In this document: positions 1 to 64,000 of the stretch, piece by piece
How the letters are laid out: the number at the start of each line of letters is the position of its first letter
Numbering within the stretch: position 1 is the stretch's first letter
From: Bacteroidota bacterium
GTDB taxonomy: Bacteria > Bacteroidota > Bacteroidia > Chitinophagales > Saprospiraceae
NCBI GenBank assembly: GCA_016124585.1
Contig: WGNL01000005.1
Coordinates: forward strand, 124,001 to 188,000
Reading direction: 5' to 3'
DNA length: 64,000 bases
Made by a program: the position numbers and the translations under genes
The notes under the pieces: model-generated
What the model saw: the letters and a program-made list of their open reading frames with translations, nothing else
Databases searched by the model: none
What the model was told of the DNA's origin: nothing

Positions 1-346
1 CGACCAATTTGCCCTCCGAATCAATCATCAAGTCATACACAAAGTCGTCCCCTGTGCTGTAATTGAAAGTGCGTTCCCAAATCACCTCACCAGTGGGGGT
101 GGCCATCGTAATCGAAGCTGAATTGCCTTTCGAGCCACCGATGAGGAAATTCCCTTCGGGGGTAGGAATGATTTTAAAGGCACGTTCCGGAACGGCATAT
201 TCCCCAATCTTGCGAATGAAGGTGGTGTCGCATCCTTGGGCTGCCATTTCATTTACGAAGGAAAAAAGTGTGAAAATGCAGGCAAACAGGAGTGGCATTT
301 TCGCCAAAAAAGTCTGTGACTTAGAGAAAAAATGTAGCTTGTTCAT
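1..346 (-). CDS. Secreted protein, N-terminal part (runs off left edge)
   Basis: The reading frame opens at an ATG at 346 and stays open to the window edge, giving about 115 residues. It starts MNKLHFF, has a hydrophobic stretch (LLFACIFTLFSF) and a probable signal peptidase I site near MAAQ-GCDT, so it is exported. The mature part (RKIGEYAVPERAFKIIPTPEGNFLIGGSKGN, in pieces, then GEVIWERTFNY) resembles the repeating blades of secreted Bacteroidota proteins that carry a T9SS sorting domain at the far end; that end lies outside the window. It is oriented like the T9SS genes that follow. Function unknown; being a real gene is likely from the signal peptide and uninterrupted frame. Confidence 0.75.
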   Translation of the reverse strand, partial: MNKLHFFSKSQTFLAKMPLLFACIFTLFSFVNEMAAQGCDTTFIRKIGEYAVPERAFKIIPTPEGNFLIGGSKGNSASITMATPTGEVIWERTFNYSTGDDFVYDLMIDSEGKLV

Positions 347-637
347 AAGTTTTGTAAGAATTGCCAGCCCAACTCTAAAAAGGCGTCAGGATAGCGGGTT
401 TATAATTGAATTTCGATTGGTGCAAAGCAAAATAGCCCGACCTTCTCAGGTCGATAAAAATGCCAAGGGAACTTTCTGGTAAAAACGTTTTGAATAGTCG
501 GCAGCGAAAGGCCAACAGTGATTAAGACCTTGCAAAGCTAATCAGAAAACATTTCTCCCCACATCCTTCTTCCTCAAAAAGAAGCAACTGAATAGACAAA
601 TTGGTCTATTCGGTTGCTTAGGTAATTTGCTTGGAAA
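347..637. other. Intergenic region upstream of the left-edge gene
   Basis: About 290 bases without a convincing gene. It holds a small hairpin CGACCT-tctc-AGGTCG at 438-453 in the presumed leader of the left-edge gene, and the strong inverted repeat at 582-619 listed separately. I see no clear TAnnTTTG promoter element. Confidence 0.5.
582..619. terminator. Hairpin terminator after the 1432-residue T9SS gene
   Basis: A 16-bp inverted repeat (582-597 with 604-619, one G-T pair, 6-base loop) lies 19 bases beyond the stop codon of the minus-strand gene ending at 638. On the minus strand the stem is followed by CTTTTTGAGG, a short T-run, so it fits an intrinsic terminator. Confidence 0.7.
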
Positions 638-3600
638 CTATTCCTCCCAAACCTTCAAAAAACGCCCATAAGCGGGCAGCGCAGTTTCGTCTCCCCTCGC
701 TATCACATTGTAAGCGCCTGATTTCCAGTCATAAACCAGCACTGGCACGGCGTTGTTGCCCTTGTCCAATTGCAGTTTCATCGTGTGCACAGGACGGCCC
801 AATTGGTCATAAAACTCCAAGGTCGTAGCCTGTTCCAAGGGCGAAAATATGTCCGCTGTGACCAGATAACTGGCGGGGCTAGGGTAGAAGCGGTCAAAGC
901 TGAGCCGCAAGCGGTTTTCAGAGCGATAGATAGCTGTTCCGTTACTACTGCCAACGCTGTTGACATTTACATCCTGTTCAAGGTAGCAAATTTCACCCCA
1001 ACCATTGTCAATCAGCTTGATTTGCAAGTGATAGATGCCAGCGTTCAGGTTGTTGATGATTAATGGGTTGGTGCAGTCATCAAGACATTGGTAGGCCAAC
1101 GTCCAGTTTGGGTTGAAGACCTTGATTAGCACGTGTGGTGCTGAAAAATCACTGATGGCCAACTGGTTTGTGCCTGGCAAGATATTTATAGCGGCGCAGC
1201 CGACAGGTGGGGTAGTGCCACCGATTACATTTACAGGGGACATGACGATGTTGTTGCTCTCGTTGCTCTCAGACACGACATTGCTAGCATCGGCTACCAA
1301 CATGAATTGGTAGGTGCCAGTTGCGATGCTTGAAGGTAAGGCATAGCTGATGCTCTGTTGCGAAGCAATGCCGGGAGTATGGTTCAGACCGCTTACGTTA
1401 CCGATAACGATATCAGTCGCAGGACTGTAAACATTGTCCGTGGAAAGCACAAGTTTAAGGTCAAAATCTGTTGCAGGAGCTGTGCCGAGATTTATCAAAA
1501 AAGGATAAATATTGCCAGTCCCTCCGGCCTCGGCGGTGGTCGGGGAAGTGCCAGAAACCACAATGATTGAGAGGTCTGCCTGCGGGTCGGCAGGTTCCAC
1601 ACAGTTCATTGCCTCCACGAAAATAGCGTTGTTCTTTTCTGAAAGAAATACCAGTTCATCCCCCGATAGTGCAATCCGACGCACACTGCTGGCATCGGAA
1701 AGTTTGATATATTTTGTCCAAATGGTCGTTCCTCCCTGCGTTTTCACCACTTTCACCACATTTGTATTGATGTATACGCCACTAATCATTGATACATTGT
1801 AAGAAGCTGTGATGATGCTGCCGTCTGGGGCGTTCAGTTCCCAGTTGTGGTATCCTGAACCGAAGCCCATGGAAGATTGCAGTCCCGTACTGTAGAGGTG
1901 AGCTGTCACAAATTCGTTTTCGGTGAAATGACCTTCCCGGTAATACATGCTGTAACAAGCGCCTCGGTGGCAATAAAAAGTAAGCGATACCTTGACCATG
2001 TAATTGCCGCAGCCAATAGGATATAGGCTGGCTCCAGCACCGTAATAATTAGGCGAGTGAAGGTTGGTGGAATATACATCGTTCAACGTCTCATCCATCA
2101 TCTTCAGGTCGCTGACCGTACCCCCACTGTTATAACTTTCGATGAAGGCCAACCTTGTTGGTGAAATTTGGTACACGTCCCCTACAATGTGCATCCCGCT
2201 GTATGAATAAACACCCCTAAGTACGGTCTGCTGTGCCACAAAATTGGCATCCGTGCGGATAGCATAAAGTCCGTAGTTGACATTGCTGAAAGCGAAAATG
2301 ATGTAGCCATCGTTGAAGCTCGTGAAGGAAAAGAACCCAGAGTACTGGCTGGAGAGCGCCGTCGGTATCGGTATGCTGAAAACTATGACATTGTTTTCCA
2401 ATTTTTCAAAATTCCCGTTCGAAATTCTGAATACCGGGAAAACAGGTGCTGTACCTGCCGATTGGTCAGTGGCTACTTGTCCAGCATTGTCCAAATTGGC
2501 GAGGCGGTAGCCGTTGGGTGTATTGTAGTAGACCTCCGCCAAACCATTGGCGTCCTGCCCAATGCATTTGATAGTCCCCGCTCCAATCAGGTCGTCACAA
2601 ACACCTGGCCCCGGTGAAGGAATAACCAAAAATCCTTTCGTGACGGTGTTGTTGTTTTCGTTCAACTCGTCAACCTGTTGGTCAGCATCCACCCAAAGAT
2701 GCAGGTAGTACTGACCCGGTGTCAAATTGGTAGGCAGGGTAGATGCACCAGGCACTTCCGTTACACTGAATCCTGCAATAAAATTGCCGGTAGGCACTAT
2801 GCCGTCCTGAACGCCACTGGTGTTGAAAATTGGATCGGTCGAAATCCAAGCCCTGACTATGAAATCTTGCGGGGCGTTGCCGTTGCCGATATTGGCAAGG
2901 TCAAAATAGTAGCCCAAAACCTGTCCAGGCTGTACTGTTGGGTTAGGGATTTCCAGGTTTGAAATCGTCAAATCCGGTGTCAAAACAGGCGGGGCGCTGC
3001 CGCCACTGGTCGCTTCGTCGTCCTCGTTCGGGGTGGGAGGGGTGCCGTTGTTGGGCTGGCTGTCCACGTCTGGCTGGTCGGCAGCGATGACTTGGGCGTA
3101 GGTGACTGGTGCGCCATTTTGCAACAAAAAATAGCTCACCGTGAGGGTGGCTGAACTGTTGGCGGGGATGTTGCCCACCGTCCAAATTTGGTCGCCGTTC
3201 GGGTTGAAACTGCCTTGCGAAGCGACAAACTCATTGCCACCTGTGTAAACCACGCCAGTAGGTTTCGTCCATTTCACTTTCACACCCGTTGCCGCTTGCG
3301 GGCCTTTGTTCACGAGCGTGGCGGTGGTGGTGTAGTTGCTGTAAATGACCGGATTGGCCGTGGTTTGCTGCATAGCAAGCTCCAGGTCAATGCTACTGCC
3401 TCCCGGACCCGAAGTGACAGAAATGGACTTGTCCAGCCAGTTGTTAGAATTGACAATTTCACAAAAAGCAGCACTGGCACGGAAGCGGAGGTTGTAAGTG
3501 CCAGCAACCAATGAAGTGGGTACATTTACCACCACAGACTTCGTAACCGTATTGCTTGAACTGAACTCACTCAGCGTGAAATTAACCGTGCCGATAGTCT

Positions 3601-4936
3601 GATTGGGGCTGAGGTCGGTCATTACCACATCTACTGCAAAGCCAGTCCCCGTTGGTTGTACGAAGCCGTTGCTGTGGTATTTCGCTGTCAACTGCACGGT
3701 GAAATTGCCGCCAGCCACCACGGAGGCGGGTACACCCCAATAGCCCTGCATAGTGACGTCCGATGCGCCAATCTGCACGGGAAGGGGTGAGATGATATTG
3801 TTCGTCTCATTTGATTCCGTGACTTGGTCGTCCTCGTCTATTGTGGTGATGATGTAATAGTGGCCATAGGCCAAGTTGGCAGGTACAGTTTGTGTCGGAC
3901 TGATGAAAGCTGGGCCGCTATTGTTGAACAGGCCGAGCGATGGCACATCCTCGGTGTCCCAGAGCAAGTCGTCGGCTGATAGCACGCTGTCGGTGGAAAA
4001 ATAGAACTTGACTTTGAAAGCCGAGGCTGCCACCGTGCCCATGTTATTTATTTGCATGGATAAAAAGCCGAAGTTCCCGCCCGGAGCTGTAAAGCAAAAA
4101 TTGCCATTGATGAACTCATGAAGGAAGCCCGACAAATCTGGCAACCCCGACACGGAACATGGCGGAGGTGGTACCACAGTAGCTGTTGCACTGCACTGGT
4201 ACGTTGAAATGTCTGTTACGTTCAGCGTCAAACTCCCTACTGAAATGGGCACGTTCTGGATATTCAGTGCTGTGCCGTAGGTGCCATTGAAAGTTTGGTT
4301 TGTCTGTGGGATGTTCAGTAGGTAGCCTGTACCGCCACCAGTGCCAGTGAAATTGGCGTTTACCGTGAACCCGAAAAGGTCATCGTTAGGATTGTTCGGT
4401 GTGCCGTTGTCGTCGCAAACCGTGTTAGAAGTCGTGGCAACGATGATGCAGGCAGGGCCGCCCGTGGTTAGGCAAACGTCGTCAACCAGGAAACTGCCAT
4501 TGCCGTCTTTTGCGAAAAAAACATACACGTAGGCCGTGCCTGCTGGGGCCGTGCCGTTCAAGGTGGTTTGTTGGTAAAAGACCGAGACAGACTGTTGTTC
4601 TACGCTTCCAGGTAGCTTGTTCCATGAGCTGCTCAGAAATCGGAGTTCAACTGAGCAAGTATATTTTGTCCATGCGGACATCGTGTAACTCGTGCCAGGT
4701 GTGGCAGGTAATACATACCCAATGGAACCATAGCTGGCGCTGGTCAGGTCTGCGGCATGGCTGCCAGAATGGGCATCAGCGGAGAGGGAAGAAGGGCCAA
4801 CAATTGTCCAGCCTGTCAAATTGCCCTCGAAACCAGGGTTGTTTATGAGGTTGCCTGCACATTGAGCATTGGCATTGATGAAAAACAAGAATAGCCCTAC
4901 AAGGGTTATTGTAAAGGAATGAAGAGGCTTGTTCAT
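638..4936 (-). CDS. Giant secreted T9SS protein with CARDB/DUF11-type modules (1432 aa)
   Basis: A signal peptide is clear (residues 1-24, ending INANA-QC). The order is roughly: a galactose-binding-like jelly roll opening with NLINNPGFEGNLTGW (25-160); a CARDB-type module with FYFSTDSVLSADD and ESNETNNI (265-390); a second such module (395-510); a DUF11-like repeat ending NGTPPTPNEDDEATS (530-650); a further CARDB module with ENNNTV (655-775); a region resembling a beta-propeller (785-1090); another CARDB (1095-1200); a short module containing SAPHVLIKVFNPNW; and the C-terminal sorting domain (FYPSPASY...YDQLGRPVHTMKL...SGAYNVIARG), which ends in GRFLKVWEE. Family knowledge says such proteins leave the cell by T9SS and may be anchored. 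The substrate or partner is unknown. It shares modules and its C-terminus with the protein at 7020-11846. Confidence 0.9.
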   Translation of the reverse strand: MNKPLHSFTITLVGLFLFFINANAQCAGNLINNPGFEGNLTGWTIVGPSSLSADAHSGSHAADLTSASYGSIGYVLPATPGTSYTMSAWTKYTCSVELRFLSSSWNKLPGSVEQQSVSVFYQQTTLNGTAPAGTAYVYVFFAKDGNGSFLVDDVCLTTGGPACIIVATTSNTVCDDNGTPNNPNDDLFGFTVNANFTGTGGGTGYLLNIPQTNQTFNGTYGTALNIQNVPISVGSLTLNVTDISTYQCSATATVVPPPPCSVSGLPDLSGFLHEFINGNFCFTAPGGNFGFLSMQINNMGTVAASAFKVKFYFSTDSVLSADDLLWDTEDVPSLGLFNNSGPAFISPTQTVPANLAYGHYYIITTIDEDDQVTESNETNNIISPLPVQIGASDVTMQGYWGVPASVVAGGNFTVQLTAKYHSNGFVQPTGTGFAVDVVMTDLSPNQTIGTVNFTLSEFSSSNTVTKSVVVNVPTSLVAGTYNLRFRASAAFCEIVNSNNWLDKSISVTSGPGGSSIDLELAMQQTTANPVIYSNYTTTATLVNKGPQAATGVKVKWTKPTGVVYTGGNEFVASQGSFNPNGDQIWTVGNIPANSSATLTVSYFLLQNGAPVTYAQVIAADQPDVDSQPNNGTPPTPNEDDEATSGGSAPPVLTPDLTISNLEIPNPTVQPGQVLGYYFDLANIGNGNAPQDFIVRAWISTDPIFNTSGVQDGIVPTGNFIAGFSVTEVPGASTLPTNLTPGQYYLHLWVDADQQVDELNENNNTVTKGFLVIPSPGPGVCDDLIGAGTIKCIGQDANGLAEVYYNTPNGYRLANLDNAGQVATDQSAGTAPVFPVFRISNGNFEKLENNVIVFSIPIPTALSSQYSGFFSFTSFNDGYIIFAFSNVNYGLYAIRTDANFVAQQTVLRGVYSYSGMHIVGDVYQISPTRLAFIESYNSGGTVSDLKMMDETLNDVYSTNLHSPNYYGAGASLYPIGCGNYMVKVSLTFYCHRGACYSMYYREGHFTENEFVTAHLYSTGLQSSMGFGSGYHNWELNAPDGSIITASYNVSMISGVYINTNVVKVVKTQGGTTIWTKYIKLSDASSVRRIALSGDELVFLSEKNNAIFVEAMNCVEPADPQADLSIIVVSGTSPTTAEAGGTGNIYPFLINLGTAPATDFDLKLVLSTDNVYSPATDIVIGNVSGLNHTPGIASQQSISYALPSSIATGTYQFMLVADASNVVSESNESNNIVMSPVNVIGGTTPPVGCAAINILPGTNQLAISDFSAPHVLIKVFNPNWTLAYQCLDDCTNPLIINNLNAGIYHLQIKLIDNGWGEICYLEQDVNVNSVGSSNGTAIYRSENRLRLSFDRFYPSPASYLVTADIFSPLEQATTLEFYDQLGRPVHTMKLQLDKGNNAVPVLVYDWKSGAYNVIARGDETALPAYGRFLKVWEE
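3007..3358 (-). repeat. DUF11-like module, copy 1 of 3
   Basis: This segment of the 1432-aa gene encodes a module running from about GPQAATGVKVKW through GGNEFVASQGSFNPNGDQIW to NGTPPTPNEDDEAT. Two near-identical modules occur in the gene at 7020-11846 (8358-8706 and 9501-9849). The nucleotide identity is plainly high by eye over about 350 bases, so these are recent duplications or gene-conversion partners. Confidence 0.85.
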
Positions 4937-5094
4937 CTGTCCAAAATTTTAAGGATGAGTGGGATAGAAGCCCCGCAAGTATTCAACGGGCAAGGCTACG
5001 TGCGTGACAAATATATTTGAATCGGGATGTGGCCACAGTGAGTTTGCTCAATGCTGCAGGTGATTTTTTCCAGTATGGTGAAGGTAGGAATATG

Positions 5095-5133
5095 TTGGGA
5101 ATTCCAAAGTAGTGTAAGCTATGGAATTCCCAA
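5095..5133. terminator. Inverted repeat downstream of the 5162 gene
   Basis: TTGGGAATTCCA (5095-5106) and TGGAATTCCCAA (5122-5133) form a perfect 12-bp stem with a 15-base loop, just beyond the stop of the minus-strand gene ending at 5162. No long T-run follows, so termination is an inference from position and stem strength. The rest of 4937-5161 shows nothing else that I can identify. Confidence 0.5.
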
Positions 5134-5161
5134 TGGTTCAGAACAGTCTATTATTTTCTGT

Positions 5162-6868
5162 TTAGTATTTTATAAGCTTTAGCGAAGTACTACCATTACT
5201 GCTTTTAATATGCAGCATATAAATTCCAGCTACTATATCACTGATATCATAATCAAGGTGATTATGCCCTTCCACGGTGTTAAAGTTTTTTGACGCAATA
5301 TAGCGGCCTTGTAAATCATAAAGCGAAAGTATAACCTGTTCTTGTCCCAATGATATATACTCAAGCTGCGCCAAAGCTGACGAGGGGTTTTGAATTAATT
5401 TGACATTGTCTGAAAAATGATTGGAAGGCTTGGGGTATATACGGTTAATGAGCAACCTTGCAGTTGGGTTCAGCCTACTGTCGTCCAAGATGCCGCCGTT
5501 CATAAACACATTGAGTTTTACATCTGAGCTACTGCTATTGGCATTGAGCACCCCTGCTTTTTTACTAAAAATAAGGCTTGTACCCGGTTTTAAATCCAGA
5601 TAAAACTGCGGGTCGGGGTGTTTCGCTGTCGGGATGCCCTGTAACCAAAGTGTGCCATCGAACAACAGGGTGCTGCCTTTGTCCAAAATCATTTGCCCGC
5701 CGGAGCGTAGCGCCAAGATGCCCCGGCCATCCTGTCCATACTGCATGGTGACGCCCTCCGCCACTTCAAAGGTGCCGCCATTGCGGAACATCATGCAGGA
5801 CTTAAGACCTTCCATATTTACATGGCCGCCTTTGTGGATATACTTGGTGTTGTCGTCAAATACGAAATCAATGATGCCGCCAAGACACATGTCTCCACCG
5901 TTGTTGATAAGGTTTACTTCATGCCGGATGGTGTCGCTGCCCTCTACCAATGCGCCACGGAGAAAAGCGAAAGGTTGGGGGACAAAGGTTTGGTATTGGT
6001 CTACAATCAGGTTGATAGTTTGCGGGTCAGGCGTATTAACTTCTGGTATGCCTTCCACATAAGATGGGTTCATGGAGCTGGGCCAGGTGCTTGTATTGGT
6101 ATATCTTAGCATAAAGTCGAATTCCCAAGAATTAGGAAATTCTGAGACTAACTCAACTGGGACTTGATAACTGGAACCCGTATAAGTGAATTGCGGGGCA
6201 ACGATATTGCTGATATAATTTGGATAGCCTGGCGAATAAAAATATGAGTCATATAACTTTATTTTCTGATCAGCTGTAGTTCCTGCTTTTGGTTTCATTT
6301 TAATAATAAGTTCCCGTAGATAATTATTGGCAAAATATTCCGTAGGCACACAAGTATCGAAGCCGTATATGGATGCATCTGTGCTTGGAATATCTGCATA
6401 CCAACGGATGTGGGTTCCAGTGCCTGGTTCGTCTGGGATTTGTATGCCTACGATGAGCCCTGAGCACATATTTTCCGTGCAATCGGTTCCGCCTTCCAGA
6501 TATACCTGATTCCCGAAATTATAGGTGCTGGCAGAAACATTGTATAACATATTCGATGAGAGATAGACCTTATTGCTTTCGGTAAATTTGCACCTCGCAA
6601 ATATTGGCTTATTTATATCAACCGATTGCAGGTCAATACCTTGGGAGGGTGTGGCGGCAAGATTTATACATATAGAACTGTCGATAGGCCCATCCCAATG
6701 ATCATCCAAGGTTTGGTACAGGGTCCAATCCTTATAGGTTTGAATGGTTACAGCATCATTGAACGGGCAAGGTATGGTCTCAAACTGGTTGAAATTGCCA
6801 TTAGGAATGGTTTGGCCAAAACAGAAAATGCTGGCGCAAAGTAGGCAAAGCGTAAAGGACGTTTTCAT
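5162..6868 (-). CDS. Secreted protein with T9SS type A sorting domain (568 aa)
   Basis: I start it at the ATG at 6868, because MKTSFTLCLLCASIFCFGQ is a good signal peptide; the frame extends 33 codons further upstream without one. The N-terminal half (NGNFNQFETIPCPF...) looks like a jelly-roll carbohydrate-binding-like region. The middle (GGTFEVAEGVTMQYG, ALRSGGQMILDKGSTLLFDG) has the short repeated beta-strands of a right-handed beta-helix. The last 75 residues (VILSLYDLQGRYIASKNF...SDIVAGIYMLHI...SLKLIKY) are a typical T9SS type A sorting domain ending in basic residues. The stretch is visibly more AT-rich than its neighbours at 5160-5400 and 6100-6560. No enzymatic motif was seen. Confidence 0.88.
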   Translation of the reverse strand: MKTSFTLCLLCASIFCFGQTIPNGNFNQFETIPCPFNDAVTIQTYKDWTLYQTLDDHWDGPIDSSICINLAATPSQGIDLQSVDINKPIFARCKFTESNKVYLSSNMLYNVSASTYNFGNQVYLEGGTDCTENMCSGLIVGIQIPDEPGTGTHIRWYADIPSTDASIYGFDTCVPTEYFANNYLRELIIKMKPKAGTTADQKIKLYDSYFYSPGYPNYISNIVAPQFTYTGSSYQVPVELVSEFPNSWEFDFMLRYTNTSTWPSSMNPSYVEGIPEVNTPDPQTINLIVDQYQTFVPQPFAFLRGALVEGSDTIRHEVNLINNGGDMCLGGIIDFVFDDNTKYIHKGGHVNMEGLKSCMMFRNGGTFEVAEGVTMQYGQDGRGILALRSGGQMILDKGSTLLFDGTLWLQGIPTAKHPDPQFYLDLKPGTSLIFSKKAGVLNANSSSSDVKLNVFMNGGILDDSRLNPTARLLINRIYPKPSNHFSDNVKLIQNPSSALAQLEYISLGQEQVILSLYDLQGRYIASKNFNTVEGHNHLDYDISDIVAGIYMLHIKSSNGSTSLKLIKY

Positions 6869-6969
6869 GCGTGCAGGATTTAAGTGAAGAGAATTGGTTC
6901 TTGCCAAAGATAACCCGCCCGTTCGCCATTTGCTTTTTATACAAGTAAATTGTCGGTCACTCAACAAAA

Positions 6970-6999
6970 ACGGTTGCCTGGAGAATACCAGGCAACCGT
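6970..6999. terminator. Terminator hairpin after the 1620-aa T9SS gene
   Basis: ACGGTTGCCTGG (6970-6981) pairs perfectly with CCAGGCAACCGT (6988-6999) around a 6-base loop. On the minus strand it follows the stop codon at 7020 and runs into TTTTTGTTGA, a good intrinsic terminator. Confidence 0.8.
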
Positions 7000-7019
7000 C
7001 GAGTAAGTTTTCTACAATC

Positions 7020-10000
7020 TTATTCTTCCCACACCTTCATAAAGCGCCCATAAGCTGGCAGGCCCGACTCTCCTCGGCCGATGATGTTGTAAGTCCCTGA
7101 TTTCCATTCTTCAACAAACAACTCTAACTCGTTCCTACCATTTTTCAATTCCATCTCAATATGTTGGACTTCCCGGCCAATCTGGTCGTATATGTCAAAA
7201 ACGGCATGTTGGTCATCTTTGGAATAAACCTCTAAAGTGACATTGTACTGTGCAGGGTTTGGGTAAATCTTATCGAATGCCAGTCGCTGGCGGTTGTTTT
7301 TGAAAACCAGCGAATTGGTGCCACCGTTGTTAAAGCTGGTCACACTGATAAATTCCTGCACCTTGCAGATTTCTCCCCAAGAGTTGCTCATTAGTTTCAC
7401 CTCCACATAGTGACTGCCTGTACTGAGACCCGTTACCACGGTCGGATTGGCGCACTGCCCGTCGAGGCATTCGTATGCCACCGTCCAGTTTGGCTTAAAG
7501 ACTTTTAATAAAACATGTGGGGCCGATGCGCCATCGATAGTGATTTGGCCGGTGGCAGAGGTAATGTTGATGGCCGAGCAGTCTGGCGCACCGCCAATAA
7601 CTGTGAATGGTTTCAGCACCGTATTGTTGTTTTCATCGCTTTCAGCTATTGCGTTTCCATCGTCAATTTTTAGAATGAGGAAATAACTGCCATCACCCAA
7701 AGTAACAGCTGCGGAACCTTGGTAAGTGCCGCTAGGGAATGGAGCACCGGGGACAATGTTGATAGTATTGACACCTGCCTGGATGTCGTCACTACTCAAA
7801 TTGCCGTCCGTTGAAAAATAGGCTAGGATACTAAGGGCACCTGCGACCTGTCCCGCTCCAATATTGTCAATATTGTAGGTGTAGCTGAGCGTTTGGCCTG
7901 TTTGGATAGTCGAATTATTAATATTCAGGTTTGGGATGGTAAGGTCGGGCAGTGGGTTGTTTCCACTCTCAACGGTGAAGGTTTTGTAAATAATGTTATT
8001 GCTCTCGTTGCTCTCCGTGACAACTTCATCAGCGTCCATCCAAAGTATGAGATAGTATTGGCCTGCGGCTAAATTTGCCGGGATAGTCGAAGCCCCCGGA
8101 ATATCTGCTTGGGAAAAGCCTGCGGGGTAGTTTCCAGTCATGACGATACCGACTTGGACGTCATCCGGTGAAATAGCCTGTCCCGCTGAAATCCATGCTT
8201 TGATGTTGAAATTCCCTGTGGCATTCCCTGTGCCGATATTCGCAGCATTAAAACTGTAGTTCAAAACCTGACCTGCCTGTACCGTAGGGTTAGGTATTTG
8301 CAAGTTGGAGATGGTCAGGTCGGGCGTCAAACCGGAAGGTGGGTTGCTGCCCGTACTGGCCTCATCGTCCTCGTTTACCGTTGGTGGTGTGCCGTTGTTG
8401 GGCTGGCTGTCCGAATCTGTTTCGTTGGCAGCAATGACCTGTGCATAAGCGACTGGCACTGAGGTATTTAATAAAAAATAGTTCACGGTCAATGTCGCTG
8501 AACTGTTTGCTGGAATGTTGCCAACTGTCCAAATTTCATCTCCATTTGGATTGAAGCTACCTTGCGAAGCGGTGAACTCGTTGCCACCGACATACACCAC
8601 GCCGGTTGGCTTTTTGAATGAAATTTTTACGCCCGTAGCTGGTTCGCTACCGGTGTTTTTCACATTGGCTATCACACTGTAGTTGGACCACTGGGCAGGG
8701 GAAGTGTTGGGCTGTACCAAACTCAATTCCAGGTCAATATCCCCATTGCCTCCCCCATTGATGATGCTCACTGGGAGGGCTATCAAATTGTTTGTTTCGT
8801 CGCTTTCATTTTGAATGTCGCCTGAATCATACTTGGTGATGATAAAGTAATTTCCAGATGGGGTAGAGGCCGGAATGATGCCTTGTCCAAAGCCTCCTTC
8901 CGTGAAACCAAACATCTGCACGCTGGCATCAATGGTGCGGGAGCCAGAAGCGAGCAATATATCGCCGGCATCGAGTACAGCATCGGTGGATAGATAACCA
9001 CTGATGTCTAATATAAACGTCGGCAAAGGCTGAGGGAAATCTAGGTTTGCAAAATGGCTCACAAAATCAATAAATGAACCAGCCAGTATCGTGTCATTCG
9101 CTGAAACAGTCAGGTATTGTCCATTCACATTCGCAATAGCGGTAAAGTACACTAGTTCAAAATCGGGTAGCGTACTGCCATTCGAACAGGGTGCAGGTGG
9201 CTGCACCGTAATATTGGTAAAACAGGTCTGGTCGGCTTTGTCCCGAATCAGGAAGCTGACAGGGCCATTGCTGATGAAAAAATTTCCAATTGGAGTGGAG
9301 GTGCCATAGGCGTTGCTGTTGGGCGGGTAACCCTGCCCGACATACTCCCATCCTTGGTTGCCAGTATTGCTCCCAGTGACGGTCACGGAGAATCCATATT
9401 CGTCATCCGCAGGGTTAGCACTGGTGTTGTTGTCGTTGCAGTAAGCATCGGTTACGATGGCTGAAATGGAGCAGGTTGGTATGCTTCCTCCTGCTGTGTT
9501 GGCCTCATCGTCCTCGTTCACAGTCGGGGGCGTTCCATTGTTCGGTTGGCTATCTGAGTCCGTTTCATTAGCGGCGATGACCTGTGCATAAGCGACTGGT
9601 GATGAGGTATTTAACAAAAAATAATTAACCGTCAAGGTGGCCGAGCCGCTTGCTGGTAAGCTGCCCACCGTCCACACCTCGTCGCCATTCGGGTTGAACG
9701 TGCCCTGCGAAGCGGTGAATTCGTTTCCACCTACATACACCACGCCATTTGGCTTCGCAAATTTTACCTGAACACCCGTGGCGGCTTGCGGCCCCGTGTT
9801 GGCAATGGTGGCTTTCACAGCGTAATTGCTCCATTGGGAGGGAGAGGTATTGAGTTGATCCAATGTAAGGGCAAGGTCAATTTGGTTGGAGCCTGTACCG
9901 CTTGGCTGCACTGTCACGTTGAAAAAGCAAAAAGCTTCCTGATCGAAACAGGAATAAGCATGGAAGCCAACCTCTGTGGTACCGACAGGAAAAGTGCTGC

Positions 10001-11846
10001 CGGAAGGAAGTCCAAGCAATTGGATGGGTGAAGGCGTTCCACTGCCTGATGGGCAGCCAGTCTGTGCAACTTCCAGATTAGGCCAAGACACCACCGCACC
10101 ATTAGCACCTGCTGTAGCAGTCACCTGTATGTCAATGGGGCAATTGGTAAATTGCACAGTATGCTGTACCGCCTCCCTTGTAAACTGGTAGCTGCAATTA
10201 GCTGTATTTCCGCAGGCATCTGTGGCGGTGAAATGGAGCTGCACCGAGCCGGTTCCCTGAATGTAAATGGGGCCGCAACTGCCGCCGGGGTAGTCCACTG
10301 TGATGTTCCCGCTCAGGACATTGTAACTGGACAGCACCACCGAGAGGTCGCCTGTGGCACAATCAGTCGTTGCCAAAGGCAAACTTACCGGAGCTCCATC
10401 ATTGCAGGGGCCGGGGCTGCCAACAGGGCCAGCCTGTACTGTTAAGTCAGCAGGGCAATCGAAGCTGATGCCATTATCGCCACTGGTCACGGTTACTGCT
10501 GCTGAAGTGTTTAAGCAACCATTGGCCGGATTCGTCACTTGTAAGGTGTAATTGCCTGATTGCGTGACAGAAAGCACGGCATTGGTTTGGTTGGCAATGG
10601 GATTGCCGTTAAATAACCACTGGTAACTGTAGCCGCTCATCACAGGATATGCACTGAGCGACAAGTTGCCACCATTAGGCAAAGACCGTACTGCATCACC
10701 TTCAATAAAAGCTACTGGAGCGCAGTTTTGGCTCTTTATCCGGTATATTTTATTGGTAAAAAAACCGACGGCAAAGAGGTCGCCCTGGTCGTTTTCCTCA
10801 ATCATGGTGAGGTCGGTATTGTTGAAATCACCACCTTCCACGGCTACTGGTTGAGTGCCGCTATTATCCAAGGCCCATATTTTTCCTGAGCAAAAATCAG
10901 TGTAAATATATTTGCCAAATAAATCGGCATATTCACCACCCCGATATACGATTCCGCCATTGATAGAGCAGTCGCTATTATTGTGATTATATTCAAATAT
11001 TGGGGCAGTATAGTTCGAGTTGCCATTACATTGAGAAGTATTAAACTGTTGCGTTCCTTCCATGCAGGCCCAACCATAATTTTGGCCACCAATGCTGTTA
11101 ATTGGTTGAAAATCAATTTCTTCTGCATTGTCCTGCCCCACGTCGGCTATCCACATATCCCCTGTATATTTGTCAAAAGAAAAACGCCAAGGGTTGCGCA
11201 AGCCATACGCCCATATTTCCGGTAGGGCATTATTGTTTCCAATAAATGGGTTGTTATTTGGAGCCGTATATGTTGCGCCATTATTTACGTCAATGCGCAA
11301 TATTTTGCCCAGATATGATTGCAAATTCTGCGCATTAACGGGCGGCGAAGTCGGCCCATTTCCATCGCCAGTGGCAATATATAGGTATCCATCCTGCCCA
11401 AACTTCATGCAGCCGCCCACATGGTGCGACTCCGGGTGCGGGAAGGTCAGTAGGATGACCTCACTGTTCGGGTCGGCGACGTTGGGGTCACTGGCACTGC
11501 GGCTATAACGGGCAATGACGCAATCGCCCGTGCCTACCTGATTGTAGAAGACGAAAAAGCGCCCGTTGGAAGCGTAGTTCGGGTGAAAAGCCAGCCCGAC
11601 CAGCCCGTACTCGTCCACATTGGTGAGCTTGGCACCGATGTCTAGGAAGGTGCCGCCCTGTGTTCCATTCACATTCACGATTTTGATGAGGCCGTCCTTT
11701 TGGAAGGCGAACAGGCGGTCGTCGCCGGGCGGGTGGGCGATGCCGACGAGGTAGCTGTAGCCGGTGGAGAAGTCTTCAAGGGTGAAGGTTTGCGAGGTAG
11801 CCTTCAGGACTAATAAGAGGATTAGGGTAGTCAATTTGAACTTCAT
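7020..11846 (-). CDS. Secreted glucose/sorbosone dehydrogenase-like protein fused to HYR, CARDB and T9SS domains (1608 aa)
   Basis: The start at 11846 gives the signal peptide MKFKLTTLILLLVLKATSQ; the frame opens 12 codons earlier. Residues about 20-380 are a six-bladed glucose/sorbosone dehydrogenase (GSDH) propeller, with FSTGYSYLVGIAHPPGDDRLF, LVGLAFHPNYASNGRFFVFY, HHVGGCMKFGQDGYLYIATGDG, YGLRNPWRFSFD and DVGQDNAEEID. Soluble members are PQQ/calcium-dependent aldose dehydrogenases. After that come a PKD/Ig-like segment (YQWLFNGNPIANQT), a HYR-like region (FDCPADLTVQAG, TDACGNTANC), two DUF11-like modules, several CARDB modules, the SAPHVLLKVFKPNW module, and a sorting domain ending GRFMKVWEE. 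It probably acts outside the cell or on its surface. Whether it binds PQQ cannot be told from sequence alone. Confidence 0.9.
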   Translation of the reverse strand: MKFKLTTLILLLVLKATSQTFTLEDFSTGYSYLVGIAHPPGDDRLFAFQKDGLIKIVNVNGTQGGTFLDIGAKLTNVDEYGLVGLAFHPNYASNGRFFVFYNQVGTGDCVIARYSRSASDPNVADPNSEVILLTFPHPESHHVGGCMKFGQDGYLYIATGDGNGPTSPPVNAQNLQSYLGKILRIDVNNGATYTAPNNNPFIGNNNALPEIWAYGLRNPWRFSFDKYTGDMWIADVGQDNAEEIDFQPINSIGGQNYGWACMEGTQQFNTSQCNGNSNYTAPIFEYNHNNSDCSINGGIVYRGGEYADLFGKYIYTDFCSGKIWALDNSGTQPVAVEGGDFNNTDLTMIEENDQGDLFAVGFFTNKIYRIKSQNCAPVAFIEGDAVRSLPNGGNLSLSAYPVMSGYSYQWLFNGNPIANQTNAVLSVTQSGNYTLQVTNPANGCLNTSAAVTVTSGDNGISFDCPADLTVQAGPVGSPGPCNDGAPVSLPLATTDCATGDLSVVLSSYNVLSGNITVDYPGGSCGPIYIQGTGSVQLHFTATDACGNTANCSYQFTREAVQHTVQFTNCPIDIQVTATAGANGAVVSWPNLEVAQTGCPSGSGTPSPIQLLGLPSGSTFPVGTTEVGFHAYSCFDQEAFCFFNVTVQPSGTGSNQIDLALTLDQLNTSPSQWSNYAVKATIANTGPQAATGVQVKFAKPNGVVYVGGNEFTASQGTFNPNGDEVWTVGSLPASGSATLTVNYFLLNTSSPVAYAQVIAANETDSDSQPNNGTPPTVNEDDEANTAGGSIPTCSISAIVTDAYCNDNNTSANPADDEYGFSVTVTGSNTGNQGWEYVGQGYPPNSNAYGTSTPIGNFFISNGPVSFLIRDKADQTCFTNITVQPPAPCSNGSTLPDFELVYFTAIANVNGQYLTVSANDTILAGSFIDFVSHFANLDFPQPLPTFILDISGYLSTDAVLDAGDILLASGSRTIDASVQMFGFTEGGFGQGIIPASTPSGNYFIITKYDSGDIQNESDETNNLIALPVSIINGGGNGDIDLELSLVQPNTSPAQWSNYSVIANVKNTGSEPATGVKISFKKPTGVVYVGGNEFTASQGSFNPNGDEIWTVGNIPANSSATLTVNYFLLNTSVPVAYAQVIAANETDSDSQPNNGTPPTVNEDDEASTGSNPPSGLTPDLTISNLQIPNPTVQAGQVLNYSFNAANIGTGNATGNFNIKAWISAGQAISPDDVQVGIVMTGNYPAGFSQADIPGASTIPANLAAGQYYLILWMDADEVVTESNESNNIIYKTFTVESGNNPLPDLTIPNLNINNSTIQTGQTLSYTYNIDNIGAGQVAGALSILAYFSTDGNLSSDDIQAGVNTINIVPGAPFPSGTYQGSAAVTLGDGSYFLILKIDDGNAIAESDENNNTVLKPFTVIGGAPDCSAINITSATGQITIDGASAPHVLLKVFKPNWTVAYECLDGQCANPTVVTGLSTGSHYVEVKLMSNSWGEICKVQEFISVTSFNNGGTNSLVFKNNRQRLAFDKIYPNPAQYNVTLEVYSKDDQHAVFDIYDQIGREVQHIEMELKNGRNELELFVEEWKSGTYNIIGRGESGLPAYGRFMKVWEE
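8358..8706 (-). repeat. DUF11-like module, copy 2 of 3
   Basis: This encodes SPAQWSNYSVIANVKNTG through GGNEFTASQGSFNPNGDEIW to NGTPPTVNEDDEAST. It matches the segments at 9501-9849 and 3007-3358 in both protein and DNA. Confidence 0.9.
9501..9849 (-). repeat. DUF11-like module, copy 3 of 3
   Basis: This encodes SPSQWSNYAVKATIANTG through GGNEFTASQGTFNPNGDEVW to NGTPPTVNEDDEANT. It has the same length (349 bases) as the copy at 8358-8706 in the same gene, so it is an internal tandem-type duplication separated by about 800 bases. Confidence 0.9.
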
Positions 11847-11989
11847 GGTGTTTGTTTTTTGAAATGAAATTAGTAGGCACACGAGTGCACTTCGTTGAAT
11901 AATTCTATCAGCATTTCAGGTACGGGAAGGAAATTGAGCATAAAAACAGCTCAATTTGTGGTGTCAGACGTGAAGTTGCTAAGGTAGCA

Positions 11990-12025
11990 AAAAAGCCCGT
12001 CGCAAAACATTGTGACGGGCTTTTT
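11990..12025. terminator. Terminator hairpin after the 885-aa T9SS gene
   Basis: AAAAAGCCCGTC (11990-12001) pairs with GACGGGCTTTTT (12014-12025), and the stem has A/T runs on both sides, as in a bidirectional intrinsic terminator. It follows the stop codon at 12043 of the minus-strand gene. Confidence 0.85.
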
Positions 12026-12042
12026 AATAAAACTGGGTTGGT

Positions 12043-14697
12043 TTATTTTAAAATAACCTTTCCTGAATAGATTCTAAAGCCATCCGTTTCCACCTTGTAA
12101 AAATACAGGCCCGATGGAAGGCCGTTGCGTTGAAAGTGGCACTTGTTTTCGGTGAAAATTCCCAGAACCTCCTGCCTGCCCATCGTATCGAACAGGTGGA
12201 AAGTGGCTTTCACGTCCATTTCTGTAGGGATTTCAAAAGTCACATCCCCAGCGGAGGGGTTTGGATAAACGAGTAGCTCGCCGAAACTGCTCGTTAGGTT
12301 GTTCACGTCGTTGATGACGATGGTCTCCACAAAATTCGTATCCACCGTGTGAAAGGTCGTGTTGGTGAAAATCGGGTCGTTGTAGTCGAAGTAAATGGCC
12401 GCCCGGTTTTCGATGACCATGCCGATGGGGTTGTTGGGCATCTGCGGGATTTGGAATTTCACAAAACCCTGCGAGCCAAGGTAATTGGTCGTGCTGTCCG
12501 GCAGGTTGATGCCTTCGAAAGTGAAGCGCAGCACATTGCCGTTCAGCCGCTCGAAGCGGTAGGGATGGCTGCCCGACAGCACTTGCAACGCAGAAGCATC
12601 AAGGAATTGGGAAAGCGTGTCCATTACTACAACCTGGTAGGCGGTGTCTGTGCCCGTGTTTTGGAAGTGGATGGTGTAGTCCAGTCGAGTGCTCGGCTCG
12701 ATGAGGTGGTCGTTGCCGTAGCCCCGTGGGCTGGCCTCCTTTTCGTTTGGATCGAAGGAACTGACGTTTTCTTGGCAGACTCTTTCGATGAAGGGGCTGG
12801 CATTGCCGATGGGGAATTGCAGCACCATGCCCTGCGTGAACCCTGCGCATCCTTCCACCGCAATGGCAGGCATGCCACCGTAAGGGTGGCCCGGTTCCTG
12901 ATCTGCTTCAAGGCGATAGGTCGAGCCATTGGCTGGAATGGGGTCGAGGGGAAAAGTGGTATTTGAAGGAAGCGAAAACGTGCCTTTCATGTACATGATG
13001 AAATCTTCCACCACCACAAAATCCAGGGTTTGGCTCGGCCCCGTGCCCGTATTTTTGATAGTGAAAAACACCGTGTCATTTTCGCAAAAACCTTCCACCT
13101 CAATATTGGCACCGAACCACAATGGCGAATCCGGGCAGAGCGTGTCGGGGTAGATATGTACTTCTGAGCAATGCGTGGCACCGGGCGTGGCATTGCAGTC
13201 GGTGAAAAAGTAGATGGGAAACTGGCCCGCCTCGCCCGGTTGTAAATCGCCCACATCGAAGCGGAACAGGCCATTGCCGAGGTCGGTGTTCGGTTGTGGG
13301 GAGGAGGTGAATGATAGGGCGTCGTCGAGGTGTACGTCTATGTAAGTATCTTCAATTAGTTCGGTGCTGACGTTGGCGAAGCTGACGGAATAATAACCGT
13401 CGAAGCAGGGGCGGATTCTTGGCGAAGCCATGTCCACGACCATGTGCGGGCATTCGTCGTCAAGTTGAGCACCTATGTCCTGCGTGAGGGTGTCGGCCAT
13501 GCCGGGGGTAAAGCTTAGCTCGTAGGTGGTCGGGCAGGATGTGCCGCCGTAATTGTAGGGCAGGTCAAGGAAGATTTGCGCCGTTGTTTCATCGGGACAC
13601 AGGCTGATGGAATAGTTGCCCTGTGCGTCGGTCGTTGTGGAATACACCTCGCCAGAGGGCTGTCCAGTGACCATCACCGTCCAGTTTTCGAACAGCATTT
13701 CACCCGAATCAAAAGCGCAGTTTTCATTTTGGTCGTGGAAGACGCTTCCCTGTACGACATGATTTTCTCCGGGGAAGAAGTCATAGATTGCCACATGAGT
13801 CGTGCAGGTTGACGCCGGCGTGCTGTTGTTTCCTTCAAAAGCAGCAACTACCAGGGTCAGTGTATCCCCAACATGAGAGCTGTTGAAAGTTACGGGAGGG
13901 GTGTAAATACCATCCAGTGGCGCTAAATCGAACAAGTAAAAGTAATTACCAATGCAAGCGGGGCCTTCGAGATAAGCTTCGTGGTCAGGAGTTGCAACGT
14001 TGCATAAATCAAGTACAACTTGGAGGAAGTCATTGCAGATTATGTTGCAGGGTGGAGATGTGACTACAATTTGCCCGCTGCATGAGGAAGTAGCGTTCTG
14101 GTTGCTTCCCTCGAAGGAAAACACCTCAAAGTCCAACGTATCTCCAGCGTGGCTGATGTCCAGCGAAACAGTAGTTTCCAAATTGCCACCAAAAGGTTCT
14201 AAATCCATTTGATACGACCATCCATTTAGGCAATATGTTCCTTCGACCAAGGTGGACCAATGCCTGCTCGCTGTCCCATTGGTATTCAACTGCACCTCCA
14301 CCAAATCCTTGCATTGAAGCGGTGTGCCGGGGATGCAATTTGGGTCTTCGAGAACAGTAACGGTGGTGGTACAAGTGTCTAAAAATGTTACCGGGTTGGA
14401 GGTGACCAAGCTCATCAATGAGACTTGGTAGGTGCCAATGCCCAAGGCAAGTTCGGAAAATGAGCCATAAGAGGGTTCGTACATCCACGGAAACCAATCG
14501 GGGCAAGGGTTTCCAAAGGTGGTGTCCATCACATCGTTTGGCCCAACTATTCCAACTAGTTGATTGGGGAGGGTGTAAACGGTAGCAGCGCTTTGGCAAT
14601 GGATGTCGAGGGCTGGCATGCATTGTCCGGTCAGTTCCTGCAATAGCCCAAAAAAAGAAAGCAGGCAAACAAGTAGAAGGGTAAAAGATGATTTCAT
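12043..14697 (-). CDS. Secreted protein with SdrD-B-like, DUF7619-type and T9SS sorting domains (884 aa)
   Basis: The start at 14697 gives the signal peptide MKSSFTLLLVCLLSFFGLL...LTGQ; the frame opens 36 codons upstream. Residues about 25-340 are repeated beta-sandwich modules (LDISHAGDTLDFEVFSFEG, then FNSSHVGDTLTLVVAAFEG). At about 350 comes an SdrD B-like calcium-binding module (GSVFHDQNENCAFDSGE, DAQGNYSI). The region starting SFDPNEKEASPRGYG and containing LDYTIHFQNTGTDTAYQVVV and ENRAAIYFDYNDPIFTN is the conserved repeat-family module that precedes T9SS sorting domains in many Bacteroidota proteins. The end (LLVYPNPSAGDVTFEI...LFDTMGRQ...GLYFYKVE...SGKVILK) is a standard type A sorting domain. 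It is probably a surface adhesin or structural protein. A decayed relative of its tail lies at 16400-16608. Confidence 0.9.
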   Translation of the reverse strand: MKSSFTLLLVCLLSFFGLLQELTGQCMPALDIHCQSAATVYTLPNQLVGIVGPNDVMDTTFGNPCPDWFPWMYEPSYGSFSELALGIGTYQVSLMSLVTSNPVTFLDTCTTTVTVLEDPNCIPGTPLQCKDLVEVQLNTNGTASRHWSTLVEGTYCLNGWSYQMDLEPFGGNLETTVSLDISHAGDTLDFEVFSFEGSNQNATSSCSGQIVVTSPPCNIICNDFLQVVLDLCNVATPDHEAYLEGPACIGNYFYLFDLAPLDGIYTPPVTFNSSHVGDTLTLVVAAFEGNNSTPASTCTTHVAIYDFFPGENHVVQGSVFHDQNENCAFDSGEMLFENWTVMVTGQPSGEVYSTTTDAQGNYSISLCPDETTAQIFLDLPYNYGGTSCPTTYELSFTPGMADTLTQDIGAQLDDECPHMVVDMASPRIRPCFDGYYSVSFANVSTELIEDTYIDVHLDDALSFTSSPQPNTDLGNGLFRFDVGDLQPGEAGQFPIYFFTDCNATPGATHCSEVHIYPDTLCPDSPLWFGANIEVEGFCENDTVFFTIKNTGTGPSQTLDFVVVEDFIMYMKGTFSLPSNTTFPLDPIPANGSTYRLEADQEPGHPYGGMPAIAVEGCAGFTQGMVLQFPIGNASPFIERVCQENVSSFDPNEKEASPRGYGNDHLIEPSTRLDYTIHFQNTGTDTAYQVVVMDTLSQFLDASALQVLSGSHPYRFERLNGNVLRFTFEGINLPDSTTNYLGSQGFVKFQIPQMPNNPIGMVIENRAAIYFDYNDPIFTNTTFHTVDTNFVETIVINDVNNLTSSFGELLVYPNPSAGDVTFEIPTEMDVKATFHLFDTMGRQEVLGIFTENKCHFQRNGLPSGLYFYKVETDGFRIYSGKVILK

Positions 14698-14927
14698 AAT
14701 CGGATATTTTATTGGATTGTCCATGGTTGAAAAATGGAAGGTCAGGAAGTTTTTCCCAAATCCTGCTGCAAAAATGGACGGGGAGAGGACGGTTTCCAAA
14801 ATCAAATTACGAGGTTTGTAGAGTAGTTTATTTTTGCTATGAAAGAAATTTTATTTTAAAAATGTCTTTGTTAACAGTTTTTACAGTTAAAAATGAACTT
14901 AGATTTGTAGAGTAAAAAAATAAGTAC

Positions 14928-16313
14928 ATGGACACTGCTAACCTTCTTTTTCTCATAAAATCCTTTTCCAAAACTGAAGCCCGTGACGTACGCCGCTTTC
15001 TCGCCTCGCCATTCTTCAACACAAGGGAAGACCTTTGCCTGCTGTTCGACTTTATTTATGAAAATGAAAACCCGCAGAAAGAAGCCGCTTGGCAGCATAT
15101 TTCCCCCGAAACAGCATACGACGACACGGCCATGCGCCTGCTGATGAGCTACCTCAACCGCCTGCTGGAACGGTTCCTTGTATTTTATGAAAATGAGGAA
15201 GACCCGATGCGCAACAAACTCAAGCTCGCCGTCGCCTACCGCCGCAGAGGCCTTGCTGGGCAGTACAGCCGCCACCTGAACGCCCTCGAAAAACAGCTCG
15301 AAACCCAACCTCTCCGCAACGGCCACTACCACCAGATGATGCGTGACCTTGCTTTCGAAAAACAACGAACCCAGACCACTTCCAACCCCACCGACACGGC
15401 CACCAATCGGCAGGTCATCGAAACGACGGACGTGCATTACCTCGCCACCCGGATGCGGCTGCTCTGCCTCGAAGCCGCCCAAAAAGGCGTTTACCGAAGT
15501 AAGGAAACCGAAAGCACCGACCGGGACATCGTGGCCTTGGCCAAGCAGGAAAAATGGGCAACCTACCCAGCCGTCGTCCTCTACCTTCGGGCCTACGAGA
15601 TGCTCACCCAGCCCGAAAACGATGGTTTTTACCACCAATACAAAGACATGATGGTGATGGCCGAGCCAGCTTTTTCATCCAGTGAAATGAAGGAGTGCTA
15701 CCTGTTCGCCATCAACTACTGCATCCGGCGGCTAAACGAGGGGAACAAAGCATTTGGGCTGGAGGCCGTGCAATTGTACCGCAGTGCTTTGGAGGGCGGT
15801 TTTTTGTTGGAAAACGGCATCCTCTCCCGTTTCACTTACCACAACATCGTTGGGGCTGCCTTGGCTACGGGCGAACTGATTTGGGCCAGGGAATTCATTC
15901 ATCAATATCAAGACCAGCTCGAGAAAAAGTACCGGGAAGGCACCTACAGTTTCAATCTCGCCCGCCTCGAAATGGCCGTGGGCAACTACGATTCGGTGTT
16001 GGAGCTTCTGCAAAAAGCCAGCTATAAAGACCCCCTGCCCAACCTCGCCGCCAAGACCCTCCTCCTCAAAACCTGCTACCACCTTGGCGAATTCGACCTG
16101 CTACAATCCCACCTCGATGCCATGCGCAATTACATCCACCGCTCAGAGGTCATCGGCTACCACCGCACCAACTACCTGAATTTCATCCGCTACCTCGACA
16201 AAGTGCTGCAAGTGAACCGATTAGAGAAAAAGGCGGTGGAGAAATTGCGGCAGCAAATCCAGAATGAAAAGGTGCTGACGGAGAAGGGGTGGTTGCTGGA
16301 GAAATTGGATTAA
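14928..16313 (+). CDS. Unrecognised helical protein (461 aa)
   Basis: I do not recognise this gene. The product is hydrophilic, lacks a signal peptide and membrane segments, and is almost entirely alpha-helical by composition. It begins MDTANLLFLIKSFSKTEARDVRRFLASPFFNTREDL, in pieces, and continues with regularly spaced helix pairs (for example FNLARLEMAVGNYDSVLELLQ and KTLLLKTCYHLGEFDLLQSH) that look like degenerate TPR-type repeats. A cytoplasmic scaffolding role is a guess. A 255-codon open frame on the opposite strand (14871-15638) has no family features, and I consider it a shadow. The gene is divergent from the T9SS gene at 14697, with 230 bases between; codon use is strongly C-rich at third positions compared with its neighbours. 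Confidence 0.8.
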   Translation: MDTANLLFLIKSFSKTEARDVRRFLASPFFNTREDLCLLFDFIYENENPQKEAAWQHISPETAYDDTAMRLLMSYLNRLLERFLVFYENEEDPMRNKLKLAVAYRRRGLAGQYSRHLNALEKQLETQPLRNGHYHQMMRDLAFEKQRTQTTSNPTDTATNRQVIETTDVHYLATRMRLLCLEAAQKGVYRSKETESTDRDIVALAKQEKWATYPAVVLYLRAYEMLTQPENDGFYHQYKDMMVMAEPAFSSSEMKECYLFAINYCIRRLNEGNKAFGLEAVQLYRSALEGGFLLENGILSRFTYHNIVGAALATGELIWAREFIHQYQDQLEKKYREGTYSFNLARLEMAVGNYDSVLELLQKASYKDPLPNLAAKTLLLKTCYHLGEFDLLQSHLDAMRNYIHRSEVIGYHRTNYLNFIRYLDKVLQVNRLEKKAVEKLRQQIQNEKVLTEKGWLLEKLD

Positions 16314-16399
16314 AAAAACCGCCACAGAACAACGGTCGTAGCGGCACTGATTAATAATCCTGTATCTAATGTACTGTCCATCTCCCGATGGCAGCCAAT

Positions 16400-16608
16400 T
16401 TATTTCAAAATGATTTTACCACTTTAAAATCCGCCACCGTCCAATTCCACTTGATAAAAATAAACACCCGCCACAAGGCCATTCCGCTGGTAGCGATATT
16501 GGTTACTAGTGAAATCATCGCTTACCAACTGCCGTCCCATTGAGTCGAACAAATGGAAGGTGGCCTTATTGAGATTATTTTGCTCCCAATACTGAGGATT
16601 TGTTGCTC
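16400..16608 (-). pseudogene. Remnant of a T9SS sorting domain with an in-frame stop
   Basis: The minus strand reads KATFHLFDSMGRQLVSDDF, then YQRNGLVAGVYFYQVELDGGGF, stop, SGKIILK, stop. It aligns directly with the end of the protein at 12043-14697 (KATFHLFDTMGRQ, FQRNGLPSGLYFYKVETDGF, YSGKVILK). The first stop (TAA, 16424-16426) falls where the relative has tyrosine, so one base change explains it. Upstream the frame breaks at about 16608 and no N-terminus is left. This is a decayed 3' end of a T9SS gene; the body is gone. Confidence 0.85.
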
Positions 16609-16681
16609 ATCTCCTCAATGAACGTGGGCAGAAACACAAAAGGCGGATACACAAGCCTCACCCAGTTCTGGGCTGAGTCAT
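16609..16681. other. Gene-like fragment of unknown origin
   Basis: The minus strand here reads DSAQNWVRLVYPPFVFLPTF without stops, and a short hairpin (CTCACCCAG with CTGGGCTGAG) lies at 16657-16677. It sits between the two T9SS remnants and may be a further scrap of one of them. I cannot assign it. Confidence 0.3.
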
Positions 16682-17183
16682 TTATGTTTTAATGATTTTT
16701 TTTGAAAATAATAAGCCACTAGCCTTTAAATTAATTCGATAAATGCCGCTAGGCCATTGCGTTGCTTTTATTTTAATCTGTTGTTTCCCCTTTTGGAAAA
16801 ACTCATTTCCTGTTATAATCGCCACATGTCTGCCGAACATATCCACCGCCTCCACACTTATTTCCATTGCCTCCGCCAAGTCCATTTCGATGAAAAACTC
16901 ACCGCTGGTGGGGTTGGGGGAAAACCCTCAATCCCAACTCATTTTCAAAGCCTTTGACTGCGCTGCGCCCCACCGTCACATGCTCTGTGATGGTCAACAG
17001 GCAGCCAAATTCGGTCGTGTAAAAAGGACTAAATGAGTGACGGCGGGAAACAATTAAAGATGATGATAAGAGCAAAGTATCCGGCCAGCCTTGTGCCAGA
17101 AGCTTCGGCGTGGGTAATAGAATACAAGTGAGTGGGGTGCAAATCTTCATGGTATTACAGTGTTCATACTTTGATACTGTCAA
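16682..17183 (-). pseudogene. Frameshifted and deleted T9SS protein gene
   Basis: The 3' part (16682-16885 and upstream) reads NPTSGEFFIEMDLAEAM...VEAVDMFGRH...WPSGIYRINL...FSKKIIKT, a type A sorting domain. The 5' part in another frame reads TEFGCLLTITEHVTVG, SAVKGFENELGLRVFP. Joining them restores the usual GLRVFPNPTSGEFF, so a one-base change in the five-G run at 16916-16920 breaks the frame. Further upstream the frame starts MKICTPLTCILLPTPKLLAQ, like a signal peptide, and joins the C-terminal part after only about 30 residues, so most of the gene was also deleted. If the G-run length were a sequencing error it would still be a stub. Confidence 0.8.
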
Positions 17184-17380
17184 ATATACCTTGTCAGCCT
17201 AGCCAGTGCAACCACGTTTTTTGCCATTTCTCAGATTGCAATGAAGCTTTTTTTGTAAAAAACATCAGTGATAACTTGAGAAGAATAGATGTTTTCTCAA
17301 ACAGAAATTGAAGACAAGCCATGATTTAATCAAGGTAAAATCAATTTTCCCCTACTTTAGAGCCTTCTAAAAATCAGAAC
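17184..17380. other. Intergenic region before the FGE-like gene
   Basis: About 200 bases between the remnants and the gene at 17381. The only promoter-like element is TACTTTAG near 17353, a weak match to TAnnTTTG, followed by an A-rich start region. Nothing else can be supported. Confidence 0.4.
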
Positions 17381-18463
17381 ATGAAAACACTTCTCACTTT
17401 CCTCCTCCTTGCCGCCGCCATTTCAGTCGCTGCACAAACTTCACTTCCGCCCGGCATGGCCTATGTTCCCCACACCCTGCTGAACTACGATTATTGGCGT
17501 GACCAGGAAAAAAAAATCCGTATCAGCGACCATTATGCGGCGCAGTATGTTGAGTCCAATTTTCAATACCAATGGTATTTGCGCTGCCTAAAGGCTTGGG
17601 GGCAGGATTCACTGTTTGAATTGGCGCAGCCGGACCCGGCTGTCTGGGAAGTAAAGGGCTTGACGGAGGTGCAACAGGCGTACTTGAAGGAAAATTATTG
17701 GACGGCGGCAGAGTTCGAACATTACCCCGTTGTGGGCTTGGATTTTGAGCAGGTTCGGCTTTACCTCTGGTGGAAAACAGATATGCTCAACCTTGCAGCC
17801 TATGAAGCCGCTGGTGGAAAGCAAGACTATGTAAAGGGTGAATTTGCAGCAAGTGCGGAGGGATTTCCCAAGCAGTTCAATATGGCGGAGTACAATTACC
17901 AAACCAATGACTCCACTCGGATTTTTCAGCCTTTTGCCAATTTCCGGCTGCCTACTGCCCAAGAGCTTTTTTCGGAACTTCCCATTCCCAAAAAGACCAA
18001 GGGCGAAGCACCAGCCCCAGAGCATTCCTTGCTGGCATGGCTAAAGACGCAGCCCAAGTTTGCCTTTCTGCAGTATGAGCCTCCCACCGAGAATGAGAAA
18101 AATTCGGTTCTGAAATCGGCCTTGGAAACGTTAGGCATCCGCCCCGTCGCAGCGTCGGATTTGGATAAAATGGCAAAACGAAAGGATGACGCCAACCTGC
18201 CGTTGCTTTGCATGGAACAACAATGGCCTGCGATATACTACAAGAATGGATTCGTATTGGCCTGCTCAGAAGAAGACCTGGAAATGCGGCGTGACGACCC
18301 CAATTTCAACCCTAAGCATTTGCAGGTGTTAGTCTTTGACCCCAAAAAGGTAGGCACGGTAGCTTGGGTTTCCAAGAAGAGCAAGCTCCTCACCCTGTCC
18401 ATTGCCGACTTGGACGAACGCCCGCTCTGCGGCTTCCGGGCCATGATGACGAAGCCGGATTGA
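17381..18463 (+). CDS. Exported protein with a divergent formylglycine-generating-enzyme (GldJ/K-like) fold (360 aa)
   Basis: Signal peptide MKTLLTFLLLAAAISVAAQ. The mature protein shows, in order and at the expected distances, weak versions of FGE-sulfatase fold landmarks: PPGMAYVP (23-30), an ISDHYAAQYVESNFQYQWYL segment (48-67), YPVVGLDFEQVRLYLWW (115-131, compare the usual PVV.VSW..A..YC.W), FRLPTAQELFSEL (188-200, compare FRLPTEAEWE), and a terminal CGFRAMM (351-357). The catalytic cysteine pair of true FGE is not evident, so it is probably non-catalytic, like the T9SS/gliding lipoproteins GldJ and GldK. It lacks their lipobox. A link with T9SS is suggested only by fold and neighbours. 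Confidence 0.6.
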   Translation: MKTLLTFLLLAAAISVAAQTSLPPGMAYVPHTLLNYDYWRDQEKKIRISDHYAAQYVESNFQYQWYLRCLKAWGQDSLFELAQPDPAVWEVKGLTEVQQAYLKENYWTAAEFEHYPVVGLDFEQVRLYLWWKTDMLNLAAYEAAGGKQDYVKGEFAASAEGFPKQFNMAEYNYQTNDSTRIFQPFANFRLPTAQELFSELPIPKKTKGEAPAPEHSLLAWLKTQPKFAFLQYEPPTENEKNSVLKSALETLGIRPVAASDLDKMAKRKDDANLPLLCMEQQWPAIYYKNGFVLACSEEDLEMRRDDPNFNPKHLQVLVFDPKKVGTVAWVSKKSKLLTLSIADLDERPLCGFRAMMTKPD

Positions 18464-18531
18464 GCCGTTTTAAATTGCCAACTCAGCCGTTTTTGAAGCG
18501 GCTGCTTTAATAAAAATGGTTGGACAGTAAA

Positions 18532-18563
18532 AAACCTACTAGGCTTGATGGCCTAGTAGGTTT
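18532..18563. terminator. Bidirectional terminator hairpin
   Basis: A perfect 13-bp stem (18532-18544 with 18551-18563, loop TTGATG) lies between the converging genes ending at 18463 (plus) and 18591 (minus). It has A-rich sequence before it and T-rich sequence after it, so it can serve both. Confidence 0.85.
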
Positions 18564-18590
18564 CTGTTTCATCGATACCCTTCAATTGGC

Positions 18591-19424
18591 TTACATCACG
18601 AACGGGTACACTTGTCCATTAATGGTATAAGTGCCTTGGTTGTCACAATTCCCATTGCCGTAATCCACGTAAACAGGCAATCCGTTGATGTCGAGCGTGC
18701 CTTTGCCCTTGCTGATGTAGTAACAGGCGTTGGCCTTCACGAGAGGTGATTGGATAGACCAGTTGACGGTTTCCCCGTTGGTCAGCGTGCTGTAAATGCT
18801 GCCAGTTACTTCGTAAACATCGTCGTGCCAATCCCACCAGGTTGGGTGCCCAGCCGTTTGAGTATAGGTTTGGTTCCCACTGAACGAGAAGGTGTAGTTG
18901 TTCGGATCGGTGAACTTGATGTTCTGGGCATCAATGCTCAGAATGGCTGCATCGGCAGTGCTCAAATTTGTGAAAATGAACTGCCCCTCTGCTTTAACGC
19001 CATTTTCAGCGTAGTTGTCGTAAGTGACCGTGATGCTGGCGTTGGTTTGCCAAATCGATTCAACAGTCATCACCACCTTGCCAGTTTTGAACTTACCATC
19101 CTCGTCGGTGCAGCCGGCTCCAAAGTCGATAGTGACTGTTTTGGGAAAAACAAACGGGTCGGGTGGTACCACGGTAACAGAACCGCAAGTGTCAGAACGC
19201 TCCTCTAATTTACCTTCTACCAAGCCATTCGCACTGTCGGCACCCCATTTGGCCAGGTTGAAAGAGGAAAGAATGAGCTGTTGGTTGACCATTGCCTCTT
19301 TTGCCTTCGCAATCGTTGCTTGGTCAGCGGCAGGAGTTGTTGTCGGTTCTTTTTTGCAGGCAGAAAAAATAAGAAGGAAGGCGGTTGTGAGAAACAGCAG
19401 TGATGATTTCAATTGATTGTTCAT
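18591..19424 (-). CDS. Lipoprotein of unknown function (277 aa)
   Basis: The N-terminus MNNQLKSSLLFLTTAFLLIFSACKKE has a clear lipobox (FSAC, Cys 22), followed by a low-complexity linker (PTTTPAADQ). The rest is a single beta-rich domain (VTIDFGAGCTDEDGKFKTGKVVMTV, ASITVTYDNYAENG, AEGQFIFTNLS, TFSFSGNQTYTQTAG, GSIYSTLTNGETVNWS) ending in KGTLDINGLPVYVDYGNGNC and a C-terminal GQVYPFVM. Alternating strands about ten residues long suggest a lipocalin- or LolA-like barrel, but I cannot name the family. Anchored to the inner or outer membrane from the periplasm by inference. Not obviously in an operon. Confidence 0.8.
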   Translation of the reverse strand: MNNQLKSSLLFLTTAFLLIFSACKKEPTTTPAADQATIAKAKEAMVNQQLILSSFNLAKWGADSANGLVEGKLEERSDTCGSVTVVPPDPFVFPKTVTIDFGAGCTDEDGKFKTGKVVMTVESIWQTNASITVTYDNYAENGVKAEGQFIFTNLSTADAAILSIDAQNIKFTDPNNYTFSFSGNQTYTQTAGHPTWWDWHDDVYEVTGSIYSTLTNGETVNWSIQSPLVKANACYYISKGKGTLDINGLPVYVDYGNGNCDNQGTYTINGQVYPFVM

Positions 19425-19551
19425 AACCTAAGATTTTAATTAAGGGATGAAAAATTGTCCCAAGCTGTTGATTTTCAGTTTTTAGATAATTGACGTCAGC
19501 ATTGGATTCCCCTTAAAAACGACCTAGGTTATTTTTACCCTACCTCGGCAA

Positions 19552-20607
19552 TCATTTTCTCTTCACCAAATACGGTGGCCTAACTGCCCACACGGTTTGT
19601 TCCGTTTTGCGGAGCAAAAGCCACCAACCGAAAAATGCCACAGCAGCTACTTGCATTGCCACCACACTCCAAAGTGGGAGCGATTGGCTAAGGTCTATCA
19701 GTCGTCCATCTTGCGGGAAGAGGCCATAGCCAAGCAAGGAAGGTATGCGGTACCAGTAGTAGCAGGAAATGGAAGCTGCCGCAAAGACACTCGCCAAGCG
19801 TTTCTCCAAGTCTTTTGGCAAAAATTTGCGGAGCAAAACGTAGGTAATCAAGGTAAGCGCCAGGGTAGCCCAAGGCAAGGCATAGGCTGTGAGGCACTCC
19901 ATTAAGTTGCCACCGCTGCGGCAATCCGGCACATGGAACCAGCCCCAGATAAAGCCAGGCAAGCCGCCGGTGAGCAAGGTGCTGGAGAGGTCTTGCAAAC
20001 TACGAGGTTTGGGAGCAACCTGCTTCGAAATAGAGTCAGGACAAGGGATGACACAGTTGTGGCAAGCACCACAGTGGGCATTGGCTGGCGTGTATCCGAC
20101 TTTTTGTCCGTAGAGTTTTTCTACTGGGTGGACAGGGCAAAGGCCAGCGCACCAAGCACTTTTTACATCAAAGAACATCCCGCCAATGAGGGCCATGCCT
20201 CCCAAAAATGCCAAGGTGATGGCTGTTGCTACCCCGTCGTTGTTTAGCACCAAGTGCCTAGCTGGCACGATGAGGAAAAGCAAACCCACACTTCCCATGG
20301 ACAGCCCGCCCTGCCATTTGGTGGACAATCTTCGTCTTTTAGAAAATTTGAAATGATGCGGGAAAAGTGCCACGGAGGCGAGCGGGCAGACATTGCGCCA
20401 AGCGCCAGCTCCCAATAAAAAAAGTAGCGGGGCGAGGGGAATGAGGACGTCCCAAAATGCCACGACCCCAAAATCGGGAAAGAAAATTAGACTTAGGAAC
20501 AGGCCAAGGCCCACCATGAAAAACGCCCACTGCAAGCTGCGCCAAAGCAGTTTTTCATTGCCAAGAAGTGATTCAGAAACCTGTATTTGTGTGTAAATTT
20601 TGCTCAT
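19552..20607 (-). CDS. Membrane-bound ferredoxin-like protein (351 aa)
   Basis: I prefer the start at 20607 (MSKIYTQIQVSESLL); the frame opens 38 codons upstream at 20721 without typical features. There are about seven hydrophobic segments. Cysteine clusters sit at the membrane face: NVCPLASVALFP, WCAGLCPVHPVEKLYG and GACHNCVIPCPDSIS. The last is a 4Fe-4S-type C-x2-C-x2-C-x3-C cluster, with the final cysteine in CP. Layout resembles the NapH/NosR/CcoG group of polyferredoxin membrane proteins, which pass electrons across or along the membrane. No family member can be named with confidence. It is divergent from the metal transporter at 20948, so a link with iron or manganese handling is possible. 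Confidence 0.75.
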   Translation of the reverse strand: MSKIYTQIQVSESLLGNEKLLWRSLQWAFFMVGLGLFLSLIFFPDFGVVAFWDVLIPLAPLLFLLGAGAWRNVCPLASVALFPHHFKFSKRRRLSTKWQGGLSMGSVGLLFLIVPARHLVLNNDGVATAITLAFLGGMALIGGMFFDVKSAWCAGLCPVHPVEKLYGQKVGYTPANAHCGACHNCVIPCPDSISKQVAPKPRSLQDLSSTLLTGGLPGFIWGWFHVPDCRSGGNLMECLTAYALPWATLALTLITYVLLRKFLPKDLEKRLASVFAAASISCYYWYRIPSLLGYGLFPQDGRLIDLSQSLPLWSVVAMQVAAVAFFGWWLLLRKTEQTVWAVRPPYLVKRK

Positions 20608-20947
20608 GGGAGGTTCGCTATTTCTCCGTTCAATTCGTGAAAATAGCGCCAACTTACTTTGCCATTCGGTGATTTTTGTCAATCTAAAATTGAAAACCCG
20701 CATGGTTGCTGGGTTTTGCAAGGTTAGAAAGTGTCGAATTTTAAGCTAATTCTAAGGGCTCGTCAACTCAAAGCCTTGAGTTTTGAGCCTCTCTTCAGAA
20801 TTTAATATCAAGCGAAATGTGAGTTTAACAACCCTGTTTGGCTTGCCTGCACTAAATTCTTTTGACTGTTTTTTGGAAAAAATTTGGAAATTGGGGCCGA
20901 AGCCGTGTCCTGAATGAGAACGGCAATTTTCACAAAGTATATTATCA
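20608..20947. other. Divergent intergenic region (340 bases)
   Basis: It lies between the ferredoxin-like gene and the NRAMP gene and should hold both promoters. I see an imperfect inverted repeat CTCAAAG...TTTTGAG near 20765-20786, and no clear TAnnTTTG pair or Fur/MntR-type box. Part of it is the possible N-terminal extension of the minus-strand gene. Confidence 0.4.
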
Positions 20948-22831
20948 ATGTCAGAACCAATACCCAAATCCCTGGAAGAAGTCAATGCAAGTGTTGACAC
21001 CAAAAAGCGTGGGTTCTTTCGCAGGCTGATGGCCTTCATGGGGCCGGCCTACCTCATCAGCGTGGGGTATATGGACCCCGGCAACTGGGCAACGGACATT
21101 GCAGGAGGGAGCCAATATGGCTACACACTCATTTGGGTGCTGCTCATGTCCAACCTCATGGCGCTATTGCTGCAAAGTCTCAGCTCCCGACTGGGTATCG
21201 TCAGCAAACGGGATTTGGCGCAAGCCTCCAAAGAAACCTACAGCCGTCCTGTCAATTTTGTGTTGTACCTGTTGGCTGAAATTGCCATCGCTGCTACTGA
21301 CTTGGCAGAGGTGCTGGGCATGGCCATTGGTCTGCAATTGCTCTTTGGACTGCCGTTGATTTGGGGCGTGGTACTCACCTTTTTCGATACGTTTGTTTTG
21401 CTTTTTTTTATCAATAAAGGCATGAAAGTCATGGAGGCGTTCATCTTGACGCTGGTAGCCATTATTGGCTTGGCTTTTTTGGTAGAAATGTTCCTTGCCA
21501 AGCCTGATTTTGGGGAGCTGGCGACTGGGTTCATCCCCTCGATGCCTGATAAAACGGCGTTGTACATTGCTATTGGCATCATCGGTGCGACTGTTATGCC
21601 GCACAATCTCTATCTACACTCATCCTTGGTACAGTCCCGAAAATTTTCCAACAAACTTTTGGAAACCAAGGAGGCGCTCCGCTTCAATTTCATTGACTCT
21701 GCCATCGCCCTCAACCTAGCTTTTTTTGTAAATGCAGCCATCTTGGTGCTGGCAGCGGCTACTTTTTACCGGGCTGGCATGTACGATGTTTCTGAAATTC
21801 AGGATGCACACAAGTTTTTGCAGCCTTTGCTTGGCACCAGTTTAGCGCCCATATTTTTTGCCGTGGCGCTAATTGCAGCGGGACAAAGTTCAACATTGAC
21901 AGGCACTTTGGCAGGGCAAGTGGTGATGGAAGGGTATCTTAACCTCCGTATCCAACCTTGGATTCGACGGCTAGTGACTCGTACACTGGCCATTGCCCCT
22001 GCAGTGGTAGTCATTCTTTTATTTGGGGAAGAAGTGACGGGCAAAATGCTCATTTTTAGCCAAGTTTTGTTGAGTCTGCAACTTGGCTTTGCCATTATCC
22101 CACTTATCCATTTTGTGAGTGACAAACGGCGGATGGGCAAGCTAGCCATTGGGCCAGTGGTTAAAACAATGTCGTGGTTGGTGGCCACCATCATTGTGGC
22201 ACTGAACGTACAATTGGTCATTGAGGAAATTTCTTCTTGGTTTGCTACCACCGAATCGCCTCTGATTTTATGGCTCACGGTTGTACCGGCAGCAGTTGGG
22301 GCAGCTTTTCTGCTACTGTATGTCACTTTTGCACCACTCGTGAAATCCATGCTACAAGAACCAAAACTGAAACTTCATGCCGAACATGGGGCGCTTTCTG
22401 TTTTTGACAAAAAGCAATTCCAAAAAATAGCCGTTGCCATTGACTTTAGCGACATGGACCAGCAGACGTTGCGCTACGCCATTTCAATGGGAACACCCTC
22501 GACTGAATATCAACTTATTCATATCGTTGAGTCGGCTGGGGCCATTCTGCTTGGTGATGAGATTCGAGATAGGGAAACAGCGGAGGATGCGGAGCGGTTG
22601 GCGTTTTATGCACAAGAAATGAAAGCCCAAGGCTATAAAACACAGACCCATCTTGGGTTTGGAAATCCTAAAACGGCAATACCAAAGGCTGTACAGTTGT
22701 TCGGGGCAGACCTGCTTTTGCTTGGAGCCCATGGGCATCGTTTTTTCAAAGACTTGGTTTTTGGAACGACGGTGGATTCCGTTAGACACAATGTAAACAT
22801 CCCGGTTTTCATTGTTCGGGAGGAGGATTGA
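20948..22831 (+). CDS. NRAMP divalent metal transporter fused to a universal stress protein domain (627 aa)
   Basis: Residues about 25-465 are an NRAMP/MntH-family transporter: TM1 has the metal-binding DPGN (GYMDPGNW, 40-47), TM6 has the MPHNLYLHSSLVQSR motif, and about eleven hydrophobic segments follow the family pattern. Such proteins import Mn2+ or Fe2+ with protons. Residues about 490-627 form a universal stress protein (USP) domain: KIAVAIDFSDMDQQTLRYA, then GADLLLLGAHGHRFFKDLVF, then GTTVDSVRHNVNIPVFIV. It keeps the G-x2-G-x9-G-T/S nucleotide-binding motif, so it probably binds ATP and could regulate transport. Canonical MntH is about 410 residues, so the fusion adds about 200. No downstream partner; a terminator follows at 22865. 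Confidence 0.93.
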   Translation: MSEPIPKSLEEVNASVDTKKRGFFRRLMAFMGPAYLISVGYMDPGNWATDIAGGSQYGYTLIWVLLMSNLMALLLQSLSSRLGIVSKRDLAQASKETYSRPVNFVLYLLAEIAIAATDLAEVLGMAIGLQLLFGLPLIWGVVLTFFDTFVLLFFINKGMKVMEAFILTLVAIIGLAFLVEMFLAKPDFGELATGFIPSMPDKTALYIAIGIIGATVMPHNLYLHSSLVQSRKFSNKLLETKEALRFNFIDSAIALNLAFFVNAAILVLAAATFYRAGMYDVSEIQDAHKFLQPLLGTSLAPIFFAVALIAAGQSSTLTGTLAGQVVMEGYLNLRIQPWIRRLVTRTLAIAPAVVVILLFGEEVTGKMLIFSQVLLSLQLGFAIIPLIHFVSDKRRMGKLAIGPVVKTMSWLVATIIVALNVQLVIEEISSWFATTESPLILWLTVVPAAVGAAFLLLYVTFAPLVKSMLQEPKLKLHAEHGALSVFDKKQFQKIAVAIDFSDMDQQTLRYAISMGTPSTEYQLIHIVESAGAILLGDEIRDRETAEDAERLAFYAQEMKAQGYKTQTHLGFGNPKTAIPKAVQLFGADLLLLGAHGHRFFKDLVFGTTVDSVRHNVNIPVFIVREED

Positions 22832-22864
22832 ACAGGGGCTCCAAGTTCAGAAACACAAAATAAA

Positions 22865-22897
22865 AAACCCTTGCAACTCTCAGAGTTACAAGGGTTT
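22865..22897. terminator. Terminator hairpin between NRAMP gene and tRNA
   Basis: AAACCCTTG (22865-22873) pairs with CAAGGGTTT (22889-22897), with an inner AACTCT/AGAGTT pairing. A-run and T-rich flanks make it usable by the plus-strand NRAMP gene and by the minus-strand tRNA gene whose 3' end is at 22912. Confidence 0.85.
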
Positions 22898-22911
22898 ATT
22901 TCTAAATTTTG

Positions 22912-22984
22912 TGGCGGGAGCAGGACTTGAACCTGCGGCCTTCGGGTTATGAGCCCGACGAGCTACCAACTGCTCCATCCCGCG
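22912..22984 (-). tRNA. Initiator tRNA-fMet (CAT anticodon)
   Basis: The 73-base gene folds into a full cloverleaf: acceptor CGCGGGA/TCCCGCC, D arm GAGC/GCTC, anticodon arm TCGGG-CTCATAA-CCCGA, T arm GCAGG-TTCAAGT-CCTGC. It is an initiator by three hallmarks: positions 1 and 72 do not pair, the anticodon stem has three G-C pairs next to the loop, and the pair 11:24 is A:U instead of pyrimidine:purine. Here the mismatch is C1:C72, whereas C1:A72 is the usual one. CCA is not encoded. Confidence 0.95.
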
Positions 22985-22994
22985 ATTTAATTTG

Positions 22995-23017
22995 AATCAA
23001 ACATCGTTTGTTTGATT
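22995..23017. repeat. Palindrome in the tRNA-fMet leader
   Basis: AATCAAAC (22995-23002) and GTTTGATT (23010-23017) form a perfect 8-bp inverted repeat between the tRNA promoter and its 5' end. It could be a protein binding site or a processing hairpin. Confidence 0.4.
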
Positions 23018-23024
23018 GTGGGCG

Positions 23025-23054
23025 CAAAGATAGGCTACCCAATTGGAATGGCAA
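23025..23054 (-). promoter_or_regulatory. Promoter of the tRNA-fMet gene
   Basis: On the minus strand the -7 element is TATCTTTG (23032-23025) and a TTTG lies 19 bases upstream (from 23055-23052). This is the full Bacteroidota consensus, TTTG-N19-TAnnTTTG, with transcription expected to start about 35 bases before the tRNA. Confidence 0.8.
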
Positions 23055-23137
23055 ACTATTTTGAAAAATAAAACTCAAACTAGTTTGTTCATGTTTTGAT
23101 GGGCCGTGATAAGACCGCAAATACGTCCGCAAAAAAA

Positions 23138-23159
23138 GCATTTGTTTTTTAGCAAATGC
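23138..23159 (-). terminator. Terminator of the ompH-like gene
   Basis: Read on the minus strand, GCATTTG-ctaaaaaa-CAAATGC is followed directly by seven Ts. It sits about 35 bases beyond the stop at 23193 and is a textbook intrinsic terminator. Confidence 0.85.
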
Positions 23160-23192
23160 CCTTTGCCTTGAGGTATTTCCGCCCGATTAGGT

Positions 23193-23789
23193 TTATTTCT
23201 TGGCATTCAAGAGGTCAACCAGCAATTGGGTGATATCATAGCTTTCGTTGGCAGTCAACATCGGACTGACAATCCCACCATGGATTAGTACATAATCATA
23301 ACCGTTGGCCACTTGCAATGAGTCAGCAAAATGCTTGATGTCACCTACAAATTCTTCATCGAATTTGTCAGTTTGTTCTTTAAGGTCACGGCTTGCTTTC
23401 TCACCTTGATTAGCGATGGCGTCTTGTTTTTTACCCAAGCTTTCTTCGTATTTCTGCGCCTCATTGGGTGTGATGGTGCCTGCCTGTGCTTTGGCGGCGT
23501 ATTCTTTATACTCCTTCTCAAATGCACTTTGCTTCGCTTTCAACGATGCTTCAGTGGCGGCGTATTGCTTTTCAATCTGCTTTTTGATAGCTTGATAGGC
23601 AGTACTTTTTTCATGAAGTGTGTCAATATTCACGTACACGATGCTAAGTGGTTTTGGCTCCTCTTCACCAGTTACGGGGTTTTCGACCACTGCAGGTTTT
23701 GGTTTCTTTGGCCCAGAAAATTTGTCAACAAACAAATAGGCCACCGCCAAAAGAAGGACGATATTGAGAATTAGGGATAGGTTTTTCAT
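23193..23789 (-). CDS. OmpH/Skp-family periplasmic chaperone-like protein (198 aa)
   Basis: MKNLSLILNIVLLLAVAYLFVDKF is a signal anchor or uncleaved signal. The following ALSIVYVNIDTLHEK-type stretch (PLSIVYVNIDTLHEKS) is the conserved opening of OmpH/Skp proteins. Residues about 65-150 are a long charged coiled coil (KKQIEKQYAATEASLKAKQSAFEKEY, in part), and the C-terminal GYDYVLIHGGIVSPMLTANESYDITQLLVDLLN closes the trimerisation domain. Skp carries unfolded outer-membrane proteins through the periplasm. The gene lies downstream of secA in the same direction, with 93 bases holding an inverted repeat; co-transcription is possible but not required. Confidence 0.88.
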   Translation of the reverse strand: MKNLSLILNIVLLLAVAYLFVDKFSGPKKPKPAVVENPVTGEEEPKPLSIVYVNIDTLHEKSTAYQAIKKQIEKQYAATEASLKAKQSAFEKEYKEYAAKAQAGTITPNEAQKYEESLGKKQDAIANQGEKASRDLKEQTDKFDEEFVGDIKHFADSLQVANGYDYVLIHGGIVSPMLTANESYDITQLLVDLLNAKK

Positions 23790-23822
23790 TTAATGTTGTT
23801 TTTGTTTGTGAAAGCAAGAGTT

Positions 23823-23880
23823 AATTGAAAATGGAGAATTGAAAATTCATGCATCAATTTTCTACCCTCCATTTTCAATT
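23823..23880. repeat. Inverted repeat between secA and the ompH-like gene
   Basis: AATTGAAAATGGAG (23823-23836) and CTCCATTTTCAATT (23867-23880) form a 14-bp inverted repeat; the left arm is followed by a second partial copy (GAATTGAAAATT). It could act as the secA terminator on the minus strand, or be a dispersed palindromic element. Confidence 0.6.
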
Positions 23881-23882
23881 GT

Positions 23883-26800
23883 TTACCTTCCGTGGCATTG
23901 TTTGTATTTCTTTCCACTACCACAGGGGCAAGGGTCGTTGCGACCAACTTTTGGGTCTTGTCGTCTGATAGTTTCTTGATGAACGGGTTGTGAAGCGGCT
24001 TCTGCAGCGGCACGTGCCCGGGCTTCTGCCTCGGTGGCTGGAGTCCCATTCGAACCTTCGCCGGGACGGCTTATCCGCATTTTGCTCATGTCCACCCGCT
24101 GTGGTTCTCTGGCCTGTTGCACCTGTTGGTTCGGTGCCATAGCTAGTGTGCCGTGCGATAGGTAGGACGACACATCTTCATTGATGCGGTAAACGAGGTC
24201 CTCAAATAGTTTGTAGGCCTCCATTTTGTAAATGATAAGTGGGTCTTTTTGCTCAAAACTAGCTGACTGAACTGACTCTTTCAGCTCGTCCATGCTACGC
24301 AAATGCTCTTTCCACTTTTCATCCAAAATAGCCAAGGTCACAGCTTTTTCAATATCCCGCATGATGCTCTTGCCTTTCGATTTTACAGCATCTTCCAGTT
24401 CGGCGGCAATCGGCAAAATTCGACTGCTGCCGTCAGTGTAGGGTACGGCGATACGGCGGTAACGTTGTCCCTCACGTTCATGAACTTGTTGGATAGTTGG
24501 AAGCAAATTGGCAATAAGCTGCTGCTCCTTTCGGTGGTAGAAATCATAGAATTGTTCCAAAAAGCTATCAGTAAGGCTTTCAACGGAGCCAGCGGCATAT
24601 TCCTTTTCAGTGAAATTAGGGTCAACGCCCAACGCACTGATGCAGTCCTGACGGAAAGTCTCAAAGTCTGAATTTTCCTTGTGCGAGGCAATCAAGCTTT
24701 CCGACATGCCGTGGAACATCATGTCCAAATCCACTTGTAAGCGCTCGCCACTGAGGGCGTTGTAGCGTTTTTTGTAAATGGCCTCTCTTTGGATGTTCAT
24801 CACGTCGTCGTATTCGAGCAAACGCTTCCGGATGCCGAAGTTGTTCTCCTCCACTTTCTGCTGTGCCCGTTCGATGCTCTTTGTCACCATTGAATGTTGG
24901 ATGACGTCGCCATCCTGGTGTCCCATTTTATCCATCAAACCAGCGATGCGCTCGCTCTGGAAAAGGCGCATGAGATTATCCTCCAACGAAACGTAGAATT
25001 GTGAAGAACCTGGGTCACCCTGACGTCCGGCACGTCCCCGCAACTGGCGATCCACCCGGCGGCTGTCGTGGCGTTCCGTACCAACGATGGCAAGCCCACC
25101 TACAGTTTTTGCTTCGGGTTTTAGCTGGAAAGCACCCGCTAGTTCGTGCTTATCACTGTCAATGACGATTTCTTTGCCAGTGCCTCGCTGCTTGAGGGTG
25201 TAGGGGTAGCCTCCTTTGCTGCTGCCGACGTTGATAACATCGAAGAGGGTAGGGGGTGCCAGTTTGATGTCGGTACCCCGACCAGCCATGTTGGTGGCGA
25301 TTGTCACATTGCCGTGGCCGTTCTCGTCCTGTTGGCCAGCTTTAGCAACGATGGATGCCTCCCGTTGGTGCTGCTTTGCGTTCAAAACTTCGTGTTTCAC
25401 ACCCCGAAGGCTGAGGAAACGGCTGAGTTTTTCACTGATGTCAACGGAGGTCGTACCTACTAGCACTGGCCTTCCTGCCCGGCTGTACTGAGCAATTTTG
25501 TCCACGACAGCATTATATTTCTCACGGGAGGTTTTGTAAACTTCATCTTCAGAATCGAGGCGCTGTATGGGCACATTGGTGGGAATTACAGAAGTGTCAA
25601 GTTTGTAAATGTCCCAAAGCTCCTTGGCTTCCGTTTCAGCAGTACCAGTCATACCAGCGAGTTTGTGGTACATCCGGAAGTAGTTCTGGAGGGTGATGGT
25701 CGCATAAGTTTGGGTGGCTTCACCAACTTTCACATTTTCCTTCGCCTCCAAAGCTTGGTGAAGACCATCGGAGTAGCGGCGGCCTTCCATCATACGGCCT
25801 GTCTGCTCGTCTACGATTTTCACTTCGCCTTCCATCACGATGTACTCCTCGTCTTTTTCAAAAAGGGTGTATGCCTTCAGCAACTGGTGCATGGCATGAA
25901 GGCGACTGGATTTGACCGCAAAATCCTGTGAAAGTTTCACTTTGGCCTCTTCTTTTTCGGCCTTGCTCAACGCTTGGTTGTTGTCAATTTCTACCATGCG
26001 GGCAGCCAAGTCGGGCATGATGAAGAAGCCAGGGTCTTCTTTGCCTTTTGCCAGCCATTCTGCGCCGTGGTCGGTGAGTTCCACGCCACGGTTTTTTTCA
26101 TCAATGGTAAAAAGCAGCGGCTCATCCACGAGGTGCATGTTCTTGGAGTTCTCCTGCATGTAAAAGTTCTCGGCCTTTTGAAGCATGACTTTTACCCCAT
26201 CCTCGCTCAAAAACTTGATGAGTGGACGGCTCTTGGGCAATGCCCGGTGAGCACGGAGCAGCGCCAATCCTGCTTCTCCCTCGTCATGTCCAACCACACC
26301 ATCTGCGTACAATTTTTTGGCTTCCGCCAAATACTGATTGGCCATTTTTTGCTGAGCTGCCAGCAATTTTTCGGTTTCAGGTTTCAGGTTTTTGTACTCC
26401 TGCGTTTCATCACCTTCGCCTACAGGGCCGGAGATAATGAGCGGGGTACGGGCATCGTCAATCAAAACCGAGTCCACCTCATCCACCATGGCGAAGTGGT
26501 GCTTTCGTTGCACCATTTCATCGAGGGAGCGTACCATGTTATCCCGCAGATAGTCAAAGCCGAATTCGTTGTTTGTGCCGTAAGTGATGTCTGACATGTA
26601 CGCCTTGCGGCGGGATTCGGAGTGCGGTTTGTGCTTGTCGATGCAATCAATAGTGAGCAGCAGGAACTCCATGATTGGGCCAATCCACTCACTGTCCCGT
26701 CGGGCGAGATAGTCGTTCACCGTCACGACGTGTACACCTTGGCCGCTGAGGCCGTTGAGGTAGGCGGGCAGAGTAGCGACCAATGTTTTACCCTCACCAG

Positions 26801-27377
26801 TGGCCATCTCGGCAATTTTACCTTCGTGCAAAACCGAACCACCGATGAGTTGCACGTCGTAGTGCATCATGTTCCAGGTGATTTCGCCTCCGGCTGCCAT
26901 CCAAGAGTTTTTCCAGATGGCCATGTCGCCCTCTATTTTCACATATCCTTTCGATTGGTTGGCTGCGAGGTCCCGGTCGTGCTGTGTGGCTTGAACGGCA
27001 ATAGTCGAGTTTTCTTTGAAACGACGGGAGGTTTCCTTTACGACAGCGAAAGCCTCGGGCATCAATTCCCGAAGGATATCTTCGAGGTGCGTGTCTCGTT
27101 CTTTTTTAAGTTCATCCAATTCCTTGAAGAGCTCTTCTTTTTGATGGATGTCTTCCGTTTCACGGGCTTGGGTGAGAATGCTCTCGATGTCTTGGTCAAT
27201 GCCAGCCAAGTGGTCGGCGATGCGTTGGCGGAATTCAAGGGTTTTGTTGCGGAGCTGGTCGTTGCTGAGGTCTTGGAGTTTTTCCCATTCCTCATTCACG
27301 GCGTCTATGATGGGGGCATACTTGTCGTAGTCCCGTTCATTTTTTGATTTGAAAAGCGATTTGAAAATACCTAGCAT
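23883..27377 (-). CDS. secA: Preprotein translocase ATPase SecA (1164 aa)
   Basis: The motor of the Sec pathway, which pushes unfolded proteins through SecYEG. Nucleotide-binding fold 1 has a Walker A-like [15 protein letters not shown] with [17 protein letters not shown] downstream and Walker B-type [19 protein letters not shown]. Fold 2 has [10 protein letters not shown] and [34 protein letters not shown], split here only by normal family spacing. The helical scaffold and wing follow. The C-terminus has the SEC-C zinc motif ([18 protein letters not shown]). At 1164 residues it is longer than E. coli SecA (901) because of insertions in the preprotein-binding and fold regions, as is usual in Bacteroidota. 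The start at 27377 ([16 protein letters not shown]) matches the family N-terminus. Confidence 0.98.
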
Positions 27378-27393
27378 GATAAGTGGAGATAAG

Positions 27394-27467
27394 AGACTTT
27401 AGACCTTAGACATTAGCGGGACTTCAGTTTGCGTCTTCCAATGTCTAAGGTCTATTATCTAAAGTCT
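27394..27467. repeat. Interrupted inverted repeat in the secA leader
   Basis: The left arm is a 21-base stretch at 27394-27414 (AGACTTTAGACC...CATT). The right arm repeats its complement as AATGTCTAAGGTCT (27440-27453) and CTAAAGTCT (27459-27467), with 5 bases inserted. It lies between the likely secA promoter and start codon, so it may fold in the leader RNA, or be a mobile palindromic unit. Confidence 0.55.
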
Positions 27468-27479
27468 GAAAAAAGTGTG

Positions 27480-27487
27480 CAAAGATA
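27480..27487 (-). promoter_or_regulatory. secA: Promoter -7 element of secA
   Basis: The minus strand reads TATCTTTG, a full match to the Bacteroidota TAnnTTTG -7 element, about 100 bases before the secA start. No TTG is seen at the usual distance upstream. Confidence 0.6.
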
Positions 27488-27682
27488 GAACAAGCTGATG
27501 TTCTATTGGGTGTGAAAGTTTTACACAATTCGTACCGGAAGGCTAAATCGGACGTGGTGTCAGGTTTTGTGAAAAAAGGTGAGACTTTTTGGCAGGTGTT
27601 ACTGGGGTATAGCCCAAATTGTAGACTGCCAATTTCAGTACCACTCCTTGAAAGCCTAGTTGGAGAATAACCTAACAGCCAA

Positions 27683-27732
27683 AAACAAAGCTGGCAGTCA
27701 GGAGGATTACCCTCTGACTGCCAGCTTTGTTT
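27683..27732. terminator. Very strong terminator hairpin
   Basis: A perfect 19-bp inverted repeat (27683-27701 with 27114-type partner at 27714-27732) is extended by three more pairs around a bulge. It follows the stop at 27748 of the minus-strand gene, and has A-rich and T-rich flanks. Confidence 0.85.
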
Positions 27733-27747
27733 ATCGTTTGCAAAAAA

Positions 27748-28380
27748 TTAAGGCTTGTTTACCCGACGGTTGCGTCGTTTTTCATAGCCCTGGATATAAG
27801 GCCCTTGTTTCACTTGCCTATCCGGATGGCAGTCCCATGCATCAGGGGCGTAAACTCTTGAGAAGAAATATACGGTTTTCTCGTTTCCTGGGTCTAGTAC
27901 GCTAATATCGTTGCCAGGATTTGAATTCATCGAATTTGGCAAATGATTGAATGGGTCTTCATTAGTCATTAAGTATAATGTTTCAGGACAGTCAGGCAGC
28001 TTGTTCGCAAATGTGAACAAAAGTGTTTCCTCGCCAGCATGGAAAAACATCGGCGGATCAGCGGTCACTAGTCCGAAAGAAATATAATCCATCTCAGGGT
28101 TTTCTTTTGGCGTAGGGACATAGGCATTCTGTTCCCATGTACCGCTGAAAGATTTCAAGTTGCCAAACTGCGAACCCGGCTCAGCTACCAGTGTCACTTG
28201 GCCGGAACCTATGATGAGGTAATCGGACGGTTCAGCGCCATCATCAGGTGTTGCGAAAACCCCCCAAGCAAGGCTGTCCTGTAACCATTGGAGTTTGAAT
28301 TTGACTTGTGAAAAAGTAGGTGTGGCTGCAAAAAACAGGCACACAAACACTGCGCTGGCAAGTGATTTTGTAGAAACCAT
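27748..28380 (-). CDS. Exported beta-sandwich protein of unknown function (210 aa)
   Basis: The signal peptide is MVSTKSLASAVFVCLFFAATPTFSQ. The mature part opens VKFKLQWLQDSLAWGVFA and contains ITGSG-like YLIIGSGQVTLVAEPGSQF, SFSGTWEQNAYVPTP, DYISFGLVTADPPMFFHAGEETLLFTF, and DCPETLYLMTNEDPFNHLPNSMNSNPGNDISV. This resembles the cohesin-like beta-sandwich that occurs in multidomain secreted proteins of Saprospirales, here alone without a sorting domain. A tail RRNRRVNKP is strongly basic. I do not know its role. It is monocistronic, closed by the strong hairpin at 27683. Confidence 0.75.
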   Translation of the reverse strand: MVSTKSLASAVFVCLFFAATPTFSQVKFKLQWLQDSLAWGVFATPDDGAEPSDYLIIGSGQVTLVAEPGSQFGNLKSFSGTWEQNAYVPTPKENPEMDYISFGLVTADPPMFFHAGEETLLFTFANKLPDCPETLYLMTNEDPFNHLPNSMNSNPGNDISVLDPGNEKTVYFFSRVYAPDAWDCHPDRQVKQGPYIQGYEKRRNRRVNKP

Positions 28381-28555
28381 GGCTATGCGATTTTTAAAAT
28401 TTTGAGGGGGGAAGGGTATTGAGAAGGAAATTGTGAAGGTGGGAACGCAAGATTAGTGCCAGAGGTGCTGGATTTGCACCAAATACAGCAGTGCTTCGCT
28501 GTTAACGTATTTCAAATCCGAAAAATCAATATCTTAAAATCGGAAAGGCAGTTGA

Positions 28556-29872
28556 CTACCGCACCAAATCCCCCTTCAGCCTTAGCACTTCTGTCTCCGC
28601 TACCTTGGCATTGTAGCGTGCCGCAATGAGGTGGTCATAGGCGTCTTCAAGGCTTTTTTGTGCTTCCCGCAATTCAAGGTAAGTGCTCACGCCCTGCTTG
28701 AAGCGTTCCAAGGCAATAGCCACATTTTCCTTGGCCAGTTCGATGTTTTCTTCTTCCAAATTCAGTGCTTGCTGTTCGTATTCGTAGTCACGGAAGGCAT
28801 TGCGAAGGTTGGCACCAATGGCTGATTCTTGGTCGGCACGGTCGAGTTCCAAGCCGCTGATGGCAATTTTCGATTGCTCGATATTGCGCAATACTAGGCG
28901 GTTGTTGAGGATGGGAATATTGGCAGTGAAGCCGAAATTGAAACCCTTTGATCCACTGGTGAGCGGCTGGAACGGGTTGACCACAGTCTGGTTATTATTC
29001 CGGCTTAGATTGTAGGCGGAATTGAAACTCAAGGTAGGGTAGCGCTCGGCTTCATTTTCTTTAAGTGCAAGACGGGCAATGCCTATATTTCTATCGGCGA
29101 GTAATAGCGAAGGGTTTGTGCTGGCAATGTTTTGCTCAATTTCCGAAAAATTCAAACTAGTATCAAAAGGTATGTCTTCAGTCACATCAAATGTGGCAGG
29201 GAGCTGCATTCCGGCTTGCTGATTAAGCTGTTCCTTGAGTTGGTTGATGAGCGTTTGTTGCTGTAACTGCCGAGCTTTTTGGGCATTCAAATCCACTTTA
29301 GCCTGCAGTAATTCCGGCTTACTCCCCAACCCCGTGGAGAGCTTTCGCTCCGCAACTTTGACCCGTTCCTCGCTCACGGACATCTGTTCTTCAATAGCTT
29401 TCAGTTGTTGCTTTTGCCGGACAATATTGTAATAGATATTGCGCACCTGTGCTACCGTTTCTACCACTTGCGCCTTCACGACCAGTTCTCCCGTTCTTGC
29501 AATTTCAAGTGTTTTGTCACGTGTGGTGAACATTTTCAGGCCGTCGAAAAGAGTCCAGTTTAGCCCTACAGAAGCGGTGAGGTTGTTCGACTTGACACCA
29601 TCCTGCTGGCGCACGGTGCCATCTGAGAACTCCTGTCGCTGGTCGTTGTTGTTCCAAACCGTGCCGAGTGTCGCATTCACCCTTGGGACAAATGCCCAAT
29701 TGACGTAGTCTGCATCTAACGCAGTGGCGGCAGCTTCATTTTTGGCCAAAAGAATGCCGTAGTTTTGTGCCAATGCAGCGCCTACAGCCTCCTCAATTGT
29801 CAGTATTTGTTGGGAAAATACGGGCGAACTGCCCAAGGCGATAAAAATTAGGATCGTCGTTAATCTTTGCAT
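28556..29872 (-). CDS. TolC-family outer-membrane efflux protein (438 aa)
   Basis: The start at 29872 gives the signal peptide MQRLTTILIFIALGSSPVFSQ; the frame opens 8 codons upstream. The mature sequence (ILTIEEAVGAALAQNYGILLAKNEAAA) is the usual TolC/OEP opening, followed by two repeats of beta-strand plus long coiled helices (VKVAERKLSTGLGSKPELLQAKVDLNAQ in pieces; IALERFKQGVSTYLELREAQKSLEDA). TolC proteins form trimeric channels for efflux pumps or type I secretion. No membrane fusion or RND gene is adjacent. It lies 61 bases after phoU in the same direction and may be the last gene of the pst operon. Confidence 0.92.
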   Translation of the reverse strand: MQRLTTILIFIALGSSPVFSQQILTIEEAVGAALAQNYGILLAKNEAAATALDADYVNWAFVPRVNATLGTVWNNNDQRQEFSDGTVRQQDGVKSNNLTASVGLNWTLFDGLKMFTTRDKTLEIARTGELVVKAQVVETVAQVRNIYYNIVRQKQQLKAIEEQMSVSEERVKVAERKLSTGLGSKPELLQAKVDLNAQKARQLQQQTLINQLKEQLNQQAGMQLPATFDVTEDIPFDTSLNFSEIEQNIASTNPSLLLADRNIGIARLALKENEAERYPTLSFNSAYNLSRNNNQTVVNPFQPLTSGSKGFNFGFTANIPILNNRLVLRNIEQSKIAISGLELDRADQESAIGANLRNAFRDYEYEQQALNLEEENIELAKENVAIALERFKQGVSTYLELREAQKSLEDAYDHLIAARYNAKVAETEVLRLKGDLVR

Positions 29873-29932
29873 GACCAGCGATGGATTTTGCCTCAAAGCT
29901 AACTGAAAAATCCCCCGCCACCCAATCGTAAA

Positions 29933-30613
29933 TCACTCGTCACCTTCTTTTTTCTTTTTCTTTTTGTGCTTCAAAACCTTTGCCTCAAAGTAAAATATGA
30001 TTTCCTCTGCCAAGTTTTTAGACTGGTCACCCACTCTTTCCAGCTTCCGCATCATCGACATCACCAGCAGGGAATTTCGGGCTTGGTCTGGGTAGTTTTG
30101 GATGCATTCCAGCACCCGGTCTAGTGCTTTGTTGTCAATATCGTCTAGGATTTTGTCTCTTTTAAAAATGGTGCGTGCCAGTCTGGTATCTTCTTGGTCA
30201 AATGCCTCCAATGCATCCGCTATCATTTCGTTGGCCACGGCATACATCTCCAAGATTTTGGTATGTTCCAAAATTGCTTTGTTGAAATCCGTATCCGCTT
30301 CCAGAACGAAGTCTGCCACGCTGGCGGCAATGTCACCAATGCGCTCCAGGTTGTTGCCAATTTTCAAGGCCACCAACACCAACCGCAAGTCGGAAGCCAC
30401 TGGCTGGAACAGTGCAAAAATGTTTTCGCAATCCTTGTCAACTTTTAATTCAAAGGAATTGACCCGCTTCTCGTTTTCCATCACTTCCTCAGCGAGGTCA
30501 CGATCGAAGTTGGTGAGGGCTTTCATTCCCTTTTCCAACTGATTTACCACCAACTGCCACATTTCAATCAAGTCGGCTTTGAGGATTTTTAGCTCTGTAT
30601 CTAAATGAGTCAT
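29933..30613 (-). CDS. phoU: Phosphate-transport regulator PhoU (226 aa)
   Basis: PhoU joins the Pst transporter to phosphate signalling and limits uptake. The sequence is two PhoU three-helix repeats. The first has MENEKRVNSFELKVDKDCENIFALFQPVASDLRLVLVALKIGNNLERIGDIA, in pieces; its metal-binding acidic motif is NNLERIGDIA (E-x3-D). The second has MMRKLERVGDQSKNLAEEIIFYF. The C-terminus is a lysine-rich tail (HKKKKKKEGDE). It starts 10 bases after pstB, so it is in the same operon. Length agrees with the family (about 220-240). Confidence 0.96.
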   Translation of the reverse strand: MTHLDTELKILKADLIEMWQLVVNQLEKGMKALTNFDRDLAEEVMENEKRVNSFELKVDKDCENIFALFQPVASDLRLVLVALKIGNNLERIGDIAASVADFVLEADTDFNKAILEHTKILEMYAVANEMIADALEAFDQEDTRLARTIFKRDKILDDIDNKALDRVLECIQNYPDQARNSLLVMSMMRKLERVGDQSKNLAEEIIFYFEAKVLKHKKKKKKEGDE

Positions 30614-30622
30614 GATATTAAT

Positions 30623-31381
30623 TTACCCAAACCTGCCTGTAATGTAATTTTCTGTTTCCTGTTTGGTTGGGTTGGTAAAAATCTTTCTGGTTTTGCCATA
30701 TTCTATCAACTGGCCAAGGTAGAAAAAACCAGTGTAATCGCTCACCCGACCAGCTTGCTGCATGTTGTGCGTTACGATGACGATAGTAAACTGGTTTTTA
30801 AGTTCAAATATCAAATCTTCGATTTTGCCAGTGGAAATGGGGTCAAGTGCAGAGGCGGGCTCGTCCATCAACAGGATGGTAGGTTCGATTGCCAATGCCC
30901 TTGCGATGCAAAGTCGCTGCTGTTGTCCGCCCGAAAGCTCGAATGCAGATTGGTTCAATTTGTCCTTGACCTCGTCCCAAAGAGCTGCCTGCTGCAAGGT
31001 TTTTTCCACCTGTGCCTCTATCAACGACTTGTCCTTGATGCCATTCACCCGCAATCCATACGCCACATTTTCAAAAATGCTTTTTGGAAAAGGATTCGGA
31101 TTCTGAAAAACCATGCCCACATTACGGCGCAGGGAGTCAATTTCAGCGGGTTTTATTTGGTAAATATTTTGTCCGTCCAGCAGCACCTGCCCCGATATTT
31201 GCGTGTAGGGTATCAAATCGTTCATGCGGTTGAACAACCGCAGGTAGCTCGTCTTTCCACAACCCGAAGGCCCAATCAGTGCCGTCACTGCATTTTCTTT
31301 AATGCCCAATGTAATGCCCTTCAGCGCATGAAAATCGCCGTAGTACAGATGGGCATCTATGGTCTCTATTTTGTTTGACAT
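30623..31381 (-). CDS. pstB: Phosphate ABC transporter ATPase PstB (252 aa)
   Basis: The ATPase subunit that powers high-affinity phosphate import. Walker [12 protein letters not shown] (about 38-48), Q-loop region [18 protein letters not shown] typical of PstB, signature [16 protein letters not shown], Walker [14 protein letters not shown], and the switch histidine in [10 protein letters not shown]. The end is [10 protein letters not shown], the family C-terminus. It follows pstA after 88 bases that contain an interrupted pair of AT-rich inverted sequences. Confidence 0.98.
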
Positions 31382-31468
31382 CCTAAATTGTTGGGATTGT
31401 TAAATTGGTTTGTTGTTCTCTGAATTACGACAACAATAAAACAATCAAGCATTCATGCAATTCAACAA

Positions 31469-32353
31469 TCAATTCATTTTAACTTTCTTTCCAAAATAAT
31501 TGCGGAGCAAAGCTGCTATAATATTGACAATTAAGACAATAGCCACCAGCACGAATGCTGTTCCATAGGCCATTGGGCGGCTGGCTTCGATCTGGGTGCC
31601 ACTCGTCGAAATCACATAAAGATGGTAGGGCAATGCCATGCACTGGTCCATGATGCTACTGGGCAGTTTGGGCAAAAAATAGGCGGCAACCGTAAAAAGA
31701 ATAGGTGCTGTCTCCCCTGATACCCGTCCAACAGCAAGGATTAACCCAGTCAAAATATTCGGCAAGGCGATGGGCAGCACCACTTTTCGAATCGTATATA
31801 GTTTCGAGGCGCCAAGCGCATAGCTGGCCTGTCGGAAGGTGTCATCTACCGATTTAAGCGACTCCTCCGTGGTACGGATGACGATGGGCAATGCAAGCAG
31901 GCCCAAGGTCAGCGAACCAGCAATGATGCTGGCTCCAAATCCCATTTGGTTCACAAAAAGTGCCATGCCAAAAAGCCCGAAAATGATGCTTGGCACACCC
32001 GCCAAGTTGTTGGTCATTGTTTTCACAAAACGCTTTAAAGCACCTTCTTTAGCGTATTCATTGACATAAATACCTGCCATGACGCCCACTGGAAAAGCGA
32101 ACAGCATGCTGCCTCCCACTAAATACAAGGTGCCGACAATCGCTGGGTAGATGCCGCCTTTTGTCATCCCATCGGTAGGCATGCTCGTCAAATATTGCCA
32201 GTTGACTACCCCCATGCCTTGTTTTGCGATGAAAAAAAGGATGAGTAGCAACAGCCCCACGATGCCGTAACTGATACCCCTTGCAATGCCAAACATGATG
32301 GCTTGTCCCAGTTTCTTACGCCGCTCGTTGCTTTCAGGAAATATCATTTTCAA
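31469..32353 (-). CDS. pstA: Phosphate ABC transporter permease PstA (294 aa)
   Basis: One of the two membrane channel subunits of the Pst importer. It has six hydrophobic segments, the TM1 loop GMGVVNWQYLTSMPTDGMTKGGIYPAIVGTLYLV (in part) and the EAA-like cytoplasmic loop DDTFRQASYALGASKLYTIRKVVLP that docks on PstB. GRVSGETAPILFTVAAYF is a PstA family hallmark. Length matches the family (about 280-300). The start lies 8 bases after the pstC stop codon. Confidence 0.97.
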   Translation of the reverse strand: MKMIFPESNERRKKLGQAIMFGIARGISYGIVGLLLLILFFIAKQGMGVVNWQYLTSMPTDGMTKGGIYPAIVGTLYLVGGSMLFAFPVGVMAGIYVNEYAKEGALKRFVKTMTNNLAGVPSIIFGLFGMALFVNQMGFGASIIAGSLTLGLLALPIVIRTTEESLKSVDDTFRQASYALGASKLYTIRKVVLPIALPNILTGLILAVGRVSGETAPILFTVAAYFLPKLPSSIMDQCMALPYHLYVISTSGTQIEASRPMAYGTAFVLVAIVLIVNIIAALLRNYFGKKVKMN

Positions 32354-32360
32354 CTATTGA

Positions 32361-33551
32361 TTATCTTTTGGCAGAAACTCGTTCAACTAAAAGGTTGATT
32401 ATCAGGGTTATAAAGAATAGTACACAGCCAAGCGCAAACAATGCCTTGAAGTGCAAACCGTCATAGGGTGCTTCTCCTAACTCGGCAGCAATGGTGGCTG
32501 GAATAGTGCGTACAGGTTGCAAAAGTGAATGCGGCATGATGGCTGAATTGCCTGTGACCATGAGCGCTGCCATTGTTTCCCCAATGGCCCGGCCAATGCC
32601 CAAAATGGCCGCCGCCGTAATGCCTGAAGCTGCGTATGGCACTATTACCTTTCGGATGGTTTGCCACTGCGAAGCACCTAGCGCAAGGCTCGCTTCTTTC
32701 ATGGATCGGGGGGTGGTTCTTAGGGCGTCCTCCGAAACGGTGATGATGGTAGGCAAGGCCATGATTGCCAAAACGATGCTGCCGGACAAAGCTGTTTCGC
32801 CTACCGGCAAATTAAAGGCGTCCTGCACGAACGGAACAATGACAACAAGCCCAAAGAAGCCGTACACCACAGATGGTATGCCCGCCAGCAATTCGATGAT
32901 AGGCTTCAAGATTTTGCGTACCCGTTCGTCGGCGATTTCAGCCAAGTAGATGGATGCCGCCAAACCCAACGGTAGTGCAAACAAAATGGCGAAAAACGAG
33001 ACCAACATCGTTCCAAGCAATAGCGGCATTACCCCCATTCGTGCGGCTGGCCTGCTGGTTGGGAACCACTCCGTGTCGGTTAGGAATTTGGACAGGGCAA
33101 TCTTGTCCACTTCAACTTCCCTGGCGGTTTTGAGTTGACCAACGGTTTGGGCCTCAGGGAAAAAGCCAATGGTACCGGGCAGGCTGTCCATGAAGCTATC
33201 AAGGCAGCGTGGTAAATGCTCGAATTTAGGACCTAGTTGAGTTGGTGAATATGCCTGACTCAATTCGTCAAAGGAAAGTAAATGAATGGGTTCGTCTTTA
33301 CCGCCAATGCTTTTCCAATTGGTGATTTTTTGGTCAAAAATGTCCTTGATTTGGGCTGGTTCAAGTTTTTTGACGGGGTTGTTGGAGTGTACCCAAAGTG
33401 AGTACCCTTTTTCTACGGGCGAAAAATTGAAAAAAGAAATGCCTTCTCTAAAAAGAAAGATGACGATGAGCAACACAACGAACCCCGAGGAATAACCACA
33501 GACTTTTATCAAATTCTCAAAAAAAGGTTCCGTGTAGCGGCGCAGGTCCAT
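32361..33551 (-). CDS. pstC: Phosphate ABC transporter permease PstC with a PstS-like periplasmic insertion (396 aa)
   Basis: The second channel subunit of the Pst importer. TM1 (about 19-36) is followed by a 110-130-residue periplasmic segment, and then the remaining membrane segments with the EAA-like loop ALRTTPRSMKEASLALGASQ and GIGRAIGETMAALMVTGN. E. coli PstC has only a short loop after TM1 and is 319 residues. In the insertion, NNPVKKLEPAQIKDIF, KITNWKSIGG and GTIGFF match PstS (ENPVDKLTQQQIEKIF, DITNWKEVGG, GAIGYI) with identical spacing: 68 residues between the Asn and the Gly in both. The phosphate-binding SSGT of PstS is replaced by ELSQAY. The inserted part covers about 33138-33404. 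Confidence 0.95.
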   Translation of the reverse strand: MDLRRYTEPFFENLIKVCGYSSGFVVLLIVIFLFREGISFFNFSPVEKGYSLWVHSNNPVKKLEPAQIKDIFDQKITNWKSIGGKDEPIHLLSFDELSQAYSPTQLGPKFEHLPRCLDSFMDSLPGTIGFFPEAQTVGQLKTAREVEVDKIALSKFLTDTEWFPTSRPAARMGVMPLLLGTMLVSFFAILFALPLGLAASIYLAEIADERVRKILKPIIELLAGIPSVVYGFFGLVVIVPFVQDAFNLPVGETALSGSIVLAIMALPTIITVSEDALRTTPRSMKEASLALGASQWQTIRKVIVPYAASGITAAAILGIGRAIGETMAALMVTGNSAIMPHSLLQPVRTIPATIAAELGEAPYDGLHFKALFALGCVLFFITLIINLLVERVSAKR

Positions 33552-33573
33552 GCTGTATATTTTCTCGACAATG

Positions 33574-34419
33574 CTATTTCAAAGGTACAAATCCAGTTTC
33601 GGCAATATTTTTTTGGCCAGTTTCTGATAAAACATAGTCAACAAAAGCCCCAAGTTTCGTTTCATTTTTTGTCGCAAACAAATAGTAAAGTGGCCGTGTA
33701 ATTGGGTAGCTGCCATCTCTTGCCCCATCAATGGATGGTAGCATAAAACTTCTGCCACCATCAAAAGATACAGCCAACGGCTTTATTTTTTTTGTCAAAT
33801 ATGCCAGACCGATATATCCGATGGCACCTTTCGTTTGCCCAACTGATTGAACGATCGCACCAGTGGCGGGCATGTTTAGGACGGAGGGTGAATAGTTCTT
33901 TTTGTCCATTACTTCCTCCTTGAAAAACTCGTAAGTGCCAGATGAACTCTCCCTGCTGTAAACCGTGATTTTGAGGTCAGTGCCGCCTACTTCCTTCCAA
34001 TTAGTAATGTCCCCTGTGAAAATCTTTTCAATTTGTTGCTGTGTCAACTTGTCAACGGGGTTTTCAGCATTCACTACCACCGAAAGCGCATCGTAGCCAA
34101 TGACTACTTTTTTTATGTCAACCTCCTTTTCCGCAAAGCGGAGCTTCTCGTCAATTCTAAGTTCTCTTGAACTCATGCAGATATCTGTAGTACCATCCAA
34201 CAAGGCCGTGATGCCAGTACCAGAGCCACCTCCGACGACGGAAATGGCAGCTTCTGTGTTTGATTTAGTGAATTCTTCTACTTCTTTTTGGGTAATGGGC
34301 AAAACAGTGTCAGAACCCTTCACGGTGATGCTTGTCGTCGATTGTTGGTTTTTTGAGCCACAGCCAGCAGTAAAAATCAACGTTGTAATCGTGAAAAATA
34401 AACAAAAAATGTATCTCAT
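33574..34419 (-). CDS. pstS: Phosphate-binding lipoprotein PstS (281 aa)
   Basis: The periplasmic receptor that hands phosphate to PstC/PstA. The start at 34419 gives MRYIFCLFFTITTLIFTAGCG, a lipoprotein signal with Cys 20; the frame opens 20 codons earlier. Ligand-site motifs are KGSDTVLPI (34-42), GGGSGTGI (63-70), DICMSSRELR and RESSSGTYEFF (156-166). It is the first gene of pstSCAB-phoU. Two Pst-related promoters face away from each other upstream. Length fits the shorter PBP-like PstS type. Confidence 0.97.
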   Translation of the reverse strand: MRYIFCLFFTITTLIFTAGCGSKNQQSTTSITVKGSDTVLPITQKEVEEFTKSNTEAAISVVGGGSGTGITALLDGTTDICMSSRELRIDEKLRFAEKEVDIKKVVIGYDALSVVVNAENPVDKLTQQQIEKIFTGDITNWKEVGGTDLKITVYSRESSSGTYEFFKEEVMDKKNYSPSVLNMPATGAIVQSVGQTKGAIGYIGLAYLTKKIKPLAVSFDGGRSFMLPSIDGARDGSYPITRPLYYLFATKNETKLGAFVDYVLSETGQKNIAETGFVPLK

Positions 34420-34451
34420 ACGCTTTAGGCAGGCTGTTTTTCCTTGCATGG

Positions 34452-34459
34452 CAAAGGTA
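34452..34459 (-). promoter_or_regulatory. pstS: Promoter -7 element of pstS
   Basis: The minus strand reads TACCTTTG, a full TAnnTTTG match 33 bases before the pstS ATG. The region at the usual -33 distance has no TTG, as expected for an activator-dependent promoter. Confidence 0.65.
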
Positions 34460-34486
34460 GTGTTCTTGCGCCCAACCATTGATAAG

Positions 34487-34519
34487 CTAAGTCAATGTTA
34501 ATTTAAACTTAACCTAGCG
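34487..34519. promoter_or_regulatory. Possible PhoB-type operator between pstS and the PiT gene
   Basis: Three units phased at 11 bp start at 34487 (CTAAGTCAATG), 34498 (TTAATTTAAAC) and 34509 (TTAACCTAGCG). They share YTAA at the same position. OmpR/PhoB-family regulators bind 11-bp direct repeats, and the site sits midway between the two divergent promoters. The match to the repeats at 39625-39668 is partial. Confidence 0.45.
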
Positions 34520-34545
34520 TAAGCAAGGTAGATGCGCTCATTTAA

Positions 34546-34553
34546 TACCTTTG
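34546..34553 (+). promoter_or_regulatory. Promoter -7 element of the PiT-type transporter gene
   Basis: TACCTTTG fully matches TAnnTTTG and lies 30 bases before the ATG at 34583. It is identical to the element of the divergent pstS promoter. Confidence 0.65.
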
Positions 34554-34582
34554 TCCGATTTTTAAAACAAACAACTATTTTT

Positions 34583-35983
34583 ATGCTATTTGGCTACGAC
34601 CTAGGACTTTCTACTGGACTCATCGTAATGCTTGGGGTCACTCTTCTTGTCGTGTGCATTTTTGAATTTGTGAATGGCTTCCACGATACCGCCAATGCTG
34701 TAGCTACCGTAATTTATACGGGTACTTTGAAGCCAATTCAAGCAGTTGTTTGGTCAGGCTTAATGAATTTTTTAGGGGTGATAACAAGTGCGCACCTGTT
34801 TGGGATGGGAGTAGCCATAAAAATTGCCAGTTTGTTGCCCATTGATGCCATCATGGGCCAAGACCTTCACCATAGTATTGCCATGGTCATTTCGGCTTTG
34901 TTGGGGGCAATAATTTGGAATATCACTACTTGGTATTTTGGTATCCCATGTTCTAGCTCGCATACGATGATTGGTGCGCTGTTGGGCGTGGGAATGGTCT
35001 TCACAATGATGCCTGAAAACACTGACCAGGCTGGTGTCAATTGGGGAGAAGCTATCAAAATTGGGCAAGCCCTCCTTTTTTCGCCCGCATTTGGTTTCTC
35101 CTTGGCCATTATCCTCATGTTCATATTGCGTCAAGTAATCAAGAATAAAAAGATTTTCAAAGAACCTGAACCGGGAAGTACGCCCCCATTAGGCATTCGT
35201 GCGGTACTCATTGGTACTTGCACATTGGTCAGCTTTTTTCATGGCTCCAACGATGGTCAAAAAGGTGTTGGTTTGATGCTGATCGCTTTGATGACTTTTT
35301 TGCCGATGCATTTTGCACTTGCTCCAGATTTTGATGCGCAAAAAGTGACACAATCCATCACTACCATTCAAGCCGCACTGCCGCAAGATGTAACCTTGCC
35401 AGAACTCAAAAAAACAACTGAAACACTGGAACTGCTAAAAAATGACGTAGCATCTCTTGAGCCAGATAATGTCAAGCAACGCCTCAATATCCGCAAACGC
35501 CTTGGCATCCTTGACAAAAGCATGAAGGCTTTGCTATCGGTGCCAAACGTTATTTTCAGCCAAGCATCTCAGAACACCATCGTATCCGAATTGAAAACAT
35601 TGGGCAAGAACACGTCCTATGTTCCTACTTGGTGTATTGTGCTCATTTCCATTTCGTTGGGCTTGGGAACAATGATTGGTTGGAAAAGAATCGTGGTGAC
35701 CATCGGTGAAAAAATCGGGAAAAACCACCTCACCTATGCCGAAGGCGCTACAGCGGAAATCGTAGCTGCGGGTACTATTTTTATGGCATCAGGCCTTTCA
35801 CTACCTGTGAGCACCACCCATATCCTTTCGTCGGGCGTTGCTGGCGCAATGGTAGCCACTAAGGGCACCAAGAACTTGCAAAGCGGCACTATCAAAAACA
35901 TCGCCATCGCTTGGCTATTGACGTTGCCAGCCACTATTTTACTGGCAGGGCTGATGTATTATATTCTTCGGAATATCATTTAA
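34583..35983 (+). CDS. PiT-family inorganic phosphate transporter (466 aa)
   Basis: A low-affinity, ion-coupled phosphate carrier. The start at 34583 (MLFGYDLGLSTGLIVML) lies just after the promoter; an upstream ATG at 34532 would place the -7 element inside the gene. The two inverted PiT repeats are seen: FVNGFHDTANAVATVIYTG near the N-terminus and GSNDGQKGVGLM in the second repeat. Between the repeats is a cytoplasmic loop of about 100 charged residues (EPEPGSTPPLG..., then the helical KKTTETLELLKNDVASL). The C-terminal half has SGLSLPVSTTHILSSGVAGAM. The divergent position next to pstS suggests shared phosphate control. Confidence 0.95.
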   Translation: MLFGYDLGLSTGLIVMLGVTLLVVCIFEFVNGFHDTANAVATVIYTGTLKPIQAVVWSGLMNFLGVITSAHLFGMGVAIKIASLLPIDAIMGQDLHHSIAMVISALLGAIIWNITTWYFGIPCSSSHTMIGALLGVGMVFTMMPENTDQAGVNWGEAIKIGQALLFSPAFGFSLAIILMFILRQVIKNKKIFKEPEPGSTPPLGIRAVLIGTCTLVSFFHGSNDGQKGVGLMLIALMTFLPMHFALAPDFDAQKVTQSITTIQAALPQDVTLPELKKTTETLELLKNDVASLEPDNVKQRLNIRKRLGILDKSMKALLSVPNVIFSQASQNTIVSELKTLGKNTSYVPTWCIVLISISLGLGTMIGWKRIVVTIGEKIGKNHLTYAEGATAEIVAAGTIFMASGLSLPVSTTHILSSGVAGAMVATKGTKNLQSGTIKNIAIAWLLTLPATILLAGLMYYILRNII

Positions 35984-36004
35984 GCCAAGACTAGCTTGGA
36001 CTGT

Positions 36005-36739
36005 TTACCCAAGTTTTTTTACATTAAAATTTTGGGTGAAATACAGCTTGAGCACGTTTCGCTGGAGGTATTCGCCAAGTGGCTGACGACTGATCAACTG
36101 ACTCAAATACCCTAATTCAATCCCCGTGTTTTTGGAAAGCTTTCGGTAAACGCCGAACCCAAACAAATTGCGCTCAAATAGACTGAGTGCATCTTTCTGG
36201 AATACATTGAAAACCACATCGTTGGACGCTCGCAACTCCCATTTTTCACCCATTAAATAATTGACGAGCAAGGCCAAACGCAGACGTGGCAGTAGGTCGA
36301 ACTTATCACTTCCCTTTGCCTTGTTTTGTTGCACAAAACGCTCTTCTAACCTTAGGCGATTGGTAATCGAAAACTTGCCTGACACATGCTTCTGCAAAAT
36401 ACTTTGGTGTAGGCGTATGTCAGCATAGTGTGGGTGCGTTTGCAGCTCGGCTTCCGAATAGTTTTGACCATAAAAATGAAAATGGGCAGCGGCAGCGTCT
36501 ACGGCGAAGTTGCCCTTAAGCTGCACTTGCAGTTGACCCCGCAAAAAGGCAGCGGCATAGCCTTTTTCTTCAAAAAAGCGGCGACTTTCTGCATCAAAAA
36601 GCAGTTGCGTTTTAGCAGGGAAATTTACGGCTGCCGAATAGCGAAGCCAGTATTGCGGCTGGTGTGTGGTATGCTTTTGTCCAGTGGCCATGCCCGGAAT
36701 CAACCCCAGCAATAGCAGCGGTAATATGTTTATTTTCAT
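36005..36739 (-). CDS. DUF2490-family outer-membrane-type protein (244 aa)
   Basis: Signal peptide MKINILPLLLLGLIPGMATGQ. The rest is the DUF2490 pattern: QYWLRYSAAVNFPAKTQLLFDAESRRFF, repeated amphipathic beta-strands, and the family landmark ITNRLRLEERFVQQN, ending in a C-terminal strand with LKLYFTQNFNV. This predicts a small beta-barrel or beta-rich outer-membrane protein of unknown role. It converges with the PiT gene (22 bases apart) and is divergent from a second DUF2490 gene at 36823. They are paralogues, though only moderately alike. Confidence 0.82.
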   Translation of the reverse strand: MKINILPLLLLGLIPGMATGQKHTTHQPQYWLRYSAAVNFPAKTQLLFDAESRRFFEEKGYAAAFLRGQLQVQLKGNFAVDAAAAHFHFYGQNYSEAELQTHPHYADIRLHQSILQKHVSGKFSITNRLRLEERFVQQNKAKGSDKFDLLPRLRLALLVNYLMGEKWELRASNDVVFNVFQKDALSLFERNLFGFGVYRKLSKNTGIELGYLSQLISRQPLGEYLQRNVLKLYFTQNFNVKKLG

Positions 36740-36760
36740 GTATGTTCAAATATGGCTAAG

Positions 36761-36768
36761 CAAATGTA
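36761..36768 (-). promoter_or_regulatory. Promoter -7 element of the minus-strand DUF2490 gene
   Basis: The minus strand reads TACATTTG, matching TAnnTTTG, 22 bases before the ATG at 36739. It is embedded in a palindromic stretch GGCTA...TAGCC (36755-36772). Confidence 0.5.
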
Positions 36769-36822
36769 GCCATTCACTCGATTGGAAAGATTTTATACTT
36801 TTAGCCCCATTAAAAAATTAAA

Positions 36823-37512
36823 ATGTTTATGCGAAACTTGTTTGTTTTGGCTTTTGGCCTCTTCCCTTTTGCCGCTATTTTAGGCCAAAATGCTGACCCT
36901 CAAAAAGAATTTGGTAACTGGAATGCTTGGATAAATAGCCTCAACTTTAGTCCAAAATGGAAGCTGGATTCTGATGTCCATTTTCGGTTTTGGCAGTTCG
37001 GGAAAGACCCCAACACACTCATCCTTCGTGGGCAATTGACTTATGTACTGCACCCTGCGGTCGAACTAGGTGCTGGTTACGGTTATTTTGAGTTCTACCC
37101 CTACGGTGATGTAGCCGATTTGAAACCCAATTCTAAAGAGCACCGCCCCTACCAGCAGGCTTTTATCAAACATAAAATCAAAAAATTCTCTTTCAATCAT
37201 CGACTTCGCTTGGAGGAGCGTCTGATTCAAACCCCTGCAAAAAAAGAAGTGCTGCGTTCTAGGTATCGTTTCATGGTATCGCATCCGGTGCAGGACAGAC
37301 TTTACGCCTTCTTGGCCTACGAGCATTTTTGGACCTGGTCTGACCTGAAATTTGACCAGGGCCGACTGCATATCGGACTTGGTCATCCGCTGGGCAAACA
37401 CACCAAATTTGAGCTTGCTTATTTGTTCCACAAAGTGAAAAATGACCAGGAATTCAATCGACTTCAAGTAAATTTGATTACCAATTTCAAGTTGAAATCG
37501 AAGGAGGATTAG
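36823..37512 (+). CDS. DUF2490-family outer-membrane-type protein (229 aa)
   Basis: Signal peptide MFMRNLFVLAFGLFPFAAILGQ. It continues FGNWNAWINSLNFSPKWKLDSDVHFRFW, and has the DUF2490 landmark FNHRLRLEERLIQTP, then repeated strands (GRLHIGLGHPLGKHTKFELAYLFH) to a C-terminal strand VNLITNFKLKS. It is likely a small outer-membrane beta-barrel. Only 12 bases separate it from the response regulator at 37525, so the three genes (DUF2490, regulator, kinase) appear to form an operon and the protein may belong to the stimulus pathway. An alternative start two codons later (36829) is equally possible. Confidence 0.82.
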   Translation: MFMRNLFVLAFGLFPFAAILGQNADPQKEFGNWNAWINSLNFSPKWKLDSDVHFRFWQFGKDPNTLILRGQLTYVLHPAVELGAGYGYFEFYPYGDVADLKPNSKEHRPYQQAFIKHKIKKFSFNHRLRLEERLIQTPAKKEVLRSRYRFMVSHPVQDRLYAFLAYEHFWTWSDLKFDQGRLHIGLGHPLGKHTKFELAYLFHKVKNDQEFNRLQVNLITNFKLKSKED

Positions 37513-37524
37513 CAAAACCATCGC

Positions 37525-38202
37525 ATGAAAGTACTGCTGATTGACGACGAAATTTCTATCAACGGCTTCATCAACAAGGGATTGGAGGAAAATGGCTTTG
37601 AAGTCACCCAAGCATTTGATGGTGAAATGGGCCTGCGGCTTGCTCGTGGAGGTAGTTTCGACGTCATCATTCTCGACCTCATCATGCCAGGTATCAATGG
37701 TCTTGAAGTCTGTCGAAAACTGCGGGAGGAGCACCAAATACAGACGCCAATCCTCATGCTCACAGCCCTGAATACTACTGAGGATGTAGTGGAAGGCTTG
37801 AACGTCGGCGCCGACGATTACCTCGGTAAACCCTTCAAATTTCAAGAACTATTGGCGAGGGTTCGAGCTTTGGGCCGCCGCCGAGGGTTGGTGGACAAAC
37901 CCCTCAACCTACTTCGGGTAGCTGATTTGACGATAGACTTGGACCAAAAAATAGTGACGAGGGCCGACCAAGAATTGCAGCTAACGCTCAAGGAATTTCT
38001 GCTGTTGGAATGTCTTGTCCGTAACAAAAACCGGGTGCTCAGCCGACTAGACCTTCTGGAAAAAGTTTGGGGCATACACTTCGATACGGGCACCAACGTC
38101 GTGGACGTGTACATGAATTACCTCCGCAACAAAATTGACAAGCCATTCGACCAGAAACTTATTCAGACAGTGGTTGGCATGGGCTACGTCATCCGGGATT
38201 GA
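37525..38202 (+). CDS. OmpR/PhoB-family response regulator (225 aa)
   Basis: A DNA-binding response regulator. The receiver domain (1-120) has the acidic pair in LLIDDE (5-9), the phospho-acceptor Asp 51 in VIILDLIMPG, the switch Thr in LMLTALN and Lys in GKPFKFQELLARV. The winged-helix domain (about 130-222) has LTLKEFLLLECLVRNKNRVLSRLDLLEKVWG and VDVYMNYLRNKID, and ends VVGMGYVIRD. This subfamily usually binds 11-bp direct repeats. Such repeats lie 1.4 kb downstream, before the SulP gene. Sequence alone does not say whether phosphate, bicarbonate or metal is the signal; the CusR-like wording of the receiver is not decisive. Confidence 0.95.
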   Translation: MKVLLIDDEISINGFINKGLEENGFEVTQAFDGEMGLRLARGGSFDVIILDLIMPGINGLEVCRKLREEHQIQTPILMLTALNTTEDVVEGLNVGADDYLGKPFKFQELLARVRALGRRRGLVDKPLNLLRVADLTIDLDQKIVTRADQELQLTLKEFLLLECLVRNKNRVLSRLDLLEKVWGIHFDTGTNVVDVYMNYLRNKIDKPFDQKLIQTVVGMGYVIRD

Positions 38203-38279
38203 GCTTGGTTCGACAAACTTGAGCTAAAAATTAAGACTCATTGCTCCATTTTCGATAGCAAACCCAAGAAGCTTCGAGC

Positions 38280-39611
38280 ATGAAAATCCGCAACCGCCTT
38301 ACCATCATTTACACTTTGACTGCCTTCGCAACGATGGTTGCAGGGGGCATTTTCATCTATTGGTTTAGCGCACGTTTTCATCACAAGGATTTTTTTCGGC
38401 GCTTAGAAGAACGAGTGGACATCACGGAGCAGATTTTTTTGGAAAAAAACGAAACTGTTACCCAAGCCGTACGGGAGAAATTCTTGCATACACTCGACGA
38501 AGAAATTGAGTTCACGGTGACGCTACAACCCAGCGGACTAGACTCGTTGAACCAGTTTTTACCAGAGCTGGGTGACCAGATTTTGCAAAACGATGTGGCT
38601 TTTTTTTGGCAAAACGGACGGCAGGGTGTTTGCAAACGTTATCATCTCCCAGCCGGCGAATATGCCGTGGTGGTCACCGCAGCCGATTTTTTTGGGCAAA
38701 AGAAGTTGGAAAACTTAAAGCATATCTTGCTTTCTGGTGCGCTTTTGGGCAGCGGCTTTCTTATCGTTGTGGGCTACTGGGTAACAGGCCGGGCACTGCG
38801 GCCCCTCGAAAACAAGATTCACGATGCCAGCCGCATCAGTGCCAATCGGTTCGACCTTCGATTGGCAGTGGAAAACCCAGATGACGAGCTTGGTCAGCTT
38901 GCTCTTGCCTTCAACTCCACTCTTGACCGTTTGCAAGCTGCTTTTGAGGCTCAAAGACGTTTTGTCAGCAACGCAAGCCACGAACTTCGAAACCCAATGA
39001 CGGCCATCATCGGCGAGGCCGAAGTGCTGCTCTCACGGGAACGGACACCGGCCGAGTACCGGGCCGCAGTGCAAATAATCCAAACAGAAGCAGCCAGGTT
39101 GGAGCGCCTTACCAATGACCTGCTAGCCCTCGCCAATTCTGACTCCATGACACAACTGCCCGCTCCGCAGCTCGTCGCCATCGATACGGTTTTGCTTGAA
39201 GTTTTGGAGAGATACCCCGCCGAGCGGTTGATGCTCGATATTGCTGAAGTAACTACCCCACCCACCGTATTGGCCAGCCTGTCATTGCTCACTTCTGCTT
39301 TCAACAATGTGTTGGAGAATGCCTTCAAATTCAGTGGTGACAAGCCTGTGACAGTCAGCTTGTCAGCCAGTGCGACTGGGTGTTTGGTCAAAATCACAGA
39401 TTTGGGAATTGGCATTCCTGCCTCAGAGATGGGGCATATTTACCAGCCGCTTTTTCGAGCCCGCAATGCAAGAGGGTTTAAAGGAACAGGTTTTGGATTG
39501 CCATTGGCCAAAAAAATAATTGAACTGCATGGTGGCCAATTGGAGGTGCATTCCGAAGAGGGCAAGGGCACCACGGCGTCAATTTTCCTCCAAATTACTG
39601 CTTCGAAATAA
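38280..39611 (+). CDS. Membrane sensor histidine kinase (443 aa)
   Basis: The cognate kinase of the regulator at 37525, 77 bases upstream. Two membrane segments (about 8-30 and 148-168) enclose a periplasmic sensor of about 115 residues (HHKDFFRRLEERVDITEQIF...) that I cannot assign. A HAMP domain follows (RALRPLENKIHDASRISANRFDLRL). HisKA has the phospho-acceptor His 234 in NASHELRNPMTAIIGE. The ATPase domain has NVLENAFKFS (N box), ITDLGIGIP (G1) and GTGFGLPLAKKIIELHGG (G2). It is an ordinary, complete EnvZ/CusS-type architecture. The gene ends just before the repeat-bearing promoter of the SulP gene. Confidence 0.95.
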   Translation: MKIRNRLTIIYTLTAFATMVAGGIFIYWFSARFHHKDFFRRLEERVDITEQIFLEKNETVTQAVREKFLHTLDEEIEFTVTLQPSGLDSLNQFLPELGDQILQNDVAFFWQNGRQGVCKRYHLPAGEYAVVVTAADFFGQKKLENLKHILLSGALLGSGFLIVVGYWVTGRALRPLENKIHDASRISANRFDLRLAVENPDDELGQLALAFNSTLDRLQAAFEAQRRFVSNASHELRNPMTAIIGEAEVLLSRERTPAEYRAAVQIIQTEAARLERLTNDLLALANSDSMTQLPAPQLVAIDTVLLEVLERYPAERLMLDIAEVTTPPTVLASLSLLTSAFNNVLENAFKFSGDKPVTVSLSASATGCLVKITDLGIGIPASEMGHIYQPLFRARNARGFKGTGFGLPLAKKIIELHGGQLEVHSEEGKGTTASIFLQITASK

Positions 39612-39622
39612 CTGAATCTTAT

Positions 39623-39668
39623 TTCTAATCTGGTTCTAATCTCGCTCTTATTTCCTTCTAATCCATTG
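39623..39668. promoter_or_regulatory. Phased 11-bp direct repeats before the SulP gene (probable response-regulator operator)
   Basis: The octamer TTCTAATC occurs exactly at 39623, 39634 and 39656, and a degenerate unit (CTCTTATT) at 39645 fills the missing phase, so four units repeat every 11 bp. The last unit ends 9 bases before the -7-like element at 39673. This is the geometry of Pho-box-type activator sites, where tandem dimers bound at 11-bp spacing replace the -33 element. Confidence 0.75.
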
Positions 39669-39672
39669 CCTT

Positions 39673-39680
39673 GAACTTTG
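39673..39680 (+). promoter_or_regulatory. -7 element of the SulP gene promoter
   Basis: GAACTTTG differs from TAnnTTTG only at the first base. No TTG lies 19 bases upstream; that place is filled by the direct repeats. Transcription would begin near 39686, leaving a leader of about 80 bases. Confidence 0.5.
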
Positions 39681-39765
39681 TGTCATCAATACGAGAAGTG
39701 GGCTTGCGCCATCTCCAAATTGTAGGTAGCGCAAGACATTTTGACTCAAAAATCAATAAGTGATA

Positions 39766-41427
39766 ATGGAAAATAACATTCATTTGGAACAGCCGAAAAC
39801 CGGCTTTTTCAGTAATTTAAAAAACGACCTCCCTGCTAGTATCGTCGTGTTTTTGGTGGCAACGCCATTATGTTTGGGCATTGCCTTGGCATCTGGAGCA
39901 CCGCTGTTTTCGGGCATCATTGCAGGCATCATTGGCGGCATCGTGGTAGGTATGGTAAGTGGCTCTCCGCTTGGTGTATCTGGCCCTGCGGCAGGTTTGG
40001 CGGTTATTGTGCTCAATGCAATTGCGGCATTTGGCTCGTACCAAACCTTTCTCCTTGCGGTAGTCTTGGCTGGTATATTTCAGTTGGCACTAGGATACCT
40101 GCGGGCTGGTGTTATCGGCTATTATTTTCCTTCTTCGGTGATAAAAGGAATGCTTTCTGGCATTGGTCTAATCATCATTTTGAAACAAATCCCCCATGCT
40201 TTTGGCTATGATGAAGTACCGGAGGGCAACCTTGAGTTTGCGCAAGCAGATGCCCAAAATACTTTCTCTGAGTTCACAAACATGCTGAATTATGTACAGC
40301 CGGGCGCTATCATCATCACCTTGATTTCATTAGCCATCATGATTTTTTGGGATAGGCCTTTTATGAAAAAACTCAAAATATCGCAGTGGGTACAAGGTCC
40401 GTTAGTGGCCGTGGTTAGTGGTATTTTACTCAATTTGCTTTTCAATGCAGTAGCCCCGTCTTTGGCCATTGACCCTAAACACTTGGTGCAATTGCCCGTA
40501 GCTGACAGCTGGGAAGGAGTATTGGGTTTATTCACATACCCAGATTTCAGCCAACTCGGCAATATGGCCGTTTACACCACAGCACTCACCATTGCGGTAG
40601 TGGCCAGTCTCGAAACACTGCTCTGTGTCGAAGCAACCGACAAGCTTGATCCACAGAAACGTGTCACACCTACGAACCGGGAGTTGAAAGCACAGGGGAT
40701 TGGCAATATTTTTTCTGGATTGGTTGGTGGCTTGCCCATAACACAAGTGATTGTTCGCAGCTCTGCAAACATCCAGTCGGGGGGGCGCACAAAGGCGTCA
40801 GCAGTGCTGCACGGGGTATTTCTTTTGATTGCGGCATTGGCCATCCCTACCGTTTTGAATATGATTCCTCTCGCTTGCTTGGCAGCTATCCTATTTGTGG
40901 TGGGCTACAAATTGGCAAAGCCAGCGCTTTTCAAAGCTATGTATCGCCAAGGTTGGTACCAGTTTGCACCCTTCGTCGTAACGGTGCTAGGTATCTTGTT
41001 CTCCGACTTGCTCATTGGCATCGGCTTAGGAATGGGTGTGGCGATTTTCTTTATTCTGCTAAACAATTACCGTAACCCATACTTCCTCGCTGATGAACCG
41101 CACAAGCCTGGTGATTTGATTCAGATAAAACTATCGGAAGAAGTGACTTTCCTCAACCGGGCGAGCATCATGCGTACCCTGGATGAAATCCCGCCACATG
41201 CTAAGGTGGAAATTGACGCCAGCCGCTCCGTCAGCATCGACTACGATGTGTACGAACTGATAAAAAATTACGAAGAAAAAGCTAGGATGAACGGCACGGA
41301 ACTTAAGCTGAAAGGCTTCTCTAGCATGAAACAAGAGAACGACTCTGTGCGGCGTATCAAGCGGGTCATCCGAAGGGAACAGCGGTTGGCCAATGAACTG
41401 GAATTGACGGAACAACAAGCTAATTGA
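39766..41427 (+). CDS. SulP-family anion (probably bicarbonate) transporter with STAS domain (553 aa)
   Basis: The ATG at 39766 (MENNIHLEQPKTGFF) is preferred over a GTG two codons upstream. The membrane part (about 20-440) has the SulP opening NLKNDLPASIVVFLVATPLCLGIALASGAP, SGPAAGLAVIV and GLVGGLPITQVIVRSSANIQSGGRTKAS. The C-terminal STAS-like domain (about 455-535) has SEEVTFLNRASIMRTLDEIP and DASRSVSIDYDVYELI. SulP members carry sulfate, chloride or bicarbonate. A carbonic anhydrase follows 68 bases downstream, which points to dissolved inorganic carbon uptake, as in BicA-type systems. The substrate is not proven by sequence. Confidence 0.92.
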   Translation: MENNIHLEQPKTGFFSNLKNDLPASIVVFLVATPLCLGIALASGAPLFSGIIAGIIGGIVVGMVSGSPLGVSGPAAGLAVIVLNAIAAFGSYQTFLLAVVLAGIFQLALGYLRAGVIGYYFPSSVIKGMLSGIGLIIILKQIPHAFGYDEVPEGNLEFAQADAQNTFSEFTNMLNYVQPGAIIITLISLAIMIFWDRPFMKKLKISQWVQGPLVAVVSGILLNLLFNAVAPSLAIDPKHLVQLPVADSWEGVLGLFTYPDFSQLGNMAVYTTALTIAVVASLETLLCVEATDKLDPQKRVTPTNRELKAQGIGNIFSGLVGGLPITQVIVRSSANIQSGGRTKASAVLHGVFLLIAALAIPTVLNMIPLACLAAILFVVGYKLAKPALFKAMYRQGWYQFAPFVVTVLGILFSDLLIGIGLGMGVAIFFILLNNYRNPYFLADEPHKPGDLIQIKLSEEVTFLNRASIMRTLDEIPPHAKVEIDASRSVSIDYDVYELIKNYEEKARMNGTELKLKGFSSMKQENDSVRRIKRVIRREQRLANELELTEQQAN

Positions 41428-41495
41428 CCATTATCCTTGACAGGCGTCGATGGCTTCATTGCTGTCGGCGTTTGTCATAATAAACATTAAAAATC

Positions 41496-42161
41496 ATGCG
41501 TACTCACACCAAAGAAACTCAATCGAGTTTGACGCCCCAGAAGGCGCTACAATTTTTGAAGGAAGGCAACCAGCGGTTCGTTGGAAACCTGAGCTATAAC
41601 CGTAACCTGCTTCAACAAGTGAACGAGACTTCCGATGGACAGTTCCCATTCGCAGTGGTTTTGAGCTGCATTGACAGCCGCACCTCTGCTGAGCTGATTT
41701 TTGACCAAGGGCTGGGCGATATTTTCAGCGTCAGAATCGCTGGGAACGTTCTAAACAACGACATCCTTGGCAGCATGGAATTTGCTTGCAATGTGGCTGG
41801 CTCAAAGCTAGTGGTGGTACTTGGCCACTCGAAATGTGGCGCAGTCAAAGGGGCTTGCGCTAACGTGAAAATGGGACACTTGACAGGGCTTTTGGATAAA
41901 ATCCAACCTTCCATCAACAAGGTCACTTTGCAGCAAACTAAATTAGATGCGGCAGATTTTGTGGAGGAGGTAGCCACGGAGAATGTGCTCCTGCAAATGC
42001 AGCAAGTGCTCGAACAGAGTGAAATTTTGCGAAATCTTTACGAAGAAGGAAAAATAGGGGTAGTTGGTGCAATGTACAGTGTAGAGACTGGCGAAGTGGA
42101 ATTTTTGTCGAAAATGTTCTTAGAAACCGCCAATGTCAAATCTGAGAAGTTAGCGGCTTGA
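41496..42161 (+). CDS. Beta-carbonic anhydrase (221 aa)
   Basis: Interconverts CO2 and bicarbonate. The zinc ligands are present: Cys 58 and Asp 60 in SCIDSRTSAE, and His 111 and Cys 114 in LGHSKCGAVKGAC. The Asp-Arg dyad (D60, R62) and the IRIAGN-like segment VRIAGNVLN are in place, as is the C-terminal GVVGAMYSVETGEVEFL. There is no signal peptide, so it is cytoplasmic. It lies directly after the SulP gene, so the pair probably imports bicarbonate and equilibrates it for carboxylases. It is closed by a terminator at 42272. Confidence 0.96.
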   Translation: MRTHTKETQSSLTPQKALQFLKEGNQRFVGNLSYNRNLLQQVNETSDGQFPFAVVLSCIDSRTSAELIFDQGLGDIFSVRIAGNVLNNDILGSMEFACNVAGSKLVVVLGHSKCGAVKGACANVKMGHLTGLLDKIQPSINKVTLQQTKLDAADFVEEVATENVLLQMQQVLEQSEILRNLYEEGKIGVVGAMYSVETGEVEFLSKMFLETANVKSEKLAA

Positions 42162-42271
42162 TTCCATGTTCCCGCAAAGTTTATACAATATTAATGTAGG
42201 CTTTGCACTGCCTTCTTGGGCTGGGAATATATTTCACCAGTTTTCTAATTAAGAATCTCCCTTCGGGGAGC

Positions 42272-42306
42272 AGAGGCTGTTCCGTAAGGGGCAGCCTCTT
42301 TGTTTT
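42272..42306 (+). terminator. Intrinsic terminator after the carbonic anhydrase gene
   Basis: AGAGGCTG (42272-42279) pairs with CAGCCTCT (42292-42299), and is followed by TTGTTTTT. It separates the SulP-carbonic anhydrase pair from the TauE-like gene at 42347. Confidence 0.85.
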
Positions 42307-42346
42307 TCTGTTTTTTACTAAAACAGCCTTTCTTTGCCCATTAAAA

Positions 42347-43099
42347 ATGGAATTCCTCCAACACTTCCAACTCACGGGCTTTGAATGGACAATGGTAGCC
42401 CTCACAGCACTGGCCATCGGCCTGTCTAAAACTGGCTTGAATGGCCTAGGCACATTGTTCGTCCCAATCTTGGCGCATGTGTTCGGTGGAAAAGCTTCTA
42501 CTGGTATCGTGCTCCCCTTGCTCATCATGGCCGATATATTTGCAGTTGCTTACTACCGAAGACACGCCGATTGGTCTGTACTGGTGAGACTGCTGCCTTG
42601 GGCGTTTGTGGGCATTGTCATCGGTACAGTGACCAGCAAGCAAATTGACGATGAAACCTTCAAAATAATCATGGGGGTCATCATTGTGCTTAGCGTGGTC
42701 ATCATGATATGGCAGGAAACACGCACCGAGCATTTGATACCCAGTCATAGGGCATTTGCAGCAGCAATGGGCTTGGCAGCGGGCTATACTACTATGGTAG
42801 GAAATTTGGCTGGTGCAGTTACCTCACTTTATTTGTTATCCATGCGGCTGCCAAAGAACAATTTTATCGGCACTGGAGCCTGGTTCTACCTTTCCATCAA
42901 TTGCTTTAAAGTACCATTTCATATTTTTTCGTGGGAAACCATTAGCTGGGAAAGCTTCAAAATGGACCTTGTAATGTTTCCATTTATTGCTATCGGAGCG
43001 GTATTGGGCATCCTCATTATTAAACGATTGAGCGAATCGGTGTATCGCAAATTCATCATTGGTATGACTTTGGCGACAGTTGTCCTGCTGTTTTGGTAA
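42347..43099 (+). CDS. TauE/SafE-family membrane permease (250 aa)
   Basis: The start at 42347 (MEFLQHFQLTGFEWTMVALTAL) is chosen because the upstream codons of the open frame overlap the terminator. Eight hydrophobic segments and two repeats with conserved glycines are seen: LAIGLSKTGLNGLGTLFVPILAHVFGGKASTGIVLPLLIMADIF in the first half, in part, and GLAAGYTTMVGNLAGAVTSLYLL in the second. The family exports sulfite, sulfonates or organosulfur compounds, or imports small anions. No sulfur-metabolism gene is adjacent, so the substrate is unknown. Confidence 0.9.
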   Translation: MEFLQHFQLTGFEWTMVALTALAIGLSKTGLNGLGTLFVPILAHVFGGKASTGIVLPLLIMADIFAVAYYRRHADWSVLVRLLPWAFVGIVIGTVTSKQIDDETFKIIMGVIIVLSVVIMIWQETRTEHLIPSHRAFAAAMGLAAGYTTMVGNLAGAVTSLYLLSMRLPKNNFIGTGAWFYLSINCFKVPFHIFSWETISWESFKMDLVMFPFIAIGAVLGILIIKRLSESVYRKFIIGMTLATVVLLFW

Positions 43100-43175
43100 T
43101 TCCCTAGACTTAAGTGACAGTCCCCTACTTGAATATCAAACCATCCAACAATTCAGCAATTTCAACAATCCAAGC

Positions 43176-43183
43176 TATCTTTG
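43176..43183 (+). promoter_or_regulatory. Promoter -7 element of the OmpA-family gene
   Basis: TATCTTTG is a full match to TAnnTTTG, 25 bases before the ATG at 43209. No TTG is found 19-20 bases upstream. Confidence 0.6.
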
Positions 43184-43208
43184 CTCAGTATCACAAAATC
43201 ATTTTCCT

Positions 43209-44180
43209 ATGAAAATCAACAAGTTATTGATTGTAGCGGTTGTCACCGCAACCTTTGCGACTAGCTGTGTTTCTACACAAAAATACAAGGATATGCAGAC
43301 GGCTCGTGACCACTACAAGGCCGAATATGAGAACGAGCGTGTGGCCAGCCAAGAAAACGAAGAGTTGAAAAACAAACTTCGCCAATCGGAAAGCCAGTTG
43401 CAGCAGGCCAAGAATGCCTACGAACAACAGAATACTGAACTGAGTATTTTAAAAAGATACAACGAAGAACTGTCAACTCGCTACGAGCAGGCAGCTAAGG
43501 AAAACTCCAAGCTTTTATCGGAATATTCCGCAGATAAGACAGCATACGAGGCACAGGTTGCCCAAAGCTTGGAAGAACTTCGTCGCAAACAATTGCAATT
43601 AGAGGGGCTAGAAGGTGCTATCGGCGATCAAAATGCTAGCCTTGAAAACATGAAGGTGAATTTGATGACCCGCGAGCAACGGGTAGCAGAATTGGAGCGC
43701 CTTGTTGCTGAAAAGCAGGCACAGATGGACGGGCTTCGCAATAGCCTCAATGCAGCATTTCATGGCTTCAATGCCACTGACCTCAGTGTCGAAGAACGAA
43801 ATGGTAAAATATATGTGTCGCTGAGTCAGAACTTGCTTTTTAAATCAGGCAGTGACAAAGTTGACCCCAAAGGAGTAGAAGCACTTGGCCAGTTGGCCAA
43901 AGCCTTAAATGATAATCCCAATATCGAAATCATTGTAGAAGGACATACCGATAATACAGGAGGGGTGGATTACAACTGGAATCTCAGTGTCAGCAGGGCA
44001 ACCAGTGTGGTAAAAATTTTGGCATTGAATGGTGTGCTTCCCAACCGAATGATTGCCTCCGGAAGGGGGATGCATCACCCAATCGTCCCTAACGATACCG
44101 AAGCCAACAAGGCCAAGAACCGTCGCACGGAAATCATCCTCTCACCGAACCTTGATAAAATCCTTGAACTTACGAAATAG
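43209..44180 (+). CDS. OmpA-family peptidoglycan-binding lipoprotein with coiled coil (323 aa)
   Basis: The start at 43209 gives MKINKLLIVAVVTATFATSCVS, a lipoprotein signal (lipobox ATSC). Residues about 28-180 are a continuous coiled coil (EYENERVASQENEELKNKLRQSESQLQQAKNAYEQ, in part). The C-terminal OmpA domain has LLFKSGSDKVDPKGVEALGQLAKAL, IEIIVEGHTDNTGGVDYNWNLSVSRATSVV, and the arginine-rich NKAKNRRTEIILSP. It anchors the outer membrane to peptidoglycan. It is likely an abundant structural protein. Its upstream frame extension lacks a start signal and overlaps the promoter, so it is excluded. Confidence 0.93.
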   Translation: MKINKLLIVAVVTATFATSCVSTQKYKDMQTARDHYKAEYENERVASQENEELKNKLRQSESQLQQAKNAYEQQNTELSILKRYNEELSTRYEQAAKENSKLLSEYSADKTAYEAQVAQSLEELRRKQLQLEGLEGAIGDQNASLENMKVNLMTREQRVAELERLVAEKQAQMDGLRNSLNAAFHGFNATDLSVEERNGKIYVSLSQNLLFKSGSDKVDPKGVEALGQLAKALNDNPNIEIIVEGHTDNTGGVDYNWNLSVSRATSVVKILALNGVLPNRMIASGRGMHHPIVPNDTEANKAKNRRTEIILSPNLDKILELTK

Positions 44181-44260
44181 TGGATTAGTGCTTTTGTGTT
44201 AGGCATTTACATTGCCTCACAAGCCCTCAAAAATACTTGCGTAAACTACATTGAACGAAA

Positions 44261-45187
44261 ATGCTCGCTGCCCACTCCCGCATCCAGCCGTACATCCACC
44301 GGACGCCAGTCCTGACTTGCCAAGCACTTGACCAAATGGCAGGTGCATCCTTGTTTTTCAAATGTGAAAACTTTCAAAAAATGGGCGCCTTCAAAATGCG
44401 TGGTGCTGCGAATGCTATTTTGCAATTGACGGATGAACAAAGGCAACGGGGCGTAGCTACCCATTCCAGCGGGAATTTTGCGCAAGCGATGGCACTTTCA
44501 GCGCAAATGTTAGGCATCCAAGCCTACATCGTCATGCCTTCCAACTCACCAGCGGTAAAAAAGGCAGCAGTGCGTGGTTATGGCGGTGAAATCATCGAGT
44601 GCGAGCCCACTTTAGCAGCACGTGAATCAACGCTGGCAAAAGTAGTGGAACGGACTGGGGCTACTTTCGTGCATCCGTTCAATGATGAGAATGTGATAAC
44701 GGGACAAGGCACAGCGGCGCTCGAATTGTTGCAAGATGTTGACAATCTGGACGTTATCTTGTCACCTGTGGGTGGAGGTGGCTTGCTAGCAGGAACAGCG
44801 CTGGCGACACATCATTTTTCACCCAAAACAAAGGTTTGGGCAGGGGAGCCAACTGGAGCAAATGATGCCTGGCAAAGTAAAAAAGCAGGCCACATCATCC
44901 CTCAAACTAACCCGCAAACCATCGCTGACGGCCTGCGTACCTCACTTGGTGATAAAACCTGGCCTATCATTCGTGACAATGTGGAGCGAATTGTGCTAGT
45001 AGATGAAACTGAAATCGTGGCATCTCTGCGCCTGTTGCTGGAGCGAATGAAAATTGTGGTGGAGCCTAGTGGCGCTGTGGCTTTGGCTGCTGTTCTGAAA
45101 GAAAAAACTTCCATTGCTGGCAAGCGGGTCGGCGTCATCCTCTCCGGTGGTAACGTGGATTTGAAAGCCTTGGCCGCCTATTTGTAA
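44261..45187 (+). CDS. PLP-dependent threonine dehydratase / serine racemase-type enzyme (308 aa)
   Basis: A fold-type II PLP enzyme. The Schiff-base Lys 45 is in AFKMRGAANAI, the phosphate loop is PVGGGGLLAG, and SSGNFAQAMALSAQ is the substrate loop. VILSGGNVDL is near the C-terminus. This matches serine racemase and short threonine dehydratase (no regulatory ACT domain). It may deaminate L-threonine or L-serine, or racemise serine. The N-terminus is a few residues shorter than usual, since a stop lies two codons before the ATG. The stop codon lies inside a palindrome (45184-45210). Confidence 0.9.
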   Translation: MLAAHSRIQPYIHRTPVLTCQALDQMAGASLFFKCENFQKMGAFKMRGAANAILQLTDEQRQRGVATHSSGNFAQAMALSAQMLGIQAYIVMPSNSPAVKKAAVRGYGGEIIECEPTLAARESTLAKVVERTGATFVHPFNDENVITGQGTAALELLQDVDNLDVILSPVGGGGLLAGTALATHHFSPKTKVWAGEPTGANDAWQSKKAGHIIPQTNPQTIADGLRTSLGDKTWPIIRDNVERIVLVDETEIVASLRLLLERMKIVVEPSGAVALAAVLKEKTSIAGKRVGVILSGGNVDLKALAAYL

Positions 45188-45210
45188 CACGGACTGCTAG
45201 TCCGTGTTAC
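45184..45210. repeat. Palindrome overlapping a stop codon
   Basis: GTAACACGGACT (45184-45195) and AGTCCGTGTTAC (45199-45210) form a perfect 12-bp stem with a 3-base loop. The TAA stop of the preceding gene is inside the left arm. No T-run follows, so it may be an insertion-type palindromic element and not a terminator. Confidence 0.7.
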
Positions 45211-45257
45211 GGTTAAGACCAAAATGACGTTTGAGGCGTTTACATTAAAAAACTAAT

Positions 45258-45665
45258 ATGCGTTTATTGCAATTACTCTTGCTGGCAGCCCTTCTCAGTA
45301 TTTTTGCATGCAAAAAAGACGACGCCCTTCCTGCTACTCAAACTGTGATGGTAAAATTTGAGAACAAAACTGGATATGACATTAAGTATCTAAGTGTCAG
45401 CAGAGCTGAAGTCGGTGATTTGAAAAAAGGCAAAACGAGTGAGTACTTCAGCTACGAACAGTTTGGGCAGCAGTTCGGCTTTGCGCTGGTGGAAGCAGTC
45501 GGAACGATTGACGGGAAGAAGTATTTCACGGGATCGGCATGCCAAGGAATCTGTGGAACTTCCTCAGCGCCGCATGGTACTTGGCTGAACCCAGGCTATT
45601 ATAAAATTGGTATTTACATAGCCAAAAATGAACCTAACGCATTGGAGTTCAAACTGTTAGACTAA
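45258..45665 (+). CDS. Small lipoprotein of unknown function (135 aa)
   Basis: MRLLQLLLLAALLSIFACKKDD has a clear lipobox (IFAC, Cys 18). The mature domain is a small beta-sandwich: TVMVKFENKTGYDIKYLSVSRAEVGDLKKGKTSEYFSY, in part, then FALVEAVGTIDGKKYFTGSACQGICGTS and a terminal strand GYYKIGIYIAKNEPNALEFKLL. Two close cysteines (ACQGICG) may form a disulfide. I do not recognise the family. It lies between the PLP enzyme gene and rluF. Confidence 0.75.
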   Translation: MRLLQLLLLAALLSIFACKKDDALPATQTVMVKFENKTGYDIKYLSVSRAEVGDLKKGKTSEYFSYEQFGQQFGFALVEAVGTIDGKKYFTGSACQGICGTSSAPHGTWLNPGYYKIGIYIAKNEPNALEFKLLD

Positions 45666-45745
45666 ATGCTGGGCTGTCCTCATGGAAGTAGAGCCGCCTA
45701 AAATTGAATTGATTTTCCACTTCCACTTTTTCTTTTTTCAATTTT

Positions 45746-46516
45746 ATGTCACAAATCCACACGGACACTACCAGCCTTAACAAATTCATTAGCGATACCG
45801 GATTTTGTTCCCGAAGGGAGGCTGACAAACTCATCAAAGACGGCCGGGTGACCATTAATGGAGTAATTGCCGTTCTCGGCAATCGGGTAGGGGAAAACGA
45901 CACTGTGCTGGTAGACAAAAAGCCATTGAAGACCAAGGAGAAGTCCATCTACATCGCTTTCCACAAGCCCGTCGGCATCACTTGTACTACAGAGACTAGC
46001 GTCAAGGGAAATATCATCAGTTACATCAATTATCCCAAGCGGATTTTCCCGATAGGCCGATTGGACAAACCTTCAGAGGGCTTAATCTTTCTCACCAATG
46101 ACGGCGATATTGTCAACAAAATACTGCGGGCTGGGAACAACCATGAGAAGGAGTATTTTGTGAAAGTAAACAAGCCTGTAACGGATGATTTCATTCGGAA
46201 AATGGGTGCGGGTGTGCCGATTTTGGAGACAATTACAAAGCGCTGTTTTGTTGAAAAGACAGATAAATTTGGATTTAAAATCATCCTCACGCAGGGGCTG
46301 AACCGCCAGATTCGGCGCATGTGCGAGTTTTTCGGCTACGAAGTCACCAAACTGAAGCGCACTCGAATCATGAACATTCGTTTAGACAATATCCCCCTTG
46401 GGAAATGGCGATACCTAACAGAACCTGAAATGGCTACAATCGAGAAAATGGTAGCAGGGTCGAGCAAGACAATGGAGGCGTCCATAGACTTTTCAAATGA
46501 TGGTGATTTTGAATAA
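45746..46516 (+). CDS. rluF: 23S rRNA pseudouridine synthase RluF (256 aa)
   Basis: Makes pseudouridine in 23S rRNA (U2604 for E. coli RluF). The N-terminal S4 domain has [29 protein letters not shown], in part. The catalytic domain has the active Asp in [34 protein letters not shown] and the RNA-binding [29 protein letters not shown] region. This RluB/E/F subfamily wording favours RluF. It converges with the amidohydrolase, with 12 bases between, and no terminator is visible there. Confidence 0.92.
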
Positions 46517-46528
46517 TGAAAATTCAAG

Positions 46529-48244
46529 TTAGGGAGCTTTATACATCACCTTTCCCCCGACTATTGTCATCACTAACTTTGTTTTTAAAATTTCCTCGTC
46601 CGAGCATTTGAGCAAATCATTTGACAACACAACAATGTCTGCCACCTTACCATGTGTCAGCGTTCCCTTCCACTCGTCCTCAAAAGCTGCATAGGCATTG
46701 GATATTGTGTAGCTTTTGATAGCCTGTGCCCTTGTCATTTTTTGTTCAGGGAAAAGTTCAAGCCCTGTTTCGGTCGGTTGGTGGCGCTTTCTGGTGACGC
46801 TGGCATAAAAACATTCGATGGGTGAGACATCTTCCACTGGTACATCCGTGCCGTTGCCAACAATGGCACCAGCTTTGAGCAGGCTTTGCCAAGGGTAGGC
46901 TCCTGTTCTTGCACGTTCCTCCCCCAATCGTTTCACCACGAATGGTGCATCGCTGGTGCAGTGTATTCCCTGCATTGCTGCGATGACACCCAATTTTGCG
47001 AAGCGTGGGATATCCGTTGGGTCAATGTGTTGTGCATGTTCGCTGCGCCAGCGAAGGTCTGTCAGCGGCGGACCACCTTCCCTCGTGATTTCCTCCATTA
47101 AGTTCAAAAGCTCCCGATTTGCCCGGTCACCGATGGTGTGTACGCAGAGCTGCATTTTTTTATCAAAAGCCAATTTTGCAATGGCTTTTACTTCTTCAAT
47201 GGGCGTTGTGTTTTGGCCTGTAAAACCTGGTTTGTCGTTGTAGGGAGCCAGTAACCATGCACCATAAGAACCAAGTGCCCCATCAATTTCAGACTTGATA
47301 GCCCGACAGGTGAAGTGGCGGTTTCCGATGTCGATAATAGGGAAGCCGTCGAGATGTCCAGTCAGGTCTTTGGAAGAATGGCGAACCATTGCCCAAAGGC
47401 GTAGTTGCAACTTGCCTTCCTCCGCCATTTTTTTGTAGCGCTCGATTTCATCGAAATGGGAACCTGCGTCCTCGAAAGTAGTGATGCCGTGCTTGAGGCA
47501 CGCTGCCTGTGCCAGTTCGATGCCTTGGTACCATCGCTCCACTTGTTGCTCTTGCGAAAGCGTGGCGAGGTATTCGTCGTGCACCTTGTCTATGGCCTCC
47601 ATCGCCCGCTCCTCAAAAACACCGATGGCTTCGCCAGATGGGTCTCGGACGATGTGGCCTCCTGAAGGGTCAGGCGATTCTTTTGAAATACCTGCTGCGT
47701 CCATGGCGGCCTTGTTGGCCATGAGGGCATGTCCGCTGGCATGGCGCAGCAATACAGGATTGTTTTGGGAAACCTCGCTCAAATGATCATGGTAAGGGTA
47801 ACCCTGCACGTGTTTTTCCAATGCCTCGTTCCATTTTTCTTGGTGCCAACCCCTTCCGATTATCCATTCACCGGGCTTTGCTTTTTTAGCAGCTTCGGCT
47901 ACTTGTGCCACGATTTCATTCCAATTTTTCGATTTCAGGAAATTGAGGTCAATCAAACTGTAACCCATCCCACTGAAATGCCCGTGCCCCTCGATGAAGC
48001 CGGGCATCGTGAATTGGCCTTTTAAGTCAATGACTTCGGTTTTATCACCTTTCAGTTCCCCGATTTCCTCATTGGAGCCGACTTTCAAAATCAGACCATC
48101 CTTGATAGCAATTGCTTGTGCGGAAGGTTGGGTTTCATCAACGGTGTACACATTTCCGTTGAGCAAGATGGTGTCGGCTGCTGCTTGCTTTTTTTGACAA
48201 GAAAACAGAAACAAGACCAGTAGTAGAATCAAAAACTTTTGCAT
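46529..48244 (-). CDS. Amidohydrolase (YtcJ-like) lipoprotein (571 aa)
   Basis: The start at 48244 gives MQKFLILLLVLFLFSCQKK, a lipoprotein signal (Cys 16); the frame opens 35 codons earlier. The amidohydrolase-3 fold shows ILLNGNVYTVDE, the metal-binding MPGFIEGHGHFSGMG, HTIGDRANRELLNLM, SEHAQHIDPTDIPRFAKLGVIAAMQ and GNGTDVPVEDVSPIECFYASVTR. Such enzymes hydrolyse amide-type bonds with one or two metals. The lipoprotein anchor is unusual for the group but common for exported versions in Bacteroidota. The substrate is unknown. Confidence 0.92.
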   Translation of the reverse strand: MQKFLILLLVLFLFSCQKKQAAADTILLNGNVYTVDETQPSAQAIAIKDGLILKVGSNEEIGELKGDKTEVIDLKGQFTMPGFIEGHGHFSGMGYSLIDLNFLKSKNWNEIVAQVAEAAKKAKPGEWIIGRGWHQEKWNEALEKHVQGYPYHDHLSEVSQNNPVLLRHASGHALMANKAAMDAAGISKESPDPSGGHIVRDPSGEAIGVFEERAMEAIDKVHDEYLATLSQEQQVERWYQGIELAQAACLKHGITTFEDAGSHFDEIERYKKMAEEGKLQLRLWAMVRHSSKDLTGHLDGFPIIDIGNRHFTCRAIKSEIDGALGSYGAWLLAPYNDKPGFTGQNTTPIEEVKAIAKLAFDKKMQLCVHTIGDRANRELLNLMEEITREGGPPLTDLRWRSEHAQHIDPTDIPRFAKLGVIAAMQGIHCTSDAPFVVKRLGEERARTGAYPWQSLLKAGAIVGNGTDVPVEDVSPIECFYASVTRKRHQPTETGLELFPEQKMTRAQAIKSYTISNAYAAFEDEWKGTLTHGKVADIVVLSNDLLKCSDEEILKTKLVMTIVGGKVMYKAP

Positions 48245-48279
48245 GACAGATGACGTTTGTTGCGAGCAATTTGAAGGTG

Positions 48280-48287
48280 CAAACCTA
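48280..48287 (-). promoter_or_regulatory. Promoter -7 element of the amidohydrolase gene
   Basis: The minus strand reads TAGGTTTG, a full match to TAnnTTTG, 36 bases before the ATG at 48244. This supports the later start and excludes the upstream codons of the open frame. Confidence 0.6.
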
Positions 48288-48470
48288 ATGCGAACATAGC
48301 TGGCCACCACGACATATTTTAAAATTGTGGGATAGTGTTTTGAAACCAAATCAAGGCAAGCCAGTAAGAGGGATTGGTTTGTGAAAAATTCAAAGTCGGA
48401 GTGACTGGAGTACCCTTGAAACAGCTTTGAACTTTTGACTGGTTTTTAACAAAATTATTTTTGGAAAAAC

Positions 48471-48503
48471 TTGAAAAATAATAGCTAAAAAGCGCTACAT
48501 TTG
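48471..48503 (+). promoter_or_regulatory. Promoter of the str operon (rpsL)
   Basis: The -7 element TACATTTG is at 48496-48503; a TTG at 48471-48473 is 22 bases upstream, slightly wide of the 19-21 norm. The leader to rpsL is about 110 bases and contains a small hairpin CTCCTTTTTGGCGGGAG (48522-48538). Confidence 0.65.
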
Positions 48504-48618
48504 CGCTCGCTTTTCGAGAACCCTCCTTTTTGGCGGGAGTAAATTGGTCAAAATCGCTTGGAATAGTGCGTTTTTTCACCTTTTGAAGCAATGAAAAGCT
48601 GAGTAAATTAAAGCATTT

Positions 48619-49035
48619 ATGCCAACCATTAATCAATTAGTCCGTAAAGGAAGAAAGAAAGTTGTGGTCGCCAGCAAATCTCGTGCTTTGGGTGCATGCC
48701 CTCAGCGTCGTGGCGTTTGCACTAGGGTTTACACGACCACACCAAAGAAGCCGAACTCGGCGCTTCGCAAAGTTGCCAAGGTGCGCTTGACGAACCAAAT
48801 TGAAATCATTGCCTATATCCCAGGTGAAGGACACAACCTACAAGAGCACTCCATTGTTCTAGTGCGTGGCGGTAGGGTAAAGGACCTTCCTGGTGTGCGC
48901 TATACTATCGTTCGTGGCGCATTGGATACTGCTGGTGTGAACAACCGGAAGAAAAGCCGTAGCCAGTACGGTACCAAGCGTCCGAAACCAGGGCAAGCAG
49001 CTGCAGCTCCAGCCAAAGGTGGCAAGAAGAAATAA
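48619..49035 (+). CDS. rpsL: 30S ribosomal protein S12
   Basis: A decoding-centre protein of the small subunit. [13 protein letters not shown] opens it in the family manner. [11 protein letters not shown] and [12 protein letters not shown], the two conserved loops at the A site (sites where streptomycin-resistance changes arise), are wild type in appearance. The C-terminus has an added alanine-lysine tail ([13 protein letters not shown]). It is the first gene of the str operon, followed by rpsG after 134 bases. Confidence 0.98.
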
Positions 49036-49169
49036 GGTGGCAGTTCGACAAATGGCAGTTTGCAGTTTAGGAATTGCATAATTTCATTAATGCAGTCAAA
49101 ATTCGCAAGAGGTCTTTGTCGGATGATTGAATCAAAAAGGTTTTTATCAAAATATAAAGTTTACTCAAA

Positions 49170-49637
49170 ATGAGGAAGCATAAACCGAAGCCAAGAATAT
49201 TGTTGCCGGATCCCCGGTACAGCGATACAGTGGTTACTCAGTTCGTGAACAACATGATGTTGTCCGGCAAGAAATCTACAGCCTACTCACTTTTTTACAA
49301 TGCCATGGATTTGGTGGCTGACCGTCTCAAGCAGGACGAGCACCAGATTTTCAAAAAAGCATTGAACAACGCCATGCCACAGGTGGAAGTTAAGGCACGC
49401 CGTGTTGGTGGTGCAACTTTCCAAATTCCTCAGGAAATCCGTGCTAAGCGCAAGGTTTCCATCGGAATGAAGTGGTTGATTCGTTTTGCCCGTGAGCGTA
49501 GCGGCAAGGGTTTCGCTGAAAAACTTGCTGCTGAAATCATTGCAGCAAGCAAGGGTGAAGGTGCTGCTGTTAAGCGTAAGGAAGACATGCACCGCATGGC
49601 AGAGGCCAATCGTGCATTTGCTCACTTCCGCACTTAA
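49170..49637 (+). CDS. rpsG: 30S ribosomal protein S7
   Basis: Nucleates the head of the small subunit by binding 16S rRNA, near the E site. [36 protein letters not shown] (in pieces) and [23 protein letters not shown] are family landmarks. At 155 residues it has the usual bacterial length. It is the second gene of the str operon. The start is preceded by A/T-rich sequence and no Shine-Dalgarno. Confidence 0.98.
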
Positions 49638-49773
49638 TTTTCAATCCATCGAATTAGTCTGGAAACTATCAATATCCTGTGAAGTCTTGAAACCTGAAGT
49701 TTTCTAATAGATTTTTTTGAGGTTTCACAAATTAGTTAGTATCCAAATTCAATAAACCCGTAAGGGAAAAGCT

Positions 49774-51909
49774 ATGTCAAGAGATCTGAAATTTACCCGG
49801 AACATCGGGATTGCTGCTCACATTGATGCCGGTAAGACCACAACAACTGAGCGTGTTCTTTACTACACCGGCATGACTCACAAAATTGGTGAGGTACACG
49901 ATGGCGCTGCCACCATGGACTGGATGGAGCAAGAACAAGAGCGTGGTATCACTATCACTTCTGCTGCTACCAAGACTGAGTGGAAATGGGCTGGCAACAC
50001 CTACACCATTAATATTATTGACACTCCAGGCCACGTTGACTTTACCGTTGAGGTAGAGCGTTCTTTGCGTGTATTGGATGGTGCAGTTGCACTCTTCTGC
50101 GCAGTATCTGGTGTTGAGCCACAGTCTGAGACTGTTTGGCGTCAAGCTGACCGCTATAAGGTGCCACGCATTGGCTTTGTAAATAAAATGGACCGCTCCG
50201 GTGCCGATTTCTTCAACGTTGTAAATGACGTGAAGACTAAATTAGGTGCTCGTGCTGTTCCACTTCAAGTTCCTATTGGTGCTGAAGAGCGTTTCAAAGG
50301 GGTAGTCGATCTTATTTCCAATGAGGCTCGTATTTGGAACGAAGAAGACCAAGGCATGACATATCAAGTCGTGCCAATTCCAGAAGACTTGGTGGAAATA
50401 GTTGATGAATACCGTGGCAAGATGATTGAGGCTGCTGCTGAATACGATGACAATTTGATGGAGAAGTTCTTCGAAGATCCAGATTCCATCAGCCAAGATG
50501 AAATCCGTGCTGCACTTCGCAAGGCCATCATTGACATGAGCATCACGCCAATTCTTTGCGGCTCAGCTTTCAAGAATAAAGGTGTACAAGCAATGCTTGA
50601 TGCAGTTTGCACTTACCTTCCTTCACCAGCTGACGTTGATGCCATCGTTGGTACCAACCCAGAAACTGAGCAAGAAGAAAGCCGCAAGCCTACTGCGTCT
50701 GAGCCGTTTTCAGCTCTAGCATTCAAAATTGCAACTGACCCATATGTAGGTCGTCTCTGCTTCATCCGTGTTTACTCAGGTGCTTTGAATGCTGGTGATT
50801 CTGTTTTGAACACACGTTCAGACAAGAAAGAGCGTATTTCGAGGTTGTACCAGATGCACGCTAATAAGCAAAACCCAATCGAAAGGGTAGAAGCTGGCGA
50901 CATTGCAGCCGCTGTTGGTTTCAAAGACCTTCGCACTGGTGATACACTTTGTGACGAAAAGCATCCAATTGTATTGGAAAGCATGAAGTTCCCTGATCCA
51001 GTAATTGGTATCGCTGTTGAGCCAAAATCTCAAAAAGATATGGATAAACTTGGTCTTGCTTTGGCAAAACTGGCTGAGGAAGATCCAACTTTCAAAGTAA
51101 GGTTTGACCAAGAAACCAACCAAACCATTATCAGTGGTATGGGTGAACTCCACTTGGAAATCATCGTTGACCGTCTCCGCAGGGAGTTCAAGGTTGAGTG
51201 TAACCAAGGTCAGCCACAGGTTAACTACAAAGAATGTTTGACAAAAACTATTCAGCACCGTGAGCGCTTGAAAAAGCAATCAGGTGGTTCTGGTCTCTTC
51301 GCTGATATGGAATTCACGCTTGGTCCTGCCGATGAAGAATTCTTGGAATCAGAAGATTTCAAGAGTGGCAAAACTCGCCTTCAGTTTGACTGGGCTATCG
51401 TTGGTGGTGCCATCGACAAGAACTACCAAAAGCCAATCAAGGATGGCTTTAATGCCATGATGGACAATGGTGTTTTGGCTGGTTACACTATTGAAAGTAT
51501 GAAGGTTAGGGTACAGGACGGTTCTATGCACGCCGTGGACTCTAAGCCAATCGCTTTTGAACTTTGTGCAAAAGAAGGCTTCCGGGAAGCAGCGCCAAAA
51601 TGCGGACCTGTTATCCAAGAGCCAATCATGAAATTAGAAGTAATCACTCCAGATGAATACACTGGACCTGTGATTGGTGACTTGAACCGTCGTCGTGGTT
51701 TGCCGAAAGGCCAAGAGCCTCGCCCAGGTGGTGCTATCGCAATCCAAGCAGAAGTACCACTTTCAGAGATGTTTGGCTACGTGACTCAACTGCGTACCAT
51801 CACTTCTGGCCGTGCAAGTTCGACCATGGAATTCTCGCATTACCAAGATGCGCCAAAAAATATTGCTCAAGAAGTAATAGAAAAAGCAAAAGGCTTGGTA
51901 AAAGCATAA
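49774..51909 (+). CDS. fusA: Elongation factor G
   Basis: The GTPase that drives translocation. G1 is [20 protein letters not shown]2 has [11 protein letters not shown]3 is DTPGHVDFT, and G4 is [11 protein letters not shown]. Domain IV has the conserved tip region and domain V ends [20 protein letters not shown]. It is 711 residues, normal for the family. It closes the str operon; its 3' end also carries the -33 element of the S10 operon promoter. Its start has a weak purine stretch (AAGGG, 9 bases upstream). Confidence 0.98.
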
Positions 51910-51924
51910 AAGTTTGTATCTTTG
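51895..51924 (+). promoter_or_regulatory. S10 operon promoter inside the end of fusA
   Basis: TTG at 51895-51897, then exactly 19 bases, then TATCTTTG at 51917-51924: a perfect Bacteroidota promoter. The -33 element lies in the last codons of fusA and the -7 element just after its stop. Transcription is expected to start near 51930, about 65 bases before rpsJ. Confidence 0.8.
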
Positions 51925-51964
51925 CCCGCTCTTAGAAAAAAGCCCTTAGAGCGGGCAAATTTTT
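51921..51964 (+). terminator. Terminator hairpin overlapping the S10 promoter
   Basis: TTTGCCCGCTC (51921-51931) pairs perfectly with GAGCGGGCAAA (51949-51959), followed by a T-run at 51960-51964. The left arm begins in the -7 element, so only transcripts coming from fusA contain the full stem. Confidence 0.85.
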
Positions 51965-51994
51965 CCTAAAGAGATTATCAATTTTTAACAAGGC

Positions 51995-52303
51995 ATGAAT
52001 CAAAAAATTAGAATCAAACTCCGTTCCTACGACCACAATTTGGTGGACAAATCAACGGAGAAGATCGTGAAAACGGTTCGCTCAAGCGGTGCTGTCGTAA
52101 CTGGTCCGATTCCGCTGCCCACAAAGAAGGAGATTTTTACAGTCCTGCGCTCGCCGCACGTCAACAAGAAATCTCGTGAGCAGTTCCAGCTACGCACCCA
52201 CAAGCGACTGATAGAAATTTATACGCCTACCCAGAAGACAGTCGATGCGTTATCCAAACTGGAACTTCCGAGTGGAGTGGATATTCAGGTAAAGTTGACG
52301 TAA
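51995..52303 (+). CDS. rpsJ: 30S ribosomal protein S10
   Basis: Binds 16S rRNA in the head of the small subunit and, in other bacteria, joins NusB in antitermination. [46 protein letters not shown] and [10 protein letters not shown] are the family blocks. At 102 residues it is the normal length. It is the first gene of the S10 operon, and is followed by an unusually long 193-base gap before rplC. Confidence 0.98.
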
Positions 52304-52323
52304 TTCCGCCAATTTTTTGTAAG

Positions 52324-52338
52324 GCAACGCTGTGTTGC
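52324..52338. other. Small hairpin in the rpsJ-rplC gap
   Basis: GCAAC-gctgt-GTTGC is a 5-bp hairpin in the 193-base spacer. The rest of the spacer (52304-52496) has no recognised element; it could hold an RNA control site for the operon. Confidence 0.3.
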
Positions 52339-52496
52339 TAAGTTAACACCTTCGACCAATTTTATTCCTCAAGCCATTGGCTGTAGGTTTTTTTGGCGAA
52401 AATATTTGCTAATAACTTGCTTTCTGAGCTTAGTGTGTTGGTTTTCCATGGATTAGCTCATTATGTCAGATAGCAAATCATAAAAACTTCTGCCCG

Positions 52497-53126
52497 ATGA
52501 ATGGCATAATCGGAAAGAAAATAGGCATGACCAGCATTTTTGATGCAGCTGGGAAAAACATTGCCTGTACAGTAATTGAAGCAGGACCTTGTGTGGTTAC
52601 GCAAGTTAAATCTGAAGACAGCGACGGATACACGGCGCTACAGTTAGGTTTTGGCGAAGCCAAGGTCAAAAACACAACAAAGCCAATGATGGGGCACTTC
52701 GATAAAGCGAAGACTGCTCCTAAGCAAAAATTGGTCGAGTTCCGTGACTTTGATGCAGTATCTAAATCACTGGGTGACGTCCTGCGAGTAGAAGAGCTCT
52801 TTGCAGAAGGCGATTCTGTTAATGCATCTGGTGTTACTAAAGGAAAGGGCTTCCAAGGTGTAGTTCGCCGCCACGGCTTCGGTGGGGTTGGTGATAGGAC
52901 TCACGGTCAGCACAATCGTCTCCGTGCTCCAGGTTCTATCGGCGCATCTTCCTTTCCTTCAAGGGTATTTAAAGGTATGCGGATGGCTGGCCATATGGGT
53001 ACTGATAATGTAAAGGTGAAAAACCTTAAAGTTGTAAAAGTATTCGCTGAAAAAAATCTCATTCTTATCAAAGGTGCGATTCCAGGCCATAACGGCTCGT
53101 TCGTAGTCCTTGAAAAGAAGCAGTAG
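52497..53126 (+). CDS. rplC: 50S ribosomal protein L3
   Basis: An early-assembly large-subunit protein near the peptidyl transferase centre. The start at 52497 gives [16 protein letters not shown], the standard N-terminus. The long loop has [19 protein letters not shown], then [16 protein letters not shown] and the [18 protein letters not shown] region. At 209 residues its length is normal. It starts after the 193-base spacer, 51 bases before rplD. Confidence 0.98.
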
Positions 53127-53177
53127 TAATCGGCCTGAGAGGGTTATTTTCTTAAAGCAATTAATGACTTCATAGTT

Positions 53178-53801
53178 ATGAAACTCGAAGTTTTCAATAT
53201 CAAAGGCGAAAAAACTGGTAAGACTGTAGAACTTCCAGACTCAGTTTTCGGTGCTCAACCGAATGAACATGCTGTATGGCTTGCAGTTAAGGCATATTTG
53301 GCCAACCAACGCCAAGGCACGCACAAGTCTAAAGAGCGTAGCGAAATGTCCGGTTCTACTCGGAAGCTTCACAAGCAGAAAGGGACTGGTGGCTCACGTA
53401 AGGGTGATATCAACAGCCCACTTTACAAAGGTGGGGGAAGGGTTTTTGGGCCTAAGCCACGTGATTATAGCCAAAAGCTTAATAAGAAAGTTAAACGCCT
53501 TGCACGTCTTTCAGCACTTTCTTCAAAAGCTAGCAATGGTCAAATAGTTGTGCTCGAAGATTTCACTTTCGATGCACCAAAAACAAAGGCTTACTTGAGT
53601 ATGCTCAAGTCACTCAATTTGGATAGTCAAAAGTCTTTATTGGTAACTAACGACTACGAAAAGAATGTGTATCTCTCAAGCCGTAATATCCAAAAAGCGG
53701 CTGTGTCAAGGGCTCAAGACCTTAATACATATGAAATCCTTCATACCAATACCTTGATTTTGTCCGAAGGTTCAATTGGGAAAATTGTAGAAAGTCTTTG
53801 A
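53178..53801 (+). CDS. rplD: 50S ribosomal protein L4
   Basis: Lines the exit tunnel and in some bacteria represses its own operon. The loop ERSEMSGSTRKLHKQKGTGGSRKGDINSPLYKGGG (in part) is the family's tunnel extension. The globular part has SALSSKA and VLEDFTFDAPKTKAYLSML. The C-terminus is TLILSEGSIGKIVESL. At 207 residues its length is normal. Confidence 0.97.
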   Translation: MKLEVFNIKGEKTGKTVELPDSVFGAQPNEHAVWLAVKAYLANQRQGTHKSKERSEMSGSTRKLHKQKGTGGSRKGDINSPLYKGGGRVFGPKPRDYSQKLNKKVKRLARLSALSSKASNGQIVVLEDFTFDAPKTKAYLSMLKSLNLDSQKSLLVTNDYEKNVYLSSRNIQKAAVSRAQDLNTYEILHTNTLILSEGSIGKIVESL

Positions 53802-53856
53802 TTTGATAGTGCTGAAATGATTCAGTCATGTCAATCAACATAGAATCTTAAAAGAA

Positions 53857-54153
53857 ATGGCAAAGCGAATTTTAATTAAACCTATCATCACAGAAAAAGC
53901 GGATTTGTTATCCGAGAAAAGAGGGCAATACTCTTTTGTGGTGAACAAGGATGCCAATAAAATTGAAATCAAGAAAGCGGTGGCCGACCTCTACAATGTA
54001 GAAGTTGATTCCGTTAACACTTTGATTATGCCGTCCAAAACCAAGAGTCGTAACTCAAAGCGCAATGCCATAAAAGGCAGAGTAGCAAGCTTTAAAAAAG
54101 CAGTGGTTACCTTGGCAGAAGGCGAAACAATCAATTTCTTCGGTGAAGTATAA
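53857..54153 (+). CDS. rplW: 50S ribosomal protein L23
   Basis: The tunnel-exit protein that docks trigger factor and SRP. ILIKPIITEKADLLSEKRGQYSFVVNKDANKIEIKKAVADLYNVEVDSVNTLIM, read in pieces, covers the family core, with the IEIKKAV...YNV block. At 98 residues its length is normal. It lies between rplD and rplB in the S10 operon. Confidence 0.97.
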   Translation: MAKRILIKPIITEKADLLSEKRGQYSFVVNKDANKIEIKKAVADLYNVEVDSVNTLIMPSKTKSRNSKRNAIKGRVASFKKAVVTLAEGETINFFGEV

Positions 54154-54228
54154 AAAAGTGATGAGCTAATTGTAGCAGAATTTCAAATATACTGTGACAA
54201 CTAGTTTAGTTACGAATAGCATTAGAAA

Positions 54229-55059
54229 ATGGCACTGAAAAAATACAATCCGATAACACCAGGGACAAGGTTCAAAATAGGTGTTTCAAGGGCAGAAATC
54301 ACAACAGATACGCCAGAACGCAGTCTTTTGGCTCCGATGAGCAAAACTGGTGGTCGCAACCGGACTGGTAAGATGACCATGCGTCAAATTGGTGGTGGCC
54401 ACAAGCGTCGCTATCGTATCATTGACTTCAAGCGTGACAAGGATGGTGTTCCTGGAACGGTTAAAACAATCGAGTACGATCCAAATCGCTCAGCATACAT
54501 TGCATTGATAGCATATGCTGATGGAGATAAGCGGTATATCATTGCTCCCCATGGATTGAAAGTTGGAGACCAAATAATGTCTGGGGCTAAAGCTACTCCA
54601 AACACCGGCAACTGTCTCTTCTTGAAAGACATTCCACTCGGTACTGCCATACATGCTATTGAACTGACACCAGGTAGAGGTGCTGCCTTAGTTAGGTCTG
54701 CAGGAACTTCTGCCACTATGATGGGTCGTGAAGACCGATATGCAGTAGTGAAATTACCTTCAGGTGAAACACGCAGGATTCTGATTACTTGTCGTGCTAC
54801 GATGGGGACTTGTTCGAATCCCGACCACGGGCTTGTTACTTTAGGTAAAGCCGGTGCGAAGCGCTGGGCTGGCAGACGTCCACGAGTTCGTGGTGTAGCA
54901 ATGAACCCAGTGGATCACCCAATGGGTGGTGGTGAGGGTCGTGCATCTGGTGGACACCCACGCTCACGGACCGGTAAGTTTGCCAAAGGTGCTAAGACTC
55001 GTAACAAGAACAAGCACTCTTCGCAATTGATTATTTCAAGAAGAAAAACAACTAATTAA
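54229..55059 (+). CDS. rplB: 50S ribosomal protein L2
   Basis: Essential for subunit joining and peptidyl transferase folding. The family blocks are [29 protein letters not shown] (in pieces), [23 protein letters not shown] and the terminal [21 protein letters not shown], which includes the essential histidine region. At 276 residues its length is normal. Confidence 0.99.
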
Positions 55060-55133
55060 ACAAGGTTGTGGAATTAAGAAATGCGATTTTAAATCAAGAT
55101 TCTTGATTACCAACACTTTAAAAATATCGAGAA

Positions 55134-55403
55134 ATGCCTCGTTCTATTAAAAAAGGACCATACGTTCATCACAAGTTGATGAAAAAAGTAGATGCGGCAA
55201 AAGGCGCAACTCGCAAACAGGTGATTAAAACCTGGTCACGTGCCTCTATGATTATTCCTGACATGGTTGGTGAAACAATTGCCGTACACAATGGTAAAAA
55301 TTTCATTCCAGTCTTTGTAACTGAACCAATGGTTGGGCACAAACTGGGTGAATTTTCTCCAACCCGCAATTTCCGTGGCCATGCTGGTCACCGTAAGGGT
55401 TAA
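55134..55403 (+). CDS. rpsS: 30S ribosomal protein S19
   Basis: Binds S13 and 16S rRNA in the head of the small subunit. [44 protein letters not shown] (in pieces) and [22 protein letters not shown] are classic. At 89 residues its length is normal. It is followed by rplV after 67 bases. Confidence 0.98.
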
Positions 55404-55470
55404 GTTAAGAACAATGGTTGACAATTTCGCCATTAATTTTTGAGACTGATAACAGTACAATTAATAGAAA

Positions 55471-55860
55471 ATGGAAGCAGTAGCCAAAATAAAAAATTGC
55501 CCAATGTCTCCCCGTAAGATGCGGTTGGTAGTCAACAACATCAGGGGTAAGAAGGTAGGTGAAGCATTGAGCATTCTTCGTTTCACAAAAAATGAAGCAG
55601 GCTCTTGGCTTGAAAAATTATTGCTCTCAGCAATTGCCAATTGGGAATACAAACTCGATGGTGCTGAAAGCGCAGATGATTACAACCTTATTGTGAAAAC
55701 GATTTTTGTGGATGAAGCAGCTATGTTGAAGCGCTTCCGCCCAGCTACACACGGTCGTGCTGCTCGGATTCACAAGCGTCGCAATCACGTTACTTTGATA
55801 GTGGAAAATAAAATTCCGCTTGAACGTGATCTTGCTCCAACTGCTGAAGCAGAAGGTTAA
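55471..55860 (+). CDS. rplV: 50S ribosomal protein L22
   Basis: A tunnel-wall protein whose beta-hairpin contacts the nascent chain. CPMSPRKMRLVVNNIRGKKVGEALSILRF (in part) is the conserved opening. FRPATHGRAARIHKRRNHVTLIVEN is the hairpin and C-terminal strand, the usual site of macrolide-resistance changes; it looks unmodified. At 129 residues it has a short C-terminal extension rich in acidic residues. Confidence 0.97.
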   Translation: MEAVAKIKNCPMSPRKMRLVVNNIRGKKVGEALSILRFTKNEAGSWLEKLLLSAIANWEYKLDGAESADDYNLIVKTIFVDEAAMLKRFRPATHGRAARIHKRRNHVTLIVENKIPLERDLAPTAEAEG

Positions 55861-55892
55861 TTAAAACTCAGAATCATTAATATCTAAGTATA

Positions 55893-56687
55893 ATGGGTCA
55901 AAAGACTAATCCGATTGGGAATCGCTTAGGCATCATCAGAGGTTGGGATTCCAACTGGTACGCCGATAAAGATTATGGTGACAAGGTAGTAGAAGATGAA
56001 AAAATCCGCATCTACCTAAAAGCCCGTATTGCAAAAGGTGGTATCGCACGAGTGATTATTGAGCGTGCGCTAAAGCGTATCACGGTTACCATTCACACTT
56101 CACGTCCTGGCATTGTAATCGGTAAAGGTGGCCAAGAGGTAGATAAGATTCGGGAAGAACTTCGTAAGCTGACTGGTAAGGAAGTTCAAATCAATATTGT
56201 GGAAATTCGCAAGCCAGAATTGGATGCTTCCATAGTAGGTGAGTCAATTGCTAAGCAAATTGAAGCACGTATCAACTATCGCCGTGCTATCAAAATGGCA
56301 ATACAGTCTACTATACGTGCAGGGGCAGAGGGAATTAAAGTCCGTATCTCAGGTCGATTGGCAGGTTCTGAAATGGCTCGCACTGAAGAATATAAAGATG
56401 GTCGTACACCATTGCACACTTTCCGCACTGATATCGACTATATTTTGAGCGAAGCTCAAACTGTTTATGGCAAAATAGGTATCAAGGTTTGGATATGCAA
56501 AGGTGAGGTATACGGAAAGCGTGATCTTTCTCCAAATGCAGGACTGCAAAAGAAAGAACGTGTAGGAGGAGAAGGTGGTGGCGGTGACCGTCGGGAAGGT
56601 GGCCGTCGTGACGGCCGCAGAGATGGCGGTGGACGACGTGGAGAAGGTGGTCGTAGAGGAGGAGAAGGCGGCGGTCGTCGGAGATAA
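55893..56687 (+). CDS. rpsC: 30S ribosomal protein S3 with a long RGG-type tail
   Basis: Forms the mRNA entry site. [29 protein letters not shown] (in part) and the KH motif [20 protein letters not shown] are the family hallmarks; [30 protein letters not shown], in part, covers the C-terminal domain. After about residue 222 comes a tail of about 40 residues of alternating Gly, Arg, Glu and Asp ([19 protein letters not shown], and so on). E. coli S3 is 233 residues without such a tail, so this one probably adds RNA-binding capacity. Confidence 0.98.
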
Positions 56688-56728
56688 TTTTTGATTAAAT
56701 ATTAAACTAAGATTCAAATAATTCGATG

Positions 56729-56822
56729 TACTTTTGCAGCCGATTTTTCAGAAGGGGTAGCAAAATGACATATCGGAGCGTTTCAAATTGATTTTTAACC
56801 CGGCGTGATAACCAAAAGCCGG
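56729..56822 (+). promoter_or_regulatory. Possible internal promoter and leader before rplP
   Basis: The 152-base rpsC-rplP spacer has TACTTTTG (56729-56736), matching TAnnTTTG, and downstream a hairpin CCGGC...GCCGG (56800-56804 with 56818-56822). No TTG lies at the right distance, so promoter activity is uncertain. Confidence 0.4.
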
Positions 56823-56839
56823 CTTTCAAAACGAATAAG

Positions 56840-57262
56840 ATGTTACAGCCTAAGCGTACGAAATATCGCAAACAACAGAAGCCAGTTAGAAAATCCGTTG
56901 ATGTAAGAGGAAGTGTTGTTTCTTTTGGCATCTATGGTTTGAAAGCTATTACAGGCGGAAGGTTAACAAGTCGTCAGATTGAATCAGCACGTATTGCTAT
57001 GACCCGTTACATGAAAAGAGAGGGTCAGGTTTGGATTCGGATTTTTCCTGATAAGCCTATTACTCGCAAACCACAAGAAGTGAGGATGGGTAAAGGTAAA
57101 GGCTCACTTGATCACTACGTAGCTATGGTAGCGCCAGGTCGCATTATGTTTGAGATCGATGGCGTCAGCCAAGAGATTGCTCAAGAAGCCCTTCGCTTGG
57201 CGGCACAGAAACTACCGGTTTTGACGAAATTGACAACAAGACCTGATATGGTGAAATTCTGA
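56840..57262 (+). CDS. rplP: 50S ribosomal protein L16
   Basis: Helps position tRNA in the A site. [65 protein letters not shown] (in pieces), and [26 protein letters not shown] are family blocks. At 140 residues its length is normal. The gene begins after a 152-base spacer that may carry its own promoter. Confidence 0.98.
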
Positions 57263-57316
57263 TGAATAGATAAACTAATTTAACAATCTCTTCATCAATA
57301 AATATCAACTAAGAAA

Positions 57317-57577
57317 ATGGCAACCAAGAAATATCTGGAACTTCAAGAACTCGCTGACGCCGAATTAATTGAGGAGTTGGAAGGCTCGGAGGCAGCTTAT
57401 GAGAAAGCAAGGTTTGATCATTCCGTAAAAGGTTTGGACAATCCACTTGAACTCAGGGAAATGCGCCGTGACATCGCCAGAATTCAAACTGAAGTTCGCA
57501 AGCGTGAACTTGCGCAGATGACTCCTGACGAACTAGCAAAGCGTTCAAAAATCAGGGAAAGAAGGAGAAGAAAGTAG
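57317..57577 (+). CDS. rpmC: 50S ribosomal protein L29
   Basis: Sits at the tunnel exit beside L23. The helical hairpin YLELQELADAELIEELEGSEAAYEKARFDHSVKGLDNPLELREMRRDIARIQTEVRKRE, read in pieces, ends in a basic C-terminal extension (RSKIRERRRRK). At 86 residues it is longer than E. coli L29 (63). The position between rplP and rpsQ settles the identity. Confidence 0.93.
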   Translation: MATKKYLELQELADAELIEELEGSEAAYEKARFDHSVKGLDNPLELREMRRDIARIQTEVRKRELAQMTPDELAKRSKIRERRRRK

Positions 57578-57638
57578 TAGATGATAGTTGATGGCCAACA
57601 GTTACAACTGCCAACTTTCAACTACAAACCATATAAAA

Positions 57639-57896
57639 ATGGAATCCAGAAAAATAAGAAAATCAAGGGTTGGTGTCGTTGTCAGTAATAAAATGACAAA
57701 GTCAATCAGCGTGAAGGTTGAGCGCCGCATACAGCACCCGCTCTATGGCAAGTCTGTGAAAATGTCTAAGAAGTTCATGGCTCACGATGAAAATAACGAT
57801 TGCAACATCGGTGATGTCGTGCGCATTTCAGAAACACGGCCATTGAGCAAGAACAAGCGCTGGCGCTTAATTGAAATACTTGAAAGAGCGAAATAA
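57639..57896 (+). CDS. rpsQ: 30S ribosomal protein S17
   Basis: Binds 16S rRNA early in assembly. The start at 57639 ([19 protein letters not shown]) is the family start; an ATG 51 bases earlier adds a stretch with no family match. KTIVVKV-like [17 protein letters not shown] and [25 protein letters not shown] follow. At 85 residues its length is normal. Confidence 0.97.
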
Positions 57897-57973
57897 CCAG
57901 TCGTTGAATTTAACGCCGCTGTCAATCGAATTTTGACATGCATTAAACAACAACTAATTAAAATTAGGCAGAT

Positions 57974-58339
57974 ATGATTCAGCAGGAATCGAGGCTCAAA
58001 GTAGCGGATAATAGTGGTGCAAAGGAAGTACTTTGCATTCGGGTACTAGGCGGATCTCACCGTCGTTATGCTTCGGTAGGCGATAAAATAGTTGTTGCTG
58101 TCAAGGATTCTTCACCAGGTGGTGTAAAGAAAGGCACAGTTTCAAAAGCTGTTGTTGTTCGTACCAAGAAGGAAGTTCGCCGTAAAGATGGTTCTTATAT
58201 TCGTTTTGACGACAACGCTTGCGTTTTGTTGAACAACAATGACGAACCAAGAGGGTCCCGTATTTTCGGGCCAGTAGCTCGTGAGCTGCGGGAGAGAGAC
58301 TATATGCGTATTGTTTCATTAGCTCCTGAGGTACTTTAA
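57974..58339 (+). CDS. rplN: 50S ribosomal protein L14
   Basis: Forms intersubunit bridge contacts. [67 protein letters not shown] (in pieces) and [29 protein letters not shown] are the family landmarks. At 121 residues its length is normal. It opens the spc part of the cluster. Confidence 0.98.
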
Positions 58340-58402
58340 ATCTTAATTTCGAAATTGAGCAACTTTTAAAACAAGGTTGTATCAGACAAGTCGCTGATTA
58401 TC

Positions 58403-58747
58403 ATGGCAAATAAAGAAAAAAAGACAAGGTTTGCACCGAAGCTCCACATAAAAAAGGGCGATAAGGTGAAAGTCATTGCCGGTAACTACAAAGGTGAAAC
58501 GGGCGAAGTATTGGAAGTATTTCCAGACAAGAATCGTGCGATTGTTGACAATGTTAACATGAAGAAAAAACACCGTAAACCTACCCAAGACACACCAGGC
58601 GGTATTGTAGATATCGCAGCACCAATCCATCTTTCCAACCTGATGCTGGTTGACCCCAAATCAGGTGAAGCTACTCGAATTGGCCGGAAGTTGGTTGATG
58701 GCAAATTGGTTCGCTATGCTAAAAAGTCTGGCGAATTATTTAATTAA
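58403..58747 (+). CDS. rplX: 50S ribosomal protein L24
   Basis: Starts assembly of the large subunit. The KOW motif is [40 protein letters not shown], seen in pieces, and the second half has [29 protein letters not shown]. At 114 residues its length is slightly longer than E. coli (104). It is in standard order before rplE. Confidence 0.97.
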
Positions 58748-58769
58748 TTTCTGACTAATTTTTCAAGCA

Positions 58770-59339
58770 ATGAAATACGTTTCAAGGTTAAAGGCTAAAT
58801 ACGAAAAGGATGTTGTTCCAGCACTGAAAGAACAATTCCAGTACAAGAACCCAATGGAAATTCCCAAATTGGTAAAGATTTGCCTTAACCAAGGTGTGGG
58901 TCAAGCTACTCAAGATAAAAAGCTGATAGATGTTGCTATTGAAGAAATGACTCAAATAGCAGGTCAGAAAGCAGTGGCAGTTAAAGCTAGAAAATCAGTT
59001 TCTAACTTTAAGCTTCGTGAAGGTATGCCAATTGGTGTTCGCACTACCTTGCGTGGTGTTCGCATGTGGGAATTCATGGACAGGCTCATCTCTGTTTCAT
59101 TGCCACGTGTACGTGACTTTAGAGGTATCAATGACAAGAGCTTTGATGGCAGAGGTAATTATTCTATGGGGGTGACTGAACACATCATTTTCCCAGAGAT
59201 TGATTTGGACAAAGTAACCAAGATTACTGGTATGGACATCACTTTTGTGACTACTGCAAAAACAGATAACGAGGCCTATACCTTGCTAAAGCAACTTGGT
59301 CTTCCATTCAAAAGTAAAAATACTGCACAACAGTCATAA
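58770..59339 (+). CDS. rplE: 50S ribosomal protein L5
   Basis: Binds 5S rRNA and bridges to the small subunit. The family blocks are [32 protein letters not shown]-like [34 protein letters not shown] (in pieces), and [37 protein letters not shown], also in pieces. At 189 residues its length is normal. Confidence 0.98.
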
Positions 59340-59382
59340 CCTAAGATTTTACTTAATTGCTGAATAGGCAAATAATAATAAA

Positions 59383-59652
59383 ATGGCAAAGAAATCAATC
59401 ATAGCACGAGAAGTTAAGCGAGCAAAAATGGTCGCCAAATACGCCGAACTTCGCAAGAAACTGAAAGAAGCAGGTGACTACGATGCACTTGACAAATTAC
59501 CTCGTAATGCATTACCTGTCCGGTTGCACAATCGTTGCAAGCTCACAGGTCGTCCAAAGGGATACATGCGGAAGTTTGGACTTTGCCGGGTAAAGTTTCG
59601 TGAAATGGCCTTGGATGGTAAAATTCCAGGCGTAACCAAAGCAAGCTGGTAA
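59383..59652 (+). CDS. rpsN: 30S ribosomal protein S14 (zinc-independent form)
   Basis: A small-subunit head protein. It has 89 residues and the long-type sequence: [43 protein letters not shown] and [25 protein letters not shown] (in pieces). The four cysteines of the short zinc form are absent (only two scattered cysteines), so this is the zinc-independent type. Confidence 0.97.
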
Positions 59653-59681
59653 TCATTGATTCCAATAGCAAACAAATTAAA

Positions 59682-60086
59682 ATGATAGTAACGGATCCAA
59701 TAGCAGATTTCCTGACCCGCATTCGCAATGCTCAGCAGGCAGGCCATAAAGTGGTGGAAATTCCTTCTTCCAATGAAAAGAAGGCCATTACTGAAATCCT
59801 TTACAACAATGGATATATCTTAAAGTACAAATTTGATGACGAGGCTGGGTTTAACGGCCTTATCAAAATTGCTCTTAAATATGACCTTGTTTCAAGGAAG
59901 CCAATCATTCGCAAGCTGGAGAGATTCAGCCGTCCAGGTCTGCGCCAGTACCGCAAAGCTGCTGAGATACCAAAAGTAATCAACGGGTTGGGTATTGCCA
60001 TCGTGTCTACCTCTAAAGGAATTATGACCGATAAGCAAGCAAGACAAGAGAATGTTGGTGGTGAAGTTCTTTGCTTCGTTTATTGA
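59682..60086 (+). CDS. rpsH: 30S ribosomal protein S8
   Basis: Binds the central domain of 16S rRNA; in E. coli it represses the spc operon. TDPIADFLTRIRNAQQAGHKVVEIPSSNEK (in pieces), KYDLVSRKPIIRKLERFSRPGLRQY and GLGIAIVSTSKGIMTDKQARQENVGGEVLCFVY, also in pieces, are the family blocks. At 134 residues its length is normal. Confidence 0.98.
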   Translation: MIVTDPIADFLTRIRNAQQAGHKVVEIPSSNEKKAITEILYNNGYILKYKFDDEAGFNGLIKIALKYDLVSRKPIIRKLERFSRPGLRQYRKAAEIPKVINGLGIAIVSTSKGIMTDKQARQENVGGEVLCFVY

Positions 60087-60112
60087 TTTTTTACTAATTA
60101 AATTAGAAGAAA

Positions 60113-60670
60113 ATGTCCCGGATAGGAAAAATGCCGATAAGCTTGCCAAAAGGAGTCGAAGTTAAAATCAGCGACAAAAATGTGGTAACAGTAAAAGGTC
60201 CCAAAGGACAACTTGTACAGCAAGTTGACCCTGATATCAAGGTTTCAATGGAGGACGGCGTTATTTCGGTTACCCGCCCAACTGACCAGAAACGCCACCG
60301 TTCTTTGCACGGCCTTTACCGTTCACTCATCAACAACATGGTTGAGGGAGTTTCAAATGGCTATTCAAAAGACCTTGAGGTAGTTGGTGTCGGTTATCGT
60401 GCTGCAAATACAGGACAATTGCTGGAGTTAACTTTGGGCTATTCTCACCCCGTGATGTTTGCATTACCTGATGAGGTGAAAGTTTCTACTTCACAAGAAA
60501 AAGGTAAAAACCCAATGATCCGCTTGGAAAGCGCTGACAAGGAACTCATAGGCCAAATTGCTGCGAAAATCAAGTCTTTCCGCAAATCTGAACCTTACAA
60601 AGGAAAAGGTATCAAATTCCAAGGAGAAATTCTCCGTCGGAAAGCTGGTAAAGCCGCTGCCAAGAAGTAA
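60113..60670 (+). CDS. rplF: 50S ribosomal protein L6
   Basis: Sits near the elongation-factor binding site. MSRIGKMPISLPKGVEVKI opens it, and two similar domains follow: GPKGQLVQQVDP and LHGLYRSLINNMVEGVSNGYSKDLEVVGVGYRA (in part), and the second domain ends SFRKSEPYKGKGIKFQGEILRRKAGKAAAKK. At 185 residues its length is normal. Confidence 0.98.
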   Translation: MSRIGKMPISLPKGVEVKISDKNVVTVKGPKGQLVQQVDPDIKVSMEDGVISVTRPTDQKRHRSLHGLYRSLINNMVEGVSNGYSKDLEVVGVGYRAANTGQLLELTLGYSHPVMFALPDEVKVSTSQEKGKNPMIRLESADKELIGQIAAKIKSFRKSEPYKGKGIKFQGEILRRKAGKAAAKK

Positions 60671-60785
60671 TAATTTATTTCCAGCTGTATCGCTGGAATT
60701 TATTTTGTTCAGAATTAAGTTGAAAATAATGTTTTGGGTTTGGACTTCGTGCGCCTTTCACTAAGACAAAAACATTAATCAAGTA

Positions 60786-61136
60786 ATGAAATTCAAGAAA
60801 GAACAACGCAGGCGCAAAATTCACCTGCGAATTCGCAAGGCCATCGTTGGCACATCCGAACGCCCTCGACTGAGTGTTTTTCGAAGCAATAAGGCCATTT
60901 ATTGTCAATTGATAGATGACCGTGAAGGCCACACAATTTTGGCAGCTTCCACTATGGATAAAAGTATTGGAAATGCTACAAAAGTAGAACAGGCCAAGGA
61001 AGTTGGTAAGTTGATTGCAAAAAAAGCCATTGATTCAAAAATTGAAGCTGTTGTATTTGACCGTAGCGGTTATTTGTACCATGGCAGGATTAAGGCTCTG
61101 GCAGAAGGCGCTCGTGAAGGCGGCTTGAAATTCTAA
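60786..61136 (+). CDS. rplR: 50S ribosomal protein L18
   Basis: Binds 5S rRNA with L5. [38 protein letters not shown] (in pieces), [43 protein letters not shown] are the family blocks. At 116 residues its length is normal. It is preceded by a 115-base spacer. Confidence 0.98.
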
Positions 61137-61182
61137 ATCATTGTGAAAAATCTCTTTTTAAAAGAGTCAAAATAATTTTTCA

Positions 61183-61701
61183 ATGTCAAATAGCAACGTT
61201 CAGAAGGTTAGAAACGTAGAAACAGAAATCAAAGAAAAGCTGGTGAGCTTGAACCGGGTTGCAAAGGTGACCAAAGGTGGCCGCACTTTCAGTTTTGCTG
61301 CGATTGTTGTGGTTGGCGATGGTAATGGATCTGTGGGCCAAGGCCTTGGCAAAGCCCGTGACGTTACAGAAGCTATCACAAAAGCTGCTGCAGATGCTAA
61401 GAAGAATATGATTAAAGTACCTGTATTTAAAGGTACCATTCCTCATGAGCAGAAAGGAAAATTTGGTGCAGGTCGGGTACTTATTCGTCCAGCGGCAGAT
61501 GGTACCGGTGTAATTGCTGGTGGTTCCATGAGGGCTGTTCTTGAAATTGCAGGCGTCCATAACGTTTTAGCGAAATCAATGGGGTCTTCCAACCCACACA
61601 ATGTGGTGAAGGCTACGATTGATGCACTTTCTAAACTTCGTAGCTCGATTGATATTTCAAAGCAACGCAGCTTGACATTGGACAAAGTATTTAACGGATA
61701 A
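61183..61701 (+). CDS. rpsE: 30S ribosomal protein S5
   Basis: Part of the mRNA entry site; affects decoding accuracy. [42 protein letters not shown] (in pieces), the [36 protein letters not shown] block (in pieces) and a short C-terminus are family landmarks. At 172 residues its length is normal. Confidence 0.98.
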
Positions 61702-61760
61702 GGCAAACGAGATTGTTTTATCAAAATTGAAACAGCAACCAAACCAGAAATTTATCAATA

Positions 61761-61940
61761 ATGGGTAAGGTTAAAATAACACAGGTAAAAAGCACAATAG
61801 ATCGTCCTAAACGTCAAAAGCTGACGATTGAGGCACTGGGCATTCGCAAAATGCATCAAACTGTTGTGCACGAGGCAACTCCCCAAATCATGGGAATGAT
61901 TGCTAAAGTTCAACACTTGATAGTAGTGGAGAACGCTTAA
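61761..61940 (+). CDS. rpmD: 50S ribosomal protein L30
   Basis: A short gene of 59 codons between rpsE and rplO. The product MGKVKITQVKSTIDRPKRQK continues with TIEALGIRKMHQTVVHEATPQIMGMIAKVQHLIVVENA in pieces, the complete L30 domain. Bacterial L30 is usually 58-60 residues and lies exactly here. The start is preceded by A-rich sequence without Shine-Dalgarno. Confidence 0.97.
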   Translation: MGKVKITQVKSTIDRPKRQKLTIEALGIRKMHQTVVHEATPQIMGMIAKVQHLIVVENA

Positions 61941-61980
61941 TCAACAATAACTATCGTTCATTTTCAATTGACTTGATAAA

Positions 61981-62427
61981 ATGGAACTTCATAATCTAAA
62001 ACCGGCGAAAGGCGCTGTTCATAAAGAAAAGCGAATTGGTAGGGGCCAAGCTTCTGGCAAGGGTGGAACCGCCGGAAAAGGTCACAACGGTGCTAAAGCT
62101 CGTGCTGGTCACAACGAAAAGCGTGGTTTTGAAGGTGGACAGACTCCACTTCAGCGTCGTGTGCCTAAACGTGGATTCAAAAACCCTAATCGGGTTGAGT
62201 TCACTGCTTTGAACTTAGATCGCATTCAGGAAATTGTTGAGAAATACAATCTGACTGATATTACGTTGGAGGCACTTCATGCCAATGGCATCATCAGCAA
62301 AAATGAAAAAGTAAAGGTTTTGGGCAGGGGCGAATTGAACAGTTCCGTAAAGGTAACTGCTCACGCTGTATCTGCTACTGCTAAACAAGCTATTGAGGAA
62401 AAAGGCGGAAGCGTTAATCTGGTTTGA
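61981..62427 (+). CDS. rplO: 50S ribosomal protein L15
   Basis: A late-assembly large-subunit protein. MELHNLKPAKGAVHKEKRIGRGQASGKGGTAGKGHNGAKARAG, read in pieces, is the basic glycine-rich extension. It is followed by FEGGQTPLQRRVPKRGFKNPNRVEF and the globular domain ending VSATAKQAIEEKGGSVNLV. At 148 residues its length is normal. rplO is followed by secY after 107 bases. Confidence 0.98.
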   Translation: MELHNLKPAKGAVHKEKRIGRGQASGKGGTAGKGHNGAKARAGHNEKRGFEGGQTPLQRRVPKRGFKNPNRVEFTALNLDRIQEIVEKYNLTDITLEALHANGIISKNEKVKVLGRGELNSSVKVTAHAVSATAKQAIEEKGGSVNLV

Positions 62428-62534
62428 AGGTTGAAGCTTGCCGCACGGAAAGCGGGAGGAAATCTTTCAGTGTGAAGTTTCGAGTGTCAAACATCAAATC
62501 CAACATACCAAGCAGGTTGGTATAAGAATTTCCG

Positions 62535-63899
62535 ATGAAAAAACTTATTACGACTATCCAGAACATCTGGAAAATCAAGGAATTAAGAGACCGTATTGGC
62601 TTGACTTTGCTAATGCTTTTTGTTTTTCGGCTATGCTCATTTATAGTTCTACCTGGAGTTAATCCCGATGCGCTTACAAGGCAAACAAATGGTGCTTCTC
62701 AAGACATCCTTGGCGTTATCAATATGTTCACGGGGGGGGCTTTTGATAAAGCTTCGTTAATGGCATTAGGTATCATGCCATATATCACGGCGTCAATCAT
62801 CGTGCAATTGTTGGGATTTGCAATGCCTTATTTCCAACGCCTTCAACAGAAAGAAGGAGAAAGTGGCCGCAAAAAGCTTAACCAGATAACAAGAATGCTT
62901 ACTGTGGCTATTACCCTAGTGCAAGGTGGAGGTTATTTGACTTATGTTAACTCTATGAACGCCGTAGATGCATCAATTCCTCCAGGTTTGTTTTGGATTT
63001 CAAGTACTGTTATTCTTTCAGCTGGTACTATGTTCGCAATGTGGTTAGGTGAAAAGATTACGGACAAAGGCTTAGGAAATGGTGCCTCTTTGTTGATAAT
63101 GATTGGAATCATTTCAAGAATACCATCGGCCTTTGCAAGTGAAATCGGGATTCAGATTGGACAAAACGCTTGGTTTAAATTGATTTTTGAATTCGCACTT
63201 CTTTTTGCTGTTGTAATGGCAATCGTGCTCATCATTCAAGGTGTGCGAAAAGTACCTATTCAATTTGCCAAGCACATGGTTCAACGTGGCAACACCTCAA
63301 TACCAGCTGCGGGGGCTCGTGATTATATTCCTATTAAGGTCAACGCAGCAGGTGTGATGCCTATCATCTTTGCGCAAGCTTTGATGTTTGTTCCAGCTAC
63401 TGTTGCCCAGTTCGCTAGTGGAAATGGACAATCTGCCACTTCAGGTTTGTTGGGTCAATTAACCAATCCTTACTCTGTAGCTTCATCTATATTTGTATTC
63501 TTATTGGTAGTTGGTTTTACATACATTTATACTGCATTAATTGTAAATCCTACTCAATACGCAGAATATCTGAAGCGGCAAAATGCATTTATACCTGGTA
63601 TTAAGCCAGGTAAGCCAACGGCAGATTTTATTGATGCGATTACGACTAGAATTACACTTCCCGGCTCAATATTCTTAGGTTTGATTGCGATTATGCCTGC
63701 TTTCGCTAGACTTTTCACTGACAACCAAGCATTTGCGGCATTCTTTGGAGGAACTTCTATTCTTATTGGGGTGGCAGTTATCTTGGATACACTCCAACAA
63801 GTCGAGAGCCATTTGCTGATGCGCCGATATGACGGCCTTGTAAAGTCTGGAAAGATACAGGGAAGAACTAGATTACAAGGTATTGGCTACAACTCTTAA
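62535..63899 (+). CDS. secY: Preprotein translocase channel subunit SecY
   Basis: The central pore of the Sec translocon, partner of the SecA encoded at 23883. The start at 62535 gives MKKLITTIQNIWKIKELRDRIGLTLLMLFVFRL, in pieces. Ten membrane segments follow, with the plug/TM2 region (NMFTGGAFDKASLMALGIMPYITASIIVQLL) and the cytoplasmic loops GEKITDKGLGNGASLLIM and RNGTSIPA-like QRGNTSIPAAGARDYIPIKVNAAGVMPIIFA, in pieces. At 454 residues its length is normal. It is the last gene visible. Confidence 0.98.
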   Translation: MKKLITTIQNIWKIKELRDRIGLTLLMLFVFRLCSFIVLPGVNPDALTRQTNGASQDILGVINMFTGGAFDKASLMALGIMPYITASIIVQLLGFAMPYFQRLQQKEGESGRKKLNQITRMLTVAITLVQGGGYLTYVNSMNAVDASIPPGLFWISSTVILSAGTMFAMWLGEKITDKGLGNGASLLIMIGIISRIPSAFASEIGIQIGQNAWFKLIFEFALLFAVVMAIVLIIQGVRKVPIQFAKHMVQRGNTSIPAAGARDYIPIKVNAAGVMPIIFAQALMFVPATVAQFASGNGQSATSGLLGQLTNPYSVASSIFVFLLVVGFTYIYTALIVNPTQYAEYLKRQNAFIPGIKPGKPTADFIDAITTRITLPGSIFLGLIAIMPAFARLFTDNQAFAAFFGGTSILIGVAVILDTLQQVESHLLMRRYDGLVKSGKIQGRTRLQGIGYNS

Positions 63900-63902
63900 T
63901 AC

Positions 63903-63938
63903 TGAACTGATGGTCAAAATCCATCGGTCTTCAGTTCA
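63903..63938. other. Hairpin after secY
   Basis: TGAACTGA (63903-63910) pairs with TCAGTTCA (63931-63938), with an inner GATGG/CCATC pairing. It may be a terminator or the leader of the next gene, which is beyond the edge. Positions 63939-64000 hold nothing identifiable. Confidence 0.4.
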
Positions 63939-64000
63939 AATTATTGAGTTAGAAATTTATTCTTGAAAACATCAATCGTGCTACTAGGCAAGTTGCGGTT

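Follow-up and report, generated by a model that had tools for sequence, protein, structure and literature searches.

A conserved array of 11-bp direct repeats between an OmpR-type two-component pair and SulP-carbonic anhydrase genes in a Saprospiraceae bacterium, and related arrays in other Bacteroidota

Background

Escherichia coli PhoB contacts sigma70 from 11-nt direct repeats with the Pho motif CTGTCAT (PMC4415409), and base-specific contacts are made by its residue R201 (PMC3264566). In the crystal of Mtb PhoP bound to DNA, Tyr220 hydrogen-bonds the C of TCACAGC (PMC4832192). Promoters of Bacteroidota are unlike those of E. coli: in a flavobacterium the -7 box spans -12 to -5 (PMC9723704), and in Bacteroides the promoter has, in addition, TTTG near -33 (PMC7366714). 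In the literature searched, we found no account of a classical two-component system with a binding array of the kind treated here, nor of array-linked two-component control of a SulP or BicA transporter; no paper on the motif described below, its spacing or its covariation was found by title or abstract start, which is a weak sign that none exists. The E. coli CusR box is an inverted repeat. The pairing of a SulP transporter with a carbonic anhydrase was reportedly put forward by Felce and Saier as bicarbonate uptake.

Here we analyse a stretch of 64,000 nucleotides (hereafter the window) from a 6.63-Mb Saprospiraceae genome, in which a four-unit repeat array separates an OmpR/PhoB-type two-component pair from genes for a SulP transporter and a beta-carbonic anhydrase. 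As in the E. coli PhoB/Pho box system, where sigma contact is described (PMC4415409), the repeats are direct, head to tail and spaced by 11 nt, and the regulator has the OmpR/PhoB winged helix; unlike in that system, the unit is TTCTAATC and not CTGTCAT, the regulator scores below the PhoB cut-offs, and the promoter element is a Bacteroidota -7 box, not a -10 box. An earlier sequence-only reading had called the array Pho-box-style, a description that stands for the geometry but not for the regulator or the motif. The Mtb PhoP-DNA complex (PMC4832192) shares the 7-bp motif with a 4-bp spacer, and its Tyr220 aligns with Tyr199 of our regulator; it differs in having two half-sites, TCACAGC, in an actinobacterium, whereas here four half-sites stand at a fixed distance from TAnnTTTG. 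CusR/CopR/CzcR-type systems give the top NCBIfam score for both our regulator (TIGR01387, cztR_silR_copR; 224.2 of the 279.2 bits required) and our kinase, and homologs with TolC-like targets bear the same array, but both proteins remain below the family cut-offs and the target here is SulP-carbonic anhydrase. Finally, the locus resembles the BicA/SulP-carbonic anhydrase pairs in its SulP family membership, its adjacent beta-carbonic anhydrase and its best solved match, 6ki1, while its SulP protein falls far below the BicA equivalog cut-off.

Results

Gene content of the locus

The response regulator gene (37525..38202, + strand) encodes receiver and winged-helix domains (Pfam PF00072 and PF00486, above cut-off) with the recognition helix NVVDVYMNYLRNKID, which carries Tyr199 and Asn202; the closest regulators among named records (88-91% identity) come from Saprospiraceae, Bacteroidota. 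It is followed by a membrane histidine kinase gene (38280..39611, +; HAMP, HisKA and HATPase_c), CopS/CusS-like and under the family cut-off. Two divergent DUF2490 genes precede the pair, at 36005-36739 (-) and 36823..37512 (+; Pfam PF10677); the second ends 12 bp before the response regulator gene, is perhaps co-transcribed with it and may head the regulator-kinase operon. On the other side of the array lie target gene 1, for a SulP-family anion transporter and putative bicarbonate transporter (39766..41427, +; Pfam PF00916, E 1.5e-58), and target gene 2, for a beta-carbonic anhydrase (41496..42161, +; Pfam PF00484, NCBIfam NF011765 above cut-off). Folding of the stretch 42240-42320 gives -30.5 kcal/mol (z -4.5), and the terminator-like hairpin in it, which a T-rich tract follows (42272..42299, +), would mark the end of the SulP-carbonic anhydrase unit. 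Beyond the hairpin is a TauE/SafE-type permease gene (42347-43099), which stays near SulP-carbonic anhydrase in three other genomes (G001, G013 and G008). Just upstream of the two-component pair, positions 29933-35983 hold phoU-pstBACS (-) and a gene for a PitA-like transporter (+).

This neighbourhood of pst, phoU and PitA-like genes would suit a phosphate (PhoB/PhoR) system with a true Pho box, as would the regulator-kinase pairs found beside pst in G001 and G008 also. However, the regulator reaches 185.1 of 296.2 bits on the PhoB model TIGR02154 and 174.5 of 270 bits on the Bacteroidetes PhoB model NF053854, on which another regulator of the same genome scores 220.7 bits, also below the cut-off; the repeat unit departs from the Pho motif; and no array precedes pstS or PitA. 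Moreover, no pst gene was found downstream of the kinase homologs, where 44 of 100 downstream genes were SulP, Usp-like, TolC-like or adhesin genes and 56 were unclassified. The PhoB scores and the lack of an array before pstS and PitA led us to reject phosphate regulation as the main reading, and we hold it to be extremely improbable, the least probable of the readings weighed here.

The repeat array and its chance controls

According to the sequence-only reading, TTCTAATC occurs at 39623, 39634 and 39656 with a weak copy at 39645, and 9 bases separate the repeats from a -7-like box. The letters bear out each of these points: units 1 (39623..39630), 2 (39634..39641) and 4 (39656..39663), all on the + strand, are TTCTAATC and are conserved in nine aligned arrays; unit 3 (39645..39652, +) is the degenerate CTCTTATT, which matches TTCTAATC at 5 of 8 positions and is itself retained in G001 and G013; and GAACTTTG occupies 39673-39680. 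The gap between the kinase gene and the array had been given as 12 bases and is in fact 11, because the kinase stop codon ends at 39611.

The window contains TTCTAATC three times, every copy inside the array. A count of at least three is in itself no rarity, being reached in 22 of 100 shuffles; the phased three-copy pattern, by comparison, has a single match in the window when up to 3 mismatches are allowed and never appeared in 100 dinucleotide-preserving shuffles, in keeping with the 11-bp phasing claimed earlier. The array scores 42.7 at a spacing of 11 bp, against 4.4-7.2 at the control spacings of 9, 10, 12 and 13 bp, and, register-shifted readings of this array aside, no other four-unit 11-bp array in the window scores above 13. 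An origin of the array by chance or low complexity was thus rejected, on the shuffles of the phased pattern and the period controls.

Conservation before SulP and association with the kinase

The sequence-only reading had proposed conservation of the array upstream of orthologous SulP genes as a check, and the array is there in 5 of 5 orthologs of at least 70% identity (G013, G001, G008, G006 and G007; 70-85% identical), each time with four units and at an equal distance from a -7-like box. Four units also precede SulP in G014 (same family, other genus) and in G040 (same order, other family; -7-like box TATCATTG), and all seven loci keep the exact 11-bp spacing, the 9 bp and an nAnnTTTG-like box. 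In G010 the array lies directly 3' of the kinase gene, and a Usp-domain gene sits between array and SulP. The nine SulP-linked arrays align without gaps; all of them share the TTnTAAT core in units 1 and 2 and, in the -7 box, the A and the closing TTG.

Among 30 SulP loci gathered by SulP similarity alone, the array was found in 8/8 loci where a kinase match lies no more than 1.5 kb upstream, as against 1/22 of the rest (Fisher p 1.5e-6, ignoring shared ancestry), with the reservation that the score, built from the same nine arrays, may overlook divergent arrays at the other 21 loci. The sole array without an adjacent kinase is that of G008, where the array stands at SulP and the regulator and kinase are on another contig beside pst. 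G217 resembles it: the gene that its array precedes encodes 298 aa and lies upstream of SulP (L107), and its regulator-kinase pair is elsewhere (L134). Neither kinase nor array was detected in 20 further SulP loci (L146-L165), hand-picked from the family list of SulP loci and not drawn at random.

Starting from the kinase, 38 homologs were found by kinase similarity in 298 family genomes, and in 28 of them an array with a score of 20 or more lies no further than 400 bp 3' of the kinase gene, each unmatched in 100 shuffles; four of these arrays had helped to build the score, and without them the count is 24/34. An array at every homologous kinase is consequently not what we observed, ten of the 38 having no strong array 3' of the gene (G008, G270, G304, G140, G219, G135, G305, G217, G006:C34 and G233). 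The g127 genomes, four in number (L126-L129), are all among these ten. Two good units are present in G135 and a weak array in G006:C34, and the G305 locus is close to the end of a contig. G008 and G217 have their array elsewhere, near SulP, which leaves eight.

Genome, family and phylum surveys

For wider searches we used R1, a sequence-only model of 12 arrays that includes the -7 box. In the window's genome, where 150 of 2714 first-look candidates were scored, R1 found three strong arrays, all beside kinases of the same family, the next best match having an E value of 0.33; it thus seems that a pair has a single target region nearby. A large regulon was not supported, as the search of this genome showed no strong sites beyond the SulP array and the pair on C15. 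The latter (L062 7615 and 8200, G000:C15) are two TTTTAAT-type arrays between a paralogous kinase gene and the gene for a 2090-aa repeat protein.

Using stricter filters, which lose weak matches, R1 matched in 45 of 298 family genomes at E 0.01 and in 40 of 395 phylum genomes at E 0.001. Of the fetched family matches, 16/20 lay within 400 bp 3' of such a kinase, and 19 of 28 phylum loci (L166-L193) had such a kinase in the 3-kb stretch, 6-412 bp upstream of the array. Most genomes searched consist of many contigs, array calls rest on score thresholds, and shared ancestry inflates simple tests. Repeats were also noticed at two further loci. In L172 (G512:C65) three arrays follow one kinase gene in a row (1119, 1502 and 2130), each then followed by TACTTTTG or TAGTTTTG at equal distance, and at L048 6976 (G013) four tandem 11-bp CTCAAATCCTC-like repeats, not of the TTCTAAT unit, run into the start of a threonine-dehydratase-like gene.

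The kinases of Bacillota and of Saccharibacteria/Patescibacteria belong to a tree group that lacks the TTCTAAT array. Five Gracilibacillus/Saliterribacillus loci (Bacillota; L213, L218, L224, L226 and L229, all Tyr199) have TTCTCAT repeats immediately 3' of the homologous kinase gene, seen post hoc and spaced by 11 bp throughout in three loci and partly in two; no TTCTCAT repeats were found 3' of the kinase gene in two Domibacillus loci. This suggests that the kinase-array arrangement reaches Bacillota. A relaxed scan of a Chitinophagaceae group with Phe199 gave no clear array, the best score being 20.0 in L219 at a distance of 409 bp.

Promoter geometry

The -7 box GAACTTTG (39673..39680, +) matches 5/6 of TAnnTTTG, the first T being missing, and lies 17 bp from the start of unit 4; transcription is predicted to start at about 39685. 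A TAnnTTTG match of at least 5/6 is found at +50 from the array start in 9/9 SulP-linked seed arrays and in 46 of 67 arrays overall, the other positions being +48/+51/+52 (6 counts), +61 to +63 (10), which is one helical turn beyond +50, and elsewhere between +36 and +74 (7). Four of 20 family regions (L112, L121, L123 and L125) and four of 28 phylum loci (L188, L189, L190 and L193) were left out of the 67, because a four-unit register was not clear or because there were five to six units, as were the second arrays in L062, L166 and L172. Because R1 includes the -7 box as defined by the seed arrays, the unbiased part of this count is formed by the 16 arrays in kinase- or regulator-picked loci, where the box is at +50 in five, +51 in one and +61 or +62 in seven, while three fit neither. 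In 22 of 30 loci, the first frame that opens with ATG and is at least 60 aa long lies at a distance of 62-106 nt from the array start, which fits the expectation for a promoter; in the window, the SulP ATG is 143 nt from the array start.

With the -7 box put at -12 to -5, the array spans about -62 to -22 and covers the place of the -33 box. The sequence-only reading had described the -7-like element as lacking a -33 partner, and this holds: TTTG near -33 is absent in the window and was found in this zone in 2 of 46 comparable promoters.

The overlap of the array with the -33 zone is where a bound protein could also block polymerase, and the sign of control is not readable from sequence alone, so that the regulator might bind the array as a repressor of the SulP-carbonic anhydrase promoter, freeing it on signal. 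Yet there is scarcely a -33 box left to block (the 2/46 above), and the -7 box is in most cases 17 bp away, or one helical turn further, a near-fixed distance that suits protein-protein contact. From repeats of this type, E. coli PhoB makes contact with sigma70 (PMC4415409). Repression therefore appears improbable to us, and activation is the reading that we carry forward.

Covariation of the regulator with its array

Base 3 of the unit is in most cases C or T in the 68 loci with regulator, kinase and array, a set that remained after 54 of 122 regulator-kinase loci had been dropped for scoring below 26 and that leaves out L107, L112, L120 and L123, where the fetched stretch with the array contains no regulator. 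Next to Tyr199 regulators (59 loci), base 3 is C in 168 units, T in 64 and another base in 4; next to Phe199 regulators (9 loci) it is T in 36/36 units. Residue 199 is the top column for this base (p 4.4e-13, uncorrected) and still ranks first in a phylogenetic least-squares scan of 736 residue tests (p 4.2e-8), followed in the corrected scan by residue 202 (Asn vs Lys; p 4.9e-5). On a tree built without the helix, the Tyr/Phe199 state changes, by gain or loss, at least three times on supported branches, and residue and base match in the same direction in 3/3 independent lineage pairs, too few for significance (p 0.25). Four further Phe199 loci (L227, L240, L246 and L252) were scanned with a pattern that allowed only T, and three of the four were not above the control periods, with spacing that was only partly 11 bp; they are not counted as support for T at base 3.

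Mtb PhoP Tyr220, the residue that contacts C in the crystal, aligns with Tyr199, its helix NVVESYVSYLRRKID being aligned to NVVDVYMNYLRNKID. R201 of PhoB is presumably the equivalent of Tyr199 too.

Similar recognition helices are also found in paralogs, including the C15 pair of this genome, so the array might instead be read in trans by a different regulator of the same fold, the adjacent pair being there by operon history. Against this, the residue/base covariation is with the adjacent regulator, and the two pairs of this genome differ accordingly: Tyr199 with C in all four units in the window, versus Phe199 with an all-T array at C15. A reader in trans is thus, in our estimation, very improbable. 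The link to the adjacent regulator, suggested earlier from the window, gains support from co-occurrence, covariation and structural precedent together.

Targets and the SulP substrate

The genes downstream of the 100 kinases were SulP (14), Usp-like plus SulP (7), Usp-like (9), TolC-like (12), large adhesin (2) and unclassified (56). A gene was classed as Usp-like when similar to one of five query proteins, and a Pfam Usp match was present in two of the seven Usp-like proteins scanned (L116 and L056), five being without; the combined class includes L108, with SulP at only 26% identity, and L130, with the Usp-like gene after SulP. One TolC match is 1.4 kb away (L166). On the kinase tree, from which L194, L195 and L198 had been removed as duplicates, the SulP label needs at least eight changes on supported branches, which makes SulP a recurrent target, though losses count too.

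At several array-linked SulP genes, a search of the 3.3 kb downstream of the kinase detected no carbonic anhydrase, so the SulP-carbonic anhydrase pairing is not universal. In the window, the beta-carbonic anhydrase gene directly follows SulP, and this order is kept in the five closest orthologous loci. Near the intact SulP gene of G027, C218:25963-26441 contains SulP fragments with stop codons, perhaps a decayed duplicate.

These data bear on the possibility that the adjacent regulator acts through the array while SulP carries another anion (sulfate or other), the output being stress or anion homeostasis. The SulP protein scores 134.2 bits against a cut-off of 880 for the BicA model NF050096, and several related array-linked SulP genes come with a Usp-like gene and no carbonic anhydrase detected nearby, both of which favour another anion. 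Its retained carbonic anhydrase neighbour points the other way, as does its nearest solved chain, 6ki1 (E 9.9e-27), which its depositors named 'Low affinity sulfate transporter' and which we take to be the BicA membrane domain. Another anion is possible but on balance unlikely, and bicarbonate would be the substrate in the reading developed below.

Discussion

On the evidence of conservation, kinase co-occurrence, covariation at residue 199 and the Mtb PhoP crystal contact, it is very likely that the array takes the place of a -33 box and is read by the adjacent OmpR-type regulator; as far as sequence comparison can establish them, the binding mode and the partner of the array are well supported. 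Activation of the -33-less promoter is what we infer from the geometry and from the PhoB precedent (PMC4415409). That the adjacent regulator binds the array, replaces the -33 box and activates the SulP-carbonic anhydrase genes from a weak -7 element is, taken as a whole, a likely reading.

In this mechanism, the phosphorylated regulator would occupy the four head-to-tail half-sites as two dimers, each recognition helix reading one TCTAAT core, with Tyr199 reading the C at unit position 3. The array, at about -62 to -22, would stand in for the -33 box, and the primary sigma factor would start from the weak -7 element by class II, PhoB-like activation. The transcript would comprise SulP and beta-carbonic anhydrase, and its output would be more bicarbonate uptake and CO2/HCO3- interconversion upon an envelope or periplasmic signal that the kinase presumably senses.

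In a wider perspective, the observed targets of this arrangement are SulP with or without carbonic anhydrase, Usp-like proteins, TolC-like efflux and large adhesins. We lean, with some reserve, towards a portable cassette across Bacteroidota (regulator - kinase - four 11-bp half-sites - 9 bp - TAnnTTTG - target) that would repeatedly gain targets and carry a one-residue DNA code, in which Tyr199 would correspond to C and Phe199 to T at base 3. Such a cassette of varied targets is of more interest than the SulP case itself. If it is real, the targets of many uncharacterised two-component systems could be read from sequence. In the present case, the sequence alone points to the regulator, the site, its geometry to the -7 box, the target genes and the specificity residue. 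If this holds, the same reading would apply to 68 regulator-array loci and would provide a testable specificity code, and in Saprospiraceae the handling of bicarbonate and CO2 would be tied to an envelope signal.
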